Source: Salminus brasiliensis
Taxonomy: Eukaryota; Chordata; Actinopteri; Characiformes; Bryconidae
DNA: 64,000 nucleotides
Direction of reading: 5' to 3'
NCBI RefSeq assembly: GCF_030463535.1
Contig: NC_132900.1
Coordinates: 25,196,456-25,260,455, forward strand
Shown: positions 1 through 64,000 of the stretch, piece by piece
Numbering within the stretch: position 1 is the stretch's first letter
How the letters are laid out: each line of letters starts with the position of its first letter
Notes under the pieces: generated by a model
What the model saw: the letters and a program-made list of their open reading frames with translations, nothing else
What the model was told of the DNA's origin: nothing
Databases searched by the model: none
Made by a program: the position numbers and the translations under genes

Positions 1-10
1 CCTGGCTTAC

Positions 11-1962
11 CGCTATAGCACACAGCAAGCCGAGAAACATTATTACACACCACAGAGTCCCACATCCCTGCCCTCATCTGTACGCAGTCAGGTGAAGTTG
101 AGGTTGGTAAGGATGATAATCGAGGCTGCAAAGCGCTCCACTTTCTGTAAGCAGAGCGTCCTCCATCAGCCCACTCCCAGTCATCACGCAGCAGGCCGAT
201 CCAGAAGGACATGCTGATTTTCCCTCCTTTTATCTTCACTGCTTCATTCTGGTCCTGATCTCTGATGCTGACCAGATCAGTGTAGTTCTTCCTGCAGTAA
301 GTCTGAGCTTCATACCAGGTCAGAGACTGAGTGATTAGATGATAGCGAACAAGCTGCTGAGCATCATCTGTAGAGAGGAAATAGTGGACGCAAGAATATA
401 TAAGTTTTCATGGCTTCCACTACGATGTTTTGCCGAAGGAATGCATCAGGATCTACCTCACTCTGTCCACAACAAAAACCTGTAGTCTCTATAAGGGTCA
501 TATTAGGACCTCCGAACCTAAGGTGGGAGTAACACTGATCTGACTGTCTATGTGTCTATGTGCACAAACAAGTTTAGCCAAATGAATACAATTTAAATAA
601 AGCTACCATGTTGTCATACATTGTACTGAAATGACAATATTCCATGGAAATGAAGAGTGATTATACATCTGATTGTGTGTGTTTGGTGGTTAAAGTTGGG
701 TTGATGTATGATTCCAAATGGTTGGTGTGTTATCCCAGGGTTAACCACATTGTCAGAGCAAAATAAAGAAGACAACAGCTAATTCAGAAACGCGACAGCT
801 AATTCAGAAACGCGACAGCAAATTCAGAAACGCGACAGCAAATTCAGAAACGCGACAGCAAATTTAGAAAGACAACAGCTAATTCAGGAATGCAACAGCA
901 AATTCAGAAACGCGACAGCAAATTCAGAAACGCGACAGCAAATTCAGAAACGCGACAGCAAATTTAGAAACACGACAGCAAATCCAGAAACGCGACAGCA
1001 AATTTAGAAAGACAACAGCTAATTCAGAAATGCAACAGCAAATTCAGAAACGCGACAGCAAATTTAGAAACACGACAGCAAATCCAGAAACACGACAGCA
1101 AATTTAGAAAGACAACAGCTAATTCAGAAATGCAACAGCAAATTCAGAAACGCGACAGCAAATTTAGAAACACGACAGCAAATCCAGAAAGACAACATCA
1201 AATTCAGAAACACGACAGCAAATTTTTAAACACAACCGCGAATTCAATAAGATAGCAAATTTAGAAATGTGACAGCAAATGAAGAAAAACAACAGCAAAT
1301 TCAGAAATGCAACAGCAAATTTCAAAACATGACAGCAAATCCAGAAAGACCACTTTCCTTTCCTCCAGTTTAATTAATGCAATTAAGTACCTACCTTTTT
1401 CATAGCACATGAAACGTCTCTTTGCTGTGCACAGAAGACTTTCCCACACACCATCCGCCTTCATTGCAGCACAGCAGGACCCTGACCCACAGTTTCCTGT
1501 CATATTACTGAAGGTAACAGCAACACCGTCAGACCATTTATCACTGGACTGACTGCGGCGCAGGCCGATCCAGGAAGACTTGCCTCCAGTTAGATTAGTC
1601 AGAAAAGCATGGTCTTCATTGTTGTATAGAGTGGCCAGGTCAGTGTAGTTTGATCTGCAAGAGGCTCGAGCATTAGATGCCACCTGATTCTCAAGGACAT
1701 GGAAAGTTCTGAGATGATTTTGGTCTGCAAGAGAAAAGACTGGAAAAAAGGCTGTGTACTTAAGTGAGGAGTGAGGAGAGGAAGCGTCACAGAAAAGACA
1801 AGCAGTGTAAACGCCAAAACTTTGGCGCTGTGCAGAATTTGACATGAAACCAAAATGAGGTTTAAAATCAAGAAAGAGATTAATGTACAATTCATTTTGA
1901 GAAATAATACAGTCTACACATGCCATTTTAGTTCAAGCCATAAATTCATGTTAATTTGCTTA

Positions 1963-2017
<55 letters not shown>

Positions 2018-4114
2018 CATAACATAAAATTACAGCATAAAATTGTATATTTTGGTTCCAAAAAACACAACTTTGCTTATGCTAATGCTAATCTCATTTT
2101 AACCTATAGACTTGTAGCACTATGCCAGCACAAAGCTAACACCAATGCATAACATCTTTACAAGAATAACTATAAACAGAGAATTGCAGTCTATAATTTA
2201 CCATCTAACAACTCCTTGTTTCAAAAATACTCATAATAACACCTCTATGCTAATGATAATGTCTGCTATCTCCCCTATGGAATTGCAGTAGTATTTTAGC
2301 ACTAAGCTAATTCCACTACAATTTTAATAAAAACATGACACAAAAGTAACTATAAACAGAGAATTACAGCATATCATTTTATATTTTTGTCCCAAAATAC
2401 TTTTTGTCCCAAAATACTCATACTAATGCTAATCTCACTTATACCTAGCTATAGACTTATAGAACTATACAAGCACAGCACTAACACTGCACACAAATAT
2501 TTTGAAAACTTGATCAAAAATATTTATAAACAGAGAAATATAGTATATAATGTTTGCTTAAATAACGCCTTCCTGTTCCCAAAATACTCATAATAACACC
2601 TCTATGCTAATGTCTGCAGGCTCCCCTATAGGATTATAGTTGTGGTAGTCGTATTTTAGCACTACGCCAATGCCAGTATGGGCCTTATGAAAACATGACA
2701 AAAGAAACTGTGAACAGAGAATTATAGAAATTTTACATTTTGGTCCCAAACCACAGCTATGCTAAAGCTAGCCCCTATGGACGCCTGTCACCCCTATGTT
2801 AGTGCTAAAGTCTTTCTTGGGTAAATAGCAAAGCACTTTTGTAAGTCGCTCTGGATAAGAGCATCTGCTAAATGCCTTAAATGTAAATGTAAATGTAAAT
2901 GCTAAGTGAAGGCCAACGCTCATGGCTGTATTTTTGAGTGTTCTGGATAAAACACAGACATTTAAAGCTTGTCAGAGTTGGTCTATTTGTGATGTATCTG
3001 ATGCTTGTGACCAATAAAATAACAGCATTTGTATATGACAGCATATGATGTATCTGATGCTTAGCATATAGGTGAGCTTGTTCGCAGCAGGGTAACTGCG
3101 TCTTGACATGGTCTGTTTTGTTTTTTATCAGTAAAGAGCCAATATCATGGAAAACTTTTTATATTGAACAGTTTTATGAGCAAAAAACTGTTTTTTAGTA
3201 TGTGCCCTTTAATAAGTAAAGTTACAACTACATTATTTGGTGTACTGTCCAGCCAGTGTAGAAACAGCTGACATGGTCAGTTTACAGTCAGTAAGAGTAA
3301 CGTACTGTAACATCGCTCTTACAGGCAGGGGTGCGGTTAGGTGGTAAACAAAGAACAAAAGGCTTATAGGAATGTTATGCTAGGGGGAGATTACAAATTA
3401 AACCAACAGGAATACACGCATGATATGCAAACTCGTGATAATGCCCATAACCAATGGAAACAAAAGTCTATTGATTAAACAAAATCAATAGATCAGTTGA
3501 GGTCCAGTCCAGTTGAGGTCCCACAAATTTAAGAACTTACTGGTCACTACAGAAGCATGAAGCCTTGGTGTAGTCATGGATGATCAGCTATCGTTCTCAA
3601 CTCAAGTTGCAAATATTCTTGAGTGTTCTAGATAAAACTCAGTCATATAAAGCTTGTCAGAGTTGATTTATGTGTGATGTATCTGATGCTTCCGACCAAC
3701 ATTAGCATATAAGTGAGCTTGTACACAGCAGGGTAACTGCGTCATGACATGGAGCTGTTTTATTTTTTATCAGTAAAGAGCCAATATCATGGCAAACGTA
3801 ATGTTTTATGAGTTTTATGAGCAAAAGGTCTTTCATTCTGAAGTGTTTTTTAATGGAGGCACAAAAACAGCAGCGAGCTCATTTCTTTCATACATAGGCA
3901 CAACTATTGAATCTAAGTTTTAAGAAAGGTCATGGTCCATACATGGAGCAACTACTCAAACATCATGCATCCTAAAGGTGAACAAAATAAATATAAGAGA
4001 AAAATGGGACATGGGCCGTCTTCATGTTTATAAAGATGATTGATTATTGATTGCTTGTATTACAGGTGGATATTTACCTGAGAAGAGGAAGACAAGGACA
4101 GGGACAGTTGCCAT
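11..4114 (-). CDS. C-type lectin gene B (mannose-receptor-like), partial at left edge
   Basis: This is a multi-exon gene read right to left. Exon 4078-4153 holds the start codon at 4114-4112 and a hydrophobic signal peptide (MATVPVLVFLFS). Exon 1395-1724 (110 codons) is a first C-type lectin domain, with WIGL and the paired cysteines near CGSGSCC and FMCYEKG. Exon 11-367 (119 codons) is a second domain containing WYEAQTYCRKNYTDLVSI. All introns are phase 1 with GT/AG borders, and exon 11-367 ends in a donor, so the gene continues beyond the window. Neither domain shows the EPN/QPD plus WND residues of calcium-dependent sugar binding, so classical mannose binding is doubtful. The gene is a tandem paralogue of the lectin gene at 9010-13654. 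It is probably secreted and expressed in mucosal or immune tissue, by analogy with fish mannose-receptor-1-like genes. The assignment to the family is firm; the exact orthologue is unknown. Confidence 0.8.
770..1345. repeat. 20-bp minisatellite (AATTCAGAAACGCGACAGCA)
   Basis: About 29 units of a 20-bp motif lie head to tail in the intron between lectin-domain exons 1 and 2 of lectin gene B. Some units carry GACAACAGCT or ATGCAACAGC variants. Many copies keep CGCG, so the array is a local CpG concentration in AT-rich DNA. Confidence 0.9.
1967..2014. repeat. (TA)n microsatellite
   Basis: This is an uninterrupted TA dinucleotide run inside intron 1 of lectin gene B. Confidence 0.95.
2045..2770. 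repeat. Two diverged tandem copies of a ~345-bp unit
   Basis: Segments near 2045-2400 and 2400-2770 share ordered blocks. Both have 'ATGCTAATCTCA' followed by 'ACCTCTATGCTAATG' and 'GTATTTTAGCACTA'. The copies are clearly related but carry many substitutions. The repeat lies in intron 1 of lectin gene B, and no coding potential is visible. Confidence 0.6.
2815..2905 (+). mobile_element. SINE 3'-module fragment
   Basis: It contains GTAAGTCGCTCTGGATAAGA followed by GCATCTGCTAAATG, then a short ATGTAA repeat tail. This module is very common at the 3' ends of teleost SINE copies. No tRNA-like head is visible. The family name is uncertain. Confidence 0.55.
3225..3620 (+). repeat. Duplicated repeat block, copy 1
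   Basis: It is nearly identical to 5703-6115, sharing 'ACATTATTTGGTGTACTGTC' and 'GGATGATCAGCTATCG'. It ends in a few codons of a LINE reverse-transcriptase 3' region, truncated here but continuing in the second copy. Adjacent sequence at 2935-3060 and 3615-3720 is itself a tandem pair ('AAAGCTTGTCAGAGTTG'). Confidence 0.7.
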
Positions 4115-4591
4115 GGCAACGTGAAGACCTCCTATTAGTGCTTAGCTGGTACCCTGGGGGTTTAAAAGACAGCAGGCGCTGATAGGAGCTAAACACTCAA
4201 GTTTGGGGTATGTATGACATGAAATACATTACATTATATATACATTTCTAACATAACATTGGCTTGTGTTGAAGACATGTAACAGCTTATGTTTGTTACA
4301 GTTATGTAACAGTTTATGTACAGTTTCATTTGTTGCAGCTGAATTACTGTACTTACAGTATTTATACAACTATCTATAATTATCTAAATTATTGGAAATA
4401 ATGAGCTCTTGAATTATTTTATGCATTTATCCTTTATGCACTTATGCCATTAAAAAATAATTCCAATAGGCTTGTCCTGCACCGCTTCCCAAATTTATTT
4501 AATTATAGATAAATATTATAGTTAAAATATGATAAAAATCAAAAATTCTAATATCAATTAAAGAGCTATATGCAGGTGCACATTGTCTTAC

Positions 4592-4650
4592 CTGAAGAGT
4601 CCCTCGCTGCTGAATGATGAGGAAATATCCAAACAACTACAGTTAAACCG
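4592..4650 (-). other. 5' UTR exon of lectin gene B
   Basis: On the minus strand a CAG|GTAAGAC donor sits at 4592/4591. The sequence is clearly homologous to the leader of lectin gene A near 14193-14240. The next exon begins at an AG acceptor with first base 4153. The right end is not determined. Homology continues to about 4740 and so includes the duplicated promoter. The TATA-like sequence of gene A is degraded here (TTTAAC instead of TTTATAA). Confidence 0.5.
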
Positions 4651-4789
4651 ACCCTGCTAAGGTCACAGTGCCGGGAGCAATGTGGGCAGGTGCTAGTAAA
4701 CAAATGTGTGGGACTGATTAATGAGAGGCGAGAATGTCAAATCAGACGCTTCTGGCAAAGTATGCTTACATCGGCAAACCTGTTAATTT

Positions 4790-5255
4790 ATCTCTTGTGA
4801 AATCAGTGTTATTATTAATAACCAACAGAATAGCTTCTGTTGGAGTAACCGTCTTTACTGTCAAAGAAAGGCTTTTTACTACATTTTGGAGCCTTGCTTT
4901 GATTGCATTTAGCAACAAGAGCATTAGTGAGGTCAGAATGTTGGATGATCCCCATCTCACCAGCTCATCCCACAAGTACTGGATGGAGCACCTTCCATCA
5001 GTCCAGAGAACACACTTCCACTGCTCCACAGCTCAATGCTATGGGGCTTAATACCCCTCTAGCCCAGGTCTGCTATTAGATTCATGTTTATCTGCTCCAG
5101 AGAGTCCTATTTCTTTGGCAGTTCTTATCTCCAGGGACTAGACAAGCTGTGTGTGTGCATTTGCACAACAGTGTCAGCAATGGTAGCAACTCAATTAGTT
5201 AGCTGAACGTATTCATTAGAAGGGCTGTCCACAAACATTTGGACATACAGTGTAT
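4790..5255 (-). mobile_element. Non-autonomous DNA element, family M copy 1
   Basis: It is the inverted counterpart of elements at 31470, 44700 and 58250. Shared blocks include 'GAGCTGTGGAGCAGTGGAA', 'GGATGGTGC' and the terminal 'TGTCCACAAACATTTGGAC'. The open frames of about 100 codons across it are chance products and resemble no known transposase. It looks like a MITE-class element of about 0.5 kb. Confidence 0.6.
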
Positions 5256-5702
5256 GTATATACTGACTGATCAGTATGACCACAAAGACAACAGAGAAAG
5301 CATGAGCTGACTAAATGCGAATTCATTACTGTTGATTACTGATTAAGAAAGGAAAGCCAAAAAAATTTGTCACCCTAAACTATGTTTAAGACCAATATAT
5401 GTAAATGAGCTCTGTTTTGATTGGGTGCCCTGCATTGAGCACCACTGCAGGCAGGCAGGGCTGAAACTCTCCATAACATCAACAGTGGGCAGGGCTAAAC
5501 TGCTGTAGGCTGAACAGCTGGGTATATGTATAACATCACAAAAACAACGAATTCTGAATACCAACTCTTTTTCCAGCTTCCAGATGTGAAGAGATGTGTG
5601 TTTTGAGATGATTTTAACTGGTGTTGACACACTGCAACAACCCTTTAACCTCAGAATTGTGAGAAACAGTGGATTTTCCATGATATGTGCCCTTTAACAA
5701 GT

Positions 5703-6600
5703 AAAATTACAACTACATTATTTGGTGTACTGTCCAGCCAGTGTAGAAACAGCTGACATGGTCAGTTTACAGTCAGTAAGAGTAACGTACTGTAACATCG
5801 CTCTTACGGGCAGGGGTGCGGTTAGGTGGTAAACAAAGAACAAAAGGGATATAGAAATGTTGTCCTGGAGGAAGATGTCAAACAGAGGGTAAACAAAATT
5901 GATGGGAATGCACGCATGATATGCAAATTCGTGATGATGCCCATAGCCAATGGAAACAAAAGTCTATTGATCAAAAAAAAGCTGGACCTCAACTGCTGGA
6001 CCTTACAATGATCTTGCCATCTTCTTTAAGAACTCACTGGTCACTACATCTACAGAAGCACAAAGCCTTGGTGTAGTCATGGATGATCAGCTATCGTTCT
6101 CAACTCAAGTTGCAAATCGGACTCGGCCATGCAGATTTCTTCCTTTCAAAATACAGAGAATTCAAGCCTTCCTCTCTAGAGAGGCCACCCAGGTGCTTGT
6201 TCAGTCTCTTGTCACTTCAAGACTTGATTACTGCAACTCCCTTCTGGCTGGAAATTGATCCAGAATGCAGCGGCAAGAGTTGTCTTCAACATTTCTAACT
6301 TTAGCCATGTCATTCCACTGATGCGTTCTCTCTTCACTGGCATCCTGTAGCTGCTGCCTGCATCAGATTCAAAACCCTAATGCTGGCCTACAAAGCCAAG
6401 AATGGACCAGTCCCTCTGTACTTGATGGCAATGGTCAAAAGCTGATTAGTACCAAGAGCCCTTTGAGCTTCAAGTATGGCTTGGCTTGACCTGCCATCCT
6501 TCATGATCCACGTAAGACCCATCTCTTCTGAGAGTACTTGTGCGAAGTGTAGCATTGAGTATTGTGGTCTCCATACTGACTTTTGTATTTAGTAGCGTCT
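5703..6600 (+). pseudogene. LINE reverse-transcriptase 3' fragment (CR1/L2/Rex-type)
   Basis: Positions 5703-6115 repeat the block at 3225. From 6030 the plus strand reads, across frameshifts, as the C-terminal part of a non-LTR retrotransposon polymerase. Visible blocks are GVVMDDQLSFSTQVA, SRLDYCNSLLAG, AARVVFN, HVIPLMRSLHWHPVA and RFKTLMLAYKAKNGP. Stops and frame changes show it is dead. No catalytic YADD box is present because only the 3' end was retained, as expected for 5'-truncated insertion. Confidence 0.75.
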
Positions 6601-6620
6601 AAGCCAAAACAAACTAGCTA

Positions 6621-7957
<1,337 letters not shown>

Positions 7958-7984
7958 TAACTGTATTCTGAGCAAACAGTGAAA

Positions 7985-8680
7985 CACTACTGTAAGTCTA
8001 AACCATCACATATCAATCAGATATAATTAAAATGGTGGAGGGATACATGCAGGGTGTGGTGCAAAAATAAGAAACTAACTATTCACTATTTTGCCATTAT
8101 CAACATTCCACATGAAACTCTGAAGACATGCGTAGGCTCACTGGTGTGTTTGGATAGTAGAATAAAATGGCTATATTTGGGCTCTTAGTGGTCCAGTGGA
8201 CTAAGGTGCTGCCACTATGATTCAAGGATCGCTGCTTGCCATCAGTAGCTGGAGTCAGAAAAAGCACAATGGGTCTTGCTTTCTCAGGGTGGGTTAATGG
8301 CACTTCCTCTCCACATCACACCTAGTATGATGCTGGTTAGCACAGGTGTCTGTTGGCTAGGAAGCAGCCTTTCCCCTGAGTGCGCTTGCTGCCTAGCGAT
8401 GTTGCATTTTGAAAAGAGGCAATGGCTGGTCACGTGTATTGGAGGAGAGATGTCTCTGCAAGTCTTCACTCTCCTAGTGTTTTAGGGGCACTGCTAGTGA
8501 TAGGGGGAGTTGAAATGAATAGGAATTGGATGACTGGCCTTCCAAAATTGGTAGAAAATGGAGAAATACAAAAAAAGAAATATTTGTGTTGTAATCATGT
8601 AAAAGCCTGGTTACTATCACCACCACTGTAAAGAAATCAGAATTAGTAAATTTATCTACAGTGAACCACAATTTCACACA
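7985..8680 (+). mobile_element. Dispersed repeat family F copy (3' half), split by a SINE
   Basis: It shares 'AAAATGGTGGAGGGATACAT', the 'GACATGCGTAGGCTCACTGG' block and 'AATAAAATGGCTATATTTG' with copies at 14640, 42940 and 52620. The family sequence is interrupted at about 8185 and resumes at about 8582 after the SINE, ending in 'GTGAACCACAATTTCACA'. Confidence 0.65.
8185..8580 (+). mobile_element. tRNA-derived SINE inserted in family F copy
   Basis: The head reads like a tRNA-derived promoter ('AGTGGTCCAGTGGACTAAGG', then 'TATGATTCAAGGATCGCTG'). The end is A-rich (about 8565-8580). The flanking host sequence is duplicated ('ATATTTG' on both sides), consistent with a target-site duplication. 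The host reading 'CTATATTTGTGCTGTAGTC' in other family F copies supports the insertion point. Confidence 0.6.
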
Positions 8681-8811
8681 AAACCTGCTCTGAGTGTGTC
8701 CATCTGAAATATTGAGTTATGCAAGTTTTTAAAAAAAGCTTCAAAAGCGTCAAGATCAAATAGTCAAGGAAATGAAATGATCTTTACAATCAGACGTAAA
8801 TATGCTTTGAC

Positions 8812-8817
8812 TTTATT
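8812..8817 (-). terminator. Poly(A) signal of lectin gene A
   Basis: AATAAA on the minus strand lies about 190 nt downstream of the stop codon at 9010-9012. It is the first good signal after the last lectin exon. Confidence 0.55.
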
Positions 8818-9009
8818 GGTGCGAAAAGATACATACAGTAAACCTCATACATTAATCTAATCATGCATAAAAACTAAAGGAACACGAGTGACTTAAGCTT
8901 GAAGCTTATGATGAAATCAGATGACCAAATCCTAGATGACCTATTCTGCTAAACCACCTGATTTAGCTCTTACTAAAAGGAGCAGGAGAGTCAGAGGAAC
9001 ACTAAACTC

Positions 9010-12000
9010 TTACTGTTTTTTAAGTTCACAGACGGCTCGGAGTTCAGAAACGTCCGTCTTTACCCTGAATGATTTCTCCACAGTGTCTGTGGCACCGCAG
9101 CTGGGGGACGGCGGACGCACTCCAGTCCACTTGGTCCAGGGACCCAAAGCCAGTCTATGGGACAACTTCAACAGCTCAGAGATTTGCCTCTGTCCCAGCC
9201 CCACCCACATCGGTCCAGAGACACGCCTCCTCCTGAGCTCAGACTCCAACAGTTTCTGCTCCTGATCAGACTCGATGCGCAGAAGACCATTCCTGTTCTC
9301 TTTCTTACAGTAGTCCAGAGCGCTCTCCCAGCTCATTCGGTCATCACTGACATGAACGGACGCTGACAGAGGCAGAAAAGACACCGTTTTAAAATGATAT
9401 TAGAGAAGTGCTGAGAGAATGAGACTCTTTGTGAAGTCAGGACTCACTTTTGTAGCAAAGAGCAGGTCTAGTGTTAATGCATGACACCGTTTCCCATTTT
9501 CCATTTCTCAGCTGTGTACAGTTTAATGATGTTGATGATAATCGAGGTTGACCAGCCCCCCAGTTTCTGTAAACAAAGCGTACTCCATCAGCCCACTCCC
9601 AGTCATCACGCAGCAGGCCGATCCAGAAGGGCGTGCTGCTGGTCATCCCTTTTATCTTTACTGCTTCATTCTGGTCCTGATCTCTGATGCTGACCAGATC
9701 AGTGTAGTTCTTCCTGCAGTAACTCTGAGCTTCATACCAGGTCAGAGACTGAGGGATCAGATGATAGCTGAAGGTGAGGTCAGTCTCATCTGTGGAAGTA
9801 AGAGAATGCACATATTACAGGGGAAATTCTGTGTAATTCAATGGGTAAGATGTAAACAAAGTCAACCAGCAGGGCACCAGTTAGCAACCCACTGCAGTAG
9901 TCTATTTCATGTCTTGAATATATTACTTACATGTGGCTCAAACTACCACCCAGGGTTAAGCCAAAAGGTTTGTCTGTTACTTTGGGTCGCACTGAGAAGT
10001 CCGCCTTATGTAGATACAGTACATCTATATTATCAGAGTGTACTTTCATACTGTGACCCTGATCCTGACTAAGCTGATGGGTGCAGAAAAGTAGATAAAC
10101 TAAAGCTAACATTGTAAATAGTAAATCATGGGAAAACAGTAAGGACCCTAAAACAGATCCTTGTGGAACACCAAACTGCACTCTGGCAGCTGTACCAGCA
10201 ACAAAACCATGAAGGCAACAATACCTTGTTTTATGGCATTTCTGAAAGCCAGACTAACGTAAATGAGGCATGTTGAGCTTAAATATATAGTGTGGCAACT
10301 AACTCACAAAATAAATTATGGAAATGTGCTTTTATATTTTTTATATTTCACATAAAAACATGTATCTCCATTTTCATTTTTTTGCCTTTTGACATAATGT
10401 AAATCTATCAGTCCTTTACATTGTGCTTAAGTTTCCTAATCAATTAACCAATAGAAAAGCTCCAAAATGACTTAGAATAAAATCTTTTTACATTGACTTT
10501 CAATAAAAGTTAAGAAAGCCCCTCCCCCACCCCCCCTCCTGTAAACACTTTTGGAAATATAAGGTTTTTGTTTGATAGCAAATGTTAAATGTCTATTGTT
10601 ACCACTCAATTATTACCTGGTTTATAACACATAAAATGTCTTGTCTCTATGCACTGACGACTTTCCCATGACCCATCAGTCTTCATAGCAGCACAGCAAG
10701 GATTTGGCCCACAGTTTCCTGTCAAAGCACTGAATGTAACTTCATCACCATTGGACCATTTATCGCTCAGGTTACTGCGGACCAGACCAATCCAGGCGGA
10801 ACTGCTACCAGCCACATTAGTCAGTGCTGTGTTGTCTTCATCTCCGTACACAGTGACCAGGTCAGTGTAGTTGACTCTGCAAATTGTTTGACCATTAACT
10901 GCAAGCACGCTTTCCTCAACGAGATGGAACGTTCTGAAGTGACTTTGGACTGGAGGAGAAAAGACTGTGGAAAAATGTTCTCCAGTCAATACAGCAAGAC
11001 AGAAATTGCACCCTGCTAAATAAAACCTCATTTAGAAAGTAGTCCAGGCTGAAACACTCTTCAGCCTGAATGATCAGAGCTAAGCGTCTTTGGGCCAAAT
11101 AGGTGTAGCTTTTTGTGGGGGGTGGTCTGATGTTCACAACTGAAAGAAAACACAGTGTTTGCAAAGTCATGACTTACTTTTGTAGCAGAGAGCGGGCAGA
11201 CCAATAAGGCATAGCATTGAGTCCCATATTCCTCCTCTCATCTGTACACAGTCTGGTGATGGTGTTGAAGATGGTTCAGGACTACCAGGTGCCCACTTTC
11301 TGTAAGCATAGTGTCCTCCATCAGCCCACTCCCAGTCATCATGCAGCAGGCCGATCCAGAAGGACATGCTGATGTTCACTCCTTTTATCTTCACTGCTTC
11401 ATTCTGGTCCTGATCTCTGATGCTGACCAGATCAGTGTAGTTCCTCCTGCAGTAAGTCTGAGCTTCATACCAGGTCAGAGACTGAGTGATTAGATGATAG
11501 CTGTAGGAGAGGTCAGTCCCATCTATGGAGGGGGGAGAAAAAACGTATGTCCTCTACTGCTGGACCTCAAATGGAGAGTGGTTACCAACATAGAAATGCA
11601 TCCCAACTGTTAAACACGGAGGTGGTAGTATCATGGTTTGGAGCTGATTTGCCAGTCAGAACAGAATTTAAGGTGCCATGATAGGCTGAATATGTGGCAT
11701 GGCACAATATGTTCTACAACTTGGAACATGTACACATCTAATTGCCTCCCAACCTACAGGGGGCGATCTTGCCCCATTCCCTTAACCTCCATAGTTAATA
11801 GTCAGTATTTACCTTGTTTATAACACATGAAGTATCTTGTCTCTGAGCACTGAAGACTTTCCCATGAACCATCAGCCTTCATAGCAGCACAGCAGGGCTT
11901 TGGCCCACAGCTCCCACTCGGATTACTGAATGTAACTTCATCACCATTAGACCATTTAACACTGTTCTGACCACGCTGCAGACCAATCCAGACTGCTTGG

Positions 12001-12239
12001 GTGAGATTATTAGTCAGACGAGTCATTGTAAAGTAATCTTCTTCACTGTTCACAGTGGCCAGGTCAGTGTAGTCGGCTCTGCAAGCTGCTCGGGCCTCAG
12101 GCTGATTCATGGTCTTCTCAATCAGATGGAAAGTACGACTTTGGTCGGCAGGAGAAGAGACTGTGGAGAAATGAGGCAATGTTTTTGTTGTTGCTGTTGT
12201 GTAAAAACCTTGTATCTCAAAAACTGCAACTTTACAGGA

Positions 12240-12298
<59 letters not shown>

Positions 12299-13654
12299 AA
12301 GTTGTATTCCAAGTAATTTTGGAGCTTTTACTTTTTTCAATTCATCATAGAATTTTAAAGCAAAGTAAAAAATAACCAGATAACTAAAAAAACATGTTGA
12401 GAAAATCACTGAATAAAAATATGAGTCATGTCTGAAAAAAGTCAAAGACCACTACATAGACCACATTTATAGGGAACACAGTTCAACAAGGTAGTTGTTG
12501 TTCAGACACCTCATAAGAGCTGCATTCCAAAGCCTAGGCTGCAACTGAGGTAGAGCAGGTCCACAGTAGAACTGTTTCATGAAAGCTCCTTCTTAGTAGC
12601 CTATTGGTCACACAAATTGAATAGTCTAACCAGGCTGCGTAGCGATGTCCCTGGAAAGGTCCTGCCTCAGTGCTTTGTCATTTCTTCATGGAAATAAAGA
12701 AAGAAGGTACACGAGGGCCAGGAAGGCTACATCAGCTACATCCTTCAAATGGCTTTGTATATAGGCTGCTTCTCTGTGTTTTTTGTTCATTGTCAAGATA
12801 GCAACACGGCAGAAATTGACATGAACACATCTCATTTCAGGTCCACCACGTCTATTGTCCACGTCACCGTTGCTATTTAAATGCCGCAAGTGGAAGGCAA
12901 AAAAAAAATTGACTGTTGGTGGGGTGTAAGATAGTTATGAGCATCGCAATGCACCTTGAACAGGCTGTAAGATATGGCCCTTCGTGTGTGAGCGAATCTT
13001 CAAACCAATTAATGTGATGGATTATGAGTATTACATTATTGTTTTGTGTACATTGTTGTGTACACTATATATTACAGTGCATTGTGGGATTGTTACAGTG
13101 CACTGAAAATTCAACACTATATTTTCAGACATCCAAAGTAGCCCAAATATAGTGTGCTGTATAGTGAATAGGGAACAGTTTCACTGCTCTTGTGGTTTTT
13201 CTACAGTCCTTGGGTTGAGACATGAGCCACTCCAGGCTGCCTTTATGACATCCTATGCAAAATATTAACAATACAGCTGTAATGTTCTTACTTATATCAG
13301 AGAACATTTATGAAGGATCCTCATATATGCATCACTCTTCAGAGTGATAGGCCCCATAGACACACTATTTTAATTCATTTATCTGGACAGTAAAGGAGGT
13401 TTTGCTGCTTTTGCTACATAAACACAGTAAAAAGTAATAGGAATTAGAAGCTTGGTTCCAGATTTCTCCTGAATGGGCACAGCCAGGACATAGATGTGTT
13501 CAATTTCATCACCAGCTCACCTGATTTAACATTAAGCACTAATGTACCAACCCAGGCGTTAGATGATAGCTATAAATCCAAATATCGTTGAAAGGCTAGA
13601 GATCACGAGTAGATACATACCTGAGAGTAGAAAGAGGAGGAAGAGGAGGACCAT
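9010..13654 (-). CDS. C-type lectin gene A: signal peptide plus five lectin domains
   Basis: The coding exons, in transcript order, are 13621-13654 (signal peptide MVLLFLLFLLS), 11813-12160, 11178-11522, 10617-10949, 9448-9789 and 9010-9362. All introns are phase 1 and the parts sum to 1,755 nt, that is 584 aa plus stop. Each later exon is one C-type lectin domain with WIGL/WVGL and the four core cysteines. Domains 1 and 3 resemble each other (FRTFHL..., CCAAMK.DGSWES), as do 2 and 4 (TWYEAQ.YCRKNYTDL). Domain 5 is distinct (WESALDYCKKENRNGLL). None has EPN/QPD with WND, so calcium-dependent sugar binding is not predicted. There is no transmembrane segment, so the protein is probably secreted. 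It resembles fish 'macrophage mannose receptor 1-like' predictions, but the ligand is unknown. Exon 10617-10949 could start 15 nt earlier in frame. Confidence 0.85.
9930..10195 (-). pseudogene. LINE reverse-transcriptase fragment
   Basis: The minus strand encodes VQFGVPQGSVLGSLLF, the diagnostic reverse-transcriptase motif of non-LTR retrotransposons, followed by degraded sequence. It sits in the intron between lectin domains 3 and 4 of lectin gene A. Confidence 0.7.
12242..12294. repeat. (TA)n microsatellite
   Basis: This is a perfect TA run in intron 1 of lectin gene A. The rest of that intron (12300-13600) holds no exon I can recognise. Confidence 0.95.
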
Positions 13655-13789
13655 GGTAAAACCAAGCACTCCTATTAGTGCTGACTCTGCCCTGTGAGTT
13701 TAAATTACAGCAGTCAGGAACAATGGATAGTCATGTGAACTGTTGCAGGTTTCCAATTATTAGTAGGAATACTAAAAATGTAGTAAAAA

Positions 13790-14052
13790 TGTTAGATAAG
13801 TTTAATAATAACATTAATATCCAGAATGAAGCTCTAATAACATTAATATCCAGAATGAAGCTCTAATAACATTAATATCCAGAATGAAGTTCTAATAACA
13901 TTAATATCCAGAGTGAAGCTCTAATAACATTAATATCCAGAATGAAGTTCTAACAACATTAATATCCAGAATGAAGTTCTAATAACATTAATATACAGAG
14001 TGAAACTCTAATAACATTAATATTCAGAATGAAGCTCTAGTAATATTAATAT
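13790..14052. repeat. 30-bp minisatellite (AATAACATTAATATCCAGAA...)
   Basis: About eight to nine copies of a motif of roughly 30 bp (AATAACATTAATATCCAGAA then TGAAGCTCT) lie between the leader exon and the signal-peptide exon of lectin gene A. Confidence 0.9.
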
Positions 14053-14192
14053 CTATGTTATAGATATAGATAGATATAATATAGAATAGTATACTATCAT
14101 TATGCACACAACTTACCAACTCACTGATACCTGGCATCTACTGATCTACTGAACAGATGCAGAAGGACACAGGTGTACACCTGCAGTTTTAC

Positions 14193-14250
14193 CTGATGAA
14201 TAGCTCGCTGCTGCGTAAAGAGGAACTATTCAGACAGTAGTTATAAAGCT
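14193..14250 (-). promoter_or_regulatory. Leader exon and TATA-like promoter of lectin gene A
   Basis: A CAG|GTAAAAC donor on the minus strand ends a non-coding exon at 14193. The signal-peptide exon then begins at first base 13691 after TCACAG. A TATA-like TTTATAA lies at 14247-14241, placing the start of transcription near 14215. The segment 14190-14345 is homologous to 4590-4740, so the promoter was duplicated along with the gene. Confidence 0.5.
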
Positions 14251-14349
14251 GACCCTGCTGAGGTCACAGCGTCAGGTGAGGGGTGGGCAGGCGCTGATAA
14301 ACAAATGTGTCAGACCGACCACTGAGAGGAGAGAATGACGGGGTTCTGG

Positions 14350-14640
14350 TGAAACTCGGCCTCCAAATGAATAAATAAAAGTGAACAATCCTAAATAAAT
14401 ATGTAAGTCAAAGCAATTATTTAGGCACATTATTACACTTGTATTTTTTATGTTAAAATAATAAACACTGACAATACTCAGTAATCTGACCTACACTACA
14501 AACTGTGACTGTTTCTTTAATAATACAGGATATGCTGTTATTTATTTTATAATTAATACATGTCAAATTATGTTTGTTCCCACAAAACCAACAGTTTCAG
14601 TGTAAGAATTTGTATCAGTATGCCAGAGCAAAGAAGGGGC
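14350..14640. other. Intergenic, nothing recognised
   Basis: This is AT-rich sequence between the lectin promoter and the next repeat. I see no exon, RNA gene or known element. Confidence 0.5.
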
Positions 14641-15240
14641 CTTTGGCCTCATAATTCTCTGCAGAATTAAAACATAAACAAACTCATTCAGCATGGATTT
14701 GGCATGAGGTGCTGTTTTAAAGAAACGTATCGAGTTGAAAACTGTTCAGTGTTGGAACCTGACGCCTAACCCCCAAAAATCTCCTTCGAAAAAGCTCCCT
14801 CACAGAAAGTCACAGAAACACCCAAATTATTTACACACTACCTGATGTGGGCAGTGGTGGCTATCGTTAACAGGGTTGTGGGTTCGATTCCCGGGCTCGG
14901 CAAACTGCCACTGTTGGGCCCTTGAGCAAGGCCCTTTACCCTCTCTGCTCCCGGGCACTGGAGTTGGCTGCCCACCGCTCTGGGTGTGTGTGTGTACTCA
15001 CTGCCCCTAGTTCACTAGTGTGTGTTCACTACCACAGATGAGTTAAACATCACACATTTACACATTTCACAAATACGTGCACCTTTACCTTTTGTTTTTA
15101 TGCATAAGACACTATTTCATCACAGTTATGAGAAGATTGTGGGTCTAAAACTTGTTTTTAAAGTCACATTTAAATAAAATGGTGGAGGGATACATGGGGT
15201 GTTGTCTGAAAAATAGTCCCCAGAAGAAGAAACGTATGCT
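14640..15240 (+). mobile_element. Family F copy interrupted by a tRNA-SINE
   Basis: Blocks 'AATTCTCTGCAGAATTAAA', 'CTCCCTCACAGAAAG' and 'AAAATGGTGGAGGGATACAT' match the copies at 42940 and 52620 in order. The match breaks after 'CACTACCTGATG' (about 14847) and resumes near 15105 ('AAGACACTATTTCATCACAG'). Confidence 0.65.
14848..15105 (+). mobile_element. tRNA-derived SINE
   Basis: It contains a B-box-like GGGTTCGATTCCCGG, then 'GCCCTTGAGCAAGGCCCTTT' and 'GGGCACTGGAGTTGGCTGCC', a typical fish SINE body. It is nested inside the family F copy, so it is younger than that copy. Confidence 0.65.
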
Positions 15241-15379
15241 ATTCATGCTATATATTAGCATTTCTGGGATGTTTTGTTTTAAAAAGTACACACAGGGTCT
15301 GCTAAATCTTTCATAAGGTCTATTCCAGTCAAACGGGGGTTGATTTGCCTAGCAATCCTATGAGCTGTGCTGAGCTGTG

Positions 15380-15670
15380 GAAGGTTTTTCTTGGTCTTCC
15401 AGACCTCAACTTGATCATAGACGTAACTGCTATTTCTGAATGACACTGTAAAGTGAGGAAACAGCTACCTGAAAGCACTTTGCTGTCTTTTCATAGCCTT
15501 CTCCTGCTTTGTGGGCATTCATTATTTTTAATGTTTAGAGCACTAGGCAGCTGATTAGAAAAGCCTATGGATACTGATTGTGGGAACATGCTGTTTGTGA
15601 AAAAGCTAATTAAGACTTTGGTAAAAGTGATCTGATGGCTCTAATCTTTTGGCCTGTACAAACTTTTGCG
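15380..15670 (+). mobile_element. Degenerate DNA-transposon fragment
   Basis: The ordered blocks 'CTTCTCCTGCTTTGTGGGC', 'GCACTAGGCAGCTG', 'AAGCTAATTAAG' and 'CTTTGGTAAAAGTGATCTGA' resemble a repeat common in otophysan genomes that ends in CCAAACTTTTGCAT. No coding sequence is present. The assignment is from memory of the pattern only. Confidence 0.35.
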
Positions 15671-15679
15671 TTTGAAATT

Positions 15680-16785
15680 GTACAAAACTAACATAACACA
15701 CACAGCTTGATTTTTGGAGATCAGTTCATCATACTTGCTTACTTTTTCACTTATAGGAAGAGAACATTTGACCATAACTTTTGCATGCCACCGTAAGTCT
15801 TGCCTAAGGACCTTTATTGGGGTAGGGTGGTGTGCTTGCCCAGCCAGGACATCAATCTGTGGTCTACCCACTGCGCTTTACCTATCAATCCTATTGTAGA
15901 ACCCTAATCTGGATCATTTATTTCCACAAACCCAATATAACCTCTTTTATCCCATTTAACTAACTACATTTTCTTTTATTATTTTTCATTATTATCAGTC
16001 TTGCGACATAGATGCATTTCATTTGGTAATAACTTTGGATCAGCTTTATAGAGCTGTTATTGTTTGGTGTTCAGTGTCAATCTCTTCTATTTTGTGTGTT
16101 AGTAGACTCTGTATCGGCTTTGTGTGCTGTAGAGCCACTGGCAGACCCAGCAAGATCTGCGTTATTCAGAATTAGGGAGTGCCTAACTGAAGGGTTCCTG
16201 ACTTGCTCCATTTTATTAATACTAGAATTTCATTGAATCAGTCTTGAAAATATATAACTTGTTTGTTTCTTTATTTATTGATTTCTGCTTGGCAACTCTA
16301 ATGTCCCATTCATTTCCCGGGTATGCAAAGCATGTCAGCCTCTTTCAGACCACTGGCTCCAGCTTGACGCACGACTGGCAAGTTTACTGACCTGAGTGCA
16401 GCAATGCACCCCTGTTATTCAAAACTCAGAACAATAGGCCTTCTCTGAGGTCTGGTACAAATAGCGACATACAGTGACAGTGAAGTCATTTTCCTTTGTT
16501 TACCACAAGCCAGATCTTTATAATGCACCTGAAAAAACAAGTGTATTTAATCCATACTGACATTAATCTGAGACTGTACGCACTTTGCAAATGGCAGTAG
16601 GTTCATAAGTCACAGCCCTTAAACTCTGAAGGTTTTAACTACAGCACTTTAGGGAGTAGTTTAATTGTTGATAATCTTCCACATTATTTTAAAAATTGAT
16701 CACGATCTCACAGGCATGATATGAGTGTACAAAGACAATCTTACACAGTTAAAAGCACTAACCTGACAGAAACCTCAAGTATTAC
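15680..16785. other. Intergenic, nothing recognised
   Basis: No spliced exon, RNA gene or clear repeat is visible. The short frames in this stretch lack any family motif. Confidence 0.5.
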
Positions 16786-16789
16786 ATTA

Positions 16790-17305
16790 ATCAGCCATGA
16801 CAATAAAACCACCTGCCTGATAGTGTGCACCCCCCCCCCCCCCCCCCCCCTTGTGCTCCCAAAACAGCTCTGATCTGTCAAGACATGGGCTTCAAATGGG
16901 CTTGTCCTCCAAGACGTTTGCAGCTGATCCTTTTTAGTCCTGCAAGTTGTGAGGTGGGGCCTCCATGGATTGCATTGGTAAGACTTGATGCCAGTTGTCC
17001 TTCCTTGGAGCACTTTTGCTAGGTACTAACCACTGCATGCTGGGCAGACCCCACAAGACCTGACTACCTTTCTTGAGATCCTATGACCTAACCATTATTA
17101 TATTATATAGCAATTTGGCCCTCATCACAGTCACTCAGATCCTTACGCTTGCCCATTTGTCCTGCTTCTAACACATCAACTTTAAGAACTGACTGTTCAC
17201 TTGATGCCTCATGTATCCACCCTCTGAAAGGTGCAACTGGCCCTGATCATTAATGTAGCTCACTCCACCTGGCAGTGGTTTTAATGTTATGGGTGATCAG
17301 TGTAT
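16790..17305 (+). mobile_element. Non-autonomous DNA transposon, family H copy 1
   Basis: The left end (AATCAGCCATGACAATAAAA) and right end (TTTTAATGTTATGGGTGATC) are imperfect inverted repeats, as in non-autonomous DNA transposons. It contains a poly-C run at about 16829-16850. It is related to 18310-18500 and 22690-23040. Confidence 0.6.
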
Positions 17306-17529
17306 GAAAGAGTGCATCACATGGTGAAACAAATGTATGTAGATTTTCCCATGATTCACGTTTTCGCGAAAAACTGCAGATTTACATTTCAGTAAAAAAT
17401 ACTTTGTTTAATCTAAATCTTTAACAATATAAAATCTATAAAATGACAAATTGTAATATTTTTTTTTTCAAATAAAAAAAATGCTAAATCCGGGGCTTCT
17501 TGAATATTACGCAGGAGGCAAGACTGACA

Positions 17530-17640
17530 GCGCCTCTGACCAATCATGTGCGTTTTCGACGGAGCCGTCTGTCCAATCAGAGGCGCAGTTCGGGCGGCTG
17601 CGCTGTAAATCTGGGCGGTTTGTGCTGCGCTGTTAAATTA
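17530..17640 (+). promoter_or_regulatory. Promoter of atp6v0e2-type gene
   Basis: Two CCAAT boxes (17540-17544, 17573-17577) and a CGGGCGG GC box (17591-17597) lie 100-160 bp upstream of the start codon in a CpG-rich stretch. There is no TATA box, which fits a housekeeping promoter. Confidence 0.65.
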
Positions 17641-17699
17641 GCGAAGCTTCTTCTGCATCTTTATTTTAATACAGTTTAGCGTCTTTAACCAACACCGCC

Positions 17700-19781
17700 A
17701 TGGTTTCTCACTCTCTGGCGCTGCCGATGATCTGCTTCACCATTCTGTGGGGGCTGGTGGGGGTCGTTGCTCCGTTTTTTGTGCCGAAAGGACCAAACAG
17801 GGGGTAAGATATCGAGCGCAGCAGGCGCTGGAAAAAAAACCTAGCTAGCTGAAACTAACGGCTCTGAATCACGATTTACTTCATTAAATTTATTTCTTCA
17901 TTAAAATGTGTGTTTTTTACATCTCAGACATCGATCATCTTTATTTTAGTGGTTTAAGTTAGAATTGCACCTGAGGCCCAGGCCGCTTACTGATGCTCTA
18001 ATGCAGCGTTCAAGTGACCTTAGATTTAAAGGGGCAAAACATAGCTACATTTAGTCTCGTTTAATTTCCCCCCTCGGGGACCGTTTATGACATTAGTGTG
18101 ATTATTTGTGCTCGAAACATGGAACTAGCTACTTAATTTATACGTTTTGCTGTTTTTGTTGCCATTCCTGATATATGCTAATATATATAAGTGACTTCAG
18201 TTCTGATTGGCTGTCGTGTGTGTGTCATTCCAAAAGCAGTCCGGGTTGAAACCCTGAAGTGTTAAAGGGCGAAGCTAAACTGTTAAACTGAATATGTGCA
18301 TAAATGTTAATGCTGGGAAGACCCCACAAGACCTCTCTAACCTTTCTTGAGATCCTCAGACCTAATCATATAGCCATCACAAAAATCCGGCCCTCATCAC
18401 AGTCACTCAGATCCTTACACTGCAACTGGAACCTGATCATTGATGTTGCTCACCTCACCTGGCAGTGGTTTTAATGTTATGGGTGATCAGTGTATGAAGG
18501 AGTGCATCACATGGTGAAACACATGTATGTAGGTTATAGCAACTGCATCTGACCCTCTTCTGTGCATCGTTTCCCATGATTCTTAATTGTGCAAAAAACT
18601 GCAGATTTACATTTCAGTAAAAATACTTTGTTTAATATAAGTATGTGCATATATGTTAATGCGTATGTGTAACTGTGTTGATTTGGTCAAAACACAGTGT
18701 TTTTACAGTTAAGTTGCCATATCTGGACTGGAGGGTGGACGCATAGGCATCTATGGCATCTTCAAATTGAACTGCTATAAAGAATCAGCTTTCTCACATG
18801 GGCCCTTTTATATTTTCCAAGGAATCTAGTGAGGTTTGCAGTTTGTAGTGTTTTTACAGTAAAATTAGATTATTAATTAGATTATTAAAATTAGATTTAG
18901 AAAACAGCACTAAAAGTGGAAAGTAGTATCATGCTATGTAAGTTTCACGGTACAGCATAATATAGGAGTGGACAGTATGCTCATAATGCAGCTTCCTGAG
19001 TGTGTCCTTAATACGGTCAGTAGTTAAAGAGCACTGTCCAGCTGTTTTTATTAAAGATGAAGCATCATTTAGTGCAGCATATTGCTTTTGTGCCAGCTGT
19101 ATTCTGTAGTGTTTACTTGTGTTTCCTTTGTGTCTTTTCAGGGTCATCATCACCAGTCTGGTGCTGACGGCGGTCTGTTGCTATTTATTGTGAGTACAGA
19201 TGTTGGTACACAGCGCTAAAAGACACACAAAAGTCTCAGGATGATAGTTTGACCAAGCATGAAATTTGCAGCCACCTCGGACCTCAAACGCAGTCGATCA
19301 GACGGGTCATGTTTTTGGTGCTTCTTTAGTTTTACACCATAGCTACGAAGCTGATGTTGCAAACAAGTTATGGAAGTTAATACACCCACACTCTCCTCCG
19401 ACTGCGTGGAGGTGCTCAGTAATTTCTAATAGACTTGTTAATGTAGTTTCTGGCACTGCGTGAGACTCTTCCAGCTGAATTCTAGGATGGCCGGCCTTTG
19501 TTTTTGCTCTTGTAATGTAGGGCTCACCCTGGATCTGGAGGGGGCGAACCCAGATGACAATCAGATTTCAAATTTTATTCTACGTTTAATACATGTCTTC
19601 AGCAATATAGGTGATTTAGTAATTATTATAAGGAATGTCTGTAGGAGTATACTTAATTAATGCATACCTTTTGGATTTTTGTGTCAGTTGGCTAATAGCA
19701 ATACTAGCCCAAGCTAACCCCCTGTTTGGACCACAACTGAAGAATGAGACCATCTGGTACCTGCGCTATTTCTGGGAGTAA
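17700..19781 (+). CDS. atp6v0e2: V-type proton ATPase subunit e (e2-like), 81 aa
   Basis: Three coding exons (17700-17803, 19142-19189, 19688-19781) join in frame to 82 codons including stop, the usual family length of 81 aa. Conserved landmarks are [26 protein letters not shown] and [20 protein letters not shown]. The protein has two membrane helices and belongs to the membrane Vo sector of the proton pump that acidifies vacuoles, lysosomes and synaptic vesicles. HSLALP, the tail residues and TAVCC favour the e2 paralogue over e1. A GTAAGC donor six bases after the stop shows a spliced 3' UTR. Intron 1 carries a duplicated upstream segment. The neighbouring lectin and per2 genes have no functional link that I can see. 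Confidence 0.95.
18310..18655 (+). repeat. Segmental duplicate of 17038-17412 inside intron 1
   Basis: The segment repeats not only the family H transposon end but also its right flank. The flank includes 'GAGTGCATCACATGGTGAAA' and 'CTGCAGATTTACATTTCAGT', found once upstream of exon 1 and once here. It is therefore a local duplication rather than two independent insertions. Confidence 0.75.
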
Positions 19782-20515
19782 ATTAAGGTAAGCTCTTCCA
19801 GTCAGGAATTAGTAACAAAGCTCTAAATATTCTGTTTTATAAAGTAAAACAATAAAATTTGTTAATAAAATTCTGTATGGAAAAAAAAGTAATCAAATCT
19901 TTTATTGTCACATTAACCCAGATATGTGGTGTTAGGGGAACATTTTATGTGTGCGAAAAAGGCTGGTCATGATGAATATTTTTTCAGATGATCTATATTA
20001 CCAGAAATTAATTGCTATAAACAATTTTGTCATTTTCAGACAATTTCACGCCACCTTCAGACACCGTTTTATGTTAGAATGATCATTTAATAATAATCAG
20101 TTAATCCCTTTTAAAGAGCAAAAGACTTTTAAAGCCCCTGTGCATCATTCTCATCCTTCTTTTCTTGCTGGTATCTGTAGTTGTGATGAATTTGCTAATA
20201 AAAATGGCGTTTCCGTAGTTTCCGTGCAGTAGCCTCTTCACCTGACTGGCTAAAATTTGTTTATTTATTGGTGACATTCCTTCCTAAGCAAACAAATGGG
20301 CAATATTCAGGCTAGCAAAAGTGATCAACGCCATGTCCATATATTGTATCATAAGGCCAACAATGTAATTATCCTGACCGGCCTAGTGTGGAATCATTAA
20401 TTGCAGATGCTTGGTGTCAGCGGATTAAATTCTTGCAGTAATTCAAAAATTATTAATCTTAATCTCTCTGTCTCTCTCTCTGTCTCTCTCTTTCTCTGCT
20501 TCCTCATACTGGCAG

Positions 20516-22420
20516 GGTTGTGTCATTGTCTGTTTTGAGGCGTCATCTCTTCAGTTAGTTCCTGTACGGCTGCTGTGCAGTTTCTTCTCGTGAGCCGACA
20601 CGGAATATTAGTCCTTCAACACTTCAATGGACCATTCCTTGGAATGTCCACCTCCTGTTTTTGGATGTAATGTTGACCTAATCTTTACATGTTGAGTTCT
20701 GTATTTAAAGAAATAAGCTTTTATTTGACCAGAAATTTTATTATTATTATTATTATTATTATTAATATTATTAATATTATTGTTAATATGAATCTGCTGA
20801 AAAAGTGTATATATGATCTTGATTTTGACAGTGTTGTCATATGTGTAGAACAGTTTTGTGCAATAATAGTAGGCTGTAGCTTGTGTCCACTACATGAAGG
20901 ATGCTATATTGGGTTTGTTTGTGTACAGTACGTACTGTATGTGTGTGAGTGATAGTGGTTTCATTGCTGGCATGTGTAAACACCGTTCCAGTCCATAAGA
21001 ACCTATTTTATGTTTACATACGGTTCTGTTTTATGTTGTTATTTTTATTTATTTAATTATTTATTTTAATGTGAAGCAAAAGTCCCGCTCACTCTCAGAG
21101 GTCAGGGTGTTGAGGCTGGAGTATTGAGATCTCTCTTTTAAAGGAAGACTTCTCAGAAATGCAAATACAGCGCTAGTAGGGATCAGGCAGCATGATTCAG
21201 GTTTGTTTAATGGTGATTGACCACTCCATGCTCCGCCCACATCTTTTAGCAATACTGTTGCACAAGCTTTATTGGCCACTGTGTTTCCGTTTGTATGCAC
21301 ACACACACACACACTACAGTTAAGGCACCTTGTGTGCATAGTTCCTCTGAACGTTTTTTTTATCTGATTGGTTAACATCATTTTGCCCCATTTTCATCAA
21401 GAGTTGTACAGCTTTTGGGCAGAACCTGAAGAGGTCAACTGGACCCTACTAGCATTGTGCAGAAGCTTTCCTTTAAGAGAACTACTGAAAATCTTTAAGT
21501 TTATATAAATGTATGATCTCATCAACAGGTCTTTTTCCCCTTCTAATAATAACTTTTTGTGCTTCTCAGACTTTGCTCTGACCACCTTCTTTCCACGGAG
21601 ATCGCATTAGCTGCTGCTGACCTCAGTCTCTACTGTGGTTTGGGATGGTTTCTCATTGCAGCCCATACTTGCCGACATAATGAAAGCCGTGTAAATCTCT
21701 GGCCTCATAATGATACCTTTTTTAATTAGAACATGAATCTTGAAATCTCTTAAGTTGTTACTCTGGTGCGATTATCTTTGAAGTTAAACAACAAAAACAA
21801 TACATCAGGCTCAACAGATACCACCAGGGAGTTCTGAAAGCAGGAGGTCAGTCCGCAGCTTCAGGCTCAAGTAATCTGCTTAACTGAGAGATCCTGCTTG
21901 GTGAATTTCGCCCAAAAAAGGAGCGTGTACTTCAGTTAATGTTATTATAACCGATTCTGCCATTCCAAAACCTCTGCACTTTACACCCCTACTGTGTGAC
22001 CGGTGTGACCTCAGCTTTAACCAAGTGATTATATACAGCTACTTTTGTTGAAAGACCAAATCAGTCATGTGTTTATTTATTGATTTCTTTTTAAATGTCC
22101 TTTAAAGCCAGTCATGAATAGTCAGAATGCCACAGCAGTCGTTACGAGACGAGAGGGTGTCCTATTGGAGGCTTGTTGGTATTTGGAAGCCATTTTGCTC
22201 CAGTTCCGAACTGTGGCCTCTTTTCTGACTGTGGCTTTAAACTGTGGATTCAATCTTATGAGATTAAACTCTCAGTTTGATTGCCGTCATTGATGCACGT
22301 CCCGATCTCCATGGAAATGAGGTGGCATCGTTAATGTGATCAGAAATATTCACTACTGACTCCCTCCCATGATTATCAATCACTGCTGTCTGTCTGAAAT
22401 GCTCAATAAAACCAGAATGG
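20516..22420 (+). other. atp6v0e2: Probable 3' UTR exon of atp6v0e2-type gene
   Basis: A pyrimidine tract and GGCAG acceptor at 20511-20515 could receive the donor at 19788. An AATAAA lies at about 22406. No coding sequence is visible in between. An ATT trinucleotide run occurs at 20739-20780. The 3' end is uncertain. Confidence 0.4.
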
Positions 22421-22689
22421 CTAGTAGCGCCTCACCTCCTGTGGTTGTGTTTTTTAATGTCTATATTGCGATGCTTGTCCAACTCGGGTGACTTTCCTCA
22501 TACACTGCTTGTCAGCATCATAAGCCCAGTCCCAAAAGACACCTAAGCCTTTTGGCCCTCCTTGAAAGTCCACATTTTGGGGACATGAAAACAACATGCA
22601 GACCTACAGAACCCTTAAGGGCCTCTTTTCCTATATACCAGAGATCAAGCTGCAAGCAAGCAGACTAATACTGCTGCATACTAAACTGA

Positions 22690-23040
22690 CACAGTCACAG
22701 TCCTGGTAACCCTCCAGTCACCAAAACAGGTCTGACCCGTCGAAACATGAACTCCGCAAGACCTCTGAATGTGTCCTGTGCTCTCTGGCTCCAGGCCATT
22801 AGCAGTGGAGCCCCTTATGGTAGGTACTGACTACTGCGTACTGGGAATAAGACTCACAAGACCTGCCTCATCACAATTTGGCTCTTGTCAAAGTCACTCA
22901 GATTCTAGTGTTTGCCCATTTTTCCTGCTTCTAACACATTACCTTCAAAAACCGACTGTTTACTCACTGCCTAATAGATCCCACCCCTGACAGGTGCCAC
23001 TGGACCCAGATAATCAGTATTATTCACTTTACCCAGTTGA
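22690..23040 (+). mobile_element. Family H copy, partial
   Basis: It shares 'GGTACTGACTACTGCGTACT', 'CACAAGACCTG', 'CCTGCTTCTAACACATTACC' and 'GACTGTTTACTCACTGCCTA' with 16790-17305. It is diverged and lacks clean ends. Confidence 0.55.
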
Positions 23041-23059
23041 CTGGTGTAGTTTAGTCAGG

Positions 23060-23920
23060 CGGAAGTAAAGTACACACTCAACTGATGTCAGGTCAGTGCG
23101 ATGCATTGCCACCCACAGCTAGAAGCATTTTTTTTTGCCTTTTTTGAGTGGGCTGCTTTAAAGAGCAACTCCCACTGATTTTGGGCTGAATTTGACTCTA
23201 CATCGACTCAAGTCAGTAGGCACACCAGCAGCGTGCTAAATCCACACTGGCGGGCAAAAAAAGAAAACATGTATTTTCTCTGACTTTATAAACGAACTTA
23301 TTCTGGAAATTAAGGTTCTTACTAATCAGCTGTAATAAAGCTAACAGCATTTCAGACAACTGTTAAACATGGTGCTGGTAGTGTGATGAGGGTGGTGTGG
23401 GTCTGCTTGCCACATTTGATGGAATCATGATCTCTATATTAAAACAAATGTCAGGTCTACTTCTGAATGTCCTAAAATGAACTAAATGAAGGGTTTGGAG
23501 GCCCAGTCAAAACACTAAATGAAAATTATGGCTGTGTCTGCAACTGGAGGTAGCTAGCTGACTTGATGCCATGCTGCCAGTGCTGTCTTGTCATTATCCA
23601 TTAGCTCCAAATACGTCGATCCAGACGTGACTGGGTGCCTTCCTGCCTCAGAATGCTGTTTGGGTAGGCAGCACTTCTTACGAGGCTGTGGCAGGACCTT
23701 GAATGGACAGTTCCCACCCAAACCCCCCATGATGTGGCTAAATTAAAGCAATCCTGCTGATGAGAGTCACAGAAGACGTTTGGTTGCGGTTGTTGATTCC
23801 CCCCCCTATGTTTTCCTTGTCTTATTTGACATGATGGGACAATACATTTGTACAGCACTGCAGGTGTTTTAATTATATACGTCACATGTAAAATACACAT
23901 AAATCAATATGATATATGAA

Positions 23921-23981
<61 letters not shown>

Positions 23982-24470
23982 GTAACAACAGTAATAACAG
24001 GAACGTGTTATGCTGCACACCACCTCTGCAGAGCTGATAGCGTCACCCTGAGGATCCTTATTGTTAAAAATTATGTAATAAAATGTGATCCAAGTTTTAT
24101 AACAGCAGCTGCTCAAACACTGATTCTGTCAACACGAGAGTAAAACGAGTCCTTACACAACCAGCTCTGTGAATCATTCCGTGACGTCCTGCTCTCTCAC
24201 TGTACACGAAATCATACACACACACACACACACACACATTACATTACCCGCTCACTGAATCAATTCAACCATTAACTCTGTAAGTGAACTGATTCACGTA
24301 TTAAAGTTTTTTTTTTTGTTGTTATTAATATTGTTTGTTTAGTTTGCCTTTGTTTCGTACCACATTTCGTGTGAATTTCGTACTTATTATGCATATTATG
24401 TAAATAAATGTTGTTTTAGAATATTATTATGTGTATTATTATTATTATTGTTGTACTTGTTGTCAGGCTG
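23060..24470. other. Intergenic stretch with microsatellites
   Basis: It holds a (TA)n run at 23925-23980, a (CA)n run at 24213-24237 and an ATT run near 24430-24450. I see no exon or known element otherwise. Confidence 0.6.
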
Positions 24471-24479
24471 TTATTATTA

Positions 24480-24720
24480 GAATTTGCCCGGCGCTCACCA
24501 ACATGGAGATCCACGTGCGGCGCGCGGCACGTTTACATAAACAGACCGGCGCAGCGTCGCACCAATCAGCGGCAATTGACGTCACTTGATGTGTTTCCCA
24601 TGGAAACCCCGGCGGCACAGCCAATCCACGCCAGTCTCGGAGGAGGAGAGGGCGGGGCAAGGTGGGGAAGAGGGCGGGGCCCAAAATGAGGTCAGTGCGC
24701 GAGCCGTTGGATTCGGTAGT
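24480..24720 (+). promoter_or_regulatory. per2: Putative per2 promoter: E-box, E'-box, D-box, CRE, CCAAT and GC boxes
   Basis: This is an abrupt CpG-rich island. It contains CACGTG at 24512-24517, CACGTT at 24528-24533, TTACATAA (reverse of the D-box TTATGTAA) at 24533-24540 and CCAAT at 24562-24566. TGACGTCA follows at 24577-24584, a second CCAAT at 24621-24625, and GGGCGGGG-type GC boxes near 24650 and 24673. Adjacent E- and D-boxes are the known core of the zebrafish per2 light-responsive module; CRE and E'-box elements occur in mammalian Per promoters. The first non-coding exon was not resolved. A GAG|GTCAGT near 24690 is one possible donor. Confidence 0.7.
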
Positions 24721-25519
24721 AGGTTGTGGCTCAGTTGACCAAACCGATTCTTCCGAGGAGCTTTAATCAGTGAGCCAAACCGTGTGATTCGTTGCACGTA
24801 GCGCTCATAGCTCATTTCATTAAAGGCTAAAGGAATTAATAAGCCAGTTGAAGTCTACAGAGGGAAACTGTATGCATATTTAAACAACTTGTTTAATATA
24901 ATAGAAGTCATTTAATTATAAATACATTATATTCTATAGCACAGCAACAACAGCAATATTACTATAACTACAAATAACAATTATTATTATTTCTAAACTG
25001 CTATAGCATCGTTTATAAATGACACTGAAAAAAATAAAAGGGTTCAAATAGAGTAAATACAGCCAAAACAAAAAAAAAAGAACTGAAATCTAAAGCGAAT
25101 AAACAATTTATTTTATCAGATTAAACAGCAAATATGTTTTCAAATATTTGTACAAATAAACGTTATTAAAATGAACTTTAATACACATACGTATAACGTA
25201 AACAACAGCAAAAAAAAAAAAAGCTCGATTCATTTGTGAATGGACTTCTGAACTGTTTCGCCCTGAAGAACAGGTTCAAAGGAACCGATTCAGCATACCA
25301 ATTCCTTCACGGCAAAGTAGTAGGGCAGTGCGAATAGAGCCGGTGGAATACATGGGGTCTACGTTCTAGGATTTTTATCCACATGTAGCTTTAATGAAGA
25401 CACCAACGCCTTCATAAAATCAGAGAAAACTCGCAGTGTTGACGGTTTGTTCAGGTTGGTGATTAAATTCCTCTTTTATTCCTTAGAACGCTTTAAAGAA
25501 AATACGTTGCATAACGTAA

Positions 25520-25560
25520 CTCGCACTGCGCATGCGCGGGCGGCACCGATTGGGAGAATA
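25520..25560 (+). promoter_or_regulatory. NRF1-type palindrome, possible second promoter
   Basis: TGCGCATGCGCG at 25527-25538 matches the NRF1 consensus exactly and is followed by an inverted CCAAT (ATTGG, about 25549). It lies 1 kb right of the E/D-box region and could be an alternative per2 start. Confidence 0.4.
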
Positions 25561-25699
25561 AAGCCGTTTATTTGTTTTATTTAGTCTCTAGTTGTGTTTT
25601 AAGAGTATGTATCAGTGACAGTGAGTGTGCTTCGTGGTTTTGGGGTAAATCGGTGAGTTAGGATGAGTTTGGAGGGCGAGTTTGAGCGATGTAGCTCCA

Positions 25700-27030
25700 C
25701 TTTTACATAACTGTGTCAGTGTACCGTGCAGTGCATTGCAGGTCAACGTGTGAGTTTTCAAAGCCCATAGAGAGAAGGCTGGAGGTAGGGTGTTCTTTAC
25801 TTCTGCTGGCTTCTGTTCGTATTTTGTGTTATTGGATCAAATTAATGGCCAGTTTGCTTTGATATGTATCATTATGATTTCATTTCCGAGTGTTTTGTGA
25901 ATTGCACGCTGTTTGATGCTGTGTTCTAATGTATAAATGGTATATAGGCCAACTGTTGAAGACCTGTGGAGCTGTTATTAAAATGTGCATTGGAAATGTA
26001 AGATGTCTAGACATGTCTGGTGTTTAATATCAGTGTAAATACTGTTAAAATGTAAGATGGACTAATCTTGGCAATATTTATTATTTGGGCCATTGTTTGG
26101 TTCTTAGTGGAGCTCCATAGGGAGACCTAATAAACCAACACAGAGTGACAGTTTTCTCTGAACACTCCACTTTCCTCTAAAACAACGCTGTTTTGGGTCT
26201 GAGGAATGTGGATATCTGCTTCCAGTCTTGGACAATGTCAGTGTTTAGGTATTTTCAAGCTGGTTTATTCAGATTGCCACAGTATTTGTCTGCTTCTCTC
26301 TAGGAACCTTACTTGCATTTCTTCATTCAGGCCACTGGGTGCAATCCTGAAGTCCATCCTCTCTATTCATAAATGACCAAATTCTTTATACCAAATGTGT
26401 TCGGAGTGGTTCAGCACTTGCAGTTAGTGTTCGATCGCTGTAAGGTGACTCCAAAAATTGTGGACTGGATCAGGATTCCAGGGGTGGACTGTTGGGTCAC
26501 TCCCCCTCAGGACTGTGTTTTAGGCTGGTTGCTTCCAAAGTCTAACCCGATGACCCCATGATCTGCACACCCCCTACTGTAACATACCTGCTCAGCACAT
26601 GAGGGGTTAATTAGTGTATGACCTGAATTAGGTGAACTAGATGAGGGAAAGTGTATAAAGATGAGATGAAATATCTGAGTGTGTGTTTTGGAAAAGGACC
26701 AGTTTTATGTAACACTACATTTTGTTCTGTTTAGACTTCAGAGAAATGATAGTATCGCCTTGTGATATGGAGAGTTAGTATGGTTTGGTTTGTTATTAAA
26801 GTCTATGTTTTGACTGCAAACATGGAGAATTTTCAGGATTTCATAAACTTTGCCAAGAAAATTAAATAACATTTACTTTACCATATTAGTAGTGGTTGGT
26901 TGGTTGTTTTTTTGAGACTGATATTGAAATTGCAAAAATTGGCCAATACTAATCTGATCATTTTTATTTTAAAAATGAATGCCCTTTTAAATAAGCTATT
27001 TTTATTAAAGCCCTGCAGCTAAATATAGGC
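25700..27030. other. Presumed per2 5' intron, nothing recognised
   Basis: This is AT-rich sequence between the promoter candidates and the first coding exon. I see no exon with supporting motifs. Confidence 0.4.
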
Positions 27031-27035
27031 GGACC

Positions 27036-27362
27036 TTATCATGCATACACCTCATGCATACCTGTATCTCTCCATACTCATCCATGCCCATCCATACCCA
27101 TTCATATGATTCCATATCCATCTATACACATTTATACCCATATATACCTCTCCATACCATCCATGCCTATGCATACTCCTCAATGTGCTTTCATACCCAT
27201 TCATATGATTTCATACCCATCGATACCCATATACACCCATTTATATGATCCCATTCATGCTCATCCACACCAATCCATACTCATCCGAACCCTTTCATAC
27301 CCTTCCATACTAACCTATAGGTATCCATACCCCTACAAACCAATCCATACCCATACAAACCG
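27036..27362. repeat. Degenerate ~10-bp minisatellite (CCATACCCAT)
   Basis: Many imperfect copies of CCATACCCAT/TCATACCCAT occur over about 325 bp. The open frames rich in His, Pro, Ser and Tyr are products of the repeat. Confidence 0.85.
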
Positions 27363-27628
27363 AGTTCTAAACTGCGACATATTCGTTCTACTTCGGCATT
27401 CAGAGTTTATATCGGAAACTGTTTATAAAACTGTATCAGTAAAAGTATTGTATGACAGTCTGTGTGAGCTAACACAGTGATATTAAATGATCTCTGCACT
27501 ACAGGGCTCTGTGACTTTGCTCCGTTGTGTAATGTAACGGAGTGTGTTAGATACTTACAGCGCTGTTGTGTGACAGACTGCTCTGTATACTTACACTCTC
27601 TGATAAGCTCCTATTCTACAGGGAACAT

Positions 27629-27630
<2 letters not shown>

Positions 27631-27669
<39 letters not shown>
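27631..27669. repeat. (CA)n microsatellite
   Basis: This is a perfect CA run upstream of the first per2 coding exon. Further right are a (CT)n run at about 28148-28180 and (CCAT)n at about 28190-28215, just before the exon's acceptor. Confidence 0.9.
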
Positions 27670-27673
<4 letters not shown>

Positions 27674-28145
27674 CTAGTACACACTGCACTAGTGGTTCTG
27701 ACACATCTGCTTCTTCTATAAACAGTTCCATATAATACATACATGTATAATATATATAACAAAAGTTTATTGTACCCTAATTATAATCATATATATATGT
27801 ATGTATATAGGTACTATGTATATAGGCATGAATTAGGTAAAAATAGTAACTATAATAACATTTCTATTTACATATAACAATAATAATATTCATATTTTTT
27901 CATTTATTTTTTGTGTTGTTGTTAATAGTAGTTGTTATTAATATTATTATTTTGTTATTTAGTTCAACACTTGGAAATAGTAAGATGGCAGGGGCATGCA
28001 GGTCAGAGAGAGAGAGAGAGGTTGAGTTGGCTGTGGCTAAGTTAGGTGTAGTGTGTGCAGTTGGGTTAATAATTGTACAGCAGGCACCTGTAAGAGAATG
28101 AGGCAGAGGCGGAGCAGCACCGGCTTACAAAACCTGCTGCTATAA

Positions 28146-28185
<40 letters not shown>

Positions 28186-28308
28186 TCTTTCCATCCATCC
28201 ATCCATCCATCCATCTATATATGTTTCTATCTTTCTCAGGTTCCTTACTCTGCACTATGTGTCAGGTCAGCTGTTTATTGAGCTAAGCTTTGACCCCTGG
28301 CCCTACCA

Positions 28309-31300
28309 ATGTCAGCTGAGGAGCCGAAGCCGAAGCCTTACGTGTTCGGGGGCGGATCAGAGGAGGAAGAGGCAGGGTCTCCCTGTGGCTCCATGTCTCA
28401 CCTACACCGAATAGATGGGGCTTCAGATGGCAGTGAAAGCAGTCATGACCCACCCCCTTCGCCGGGGCCCCATCCTCCACTGCACGAGGATATGGAGATG
28501 GGCGGGAACGGGTCCAGCGGAAGCGGTACGGAATCCCATGGCAACGAGTCGCATGGCAACGAGTCCAACGGCAGCTCCAGTGGGAATGGCAAAGATTCAG
28601 CGATTATGGAATCATCAGGGAGCAATAAAAGGTGAGTTTTTCTGCTCTGTGTGTGTGTGTGTGTGTAGTTATTGTTTACATTAAGGTGCCATTTCTTCTG
28701 TCTGGAGGACGATTGTGCTAGCCCTCACCGTCCCAGCGCTGGTAGCATCCTGTGGTAGTAATAGTCCTTGGTAGGTGAGGGGTGGGGGTAATGCTCTGGA
28801 CGTAACTCTGCACTCGAAGTAGTGTATAGCTTTTATGGTCTGAATTGCTTATTACAGGAGTTATAAACTGTGGAGGGAAGGGATGGAAGAGAACTGTTTT
28901 GTCATATATACAATAATGAGATGTTGACTAAAAGGATTTTTTCTATATAAAAAAAGTCATTTAAAGGATAAATATTATACTGTAATTACATATTTACAGT
29001 CATTGCTTTGCCCTCTCTCTTTATGTCTTTTTACAGCTCAAACTCTCAGAGTCCGTCTCCTCCCAGCAGTTCAAATGCCTTTAGCCTGATGAGCTCAGAG
29101 CAGGATCACCCATCCACCAGTGGCTGCAGGTACCCCACAACACACACACCTTCAGAACGGCCAGTGTACAGCCAGTGCACAGTCACTAACACCTAACACA
29201 GTCCTGGCTGCCTTTATCTCTTGGGCCAGGTACCAGCTCTGTGGGCTGCAGCGGATTAAAGCTATTTAAAGCTTAGAGAAACTTTCCATATTCCGATTAC
29301 TGTAGTGTTACTGTAGTGTTTCTAAGCATATCGAACAAGACCAAGTCTATTTGCCAGCGGTTATCTAACTGCTGACCTCTGTTGACCTCCATTCACCTGT
29401 GTGTGTGTGTATGTGTTTGGTCCCTGCAGCAGTGAGCAATCAGCGAAGGCGAAGACACAGAAGGAACTCCTCAAGACGCTGAAAGAGCTGAAGCTTCACC
29501 TGCCGACAGACAAGCGCTGCAAAGGGCGAGCGAGTACGCTACACACACTCCGATACGCTCTGCGCTGCGTTAAACAGGTCAAAGGTGAGCATGCGCAAAC
29601 ATATGTGAAGAAAATAGATTATCATGTATATCAAATATGGCCACCTACATTGTAGTGGGAATAAGCACCCTTGGCTCGGATGACACTGACGAGGCACCAT
29701 GGCATAGAAATCGAATGGGATTTTGCGGGATACAAATATGACTCGGGCTATGCAATGTTCACCAAAAAGTTTCGTGGTGCAGAAGCAACATTCCAGCCAG
29801 GAGTGACAATGATTGTGAAGCTGCAATTGTAAGGCACAATTGCTACCTAATGTTGCTTTTATGCAAGGTTTTTTTTCCAAACATGTGGAGCGTTTCTATT
29901 AGTCAATTGATCATCAAAGAGACACAACAAAGAAATGTTCGTGTAATGTACAGAGAAGCGTCTGTATTTAAATGATGTAGATAAATTGATGTGTGTACTG
30001 TTCTCTCTCTCTCTCTCTCTAGCCAATGAAGAATATTACCAGATGCTGATGATAAATGACAGCCAGCCGCCCGGTCTTGATGTGTCCTCCTACACCATCG
30101 AGGAAATCAATAGCATCACCTCAGAATACACTCTGAAAAACAATGTGAGTCACCCACACTCAAATAAGTATATAAGCTTAAACATCCTGCCTATGCGTTG
30201 GCGTCACTGCAGAGACTGCGCAGAAAAAAAACAGCGTGGGAAAAAGACAAAGATAGAGCCAGATCCCACATGTTGTTAAATTCAGTTAAAGCTCAGAACT
30301 GTACATGCAATGCCTTTTAAAAATACCTTTTCAAATAGCATACAGTACTAATAAACACATCGCCGTAAACACATTTGCAGTTACTAACCTTTATGTTTCA
30401 TAAAAATGAGCAGTTCTGTATAAATATTGAATTATACACATAAAATATACACTTAGCCCAGCAGCCCAAGTATTCACCTAACAAACACTTGTAAACTCTC
30501 ATTCTGAACAAGAACCGGGAAAAGGGAAAAGAGAGAATTGGGAAAAAACACAGCGCATCCAACAAGAACAGCAATCTGGACTCACAGAAAGTGCTGATGG
30601 ATTCCACTGCACTGTGTGCAGTGTGAACACAAGGCAGAAGGCAGATTTAAACCAGTACAAACACACATTCAGCCAGTACATTTCCACTCCGTCCACTAGG
30701 GGGGCTAAAAGTATCCATTATTTGGAAAATCGCAAAGGAAATCAGGGTGTGTACAATGTATGTGTACAATAACCATTATGTGTAAAGTATATGTGTTTAC
30801 TCTGTGTGTGTGTGTGTGTGTTTGCAGGATATATTTGCAGTGGCGGTGTCTCTGATCACGGGTAAAATCGTGTACATATCGGAGCAGGCTGCAGGGATTC
30901 TGCACTGCAGGAAGGACGAGTTTAAGGACCGGAAGTTTGTGGAGTTTCTGACGCCTCAAGATGTCAGCGTTTTCTACAGCTTCACCACACCCTACAGACT
31001 GCCCGCATGGAGCATGTGCACGGGGGGAGGTTGGTATTACCATTGCTATTACTGCCTTAAGTTAGTGTAAGAGGGAAGCTGGTGAACCTTGTTAGTGTTG
31101 GAAGAGTAGCTACACAAGAATTTGGAGGCGGATGATGGATAGGTCCATTATAAGTGTATATCAGTTCTCCACTTCCACTTCCCTTCATCAGTGGTCAGTT
31201 TTTGACCATCAGGCAGATATTTAGTTCATGTTTTTACTCATTTAACATTTGATAATTATAAGCATTCTGTAACAAACTGTCCATCTACTTTTGTCATGCA

Positions 31301-33479
31301 GAGTCATCTTCTACAGAGTTTATGCAAGAGAAATCCTTCTTTTGCCGAATCAGGTGAGAATATTTTTGTATACTATTATTTCATATAGATACATATAGGA
31401 CTGTTACTACTACTACTATTATACTATTATATACCATTACTAAGCCATTTGGGACATACTATTATTAAATATACAGTACATGTCCAAATATGTCCATATG
31501 TTTGTGGACCCATTGCACCCATTGCTGCCACAGATGTACAAATGCACACAGACACAGTCTAGTCCCTATAGAAAAGTATTACCAATAGAATAGGACTCTC
31601 TGGAGCAAATAGACTTGAACTTAGGCACCATGCCTAAGGCCCAATGTGGACTAGAGGAGTATAAAATCCCCCTAACATTGAGCTGTAGAGCAGTGGGACT
31701 GTGTTCTCGGAAATAATGGTGCTCCATCCAGAAATGTTTGGGATGAGATGGGATGATTATCATGTTGCTGAATGCAGTTAAATCCTTACAGCAATGTTCC
31801 AAAATCTAGTCGAAAGCCTTCCCTGGAAAGTAGTTGCTGCAACAAAAGCAGGATCAACTATTTTCTTGATTTTGAAAGAACCATTGAATAAGCAGGTGTC
31901 CAAAAACTTTTGTCCATGTAGTGTATGGGACATAAATATATATATATATACATCTTGACAATGTGTAAAACCAAACATCTGTGTGTGTCTGCTTGTGTTT
32001 AGTGGTGGTAAGGAGAAAGAAGGCGGTCTGCAGTATTATCCATTCAGGATGACCCCGTATCTGATGAAGGTTCAGGATGCGGAACTGTCGGAGGAGCATT
32101 TCTGCTGTTTAATATTGGCAGAGAGAGTACACTCAGGATATGAAGGTAACCCACACCTTCATATGCTTCATTTGTTTCCATATATAATAGAAATTTAACA
32201 GGAAACAGATGTTGGAATGTGTCCAACATGTTCTCCATCTCTTTAGTACAGTGAAGATGACACTGTTGACTGTTTGTCTTTATAGCTCCTCGGATTCCAC
32301 CAGACAAGAGGATCTTCACCACAACACACACCCCCAACTGTGTGTTCCAGGATGTAGATGAGAGGTATGTTTAAAGATGGGCAGTCTGACCATAGGTCAT
32401 CATTACTACAATAAACAGTATCACTATACATGTTTATTAGAGTGTATGATGGTACAGTCAGTATTTTTAGAACACTGAATATCTCTGGTTTTAACCAATT
32501 GCAGACAGCCTGTAAACGACCTGTGTCTGAGAATGTGTATGAGCATATTTACTGTGTGTGTAACACTCTCTGCTCTGGCTTACAGGGCGGTACCTCTGCT
32601 GGGTTATCTGCCACAGGACCTGATTGGGACCCCTGTGCTTCTCCACCTTCACCCCAATGACAGGCCACTGATGCTGGCAGTGCACCGCAAGAGTAAGAAC
32701 AGACACACACACACCCTGTTCAGCTTCCTGCAGTTTAACTTTGTCCATTTAGCCTGTAGCAGCCACATCCATTCTACTTATAGCAGTTTAGCCCCTCCCA
32801 TCCAACTTCTAGCAGTTTAGCCCTGCAAATCAGCCAATAGCAATTGAGCTAGCCCATTCGTCCTCCAGCAGTTTAGCCCCACCCATGCATCCTATAGCTG
32901 TTTAGCCATGCAGATCAGCCTATAGCAGTTGAGCAAGCCTATTCATCCTACAGCAGTTTAGCCCCACCCATGCATCCTATAGCAGTTTAGCCCCACCTAT
33001 TCAGCTTCAGACTCATCCATTTCAGTCTGTAACAGTTTAGCCACATCCATTCTACTTATAGCAGTTTAGCACCACCCATTCAGCCTAAAGCAGTTTAGCC
33101 ATGCAGATCAGCCTATAGCAGTTGAGCTAGCCTATTCATCCTACAGCTGTTAAACCCCACCCATTCAGCTCAGACTCATCCATTTCAACATGTAGCAGTT
33201 TAGCCTTTTCAGCTAAAAGAGCCTAATTCAGCCTACCTCTGCCGATTCTGCCCACCCGCCACATTCATACACAAACACTCACACACTGTCTCATCTATTT
33301 TGTTGTGCTTGCAGTTTTGCAGTACATGGGGCAGCCGTTCGATCACTCCTCCATCCGCTTCTGCGCCCGCAACGGGGAATATGTCACCATAGATACCAGC
33401 TGGTCCAGCTTCGTCAACCCCTGGAGCCGCAAAGTGTCCTTTGTTATCGGACGACACAAAGTTCGCATGTAAGTATGTG

Positions 33480-33513
<34 letters not shown>

Positions 33514-36500
33514 ATATATATATATTCTTATATACTGTATGTATTACTGTCACCACCAGTGCAGAAGTGATGGATTTGTTGACGTATGCCTGCCTACATC
33601 ACATATTTGTGTTTACATGAACCTGTGTATGTATTGTATGTCAACATGTTTGTGTGTTTGTGTCTGTGTTACAGGGGTCCTGTGAATGAAGATGTGTTTT
33701 CAGCTCCTGCTTTTACAGAAGGGAAAATTATGGACTCAGACATTCAGGAAATCACAGAGCAGATACATAAACTACTGCTACAGGTACACACACAGGAAGT
33801 CATGCAAATGCTCCATAAGAACACTATGTGTCCAAAGGGTTATGGACACCCTTCTCATTACTGAGTACAACTGCTTTAAGGTTATTATTATTACTATTAT
33901 TATTATTATACACATGGCTTATTGCAGAGGTACTGTGTAGGCAGTGGGAACTGCTTGGAATATCAGTATATGGCATTCTTAACCTGACCTCTGCCCTTAA
34001 ACTTCCATTATTTAGCAGTGTTACCTTATAACAGTGTTAGAAATGGTACGTTTATGCCCATTTATGTCAGTCCAGCGTTTAATGCCATTTATGTCGATCC
34101 TACCTCATAACATCTGTCATACGCTAAACCCTTGATTTGTAAGTGAATGTGTGTATGTGTGTGTCTGTATTCATCTTGCAGCCAGTACACAGTATAGGCT
34201 CTAGCGGTTATGGTAGCCACGGCAGCAACGGTTCTCACGACCACCTGCTTAGTGTGGCCTCGTCCAGCGACAGCAACAGCAATGGCAACATTGCCACAGA
34301 AAACAGCAACACAGGCCAGGAGGAGGGAAGCAGGGCCAAACCGGTGAGTACAAACTAGCACAACACTACCCCCTGGTTGGTCTCTATACGCTAATACAGC
34401 TTAAAATAGCCAGTAAAAGCTTCCGAGTTGTACAGTCATGATTAAGCGTTGGCTAAAAGTTGGCTTTGTCATTGGGAGGTTTGATCTCCAGTCATGCCGC
34501 AGCCATCTGTGCCTGAGTCCCAGAGAACATAATTGGCCTCACTCTCTATGGGATGGTATGATCCCCCCTAAAAACTGATCAAACTGCTCTCCAGTTATCA
34601 AAGGGCGAGTTTCTTGCATACTTACAGCATTCAGTGGCTCACACTCAGTCCATTTCACAAATAGAATCACCAGGGGGCGCCACAGTACAAAGGTGTTGTT
34701 TCTCTTACAGGTGAAAGAATATTCTGTTTTGACTCTTGTTTGTTTGTTTTTTATGTTTGATGACATGCAGAGGTCATTTCAGGAGATCTGTAAAGGTGTT
34801 CAGATGCTAAAAACTCAGGACCAGCAGGGCTCCACTGCTAAACCAGATCAAAAAAAGAGCACAGAAAGTAAGTGTGTGCAAGATTGTTAAATGTCTTCAC
34901 CATATGAGGACATTTGTTTTGTTGAAAAAAATATTTTTGCCTTTACTTTTTTTTTATTATTATAATGTTAATCTGTTTTACTAATATATGTCTTATTTTC
35001 CATCTCCAGCAGGGTTAAAATCCCCAGGCGTTAAACACAAGGACTCCGCTCCGGTGGTCAGAGATGGTACTGCAGCCGTGGAGGAACTGCGGGACCAGAC
35101 CATGTACTCTTACCAGCAGATCAGCTGTTTGGATAGTGTGATAAGGTGTGTGTCTGTATGTGTGTATGTGTCAGCATGGGCATGACATAGGTACATCCAT
35201 ACATCGTAATGATTGTTACAAGGCAGTTGTCGCTGGTATTGTACAGTGGTGGTTGTTGTTGTTTACAAGTTCTATGTAACTGATGTAAATCTCTAATTTT
35301 TGGGTCAAGTTATGATTATCAGGCTCACCTGTTTGTGTGTGTGTATCTGTTTGTCTCAGGTATTTGGAGAGCTGTAATTTACCCATTACAGTGAAGCGGA
35401 AGTACCAGTTCTCCTCCAACACCACCTCCTCTAACTCAGACGAGGAAAAGAAAGGTTCGAACGGAGCCCTGCAGAACCTTCAAGGTGACCATAGCTATCA
35501 AACTTACACAATCAAAGTTGAAATCTTAACTGTGTGTATGTTCAATATTACACACCTAATACACCTCTTTAGACCATGTAGAAACACAACATACTATGTA
35601 CTATATTATATATATTGTGAATATCGGTATGATATTGTTTTCCAGTAAAATATAATAATTGTGTGGTTTTATATTTGTGGTAAATAGCACAGCTAAATGG
35701 CATTTATTGATTCTAAAATATTCTTTATGTTTTTATATATTATATGCTTATTTCTGTTAATTCCTTCTAGATCCTGGATCCAGTAAGAAGCCTCCGGCTG
35801 GTCCTGCTGCTGTGGTCAGTGGTACTTTGGCTCCTTTGCCCCTGCCCACCAAGCCAGAGAGTGTGGTGTCAATCACCTCTCAGTGTTCCTACAGCAGCAC
35901 CATCGTACACGTGGGAGACAAGAAAATGCAGCCTGAATCAGGTAGAAACACACACAAATGATTACACACACATCTGGCCATTTTGGGGATATGCGGTTCT
36001 TGCTTTACATCGATGGTGTTTATATTCACTGTACATTTGTACTGCTGTAAAATGAGAGACGACAAATCTGCGCTTATCTACCACGCAGAGATAATTGAGG
36101 ATGTAGCAGAAAGCCCCGCCCCTCCAGCACCTGTCAGCATGGTGTCTCCTCCCACCACGGAGCAGGGAACCTATCGGAAACTAGGGCTGACCAAGCAGGT
36201 TCTGGCTGCACACACGCAGAAGGAGGAGCAGGTGTTCCTGAGCCGCTGCAGAGAGCTGTGCCTGAGCCGGAAGCTGCAGAAAGACTGTCTGGCAAACACG
36301 GGCAAAAACCGTGGACAAGCTGCTGATGGTAAAGCACACATACTGACATAAAAATGACTGACTCATGATAATAATTTTCAAATTAAGAATGTTAAATATA
36401 GATAGAACTATATTATATTTATATTCATATATTTATTCATATAAAATTTTTTTTTTTTTTTTCCCCTCTCTCTCTTAGTTCCATCAGGACCTCGTGCGGC

Positions 36501-39371
36501 CAAACCAGGGACATCCGGGGCAGAACCAACCATGAAACGAAGTGGGCGGACCAAAAAGTCAAAGAAACCTCGCTTGAAGAAACCTGATTCGTCAGACAGT
36601 GCTGTCTCTCAGCGGATGCTCCGCCCACCTCTGCAGAGCCTGAACCAAACGTCCTGGTCTCCATCTGAGGCTTCCCAGTCTGCGTTTTCCGTCCCTTACC
36701 CTACCTTGGTGCCAGGATATCCGCTCTACACAGCTGCTCCTCCACCTGCCAGCACAATGCCCCATGGTGGCGAACGCAACCCAACTGGAAGTTTCGCAGA
36801 GGCACCGAATGCTCAGGCCACACCCGCTGCCCCTCCATACCCCACCCCATTGGTCACACCAGTGGTGGCGTTTGTTTTGCCCAATTACGTGTTTCCGCAG
36901 CTCAGCACGGCGCCTCGCCCTCCTTTCTATGCAGAACCCCAACAGGCTGTAAACCCCCAGCAGCCCCTCCAACCACAGCAGAACTACAATACCCAACAGC
37001 CCTTTCAGCCTCTTCAACCTCAACAAGCCTACAACACCCAGCAACCCTTTCAGCCCCAGCAAGCCTACGCCACCCAGCAGCTCTTTCAGCCCCAGCAGGC
37101 CTACAGTAACCAGCAATCGTTTCAGCCGCAGCAGACTTATACTGTCCAGCAAACTTTCCAGCCTTCCCAGCAACCTTTTCAGCCCCAGCAGGCCTACACT
37201 ACCCAACAACCATTTCAACCCCAGCAGCAAAGCTTTCAGCCCCAAACTGCCTTCACCCCTCCGCAGACATTTCAAATGCAGACCCAGTTCGCTCCTCAGG
37301 CGCCGTTCCCTTCATACAGGATGACCTCCTCGGAACCCAAACCTCCTGCTAACGAACCCCCAGATGGAGCGTCCCCACCCCCCTCACTCCATTCGCCGCC
37401 CCTTTTTGGGTCCCACTGTAGCTCTCCTCTGCAGCTGGACCTGCTGCAGCTGGAGGATAAGCCAGACTCACACAGTACAGCACCCCCTTCAGGATCCCAG
37501 GGCATCTGTAGCTCGGCACAGGACAAGAGCAATGTACCCAGCAGCAGCACCACCGCTGCAGTGGGGGAGGTAGAGCAGGTGAGATTGACACTGATTGTGT
37601 TCAGAGTAGGATGCATATATTCCGGTGTGGAAAAGTGAGTTGAATATTAATAGCATACATAAAATGTAGTTATTGTGATATACACTGAGGTGGAGCTATA
37701 GTCTCTCATTAGGGTGAATATTATCAACACTGTAAATGTAGGTATTGTGATATACACTGAGGTGGAGCTACAGTCTCTCATTAGAGTGAATATTAATAAC
37801 ATTGTAAATGTAGGTATTGTGATATACACTGAGGTGGAGCTACAGTCTCTCATTAGGGTGAATATTAATAACACTGTAAATGTAGGTATTGTGATATACA
37901 CTGAGGTGGAGCTACAGTCTCTCATTAGGGTGAATATTAATAACACTAAATGTAGGTATTGTGATATACACTGAGGTGGAGCTACAGTGCCTTTGTGGGA
38001 TGAAACAGTCACTTGTATCGTGTCTTAAGTGAATCTTGTGTTGTTTCAGTCGCATTCCCCAAGCGATGGTCACTCTTCATCAAGTGACCTGATGGATTTA
38101 CTGATGCAGGAAGACTCTCACTCCGGAACAGGCTCGGCCACCTCTGCCTCCACAGGCTCCGCCTCCAATGGCTGCAACACTTCCAACAGCGGCACAGGTA
38201 AGCACAAAAATGATCACTAACACTGCTCCTAAACTGACCTATAAGTATCAGACTTAGTGTTGCTGTAGCTGAAGAATACGACATTACCCATAATCCTTTT
38301 TTTTTTCCCTACAGGGAGCAGCAACACAAGCAAATATTTCGGGAGTGTGGACTCTTCTGAAAACGACCACAAGGTGAAGACGAAGGAGGATGGACAGAAC
38401 TTTAAGTGTGTCCTTCAGGATCCGCACTGGCTGCTGATGGCCAACGCTGACGACGAAGTCATGATGACCTATCAGGTGCCAGCACGGTGAGTGACATTTC
38501 TGTCAGCCAATGGAAAAGACGGGTGCATACACTATAGTACGATAGAAGGCAGAGTTACGGAGTTACTGTTTGACCTAAGGTAGAAGTACTTATGAATTTG
38601 ATGCTTTAATACTACTGTACTAATAATTAAAATCCTAATTATTATAATAACTAAATATATGCTGTGTATAATGAGAGTAACAAATGATACCACATATAAA
38701 AATGTGTGGTATGTGTGTTCAGGGATGTGGAGAGGGTGTTACGGGACGATCGCGAGCGCTTACGGCGAATGCAGAAGAGTCAGCCCCGCTTCACCTCAGA
38801 CCAGCGGCGAGAGCTCATAGAGCAGCACCCCTGGATGAGGAGAGGGGGCATACCTAAAGCTATCGATGTTAAGGTGAGTGTATCAGGGGCGTTTGTATGT
38901 CTGCATAATGTCATATATAACTTATAATATAAGTAATTTCGTGAACTTGGCCATAGGAATGTACAGCTTGGTGTTGCAGTATGACGTTTCTCCAGCAGGG
39001 GCCGCCACTAGCACGCAATTTGCTTGTGTGACCTTAGCTTAATGTGATCTCAGCTGCTCCAGAGCATCCCGTTCTATTGGTCAGCATAACAGGCTGTACC
39101 TTAAAGGCACTAATATGAAGGGGTGTCCACAAACTTTTGGCTGGACCTATAGTGAAACTGTGTAACTGTTTGTCAAGGCTAACATTTGTTTGTGTGTGTG
39201 TGTGTGTGTGTGTAGGAGTGTTTGTACTGTGAGGACGACGCTTGTGCTCCGTTAGAAGAGGACCTGCCCGACATGGAGCTCGGCATGCTGGGAACAGAGA
39301 CGCCGCAGGAAGAGGGTGTGTCTCAGCCGCCTGAAGAGGCGGGGCAACCCGGCCCAGATTCTGTCTCCTAG
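28309..39371 (+). CDS. per2: Period circadian clock 2 (PER2), 1398 aa
   Basis: The coding exons are 28309-28631, 29037-29129, 29430-29584, 30023-30144, 30828-31029, 31302-31353, 32003-32145, 32286-32364, 32586-32692, 33315-33468, 33675-33783, 34182-34343, 34771-34867, 35010-35145, 35360-35484, 35771-35941, 36089-36328, 36479-37578, 38050-38197, 38315-38486, 38723-38873 and 39216-39371. They total 4,197 nt in frame. PER2 represses CLOCK/BMAL1 together with CRY. Visible parts are PAS-A (about aa 230-300), PAS-B (about 365-440), the beta-TrCP degron SSGYGS (about 520), the CK1-site serine cluster [14 protein letters not shown] (about 711-730), the CK1-binding helix [18 protein letters not shown] (about 775-800), and the C-terminal CRY-binding region ending in ECLYCEDD. 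These motifs and the hes6 linkage favour per2 over per1 or per3. Length is 1398 aa against about 1255 in human; a Gln/Pro repeat in exon 18 adds much of the difference. The donor of exon 5 (GTTGGT) is weak but keeps frame. Confidence 0.95.
31470..31925 (+). mobile_element. Family M copy 2 in per2 intron
   Basis: It shares 'TGTTTGTGGACCC', 'CATTGAGCTGTAGAGCAGTG', 'GGTGCTCCATCCA' and the end 'AAGCAGGTGTCCAAAAACTT' with the copies at 44700 and 58250. It sits in the intron between per2 exons 6 and 7. Confidence 0.65.
32755..33215. repeat. Degenerate ~35-bp tandem repeat in per2 intron 9
   Basis: Units of the type 'AGCAGTTTAGCCCCACCCAT' then 'CATCCTATAG' recur through most of the intron between exons 9 and 10. 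No coding content. Confidence 0.8.
36940..37315 (+). repeat. per2: In-frame Gln/Pro-rich tandem repeat within per2 exon 18
   Basis: About eight to ten degenerate copies of an 11-residue unit like [11 protein letters not shown] fall at roughly aa 978-1100 of the predicted protein. Codons vary (CAG/CAA, CCC/CCT/CCG), so this is a repeated peptide rather than a fresh DNA slippage tract. Antisense open frames over it are by-products. Confidence 0.85.
37668..37992. repeat. 72-bp minisatellite in per2 intron 18
   Basis: About 4.5 copies of a 72-bp unit containing ACTGAGGTGGAGCTACAGTC and 'CTCATTAGGGTGAATATTAA' are nearly identical. They end about 55 bp before the acceptor of exon 19. Unit length is divisible by three, which explains open frames in both directions. 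Confidence 0.9.
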
Positions 39372-40945
39372 CAACTCTTAAGCGTTGTCTTAGTGGATTT
39401 CATGAAAACCAGCATGAGGTGGCTGATCCGCCAACGGAACACCACACACGCTCTCTCTCTCTTTATTGCACGTGCACACACACACACTTTCAAGTACCAC
39501 ATTCAGTTTACACTGCCCACTTTGGAGCTAAAGACACACTCTTTCCTTTTATAAACCAAGCAGCCAAGTCCACGCTACCTTTAGTTACAGTAAAGGTGTG
39601 CGGGTGTGAGTGTGTGCACATGTGTGTGTAAGTGTGTAAGCTGACACACAAGAATATTTGGATGCAGTTTTATGCGTATGAACCCGAATGAGAAGTCTGC
39701 ACTGAGACCAGCTATTCCAACGCAGTGTATTAAATGAATCATTCATTCTTAAGTTAAGTTACTGGAACAGTTCTCTTCTTAAGCCCAGACTTGAAGCGCT
39801 GAGTCCAAAAATGAGGGTATATCTGAGTATTTTTTGGTGTTGTTTTTTTTACGTGTCTGTTTCAGAAGGATGATGGCAATCAGAGATTGTAAGATTAATA
39901 AAGAGATAATAATATAATTATTAGAACTGATTAAGAATGTCTGAAGGACGCTTATGGACATTGCACAAGTGTTCCTACCTGAGATAACAATAAATATGGG
40001 ATTGGACCAGCACCAGCGGGCTACATACACTGAGCAGGCCACACAATGACCGCACTGCAGTACAGTCTAGTCCAGTCTAAGCATGTTCTGATGGACTGGG
40101 GACTTAAAACACTGGAACAACAAAGGACCAGAGGACAAAAGCAGTGGCCAAACGTGACCAGCAGGACAATGGTGTGTTTACACAGTGGTGAAAACCCAAG
40201 AAACAAAATCTACTGTGGTCATGGACGTTCAGAAGCTTGACACTAGGTAGAAGACCGTAGGTGAGAAGAACATGGACCAAATGAGCTCCCTTCTCTCCTT
40301 TTATCTCAGTTTCTCCGTCTATCAGTGTTTTTTTTTGTTTGTTTGTTTTTTTTAATAACAATATTTCGGTGTTTTCCAAACACAGTGTGTCTCTGCCACA
40401 GTTCTGACCGGTTTCAACTGAGATTATTTTTCTTACCTGCATATCTCACGAGTGCAACCGTTCTCTGCAGTGCTGTAAAGTGGAATTTGCTTAAATTTGG
40501 ACAATCAGGAGGATTAATGGTGCAGGAGAGCTCTGTACTGTCTGTGTTGGCACACGTTGCAGTGTGATAGTGGCTAAAACTCTCGGGGTGGCGCCCTCTA
40601 AAGCCGCCCACTGTCACTGTCCTCATTAAAATACATGACCAAAACTTGATGCTTAGGCTTGTCCTTATATGTCTCTTTTGGCCCATGTCAAAGTTTATTT
40701 TGACAAAAAAAATAGACTCCCCTGGCCCCCCTGGCTATGTGCCAGACCCAGTCTGAAAATATATTTTTTTTATTTGAATGTTTTTGGGTTTTATTTTTTT
40801 TTTGTTTAATTTAGTTCATTTTCTCCAAAATGAGCGTGTTGTTGTTGAATGTTTCAGCCCTTTTCCTTACTTTCTGTTTTTTGGTAGAAAACCGCCACTG
40901 TTTTGTCGTTATTCCTGTGTTCTAATAAAATATGACTCTCTTTAC
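39372..40945 (+). other. per2: 3' UTR of per2
   Basis: It follows the TAG at 39369-39371. AATAAA at 40924-40929 is a good poly(A) signal. An earlier AATAAA lies at about 39990 and later ones occur near 41168. No other gene is visible here. Confidence 0.6.
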
Positions 40946-41194
40946 ATGAGTCCAGTTTTCTATGTAAAATCTGGATTTAGTTTCAGATGTACCATATAAT
41001 GTTTTTATTGTGTATTTTAAGTTTTTGAATGTATAAATATTAAGTATGTATTTACACTATATTTGTAATTTTCCTTGCACAAAAAAAATGCTGAGCTCTG
41101 CTTTTAGTGGCGGAATTTTTACTGGCAGCTCCAGCAGCAGCTCATACAACACATATATAAACAACAAATAAATAAATATAATAATGTTATTTTA

Positions 41195-41587
41195 ACTGGT
41201 TATAATAATAATAATAATAATAATAGGTATTATTGTTATTAGGCATATTTTCCACAATGTCTGCACAAAGCAGCAGTTGTGTTAAACCTTTTACATTACT
41301 AGAAGTAGTACTTATATACAATAATGTATTATTATTATTATTATTATTATTATTAGTTGTAGTAGTAGTAGTAGTAGTACTTGTTGTTGTAGTATTAGTA
41401 TTATTATTATGATATTTTGGGGTTATATTATTATTATTATTAATAATAGTAATAATAATAATAATTTTAACAACAAATAATAAGTAGTTTTTGTGATATG
41501 TCATATTTTCCACAATGTCTGCCTGATTACTTGAAAAACAACAAGAAGAAGAACAAAACAACTACCAATAATAATAACACCAACACC

Positions 41588-41628
<41 letters not shown>

Positions 41629-41640
41629 AAATAAGAAGAC
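41195..41640. repeat. AAT/ATT trinucleotide microsatellite cluster
   Basis: Several runs of TAA, TTA, GTA and AAT occur within 450 bp. The Asn/Thr-rich frames are products of these repeats. Confidence 0.9.
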
Positions 41641-41644
41641 TACG

Positions 41645-42930
41645 TTTAGGATACAAAGGATTTTTATTTTACCGATTAAATTAGTTTCAGAACATGTGTT
41701 CTAGTTTTCCCGCAGATGGACAGGCTTCCTCTGAGCCAAGCCGTTTTTATTCCTTTATTCTGATGCTCCCACGGGATCTTTTCCACCCTCAGCTAACTGG
41801 GTTTGTTTTACAGGCCTGTTTTCTATAGGAATTATGCGTTGGCGACCTTAAGCGCCCTCCGACTGTGGCAGGCCATCTGTGCTGCTTTGAGGAAACTGAT
41901 ATTAAGAATCAATGCGACGGGCCCGCAGTAAGACCTCATCAGAACACTCCGACTCTTCCTAATCTCTGTCTGCTGTATCTGTAGCATGCTGACGATTCCC
42001 TCGGACAATGACTGTGTCAGGTTTCCTCAGGCTTTGTTAAAGAGTAGAACAGAACGTTGACTCAAACACACTTATAGTAGCATCAGTGGGCAGATGCTGA
42101 AGGTGGAGCACCTGCCCATTGACTTCTCTTGTACTTCATATTCTGTGTGTCTGGAATCGGCACTTCAGGATTCATTTCAAGAGAAATGATGGCCCTTTGA
42201 TTTTAACTGTGGGTTGAGCAGATAGAGAGGAGTACTGCTTTAAGGGGTCAGTGAAGGCCACCTGTAGCACAGATGATCAGTAGAGCTCTATGAATTTTGG
42301 ATGAGCTTTGGGAATAGCCCCCCAGGCCGCAGCAGATGGGCTGGTTTAACTTAAAGTTTGGCATATGAGACCTTTTCTATCCACTTCCATAAGCCAAACA
42401 AATACGGCGTTAGACTGGTGAAAGAGGTCAAAGGTCAGACATCCCTCTTAGCCGCTGTCTGATAGGAACCTCATCCACTAAACGACAGCATATGGCCATT
42501 TTTCTAAAGAGTAATATAATTTTACACCTTCCTTAGTCTGATTAAGCTTTAGAAGTCCAAAATATCAAAATCTTGCTGTTGGTGGAGAAACTGTGTGGAA
42601 TGTGCAAATTGTATGAAACAAACTGTAAACTGTCTGTAAATAGATAGATATTTTATTGTAATTTGACAGAAAAAGCATTTTTTACAATTTTGATGACAGA
42701 AAAATTGTAATTTTAGTAAAAATGTAAATGCAATTAATTATGCAAATAACTGCGTAATAACCTATGTAACTACATAACTACATTTAATATCGCTAAACAA
42801 ATACAGTAATTATTCATGTTTAATGCTCTTAGAACCAATTAGAGTTCCATACAAAACATTTAACGCAATAATACAAGCTTTAAAAAGCGCTTTGTGATTC
42901 CTTAATTGTTTCAAATCCAACCAGCCTTAC
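41645..42930. other. Intergenic between per2 and hes6, nothing recognised
   Basis: I see no exon, RNA gene or clear repeat. It could hold regulatory DNA, but I see no diagnostic motif. Confidence 0.5.
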
Positions 42931-42939
42931 TAAATCATT

Positions 42940-43425
42940 TACAATGCTTTAAAGGGCAAGTCCACCATTGCTTCAAAACCCATGCATGATAAAAGGATGA
43001 AGAAGCAAACAAAGTCATTCTGAGTGGTTTTGGTGTAAAATGCTCCGTTCTTGACAAACTAACCAAGTCAAAATTGTTCACAGCGGTGGTGAATGGAACC
43101 AGACGTTTGATCCTCTGAAAGCTCGCTCACAGAAAGCCATTGCACCAAATAAATCATGAATACACTGCCAGATGCCCCAGACACTGCTTTGCCAGAGATA
43201 TGAGAAGATTTTGGGTCTAAAACGAGTTTGTAAAATCACTTAGCATTAAAGTGGTGGAGGGCGTTGTGCAGCAAAAAATAGTCCCAAAAGGAAAACGTGT
43301 ATTTGTTCAGATGTGCCATTATTTTCCCTTCTTCAACATCCCATATAGAACTCAGAAGACACGTGTAGGTTCACTGGTGGGTCTGGATAGTACATAAAAT
43401 GGCTATATTTGTGCTGTAGTCATGG
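42940..43425 (+). mobile_element. Family F copy, near full length
   Basis: Ordered blocks 'AAAGGGCAAGTCCACCATTG', 'AAATGCTCCGTTCTTGACAA', 'GTGGTGAATGGAACCAGACG', 'TGAATACACTGCCAGATGCC' and 'AAAATGGCTATATTTGTGCT' match the copy at 52620 over about 480 bp. No open frame of transposase type is present, so it is non-autonomous. Confidence 0.7.
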
Positions 43426-43429
43426 CAAC

Positions 43430-44450
43430 CGACACCAGTTTGCATTCACCATCACTGTAAAGAAACCCCAGTCAATAAGTTTCTCTACCCATTTTTTAGT
43501 TCTGCTGTTCTACCTTTAGTTCTACCTAATTCTGCTGTTCTTTAAACAAAGCAAAACGTTCAAACATAACGTTTAACCTCTTGAACAGCCTGAGGCCTGC
43601 ATCTGTGGGCTGAAAGTGTTATTACAACATTCTGAAACCAAAAAAATAAAAAAAAATAGCCCCACCAATTGTACTGAATAATATGCCCTAGTGTGTAATA
43701 AGCCTTGCTGCAATAGGTAAACCCCCCTAATGATGATGTAGTTTAAAGCTGGGAGGACCTACATGAAGTCATGATTTCTGTTCATGACTGATGAGGCTGA
43801 GGGATACAATACTGTACCCCAGAATATTAACAATAGCTGCTAGTTTTAGGCCTAAATACCCCTTCAAAAAGGCACCCGTCAGTGTGTGAGCAAAACATGT
43901 TTGTACATATTTGTTTCCTTTGCTTTTATTTCATGTAGCACAGTTGTGAGCTTTCAAACGTAAGAATAATAGCCAAGAGCTAAGCAAGGTGCCTAGCGTT
44001 ATACCTTCTGGGAGCTAAATATCAATAAAGACTGTATGTGAAGATGTCATGTCATGTGCTCTGCAGGTTTTACCAGGCAACGGACACTAAACTGTTAAAA
44101 TATCAACTTTAATACCTTAAATAACCGTACACTGACTAATAACAGGCCATTAAGTTATTATAATTCTTCTCTATGAAACACAACATAAGAAAGCAGTACA
44201 TAATCAAATCTTCCTTCTCCTAATAAAGGATAATTGCCTCAGGTTGGGGAATAAAAACATTCTATGCTACTGTTTTTCACAATAGTGACACAAAAATCCA
44301 GCACGAGAACTAAAATGACCCCAAAAAAATGGTCAAACAAACTAATGTGACTAATGTAGTACAGGGATACCTAAGCCGCTATCAGACGAGCTCTTCAAAG
44401 CAAAGATACAGCGTTTATAAAACAGCTGGTTTTAGTCAAGGGTCCCATTT
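43430..44450. other. Intergenic, nothing recognised
   Basis: No exon or known repeat is evident. The only frame of note leads into the 21-bp repeat that follows. Confidence 0.5.
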
Positions 44451-44509
44451 TTTACATAGCCCAATGTTTGTGGACACCTGCTCCTCTAGCATTTCTTCCA
44501 AAATCAATC

Positions 44510-44690
44510 AGGGGTGTGATATGAAATATGGTTCTTCTAATGGTAAATCTGGTCCTTCTACTGATTTATCTGCTTCACCTGATGTTAAATTGGGTTCTCA
44601 TGATGCCCAATCTGGTTCTCCTAACATTAAATCTGGTTCTGCTGTTTTAGCTGGTTCTCCTGATGATACATTATGTTCTCATGATTAAAT
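44510..44690. repeat. 21-bp minisatellite, outlying block
   Basis: It has about eight units like GGTTCTCCTGATGATAAATC with T. It is the same motif as the large array in hes6 intron 2, but lies downstream of the hes6 stop codon. Confidence 0.85.
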
Positions 44691-44699
44691 ATGTTTCTT

Positions 44700-44801
44700 T
44701 TAATGCTATACATGGTATGTCCAAATGTTTGTGGACACCCTTTCCAATAAGTTGCACCTATTGCTGACACTGATGTGCAAATGCACACACACACAAACAT
44801 A

Positions 44802-44864
<63 letters not shown>

Positions 44865-45285
44865 ACACGCACACATCTTGTCTCGTCCCTGTAAAAAAAG
44901 TGTTGCCAATAGAACCGAACTCTCTGAGGCAGATAAACATGGACCTACTGGCACCATGTCAAATGTCAGGGGTGTAAAGCCTTCCATCATTGAGCTGTGA
45001 AGCAGTGGAACTGTCTTCTCTGGATTGATGGATGGTGCTTCATCCAATACGTTTGGGATGAGTTGAGGAGTTGGGGATGAGGTGGGACGGGGATCGTCCA
45101 CCATCCTGACCTCATTAACGCTCTTGTCGCCGAGTGTAATCAAATCCTCCAAAATCTAGTAGAAAGTCTTTTTCTCTGGACAGTAGAGACAGTTACTCCA
45201 ACAAAGACAGGATTAACTCTTCTTTAATACCTTTGATTTCTGAAGAAACAATGAATGAGCAGGTGTCCCAATACTTTCGTCCTTG
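44700..45285 (+). mobile_element. Family M copy 3 with (CT)n insertion
   Basis: The ends are 'TGTCCAAATGTTTGTGGACA' and 'GAGCAGGTGTCCCAATACTT'. The internal 'CATTGAGCTGTGAAGCAGTG' block is shared. A (CT)n tract expands it at about 44803-44865. Confidence 0.65.
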
Positions 45286-45519
45286 TAGTGTTTTTTGTGA
45301 AAATAAACTTTGTAATTTTCCAGAAGAAAGAAACAAATGTTCTTATTTTAAAATCTTTAAAAACTATATTATACAATTATATCTAACTTACTATGAAATG
45401 AACTCTGGTTAAGGCATTGTCCGACAAGATCCCATGTATAAAAGAGCTGGGTGTAGTAGAGAAAGGCCATGTTTGCTCGATTCTGAGTCTTTCTTTCCTC
45501 CACACTGTCTCCTCTTGGC

Positions 45520-47638
45520 CTACCATGGTCTCCACATGGATGAGTTGTAAGTAATAGTAGGCCGTCCCTCTTCAGCTGGAGCTGGACTCGATTCTCCATC
45601 CGTCTCCTCCAGGTCTGAGCACAGATCTTCCCCAGATGAGGATGAGGATGAAGATGAAGTTGGGGACAGTGCTGCAGACGTCTCACTGGCTGCTCTGGTT
45701 GGGCTCAGCATGGAGGTAGTCACCGACTGGTCTGCCATCAGGTCCAGCAGGGCCTCTGGTAGGCTCTCGTCGTGCAAGGGCATGCACTCCAGCAGGTGGT
45801 TCAGTAACTCTGCTGCAACCGCGGCATCGATCCCGGGACAAGTGGACACAAACGTGTGAACTTCATGCATGCACTGGATGTAGCCGGCAGCAAATCGCTC
45901 ACTGGCCTCATGGCTCATGGTGTCCGCCTCTACAGTCCATACAAACAAACACACACACACACACATTAACCATTTAGCTGATGCATAAAAGAGCTGAGTG
46001 TAGTAGGGAAAGTAATGTATTTACCGTGAGTTTGCTGCTGAAGGATGTTCTCCACCCGCTTCACCGTCAGCTCAAGCACTTCTGCATTCTCCATTTTTGC
46101 CTGCAACTGCAAATGCAAGGCTTTACTGGCAGTTTGTCATTATGAATATCTGCTGTTCTATCTGGTTCTGCGAGTGAAGAATTTGGCTCCCCTGAAGATA
46201 AATGTAGTTCTTCCGATGATACATCTGGCCTTCTGATGATAGGTCTTTCTCTCCTAATCATATCTGGTTCTCCATGTGTTACATCTGTGTTACATGTATT
46301 CTTCTGATGTTAAATATGGTTCTTCTGATGATTACTCTAGTTACCCTGCTGAGAAACCTTGTTCTCCCTATCAATTTGGTTCTCCCGGTGTTAAATCTGA
46401 CCTCATCATAAATTTCCTTGAGCCCTCCAAATGATAAAACTGGTTGTCCTGATGTTAAAGCTGGTCACCTCTATGATAAATCCGGTTCTCCTAATGTTGA
46501 ATCTAGTCCTCCTGATGATAAATCTGGTTCTCCTAATGTTAAATCTGGTTCTCCTGATGATGAATCTGGTTCTCATGATGATAAATCTGGTTCTCCTGAT
46601 GTTAAATATAGTTTTCATGATGATAAATCTGGTTCTCTTGATGGTAAATCTGGTTCTCATGATGATAAATCTGGTTCTCCTGATGTTAAATATAGTTTTC
46701 ATGATGATAAATCTGGTTCTCTTGATGGTAAATCTGGTTCTCATGATAATAAATCTGGTTCTCCTGATGTTAAATATAAATTTCATGATAATAAATCTGG
46801 TTCTCTTGATGTTAAATATAGTCTTCACAATAATAAATATAGTTCTCCTGGTGTTAAATATGGTCCACCTAATGATAAATCTGGTTCTCCTGATGATAAA
46901 TTAGGTTCTCCTGATGTTAAATCTGGTTCTTGCGTTGTTAAAAATGGTCCTTCTGGTGTTAAATATGGTCCTCTTAATAATAAATTTGGTCCTCCTGATG
47001 ATAAATCTGGTTCTCCGGGTGTTAAATATGGTCCACCTAATGATAAATCTGGTTATGTTCTCCTGATGATAAATTTGGTTCTCCTACCTCTGTGTCAGTG
47101 ATGAGGTTGCGGAGCTCCTGCAGGCTTTCATTAATCCTCGCTCTCCTCTTCTTCTCCACCAGCGGTTTGCGAGTCTGTAAAGGCAGGACAAAGTCACGTA
47201 AAGTGGGACCCATTTTAATAGCGACCCCAGTAGAACTAACAGCTGCGTAAAACCACTTCCAAAAACATCTGATGTGTTGAGTTCCTTTGATGAACATCTT
47301 AGATCATCTAGAACATCCGTCTACTTAAACCACTTCATCCCCCTGAATTTAGACCTAAAACTATTGTGTTCCAATGACAATTTCCACCAAATCTGATTGT
47401 AGAACAGCTTAGATGTGCAATCCCATGAAGAACCTTGAAATGGTCTAGAACATTTAAATGATGTGGCAGAGGTTCTTTAAACTTTTAAAAGGTTCTTCAC
47501 ACTCAGCACAAATGGTTTTTAAAAGAGATCCATTCATTCAATTTAAGTGTCCTCTCTACCTGAAGGCCTCCTTACCTTCCTGTCTCCTCGCGCGCTCGTT
47601 TCCTCCTCCAGAATGAATCCACTTCTAAAGGGGGCCAT
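45520..47638 (-). CDS. hes6: HES6 bHLH-Orange transcription factor, 213 aa
   Basis: The exons in transcript order are 47576-47638, 47088-47174, 46025-46106 and 45520-45929, joining in frame to 213 codons plus stop. The start MAPFRSGFILEEE leads into the basic region KPLVEKKRRARINESL, helix 1 (LQELRNLITD) and helix 2 (MENAEVLELTVKRVENIL). The Orange domain follows (ASERFAAGYIQCMHEVHTF to AVAAELLNHLLECMPL), then a serine/acidic stretch (about 155-195) and the C-terminal WRPW that recruits Groucho/TLE. The short loop between the helices and the AAGYIQCMHEVHTFVSTC block are characteristic of HES6 (224 aa in human). HES6 modulates HES1-type repression in neurogenesis, myogenesis and the fish segmentation clock (her13 type). 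Position next to per2 matches the tetrapod PER2-HES6 linkage. Whether it equals zebrafish hes6 or her13 needs a tree. Confidence 0.93.
46130..47090. repeat. 21-bp minisatellite filling hes6 intron 2
   Basis: Over 40 copies of GGTTCTCCTGATGATAAATC plus T (variants GTTAAATAT, CATGATGATAA) fill the 981-bp intron between exons 2 and 3 almost completely. Because 21 is divisible by three, long open frames (up to 227 codons, Ser-Gly-Ser-Pro-Asp type) appear. They are not genes. Confidence 0.92.
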
Positions 47639-47712
47639 GATGTCACAGGGTGGGGGGAGAAGGGGGGGCTCGAACTGCCAGTTCAGTCTGTGTGTGGGAG
47701 TGTGTGTGAGTG

Positions 47713-47760
47713 TGTGTGTGTTTGAGGCTTAAGGGAGGTTATATAGTGCCCCATTTGCAT
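47713..47760 (-). promoter_or_regulatory. hes6: hes6 promoter: TATA box and octamer
   Basis: On the minus strand TATATAA lies at 47745-47739, about 100 bp upstream of the start codon, preceded by the octamer ATGCAAAT at 47760-47753. The spacing is right for a transcription start near 47713. The octamer is the binding site of POU factors such as Oct/Brn. Confidence 0.6.
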
Positions 47761-47880
47761 GTCAATGGGACGCCCTGCGTGCACCGGGCATCGGCTCTAG
47801 CCAATCAGATTGTGGTCTTTTGTCTCCAGACGGTGGGGTAGGGGGTGGGCTGGAAAGACAGGTGTTCAGCAGAGAGGGAA

Positions 47881-47884
<4 letters not shown>

Positions 47885-47938
<54 letters not shown>
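47885..47938. repeat. (GA)n microsatellite
   Basis: This is a GA run between the hes6 promoter and the Tc1 relic. Confidence 0.9.
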
Positions 47939-47939
<1 letters not shown>

Positions 47940-49195
47940 TGTACAGTTGCAATAGAAATGATTCACCCACATTAGGTTTATTAGCAAAATTAGCAAAAAA
48001 TTAATAAATAAATAAACCAAACAACAGCAAATTTAAACATCTCAACACAACTAATGTAACAAGTGTTTTCTCCAGATTCATTACATTAGTTGAACCAGGT
48101 GTGCTTGAGCTAAAACACATCAGATACCTGGACTGGCTCAGGGTTTGCTGACTGTGACGTTTAATTGCATGTTAGAAATATGGCTCAAGAGTCAAGACGG
48201 TTGTCCAAAAAGTTCAGAGAAGACGAGGCTACAAAAAGAGAGCAAAGGCACTGAATGCTCCTACAGATACAGCTGGAAGTATAGTTCACAAGTTCAGAGT
48301 TAAAGGAACACTGGCTACACTACCTGGACGTGGCAGAAAGAGGAAGTTTTCACCGGCTACTACCAGCTTCCTAAGGAGACAGGTGTTCAAAAACACTTGA
48401 ATGACTGCAGAAGACCTGCTGCAAGATTTGGTGGCAGCAGGCACTGAGGTTTCAGTTTGCACAGTAAGGTCCACGCCTGTACACTTTTATTAATCCAAAA
48501 GCACAAGAAAAAAAGACGTTGGCTACAATCTGCTCAGAACCATAGAAATAAGCCGCAGACGATTTAAGATTCTGTTCTGTGAAGCCATGAAACGCAACTG
48601 GACCTTTTCGGGCCTATGGATTAAAGATAAGTCTGGAGGAGGAAGAATGAAGCATACACTGGAAAGAACACCCTGCCTACAGTGAAGCATGGCGGTGGCT
48701 TAGTGATGCTCTGGAGCTTCTTTGCTTTCTCTGGCACTGAAAACCTGCAGCGTGTGGAAGGCTGGATGGATTCAATCAAGTATCAGGAAATTCTAGGAGA
48801 AAATGTCAGGCCTTCTGTGAGGAATCTGAAGCTTGGACATCATTGGACCTTTCAACAGGACAATGATCCCAAGCACACCTCAAAGTAACCAAGGCTTAGT
48901 TTCAGAAGAAGTCCTGGAAGATTCTGGAGTGGTCCCTGCAGTTGCCTGACTTGAACCCCATAGAAAATCTTTGGTGGGATTTGAAGAAGGCGGTTGCAGC
49001 AGCAAGCATTGATTCTCCTGCCATCAAATTAGTGAACTGGATGCCACTGCCCATGAGGAATGGATTTAGATTCCTCAGGAACGCTACCAGAAGCTGGTGT
49101 CTTGCTATGCATCATGTTTGCAGCAGGTCATAACAGCAGAAAGCTGCTCTACTAAGTTCTAAAGATGTTTGTTATAAACGGGTTGAATAATTCTG
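47940..49195 (+). mobile_element. Tc1-like transposon relic
   Basis: Plus-strand transposase pieces are present across frameshifts. They are a DNA-binding start near 48200-48350, then GGGLVMLWSFFAFSGTENL and HHWTFQQDNDPKHTSK (48682-48888), and LPDLNPIENLWWDLKKAV near 48940-48990. The left end 'AATAGAAATGATTCACCC' and the right 'GGGTTGAATAATTCTG' look like decayed inverted repeats. It is not functional. Confidence 0.85.
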
Positions 49196-49559
49196 CCATT
49201 AAATCATCTTTGTAGATTATCTATACTCATATATTAACTTTTTACTGTTTATGTTTGTGTACATAATTTTAGCAAAAAACATTAATGCCAATAAAGCTCT
49301 GAGAGAGGGATTGAGAGAAGAGAGAGAAAGAGTTTGTGTGGGAGCGTATGGGGGGCTGTTTCTTGACCATGTCTGGCCCCCTTCAAACACACGCGACCGG
49401 CGTGAGACTCCCACCCTTCTGCTACTCTTTATTGAAAAGAGAAAGGGGTTGGGGGGTGGGGGGTAAGTGGAGCAGCTGCCAGACTCAGCCTGCTTGGCAG
49501 TTGGCTTGTGGCTGTGCATCATCATCATCATCATCATCATGACTGCACACTTACACTTA

Positions 49560-51660
49560 ATTTGTTACTGCCGCTATACTGTTATATTTCCATAGTAATG
49601 CTAATTGCCATGTTCATACTATATCCATTTTTAAGGTTACATCACATCAATTTCCATGGCAACACTATACTCTTTTCCATGGTCACACTACATCAATTTT
49701 CACGGCAACGCGACACTCTTTTTATAGTTATACCTCACTCATTTTCATAGTTATACTACACCCATTCACCACCATTTACATGCGTATCCTACAATAATTT
49801 CCAGGGATACAAAACGGCCATACTTGTTTTTTGGAAACAATACATTAATTTCCTTGGTCATGCTACACTTATTTCCATGGTTATACTACACCTATTTTCA
49901 TGGCAACAATGCACTTTTTTCATAGTTATGCTACATCCATTTCTTTGGTCATGTTACATCTATTCATCACCATTTACATGTAGTGAGTAGAGTATGCTGC
50001 AATAATTTCTAGGGGTACACATTTTTTTACACATACATTTTTTAAAAGTATGACCATACCTGTTTCCATGGTTACACTACTTCCATCTCCATGGTTACAT
50101 TACACTCAATTTTGTTGTTAGTCTAGGCGCATTTCCATGGCAACTCTATATCTCTTCCCATGGTTACTCCACACTTGTTGTCATGGTGTCATACACTACA
50201 CCCATTTCCATTGTTACACTACACTACACTACACTAGTTATGCTACACAGCTTTCCATGGTTACATGGCTACATCCACTTAATGGCTACACTACACCCTT
50301 TTCTATAGTTATGCCATAGTTATAATAGTTCAATAGTTATAATAGTTACTCTTTTCAGTGGTCATACCACACTGATTACCATGGTTACTCTACATCTATT
50401 TCGTTTCATTATGCTTCACTCAGTTCCATGGATATGCTACAATAATTTCTGTGGTTACACAACTTTAATTTTCATAATAAGACCTTGTGTCCATGGTTAT
50501 GCTACACCCATTCCATGGTTGCACTACACTCATTTTAATAGTTACATGACACATTTCCATGGCAACACTACACCCCTTTCCATGGATACACTAGCAACAA
50601 TTACATGCTAATGCTACTCCCATTTTCAGGGTTACACAACATTCATTTTCTTTGTAGGACCACACTTTTTTCCATAGTTATGCTACACTTATTTCCATGA
50701 TTACGCTACATCCATTTTTTCAATGGCAACACTACACTCATTTCCATGGTTACAATAATTCTTTTCCATAATTACTCTACAAACATTTAAATACATATAC
50801 TTCACCCATTTTGGCAGCACTACTAATACTCCTTTTGAGTGGTTATAACACGCTTATTACCATGATTACGCTACATTTTTGTCCATGGTCACACTACATG
50901 TATTTCTATAGCAACACCACACTCTTTTCATAGTTATGTTTCACTCATTTCTATGGCTACAGTATAATAATTTTCATGGTTACGTTTCATTTATTACCAT
51001 GGCAGCACTATGCTCTTTTCAATAGTTATGCTGCACTCAGTTCCATTGTTATGCTACACTGTTTTCCATACCTATGCTACACCCATTCCCATAGTTGTAC
51101 TACAATCCTTTCTAAGGTTACGCTACACCCATTAACCACCATTTACATGAGTATGCTAGCTACAATCAGTTACACAACTTTATTTTTTAGAATGACCACA
51201 CTTGAGTCCATAATTATGCTACAACCATTTCCATTGTTACACTTCATCTATTTCTTTAACAACAGTACAGTCTTTTATAAATTATGCTTCACTCATTTCC
51301 ATGGCTACACTAAAATAATTTCTGTGGTTATGCTTTACCCATTGACATGGTAACACTGCACTCTTTTCCATGATTACGCTACAAACATTTCCATAGTTAC
51401 ACTACACTCTTTTCCATGATTACGCTACACTCATTCACCACTATTTACATGAGTATGCTACAATAGTTTACGCAACCCTCTTTTTAATACAAGACACACA
51501 TTTCCATGGCAACACTACACCCACTTTCCATGGATACTGCCATCTACACCCATTTTCAGTGACCCACAACATTCATTTTCTTAGTAAGATCACACTGATT
51601 TCCATGGTTATGCAACACCTATCTCCATTGTTACACTACATCCATCTTCATGGTTTGCAC
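49560..51660. repeat. 2.1-kb degenerate minisatellite (CATTTCCATGGTTACACTAC)
   Basis: Dozens of imperfect units of roughly 22-26 bp, built from TTTCCATGG, TTACACTACA and 'GCAACACTACACTC', run almost without a break. CCATGG recurs throughout. No coding or transposase signal is visible. It separates hes6 from the her8-type gene. Confidence 0.88.
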
Positions 51661-51664
51661 TCCA

Positions 51665-52610
51665 TCACTGGCTAAAGTCTGTTATGGTGAAAATGAAGAA
51701 AAACATTTGTTTGAAATCGTTTGCATAATTGATCAGCAAAAAGAATAACAGAGTTGATTTAAAGTGTTTTAATAAGAGGATCATTCATCCTGCAATAGCT
51801 GGCTGAGTTCCAACTCCATGTGTCCTCCTGTACTCCTATTGTAAAACCAGAATCTTGAGATCCTTAAATTAGAGCTGAGGACCACTTTCAAGGTTTATCT
51901 GATCAGATCAGATGAAGTATATAGCATATACTTACTCGATGGTGTGGCCCTCCTTTAACATGTTATCTGTACAAAGGCCCTGACTCACACATTGTGTACT
52001 TACACACAAATACCACACAGGCCTTCCTTTACAGACTACATCCATAACTTACAGGCCTTTTTACACTGACTATGAAGTGACTGAGTGAGTAATGGGATCA
52101 TATTTTGCCATTTGCTTCTTTACTTAAAGTGGAATAAATGAAAATACACAAACGATTATGAATCGACTGTTTGTTTATTAATAGCGGGTTAATACACATA
52201 CATAGAGCATCGAGCAAGTCACAATCTACAATATTAGTCAGCCAGCTAATAAACCGCTAGCCATGAATATTATTAATATGATTATTTCATCAAATAAATT
52301 ACTGTGTTAATCAAATAAATAACACAATGGGATTAATAAAGGCCTTCTACAATGCAGGCTACTGTAACTTTACTTCAGACAGGAAGCAATGAGGTTTGGA
52401 AAAGAGAGAGCTAATCTGGACCAAAGTCGCCTCCAACACGCTCACCAACAAGCATATCTATAAGATACATAGCAGAGGAGGGTCTACAGACAGCATACAC
52501 ACACACACACACACAGACCTACAATGAGCACATACATACTCAAGTGCACAATGTATGGAGAAAGAAAGCTTGCACATTTTACGTGTAGTAATATGCATGT
52601 ATACAAGGTG
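51665..52610. other. Intergenic, nothing recognised
   Basis: Apart from a (CA)n run near 52497-52513 I see no exon, RNA gene or repeat. Confidence 0.5.
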
Positions 52611-52619
52611 TGCTTAAAG

Positions 52620-53156
52620 GGGAATGTTGCAGAATTTTCAAATTCTCTGCATAATTAAAGGGCTACAATGTGAACGCAGTCATTCTGGGAGGGTTTGCTA
52701 TGAAACGCTCCATTCTTGAGAAACTTACCGAATCAGAATTGTTTACAGTGGAGGAGAATGGAACCAGATGTCGGGACCTCTAAAAGCTCCCACACAGAAA
52801 CGTATTAGCACCAAATGGTTATGAATACACTGCCTGATGCCCAGACACTGTTTTACCACAGTTCTGAGAAGAATTTGAGCCTTAAAATGTTTAAAAATAA
52901 AATCACCTATCATTAAAATGGTGGAGGGGTACATGCAGGCAAAAATAGTCCCCAAAGAAAACTAATTTTTTTGTTGATTTGCTGCTGTTCATTTGATTTT
53001 ACCACCATCAACATTCCATAAAAACTCAGAAGACATGTGTAGGCTCACTGTTTGGGTTTGGATAGTAAATAAAATGGCTATATTCGTGCTGTAGTCGTAG
53101 CGATTTAAAGGAGCCGGCAGGTTTCTCCACAATGAACCACAATTTCACAACAAACT
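52620..53156 (+). mobile_element. Family F copy abutting the her8-type stop codon
   Basis: It matches 42940-43425 block by block ('AAACGCTCCATTCTTGAGAA', 'GAATACACTGCCTGATGCCC', 'AAAATGGTGGAGGGGTACAT', 'AAATGGCTATATTCGTGCTG'). Its end 'AATGAACCACAATTTCACAA' matches the family F end at about 8660. The match stops a few bases before the stop codon at 53161-53159. Confidence 0.7.
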
Positions 53157-53158
53157 GT

Positions 53159-54465
53159 TCACCAGGGTCTCCACATCTCCAGAGCTGTGAGCTGTGGGCT
53201 TTCAGCAGGCTCAGGCCTACCAAGAGGGGGGGTGCCAGAACTTTTAACGGCCGCTCTGGCACCCACTGCAGGAGAAGCAGGGCATGACTTCGGACCTTCT
53301 GCCTCGCTGCCATGGTAATGTACATGGTCAGCGTGTTCAGAGAGGCAGGGTTTGGCTCTCTGGGAGGACTCAGGCGCTGACTTGGGCAGCGATTTGAGCA
53401 GGTGGTTGAGGAGCCGTGAGCCAAGCGTCTTGTCCATCCAGTCGCAGGACAGCAGCAGGTTGTGGACTTCGTGCATGCACTGGATGTAGCCGGTGCTGTA
53501 CCTCTGCTGGGCCTCCGAGTCCAGTATTGGCTCTGTTTGAGGAGAAATTCAGGTCAGAACGGCACTAAAATGAACCCTTTACTTCCACTCTATGCCATGT
53601 TCACACCCGAATGCCTGAAAGAAATAGTCCCTGAAAATGTCAAATTTAGTCAGGTCAGTCAAGTTAGTTGACATTTACTTCTTTAGTTTTTAGCACTACA
53701 CGGCTAAAATCTATATAACTGACTTTGAAAACTTTCTGAATGTACAGCTCTGGAAAAAATTAAGAGACCATTTATATTTTTTTCTTAAATTTGCATTTTT
53801 ATGTGTCTGGCAGTTATTTAATTCCAGGCATTTCTTCAAACAAAGCTGAGTTACCTTCATTTGCAGACTATGAATGGCATAAAGTCACTCAACAGCAATG
53901 TGAAAGACTAGTGGAGAGCCTGCCAAGACATGAAAGCTGTGATTGGCAGTCGAGGTTATTTCACCAGTGATTTTTGAATGCTCTCAAGTATTCTCCCTCA
54001 AGTAAATATTAGTACTGTGTTGTTCAAATCTGAATAATACCGTCTTTGCATTATAATTACTATAATCATTTATTTGCATTATTTGAGCAGCTGTCATTTC
54101 TGCAATTAAATGCTCTAAATAGCAATATTTTTATTTGGAATTTAGGGCAAGTGTTGCCCATGGTTTATAAAATACTAAGCAAATGTTAATTTCCCTTAAA
54201 CACACTGCTTATAAATAGTAAAACCAGAGAAACTGATCATGAAGGGTGGTCTCTTAAATTGTTCCGGATCTGTTTATAATGGAACAAGGGAACCTTTTTG
54301 TCACATACTTACCATTAACTTTACTACTCTGAATGTTCTGTAGGTGCTTAACGGTCATTTCCAGGATGTCAGCTTTCTCCAATTTGGACTGCTGCATAGA
54401 GGAATAACAATAACATTAGAGTTCAAGCAACTTTATGAGTGTATATGAGTTATGAGATGTGAAGC

Positions 54466-54534
<69 letters not shown>

Positions 54535-55197
54535 GAGTAGAGAGTAGCATATGGGCCCTTATTTTGAACAAGTGGTCTTGAGCCAATCAGAACAGATAAT
54601 GATAAATCTTAAAGGTACAGTACTGAAAAGCAGATGAAGAAATGTTGGAAATTGGGAAAATTAATTTTTATTAATTTAATAAATTTTTGGTGCGTAGACA
54701 CTTTTACATGTCATAAGTGGAGCTCCTAAGAACACAAAACCAAAGTACAAGAGGAAATGTAGCATATGGACCCTTTAATTTGAACTTACATCCAGCCTAA
54801 AGGCCCCAACCACCGTCTCTCTCAGCTGATCCAAGCAGTGGTTTATTCTTTCCCGTCTTTTCCTCTCTATTAATGGTTTCCTCAGCTGAAAACAGACGAG
54901 AGAAAAGTTACTAAAAGTCACGACACTTGACTTGCCAGTGTCTCATTCAAATTAGCCGGTCCACCTTAAATGGTGCAACAGTTACATTCCGGCGCCTGAG
55001 GCGCCGGAATGTAACTGTTGCACCATTTAAGGTGGACCGGCTAATTTGAATGAGACAATTTTAATGAGACTAATTTGAATGAGACTAATTTGAATAAAAA
55101 GCTCCACCAAAAACTTAAGACAAACTTCAGCTGGGGGGGAGGTCCACCTTACCTTTCTCTCCTCCTTCGCACTCGCGCTGGGTCTCTCCGCGGTCAT
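53159..55197 (-). CDS. her8a: HER8-type bHLH-Orange repressor, 197 aa
   Basis: The exons in transcript order are 55153-55197, 54790-54885, 54313-54391 and 53159-53532, giving 197 codons plus stop in frame. The start is MTAERPSASAKEERK. The basic region is LRKPLIERKRRERINHCL, helix 1 is LDQLRETVVGAF, and helix 2 is QSKLEKADILEMTVKHLQNI. The Orange domain runs from AQQRYSTGYIQCMHEVHNLL to GSRLLNHLLKSLP. The C-terminus is WRPW, the Groucho/TLE-binding tetrapeptide. The basic-region proline and the RLDQSKLEKAD loop fit the fish her8/frog hes8 group better than hes1 or hes5. Known her8 genes act in neural progenitors. It shares strand with hes6 5.5 kb away, so the two may be an old tandem pair. 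The a/b suffix is a guess. Exon 3 could start three bases later (CAGCAG acceptor). Confidence 0.88.
53742..54272 (+). mobile_element. Non-autonomous DNA transposon with 'CTGGAAAAAATTAAGAGACC' ends
   Basis: The left end ACAGCTCTGGAAAAAATTAA and the right end (TGGTCTCTTAAATTGTTCC) are inverted copies. The interior of about 500 bp has no transposase frame. It lies in intron 3 of the her8-type gene. Confidence 0.65.
54472..54535. repeat. (TA)n(CA)n microsatellite
   Basis: A TA run passes into a short CA run in intron 2 of the her8-type gene. Confidence 0.95.
54939..55057. repeat. Perfect palindrome, 59-bp arms, 1-nt centre
   Basis: Each base from 54939 to 54997 pairs with its partner from 55057 back to 54999 around a single G at 54998. 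No mismatch was found reading base by base. It lies in intron 1 (54886-55152) of the her8-type gene. To its right, 'TAATTTGAATGAGAC' is repeated twice more. In RNA the intron would fold into one long hairpin. Confidence 0.93.
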
Positions 55198-55294
55198 TTC
55201 CAGCAGATTTCTTATTTGTTTGTTTGTTTGTTTGTTTGTTTATTTTTTGGGCTCCAACACGCCGCTCCAGTCCAAGCAGCAACAGAGCTGTGCG

Positions 55295-55345
55295 GCTTCT
55301 GCTACATGCGAAGCTGAGGAGCTCCGCCCCTTATTTATAGAACGC
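55295..55345 (-). promoter_or_regulatory. her8a: TATA promoter of her8-type gene
   Basis: TATAAATA lies at 55339-55332 on the minus strand, about 135 bp upstream of the start codon, followed by a GGGGCGG box (about 55329-55323). A CACGTG E-box is further upstream at 55677-55682. The surrounding 55,200-55,700 is CpG-rich. Confidence 0.6.
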
Positions 55346-55569
55346 GCGCGGATTTCCATTTGAATGTGTGTGTGTGTGTGTGTGTAAGTGCTTTCCCACA
55401 CGCGCACTGCGGCGCGCGCGCATGCCATTGCTCACGAATGACAGGTCACCCCCGGCTATTCAACACATAAGCAGCAAGCGCGCGCGCGGGCATGCACTTT
55501 CTCTCTTTCACGCTCTCTCTCTCTTTCTCTCCCGCGCTCGCGCACGCAGACACACACTCCCTCCCTCTC

Positions 55570-55575
55570 TGTCTT

Positions 55576-55608
<33 letters not shown>
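55570..55608. repeat. (CA)n microsatellite
   Basis: This is a CA run upstream of the her8-type promoter, preceded by CT-rich tracts. Confidence 0.9.
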
Positions 55609-55613
<5 letters not shown>

Positions 55614-55904
55614 GAGACTGAAAAACAGGCGACAGATGTCCTGTCTGCAACCTCTACTTCTTTATTCAAGGCGTGTCACGTGACTTATCCCCCACGCGCA
55701 TGCACTCTCATAAAGAAAGGTGCCGGGGGTTCTGTGGGTTTCATAGAACCATGTTGGTTCCCTTAAGAACCCTTCAAGTCAGACTTATGTGCTCCAATGT
55801 TTTACGTTCCCCCAGCGGACCGCTTGTTTTCCAACCTACGTGCCTTTAAGGCTGATATATGCAAATGAGCACCGTTTTGATTTGCTGCCCCTGTGAGTAG
55901 AAAC

Positions 55905-56850
55905 ATAAGGTAGGTGTTTCCAATAAAGTGGCCAGTGAGTGGAAGCACAAGGTTGGGGGTTTCTAATAAAGTGGCCAGTGAGTGGAAGCACAACGCCGGT
56001 GTTTCTAATAAAGTGGCCAGTGAGTAGAAACACAAGGTATGTGTTTCCAATAAAGTGGCCAGTGAGGTAAAGCATAAGGTAGGTGTTTCTAATAAAGTGG
56101 CCAGTGAGGGAAAGCATAAGGTAGGGGTTTCTAATAAAGTGGCCAGTGAGTGGAAGCATATGGTAGGGGTTTCTAATAAAGTGGCCAGTGAGTGGAAGCA
56201 CAAGGTAGGGGTTTCTAATAAAGTGGCCAGTGAGTGGAAGCACAAGGTTGGGGGTTTCTAATAAAGTGGCCAGTGAGTGGAAGCACAAGGTTGGGGGTTT
56301 CTAATAAAGTGGCCAGTGAGTGGAAGCACAAGGTTGGGGGTTTCTAATAAAGTGGCCAGTGAGTGAAAGCATATGGTAGGGGTTTCTAAGAAAGTGGCCA
56401 GTGAGTGGAAGCACAAGGTTGGGGGTTTCTAATAAAGTGGCCAGTGAGTGGAAGCACAAGGTTGGGGGTTTCTAATAAAGTGGCCAGTGAGTGAAAGCAT
56501 ATGGTAGGGGTTTCTAATAAAGTGGCCAGTGAGTGGAAGCACAAGGTTGGGGGTTTCTAATAAAGTGGCCAGTGAGTGAAAGCATATGGTAGGGGTTTCT
56601 AATAAAGTGGCCAGTGAGTGGAAGCACAAGGTTGGGGGTTTCTAATAAAGTGGCCAGTGAGTGGAAGCACAAGGTTGGGGGTTTCTAATAAAGTGGCCAG
56701 TGAGTGGAAGCACAAGGTTGGGGGTTTCTAATAAAGTGGCCAGTGAGTGTAAGCACAAGGTTGGGGGTTTCTAATAAAGTGGCCAATGAGTAAAAGCACA
56801 ACGCAGGTGTTTCTAATAAAGTGGCCAGTGAGTGGAGGCACAAGGTGGAC
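55905..56850. repeat. 43-bp minisatellite (TTTCTAATAAAGTGGCCAGT)
   Basis: About 22 copies of a 42-43-bp unit carry GTTTCTAATAAAGTGGCCAG then 'TGAGTGGAAGCACAAGG'. The core AATAAAGTGGCCAGTGAGTG resembles a terminal sequence common in fish transposons. Open frames across it (Leu-Ala-Thr-Leu-Leu type) are by-products. Confidence 0.92.
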
Positions 56851-56869
56851 GTTGAGAAACATTGTAATG

Positions 56870-57320
56870 GTCACATGTCCGCTGTCTTTATTGTGTAGTT
56901 TTCTTTTGCCCTGTTTTCGAAGCTGTGTTGCGGAAAGTTGACATCTGCAGTCAAACCGGCCCTCCATTCTTCTTCCATCAAACAGCGAGTGTGAGCAGAT
57001 GTCTGAGGGGCAGATGGATCCCCCCCGCCCTGTCCGGCCGGAGAGGCACGCGAGTGTCCGGACGTGGGAATTTCGCTGGGACAAAAGCATGCACTGATCC
57101 GCAGCTAATTAGCATGAAAAGGGAAGAGTGTGACCTCACGCCTGAGAGAGGGTTGAGGGTGGGAGGGGGTGTAGAAGGAAGTGTCCAGTGTAGTGGGCAG
57201 CAGGTGTGTGCGTGTGAAGGGGGGGGGGGCTGTTCAAGTGTTTGAGAGAGGTTACAAGTGTGTATTGGTTTAGGCAGGTGTCTGTATGTGTGTGTGTGTG
57301 TGTGTTTGTTTTAGTGAACG
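56870..57320. other. GC-rich stretch upstream of her8-type gene
   Basis: It is compositionally distinct, with a 'CAGCTAATTAGCATG' homeodomain-like site at about 57101 and no frame of known family. It could be an enhancer, but nothing proves it. Confidence 0.3.
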
Positions 57321-57504
57321 TTTAGGACAAAATGGTGCTGATTTTGCAGGGAAACCAACAGTACAGTACATTATATACATGTAAATATACCCCTGATTTC
57401 AGAAAAGACATTCAACAGGTTTCCCAATACTGGTGTCTATATAGTTTAATTACATATACACAGAATATGGGACATTTTATCATTACATATAGGTACCGAC
57501 ACTA

Positions 57505-58215
57505 TATTTCCGAAAGTATTCACTCACCCATCCACATCATTGAATTCAGGTGTTCTAATAAATTCAGTGGCCACCGGTGTATAAACCCAAGCACCTAGAC
57601 ATGCAGACTGCTTCTCCAAACATTTGTGAAAGAATTGGTCACTCTCAGGAGCTCAGTGAATTCCAGCATGGTACCGTGATAGGATGCCACCTGTGCAACA
57701 GGCCCAGTTGTGAAATTTCCTCGCTACTAAATATTCCACAGTCAACTGTCAGTGGTATCATAACAAAGTGGAAGCCATTGGAAATGTCAGCAACTCAGCC
57801 ACGAAGTGGTATGTGGTAAGTGGTATCCCTGCCAGAGCAGGGTCAGTGGATGCTGAGGCACATTGTGCACAGAGGTAGTCCTCCAAATGTCATGTGGCCT
57901 TCAGATTAGCTCAAGAACAGTGAGCAGAGAGCTTTGTGGGATGGGTTTCCATGGCCGAGCAGCTGCATCCAAGCCTTACATCACCAAGCGCAATGCAAAG
58001 TGTCGGATGTAGTGGTGTAAAGTACACCGCCACTGGACTCCAGACCTTCTTGTCCAACATCAGTGTCTGACCTCACAAATGCATCAAAATTCCCGTAAAC
58101 ACACTCCTAAACCTTGTGGAAAGCCTCCCCAGAAGAGTTGAAGCTGTTATAGCTGCAGAGGGTGACCTGACATCACCCTATGGATTAAGAATGGGATGTC
58201 ACTCAAGTTCATATG
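57505..58215 (+). mobile_element. Internally deleted Tc1-like transposon
   Basis: The left part encodes the transposase helix-turn-helix region (GHSQELSEFQHGTVIGCHLC and SLLNIPQSTVSGIITKWK). The sequence then jumps near 58045 ('CCACTGGACTCCAG') to the extreme 3' part ('TTCTTGTCCAACATCAGTG', 'AAGAGTTGAAGCTGTTATAG'). The catalytic core is missing. Confidence 0.8.
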
Positions 58216-58249
58216 ATTATAGTTCATATAATTATACTTGTATGGATAC

Positions 58250-58775
58250 AAAAGGTGTCCACATTTTTGTGGACACATTCAGCTTCTTTCATTAAATACC
58301 CATTCCTGACACAGACATAGTGAATGCACACACACATAGCTTGTCTGGTCCATGTGAAGAAGTACTGCCAATAGAATAGGAAGGCCTCACAAGAGCAGAT
58401 AAACATGGGTCTGTTTGCACCATGCCTAATGCCAGGCATGAGCTAGAGGGGTATAAAGCCCCCCAGCATTGAGCTGTGGGGCAGTGGAACTGTGCTCTTT
58501 GGAATGATGGATGGAGCTTCATCCAAAACTTTTGAGAAGAGTTGGGGATGAGGTAGGGTGGTGATCATGCAGCATCCTGATCTCACTGACGCTCTTGTCG
58601 CTGAATGCAATCAAATCCTCACAGCAATGCTCCTCTAAGAATCTACTACAAAGCCTTTCCTGGACAGTAGAAACAGTTACTCCAACGAAAACAGGATCAA
58701 CTCTTATTTTTAATAGCCTTTGTTTCAAAAGAAACAATAAATGAGCAGGTGTCCCAATATTTTGTGCATAATTAC
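58250..58775 (+). mobile_element. Family M copy 4
   Basis: It has 'TGTCCACATTTTTGTGGACA' at the left, the 'CATTGAGCTGTGGGGCAGTG' and 'GATGGATGGAGCTTCATCCA' blocks, and 'GAGCAGGTGTCCCAATATTT' at the right. It is the least altered copy in the window. Confidence 0.7.
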
Positions 58776-58825
58776 ACATAGATACCTATATATAACACAC
58801 TGAGCCAGATGTTTACACTTACATA

Positions 58826-58834
58826 TGGGACATT

Positions 58835-58880
<46 letters not shown>
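58826..58880. repeat. (CA)n microsatellite
   Basis: This is a CA run, followed at about 58949-58974 by a GT run and at 59214-59262 by a (TA)n run. Confidence 0.93.
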
Positions 58881-58882
<2 letters not shown>

Positions 58883-59208
58883 ATATTTGTGTGTTACACA
58901 TCTTAACAAAAGAACATGAAAATATTACGAGTACACAATACACATTTGTGTGTGTGTGTGTGTGTATGTGTGTGTTAGGCCCTGATGAGTGGCAGGTGCT
59001 CTTTTTGAAGAGAGCAATTTATAGCAGTTGTCAGGACGACCGCACTGTTCAACACAAGTGACACTTAAAATGTAATAGAATCACCACCATCCGCAGAGAC
59101 GGGGGAACTGAGCACCCCCCCCCCCCCACCACCACCAACACACACACACATACACACACGCACAGACATTGCTGCAGCCTGTAGCCTAATATTTATATAA
59201 AATATATT

Positions 59209-59265
<57 letters not shown>

Positions 59266-59279
59266 AATCTCATGAATAT

Positions 59280-60180
59280 ATAACCGTAAAAAAGCACTAT
59301 CACTAAATCATCCCAGTGCAAAACAGTTTCTCCCTTGGTGAGGAGCTGGACACCTGCTGATGGGGAGATGAGGCAGACTGAACCAGGTTGAGGCAGACTG
59401 AAGTACATGTCTGACTCTGGCCCTGCAGAAGAGCATAAATACACCCATACTGCTGAAGCTCGCACTGTTCAGGGATCAAAAGGTTCACGTTTCATTAAAT
59501 ACCATAATGTCCAGCAGGACACAGAGCTGAGGAACCACACTGCTTTGGAAGCACACAGAGCCGTTTTTTAATTAGCACTGGTGCTCTAACAGGAAAAGTC
59601 AAAACAGCAGAAGCAGTTAGGACACCCTCCACCCTTCATCCAGTTACACACCGCCATCTGGTCACTGGTGGCGATGATTCAGATGAAACGCCTGGGAACA
59701 GCCCATAATTACAAAGGGCCATTGGGGGGCAAGGGTCCAGTGTGGTCAAATAACGCAGGTGGACAAATTCATGCATATTCCAACATTAGCACAGGAGAGC
59801 AAAGCTGGGAGCAAAGCCAAAGGAACAAAAGCACAGAGGCCTGTCTTTCAGTGTGATTCTTTTATGCAAATGTAATGTTCGAAGTTAGGCCACGCTGGGG
59901 TTTGGGGTTGAGGATGGGAAGTTTGGGTCTGGAGAAGATTCCTGTTTTCTTTCATTCTTAATGTTCCTGATTCTATCCAGTGGTTCCACGTAAAAATGCA
60001 CCCCTATTAGGAGAGGAACTGTATGTAAATCATGTTATAGAAAAAAGGAGTGGATGCATAGGCAGATAAAAAGCATTTGTTTGTATGTGTTTGACCACTA
60101 GGGGTGCTAGTATGCACATAGTATATAGATGCTTATAGGTTATACATCACACAGTAGCTGGCTAATCTTTTAGCAAAAAA
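59280..60180. other. Intergenic, nothing recognised as a gene
   Basis: No spliced exon is visible. A CTCF-like ACCACTAGGGGTGCTA lies at 60094-60109. Confidence 0.45.
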
Positions 60181-60184
60181 GAAA

Positions 60185-60712
60185 ATATGTCAGTGAGTCA
60201 GTGAATCAGTCATCCAGTCAGGGAATAAATCATCTATTCAGTGAATCAGTGAATCAGGTATCTAGTCAGTCAGTCAGTAGCTGAATCAGTCATCCAGTCA
60301 GTGAGTCAGTGATCCAGTCAGGGAATCAGTCATCTAGTTAGTGAGTCAGTGAATCAGTAATCTAGTTAGTGAGTCAGTTGGTGAATAACTGAATCAGTCA
60401 TCCATTCAGTGAATCAGTTAGTGAATCAGTCAATCATCAATTCAGTGAATCAGTCATTCAGTCAGTGAATTAGTCATCCAGCCAATGAATCAGTCATCCA
60501 GTTAGTGAGCTAGTGAATCAGTCATCCCATCAGTGAATCAGTCATCCAGTGGGGAATGAGTCATCCAGTCAGTGAATCAGTCCTGTAACTTGTAACTGAG
60601 TGAATTAGTAAATCAGTGAATCAGTGATCCAGTCAGACCTTCAGTCAACTAGTGATTGAGTCAGTGATCCAGTCAGTGCATCAGTCATCCAGTTGGTGAA
60701 TAAGTGAATCTG
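60185..60712. repeat. Minisatellite (TCAGTGAATCAGTCATCCAG), forward array
   Basis: Degenerate units of about 20 bp are made of GAATCAGTCATCCAGTCAGT. TGAGTCA/TGAATCA heptamers recur. An inverted array of the same motif lies at 61195-61570. Confidence 0.92.
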
Positions 60713-61194
60713 GTTTTAAGGTCCCATAGGGCCGACACTCATGAGAAAATGTGAAATATTCGAAACATCTGGCACATCTGTAACACTGAAAAAGCTGTTT
60801 ATCTGTGCAGTTGTACAAGAAGAGATTATATGGAAAATGTCCCACAGGTAGTAAACATATGCTGTTGAAACATTGTGTGAGTCAGTAAATGTCACTCCTG
60901 CTGTAATTGGCCATGTGAGGGTATGTTCTGTCCCTGCATGTGCGCCTGTTTCCAGGGTAATGGGGTAATGGCTGTGGTTATTGCTGTTTTTTAGAAGTCT
61001 GGCTATATGAATTAAGGTTCTCACATCAGCAGGAGCTGAAGGGTAAGACCGAATGCAGAAGGCACAAATTACTTATGTGGCACAGAACTTCAGAGCTGCA
61101 TTAAGAACAGTGGACGGCAGTGAATCAGTTCTACTGCACAGTGCAGTGGTGGTCAGCTATGAAAGAGAAAAAACAATAATCAGGTTCTCTGACT

Positions 61195-61570
61195 GATGCA
61201 CTGACTAAGTGATTGGATGACTGATTCATTGACTCACTGACTAGATGATAGACTAACTTACTGGATGGTTGAATCACTGACTGGATGACTGATTCACTGA
61301 CTCGCTGACTGGATGACTGCGTGATTGGATGACTGATTCACTGACTGTGTGATTGGGTGAATGATTCACTGACTCACTGACTGATTCCCTGACTCGTTGA
61401 CTGATTCACTGACTGGATGATAAATTCGCTGATTCACTGGCTGGATGATTGACTCACTGACTGGATGACTGACTCACTTACTAAGTGACTGATTTACTGA
61501 CTCACTGACTGGATAACTGATGGATTGACTGACTCACTGGATGATCTGATTCCCTGACTGATTTACTGAG
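61195..61570. repeat. Same minisatellite, inverted array
   Basis: Units like ACTGACTGGATGACTGATTC are the reverse complement of the array at 60185-60712. About 480 bp of non-repeat DNA separates the two. Confidence 0.92.
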
Positions 61571-61574
61571 TATT

Positions 61575-62345
61575 CCATTTATGGCCTGTATGGATTATTT
61601 TTGGAATGTACATACTACATTATACTACATTTCATTATATACTACACTTGCTGCAAAGTCCTTCACATGGTTTCATTTCAGAGGTAATTACACCTGTTAC
61701 AATGTTCCTGCTCGAACATTACAGGATACATTGTCCATGTTGTCCATCAAGTGGCACTGACTTACTCTTATCTAGCCAGAAGGTGGCAGTAAAACCCAGC
61801 TTGGTGTTGTGTGTTGACCTGCAGCCCTGAGGCCCGATTGTCATGTACAGAAATATATACACAAGACTGGAAGTATGCAGGGAAAAAAGAGCCAAAGGAC
61901 GAAGGGATTTAAGCGTTAATGAGGCACACTTATTTACTGCAAAATACCAAAACATCTTTCATCAGACATTCAAATCTACAGTCCAGCTCTTGTATGTACA
62001 AGTTTAGATCTGTGCTATAAAAGCTAAAAGAAAGACAATATTCATGCAAAGCGCTTCTGTTTGGAATGGTCTAAACACAAAAGCAGAAAATGAAAGACCA
62101 AAAAAAATACAGAGTGATGAGACAAAGGCAGTGAGAGCACTGCTTATGAACCTAATAATTAAAATGTGATGTACGTTCTTGCAAAGAGCAAAATTACCCG
62201 TTTGAAAGTATTTTTCAAAAAAGGATGGCAGGCACAGGTGATATCAATTATGAGACCGTAGAGCTATTACAGTAATCAGCTTGTTTACAGTAATAACACC
62301 ATAATAATCTCAAGGCACACTGGTAAGCAACCAGGCTGAACATAA

Positions 62346-62379
<34 letters not shown>

Positions 62380-63640
62380 AGATCACAATTCAAAAACACA
62401 CACTCTCTCTCGCCATACGCAGACTTTCATCAGACCTCATCATGTAGTCATCATAAATAGCGGATTGACCTATCCATGCTCCACCCACAAACCTTCATCT
62501 AATTGCTTACAATTTATCGCTACACCACCTATTTATTGTATAATAGTACATTTGGGTGTTATGTGAAAACACTCTGACAACGGTCTGGGCGTGGTCTTAA
62601 TATTGAATGACCATACGTGACTGACAGCCCTGTATCACTGGTGAGCCAAAATCGTTTACATTACCATGGCAACACACACAGCCTTGAGACAGAGAAGTTC
62701 ACAGCTGGGGTTTTAGCCGGGCTTCTCCTCACAGTGAAGCTGTGAAATGCTTACTAAATAATATGGATGGGCATCCAGGAAACGCACCCACACGGCATGC
62801 AGGCATAACTGGGTGAATGAACATCAGACATAGCAAACACGCAGACAGCTGGATAGCTAGCTAGCTCACTAAGATGCTTTCTAAGTTAGATTTAGCATGC
62901 CTGGTTGTTCAGATTTTAAAAAGAGGGCGGAGCCGTGTTGCAGGGGGCGCTCTAGCCAGGTTTGGAAGATCAAAAGTGTACTTGGTTGAGCATTGGTTCA
63001 GCTTGAGCCGATAACTATGGAAGAAGACATTTGCGGGTGTAGCCTGGATAGGTTAATTGACTGAAAGAGCCGCGGAAGAACGGGTTCTTTTGAGCAGATG
63101 AGATCGGACACCTCATTATTCTCAGACAAGACCGACTTACTATTGCACTTTCTTTTTTGCCCTTCAGGTACTGACACCTCAATCACTCCACACTTAACGC
63201 CCTCTTTCTCTTTTCACATCATCTATCTGTCTGACCACCTTCTGCCTTTCTCCTTCACTCCCTCTCTCCCTTTGTAAAAACTCCTTTCTTATTCTTTCAA
63301 GGAAACGGTCTGTCTGCCTACCTTGTCTCTTTTCACCTCCAGCTCTCGCGCTCAGTCTCTATCTTACACTCTCTTAAATATAATTATATTCAGTTAGTTT
63401 CACGGATCATGACATAGCATTACTCTCAGTCTTTCTCTTTTTCTCTCCTCCAGTGCAGAGCTCTGTTTTTTGAGTTTGGGTTCTCCATGGGTTTTGCCGT
63501 TAGATCAGAATCTCCACCAGGTCCGAGTCTGGTAACCTGATCTTCTGCCCTGCAGCCATTACAGCTGGACTGTCTGTGGACTTGCTCTGACTGGGTAGAG
63601 AATCTGTACACACAGAGATACACACACACACACACATCAG
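61575..63640. other. Intergenic, no convincing gene
   Basis: It contains a (CA)n run at about 62350-62378, CT-rich tracts at 63200-63300, and CTCF-like motifs at 61776-61790 and 62940-62954. Minus-strand frames at 62998-63186 and 63426-63668 resemble no family I know. Confidence 0.45.
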
Positions 63641-63679
63641 TGAAGCACTGAAGGAATTGCCTCCACAAGAAATTGACTA

Positions 63680-63980
63680 ATTTAATCTATGTTATCTGGT
63701 GATCTGGAGCCAGACTTGCCTCTACTCATCCTCAATTTTAGCCAATTACCCCCCCAAAGGGATACTGTTACATCGGCTAGCGGACAGCAGTGCCGGCCAG
63801 CATCACACTGGGGTGATGTGGGAGAGAGAGAGCCATCTACCCACCCGGAGAGAGCACGGCCAATAGTGCTCTCTCAGGCTCTGGCTGTTGATGGCAGGCC
63901 GAGGGCTGTTTTGTCATTGAAACATATAGGAATAAGTGGAGCTACACGTCACACTGCATCCAGCCAGCAGAGGCGCTAGA
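63680..63980 (+). mobile_element. Probable dispersed repeat at right edge
   Basis: 'GTGCCGGCCAGCATCACACT' and 'GAGAGAGCACGGCCAATAGT' look like the body of a common fish SINE or similar repeat. I see only one copy here, so the call is weak. Confidence 0.3.
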
Positions 63981-64000
63981 CCTGTGGTTGCTACACTTTT

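Follow-up and report, generated by a model that had tools for sequence, protein, structure and literature searches.

A perfect intronic palindrome from Salminus brasiliensis belongs to a dispersed palindromic repeat family with co-evolving arms and mostly mirrored flank skew

Vertebrate genomes contain palindromic MITEs and other short inverted-repeat elements (e.g., Angel and MADE1), and long perfect palindromes are generally regarded as unstable and soon broken up. The family described here is like those MITEs in being short and palindromic, with many dispersed copies, no evident coding capacity and some intronic members, but unlike them in that no target-site duplication was detected, the flanks are mirrored, and the arms co-evolve beyond the core. 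Correction of hairpins and quasipalindromes by template switching has been described for RNA genes and yeast test loci (PMC8794818, PMC3820800); as in those accounts, one arm here appears to have served as the template from which the other was made to match, whereas here a single dispersed family with mirrored flank skew is concerned. Nematomorpha mitochondria carry many long perfect coding palindromes, and template switching was proposed there for the concerted arms (PMC6649704); unlike these, the present family is nuclear, dispersed, and intronic in the host genes that were checked. Palindromic AT-rich repeats are described as extruding cruciforms and suffering more breaks in both mitotic and meiotic cells (PMC7999016), but the loci concerned are human AT-rich ones. 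At human meiotic breaks, C>N and A>N changes are reported to the left and their complement to the right, over ~2 kb but with no asymmetry at distances below 100 bp (PMC7615360), and fish with a partial PRDM9 are reported to recombine at promoter-like features without the full protein (PMC5519329). A full-text literature search, whose coverage mostly left out subscription papers, found no description of this palindrome family.

The window is the whole stretch of 64,000 nucleotides that was analyzed. A first-pass annotation of it had claimed a perfect palindrome in intron 1 of a her8-type gene, and this was confirmed: arms of 59 nt + 59 nt are 100% complementary around a single G (Table 1). No longer perfect palindrome exists in the window at the spacers examined (0-8 and 10 nt), the next-longest being AT repeats, none with an arm above 28. 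The very stable hairpin that had been foreseen upon transcription is also borne out by folding, as the minus-strand RNA is predicted at -113.3 kcal/mol, whereas 200 shuffled sequences average -28.8. The host intron of this bHLH gene is 267 bp long on the minus strand and follows an exon 1 that encodes 15 residues and ends in a donor of score 11.2 at offset 154; the exon 2 peptide, taken with one extra residue, gave an HLH match (Pfam PF00010, E 1.5e-07). Two local repeats had been pointed out as well, and both are there: the 11-bp arm piece GGTCCACCTTA is found again at 55141-55151, beside the exon 1 donor, and TAATTTGAATGAGAC belongs to the 15-bp x 3.7 tandem array adjoining the core. The TAAG of the 11-bp echo is fixed by the splice site, and the remainder, and with it the echo, may be of chance origin; a second echo, the exact 13-bp repeat CGGTCATTTCCAG at 54352-54364 and 55191-55203, means that echoes of such kind do occur in the window. 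Both CGGTCATTTCCAG positions lie, by eye, within the coding sequence of the her8-type gene, and the GGTCCACCTTA at the donor is a piece of the palindrome arm that includes the GGTCC form, where GTTCC is found in most of the copies that were read.

Table 1. Features of the window palindrome and its host gene, in window coordinates.
Feature	Position	Strand	Basis
Perfect palindrome, 59-nt arms around G 54998	54939..55057	.	sequence comparison
Left arm	54939..54997		
Right arm	54999..55057		
85-bp core common to the family (CCG..CGG)	54956..55040	.	family comparison
AATTNN, outer portion of left arm	54950..54955	+	58-copy comparison
15-bp x 3.7 tandem array, built from outer right arm (CTAATTTGAATGAGA)	55041..55095	+	repeat search; family comparison by eye
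Intron 1 of her8-type gene, contains the palindrome; donor at 55152	54886..55152	-	read by eye
Exon 1, coding part (MTAERPSASAKEERK)	55153..55197	-	read by eye
Exon 2, bHLH domain start (LRKPLIERKRRERINHCLDQLRETVVGAFRLD)	54790..54885	-	read by eye; Pfam

The window palindrome is a member of a dispersed palindromic family that resembles a MITE in size and copy number. When up to three mismatches were allowed, a 29-nt arm pattern gave 581 forward and 671 reverse matches genome-wide, and none for the reversed control; within three mismatches, the family therefore lies between 626 loci (all matches paired) and 1,252 loci (none paired). BLAST with the palindrome and its surroundings gave 80 matches at 40 sites, with both strands matched at each site; these 40 were the ones scored out of 266 initial candidates, and the list was ordered by resemblance to a perfect palindrome. 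Among 100 arm-pattern matches listed, 76 were exact and made up 34 palindrome-spaced pairs and eight singles, and 24, all on contig 1, had one mismatch and made up ten pairs sharing the same change (20 matches) and four singles. Altogether, 75 distinct copies were read, 40 from BLAST (including that of the window), 29 from the arm-pattern matches, and six from a core-variant comparison; L003-L008 duplicated L009-L014 and were left out, and L001 and L002 both correspond to the window copy. Copies were called intact if the arms differed at no more than one site over 29 nt and were spaced by 10-30 nt, so that the class "intact" presupposes arm identity across the 29-nt core. On this definition, 61 copies were intact, both arms matching, and 14 were decayed, one arm having decayed or being absent. 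All 40 BLAST-chosen copies were intact, against 21 of the 35 others, and the ratio of intact to decayed is thus not a genome-wide estimate. L081 has identical core arms around a longer center (gap 26), and its arms are nearly matched out to a faint GCTGAAGTTGG consensus.

Given 74 other copies read at other places, 60 of them with matched arms, the assembly artefact about which the first-pass annotation had warned is very unlikely. Its favored origin, a single recent template switch at this locus, would account for the 59-bp perfect arms together with the 11-bp echo at the donor, but related copies stand at hundreds of other places, and the one-off event, like an assembly fold-back, is extremely improbable; both candidates were rejected on copy number. 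Template switching nevertheless fits as a recurring process; what fell was the single recent event, as the family numbers several hundred loci at the least. Recurrence at many sites with transposon-like ends had been named as evidence to the contrary, and here the many sites were found, but not ends marked by target-site duplications. Short size, inverted repeats and many dispersed copies are of course what is expected of a MITE. Nonetheless, a scan for 2-8 nt direct repeats at 60 offsets, on 58 intact copies and then on 61, revealed no target-site duplication at the ends: with self-complementary words excluded, 2-nt repeats reached a maximum of 9/61 (3.8 expected), and those of 3-8 nt a maximum of 3/61. 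The palindrome family was therefore not filed as a MITE.

The arms of intact copies evolve together. The comparison was made at positions outside the searched core, and over 58 intact copies, identity within a copy exceeded that between copies at p7 (0.91 vs 0.35), p5-6 (0.98 vs 0.82), p12-17 (0.76 vs 0.50), and p18-22 (0.59 vs 0.40); beyond p31, both were ~0.3. For the 17-nt outer arm, the own partner was strictly the best match for 44 of 116 arms, with a further 11 ties, where ~1 was expected. What speaks against this is that the best of 114 foreign arms averaged 14.0 identities and the own partner 13.3 (mean foreign arm, 9.4), a consequence of the loose consensus that outer arms have in common; a faint outer consensus (GAAGTTGGCTT) extends to ~100 bp. 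Central spacers differ between copies yet are mostly self-mirroring (AAGCGCC..GGCGCTT, TGACGCC..GGCGTCA). The arms of L069 match out to 79 bp from the center, and its 30-nt outer arm, the same on both sides, reaches at most 15/30 in the 60 other intact copies. Relative to the commonest core, each arm of the window copy carries three changes, and both arms carry the same ones; no other arm within three mismatches has all three, whereas one or two of them are shared by single arms. In the AATTNN of the outer left arm, AATT is conserved across copies, and NN differs from one copy to the next but is mostly matched between the two arms of any one copy. Likewise, AATTNNCCGTT was kept across the 58 intact copies and NN was freer, which suggests sequence-specific recognition.

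Arms that are identical within a locus and differ between loci are the mark of quasipalindromes corrected by template switching. As the arms match within copies where the copies themselves differ, co-evolution, through repeated template switching or hairpin-templated repair, is indicated and not a single recent event, and correction in place by either route is the likeliest cause. No segmental duplicates that might reveal arm changes in place were found among 69 copies, 49 of which had only ~300-400 bp of flank. The serious rival is a young, ordinary mobile repeat, each new copy of which would be born as a perfect hairpin, with one arm serving as template for the other in the course of amplification; it would prefer gene-start and subtelomeric DNA, where the skew described below would already have existed. 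The number of copies (581 + 671 arm matches) is in its favor, but outer arms that vary between copies and match within them over p12-p22, and the private matched outer arm of L069, would both demand many symmetric changes; the weakness of the outer consensus (GAAGTT in 10/78 arms at 60-100 bp) speaks for age, and there is the lack of a target-site duplication. Overall, we regard the mobile repeat as possible but somewhat unlikely.

The flanks of intact copies are mirrored. Read inward at 65-200 bp, those of 58 intact copies are G/T-rich (A 0.27, C 0.15, G 0.26, T 0.33), whereas flanks at 0.5-4 kb (20 copies) have C at 0.22 and G at 0.18-0.20; inward, C thus goes down, A slightly down, and G and T up. 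GC skew was positive on the left and negative on the right in 47/61 intact vs 4/14 decayed copies (Mann-Whitney p 4e-5), with means of +0.21 and -0.22, respectively, in the intact ones. The difference persisted without the 40 BLAST-chosen copies (15/21 intact vs 4/14 decayed, Mann-Whitney p 0.001) and in the exact-arm set (27/34 vs 2/8, p 4e-5), and the mirrored signs were absent in 14 of the 61 intact copies. With each locus as its own control (19 loci with 10 kb), the skew difference was 0.39 at the palindrome and 0.01 at 1.2 kb or more from it; 9 of the 19 exceeded 95% of their own control positions, and L029 was clearly reversed. The mirrored strand asymmetry expected of double-strand break hotspots was found at the level of the family; the window copy itself, at -0.21/-0.08, does not have it. 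L078 is an exception to the link between skew and intactness, as its skew is strong (+0.31/-0.47) although its arms differ at 5/29 core sites. Long shared arms were considered as the source of the skew and rejected: flank blastn of 20 copies plus the window gave mostly within-copy matches (five hits), and between copies only two short ones, of 25 and 19 nt. In the flanks of the 69 copies (49 with ~300-400 bp), matches over 60 nt were confined to a minisatellite that the window and L035 have in common (36 rows) and to four other pairs, in which the matches lie at least 380 bp from the palindrome.

Intact copies are also concentrated at chromosome ends, 50 of 61 lying in the outer 10% of either end against 5 of 14 decayed copies (Fisher p 0.001), where 20% is expected under uniform placement uncorrected for gene density; the exact-arm set gave 27/34 and 3/8. 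The skew tracks intactness more than position, as 11 intact copies away from the ends are also skewed (median difference 0.39), and four of five decayed copies near the ends lack mirrored skew. Splice donors, scored on donor-site frequencies with a threshold of 10, point to the palindrome from 73-292 bp off in 19/58 intact copies, where shuffled flanks predict 6.5, and away from it in 2/58; among 11 decayed copies, none is inward and three are outward. Some transposons favor the 5' regions of genes. A mobile repeat with target preference would accordingly explain both the copies just inside strong donors and the lesser concentration of decayed copies at chromosome ends, whereas the flip of the skew at the palindrome itself, with a sign opposite to that at 0.5-2 kb, counts against a pre-existing target property.

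Transcription, too, makes the sense strand richer in G and T, and convergent transcription towards the palindrome, rather than breakage, might have produced the mirrored skew, the more so as an inward donor is often present on one side. However, only one of 58 intact copies is flanked on both sides by donors that reach a score of 10. Moreover, in 19 donor-oriented copies (L013 and L030 by eye, L009 and L025 just under the score of 10), the gene side has a skew of ~+0.35 and the far side one of -0.15 to -0.24, i.e., the far side is still inward G-rich, a pattern for which host-gene transcription is not by itself sufficient. We consider convergent transcription improbable.

Mirrored G-rich flanks have the sign expected at resected double-strand breaks, and from this we infer breakage; recurrent breakage would be the simplest single cause of both the mirrored skew and the arm correction. 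The best explanation we can offer, to which we give about even credence, is that of a dispersed palindromic repeat whose arms are corrected through hairpins and whose intact copies are sites of recurrent germline breakage and repair. A hairpin or cruciform would allow one arm to template the replication or repair of the other, and a change in an arm would then be either copied to both or removed. Less certain than arm templating is that intact copies are recurrent germline break sites, often near gene starts and chromosome ends; there, resection would expose a single strand on each side, leading to the mirrored bias of G/T vs C/A, and repair synthesis across the center would make the palindrome perfect again. 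Candidate sources of the breaks are a SPO11 hotspot, a hairpin nuclease, and excision by a transposase. The fuller proposal, that self-perfecting palindromes of this family are where germline breaks naturally fall, many of them in introns close to gene starts and at chromosome ends, with repair through the hairpin rewriting both arms and resection imprinting the skew, is put forward as rather doubtful. As at meiotic break hotspots, mutation would be strand-asymmetric on either side of a center, the center here being a palindromic repeat; compared with the human breaks of PMC7615360, the direction of the skew agrees, but it extends over ~300-400 bp here (its sign being weakly reversed at 0.5-2 kb) and ~2 kb there. 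Intact members that are perfect and yet change in sequence over time would be a case of arm correction acting in nuclear DNA, and the skew mirrored across their flanks offers a direct route to testing whether palindromes set germline breaks in vertebrates. If the proposal is true, a vertebrate would have, in the intact copies, long-lived centers of breakage or recombination that are specified by sequence.

Selection at the RNA level might also keep an intronic hairpin perfect, whether as a miRNA or siRNA precursor, an editing target, or a means of splicing control, and the very stable predicted fold of the window copy and the proximity of one third of intact copies to the 5' ends of introns are in keeping with it. 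The 18 arm mismatches found in 2320 cells comprise 7 of transition type and 11 others, however, and hence no excess of wobble pairs, and Rfam gave 16 matches for the window copy, all below gathering scores, so that no curated microRNA-precursor family was matched. The Dicer or editing role suggested in the first-pass annotation thus gained no support, and we judge RNA-level selection highly improbable.

Two other host genes were checked, those of L036 and L035, and three more were named by eye. Downstream of the L036 copy are a VWC exon and collagen-type repeats, and judging by its donor, the copy lies in intron 1 of a fibrillar collagen gene; the first-exon peptide had no match in Pfam or PDB. 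By eye, the hosts of L046, L013, and L030 are presumably Pecanex, WDFY, and POGLUT2, respectively, and Pfam gave nothing above cut-off for the L046 and L013 peptides. L035 resides in a Rab geranylgeranyltransferase beta gene (PDB 3pz1, E 8e-50), where the donor sits directly after an ATG. A 43-bp x 22 minisatellite (GTGAGTGGAAGCACAAGGTTGGGGGTTTCTAATAAAGTGGCCA) occupies 55893-56846 of the window, ~0.9 kb from its palindrome, and a related array (CCACTTTATTAGAAACACC) adjoins the L035 copy.
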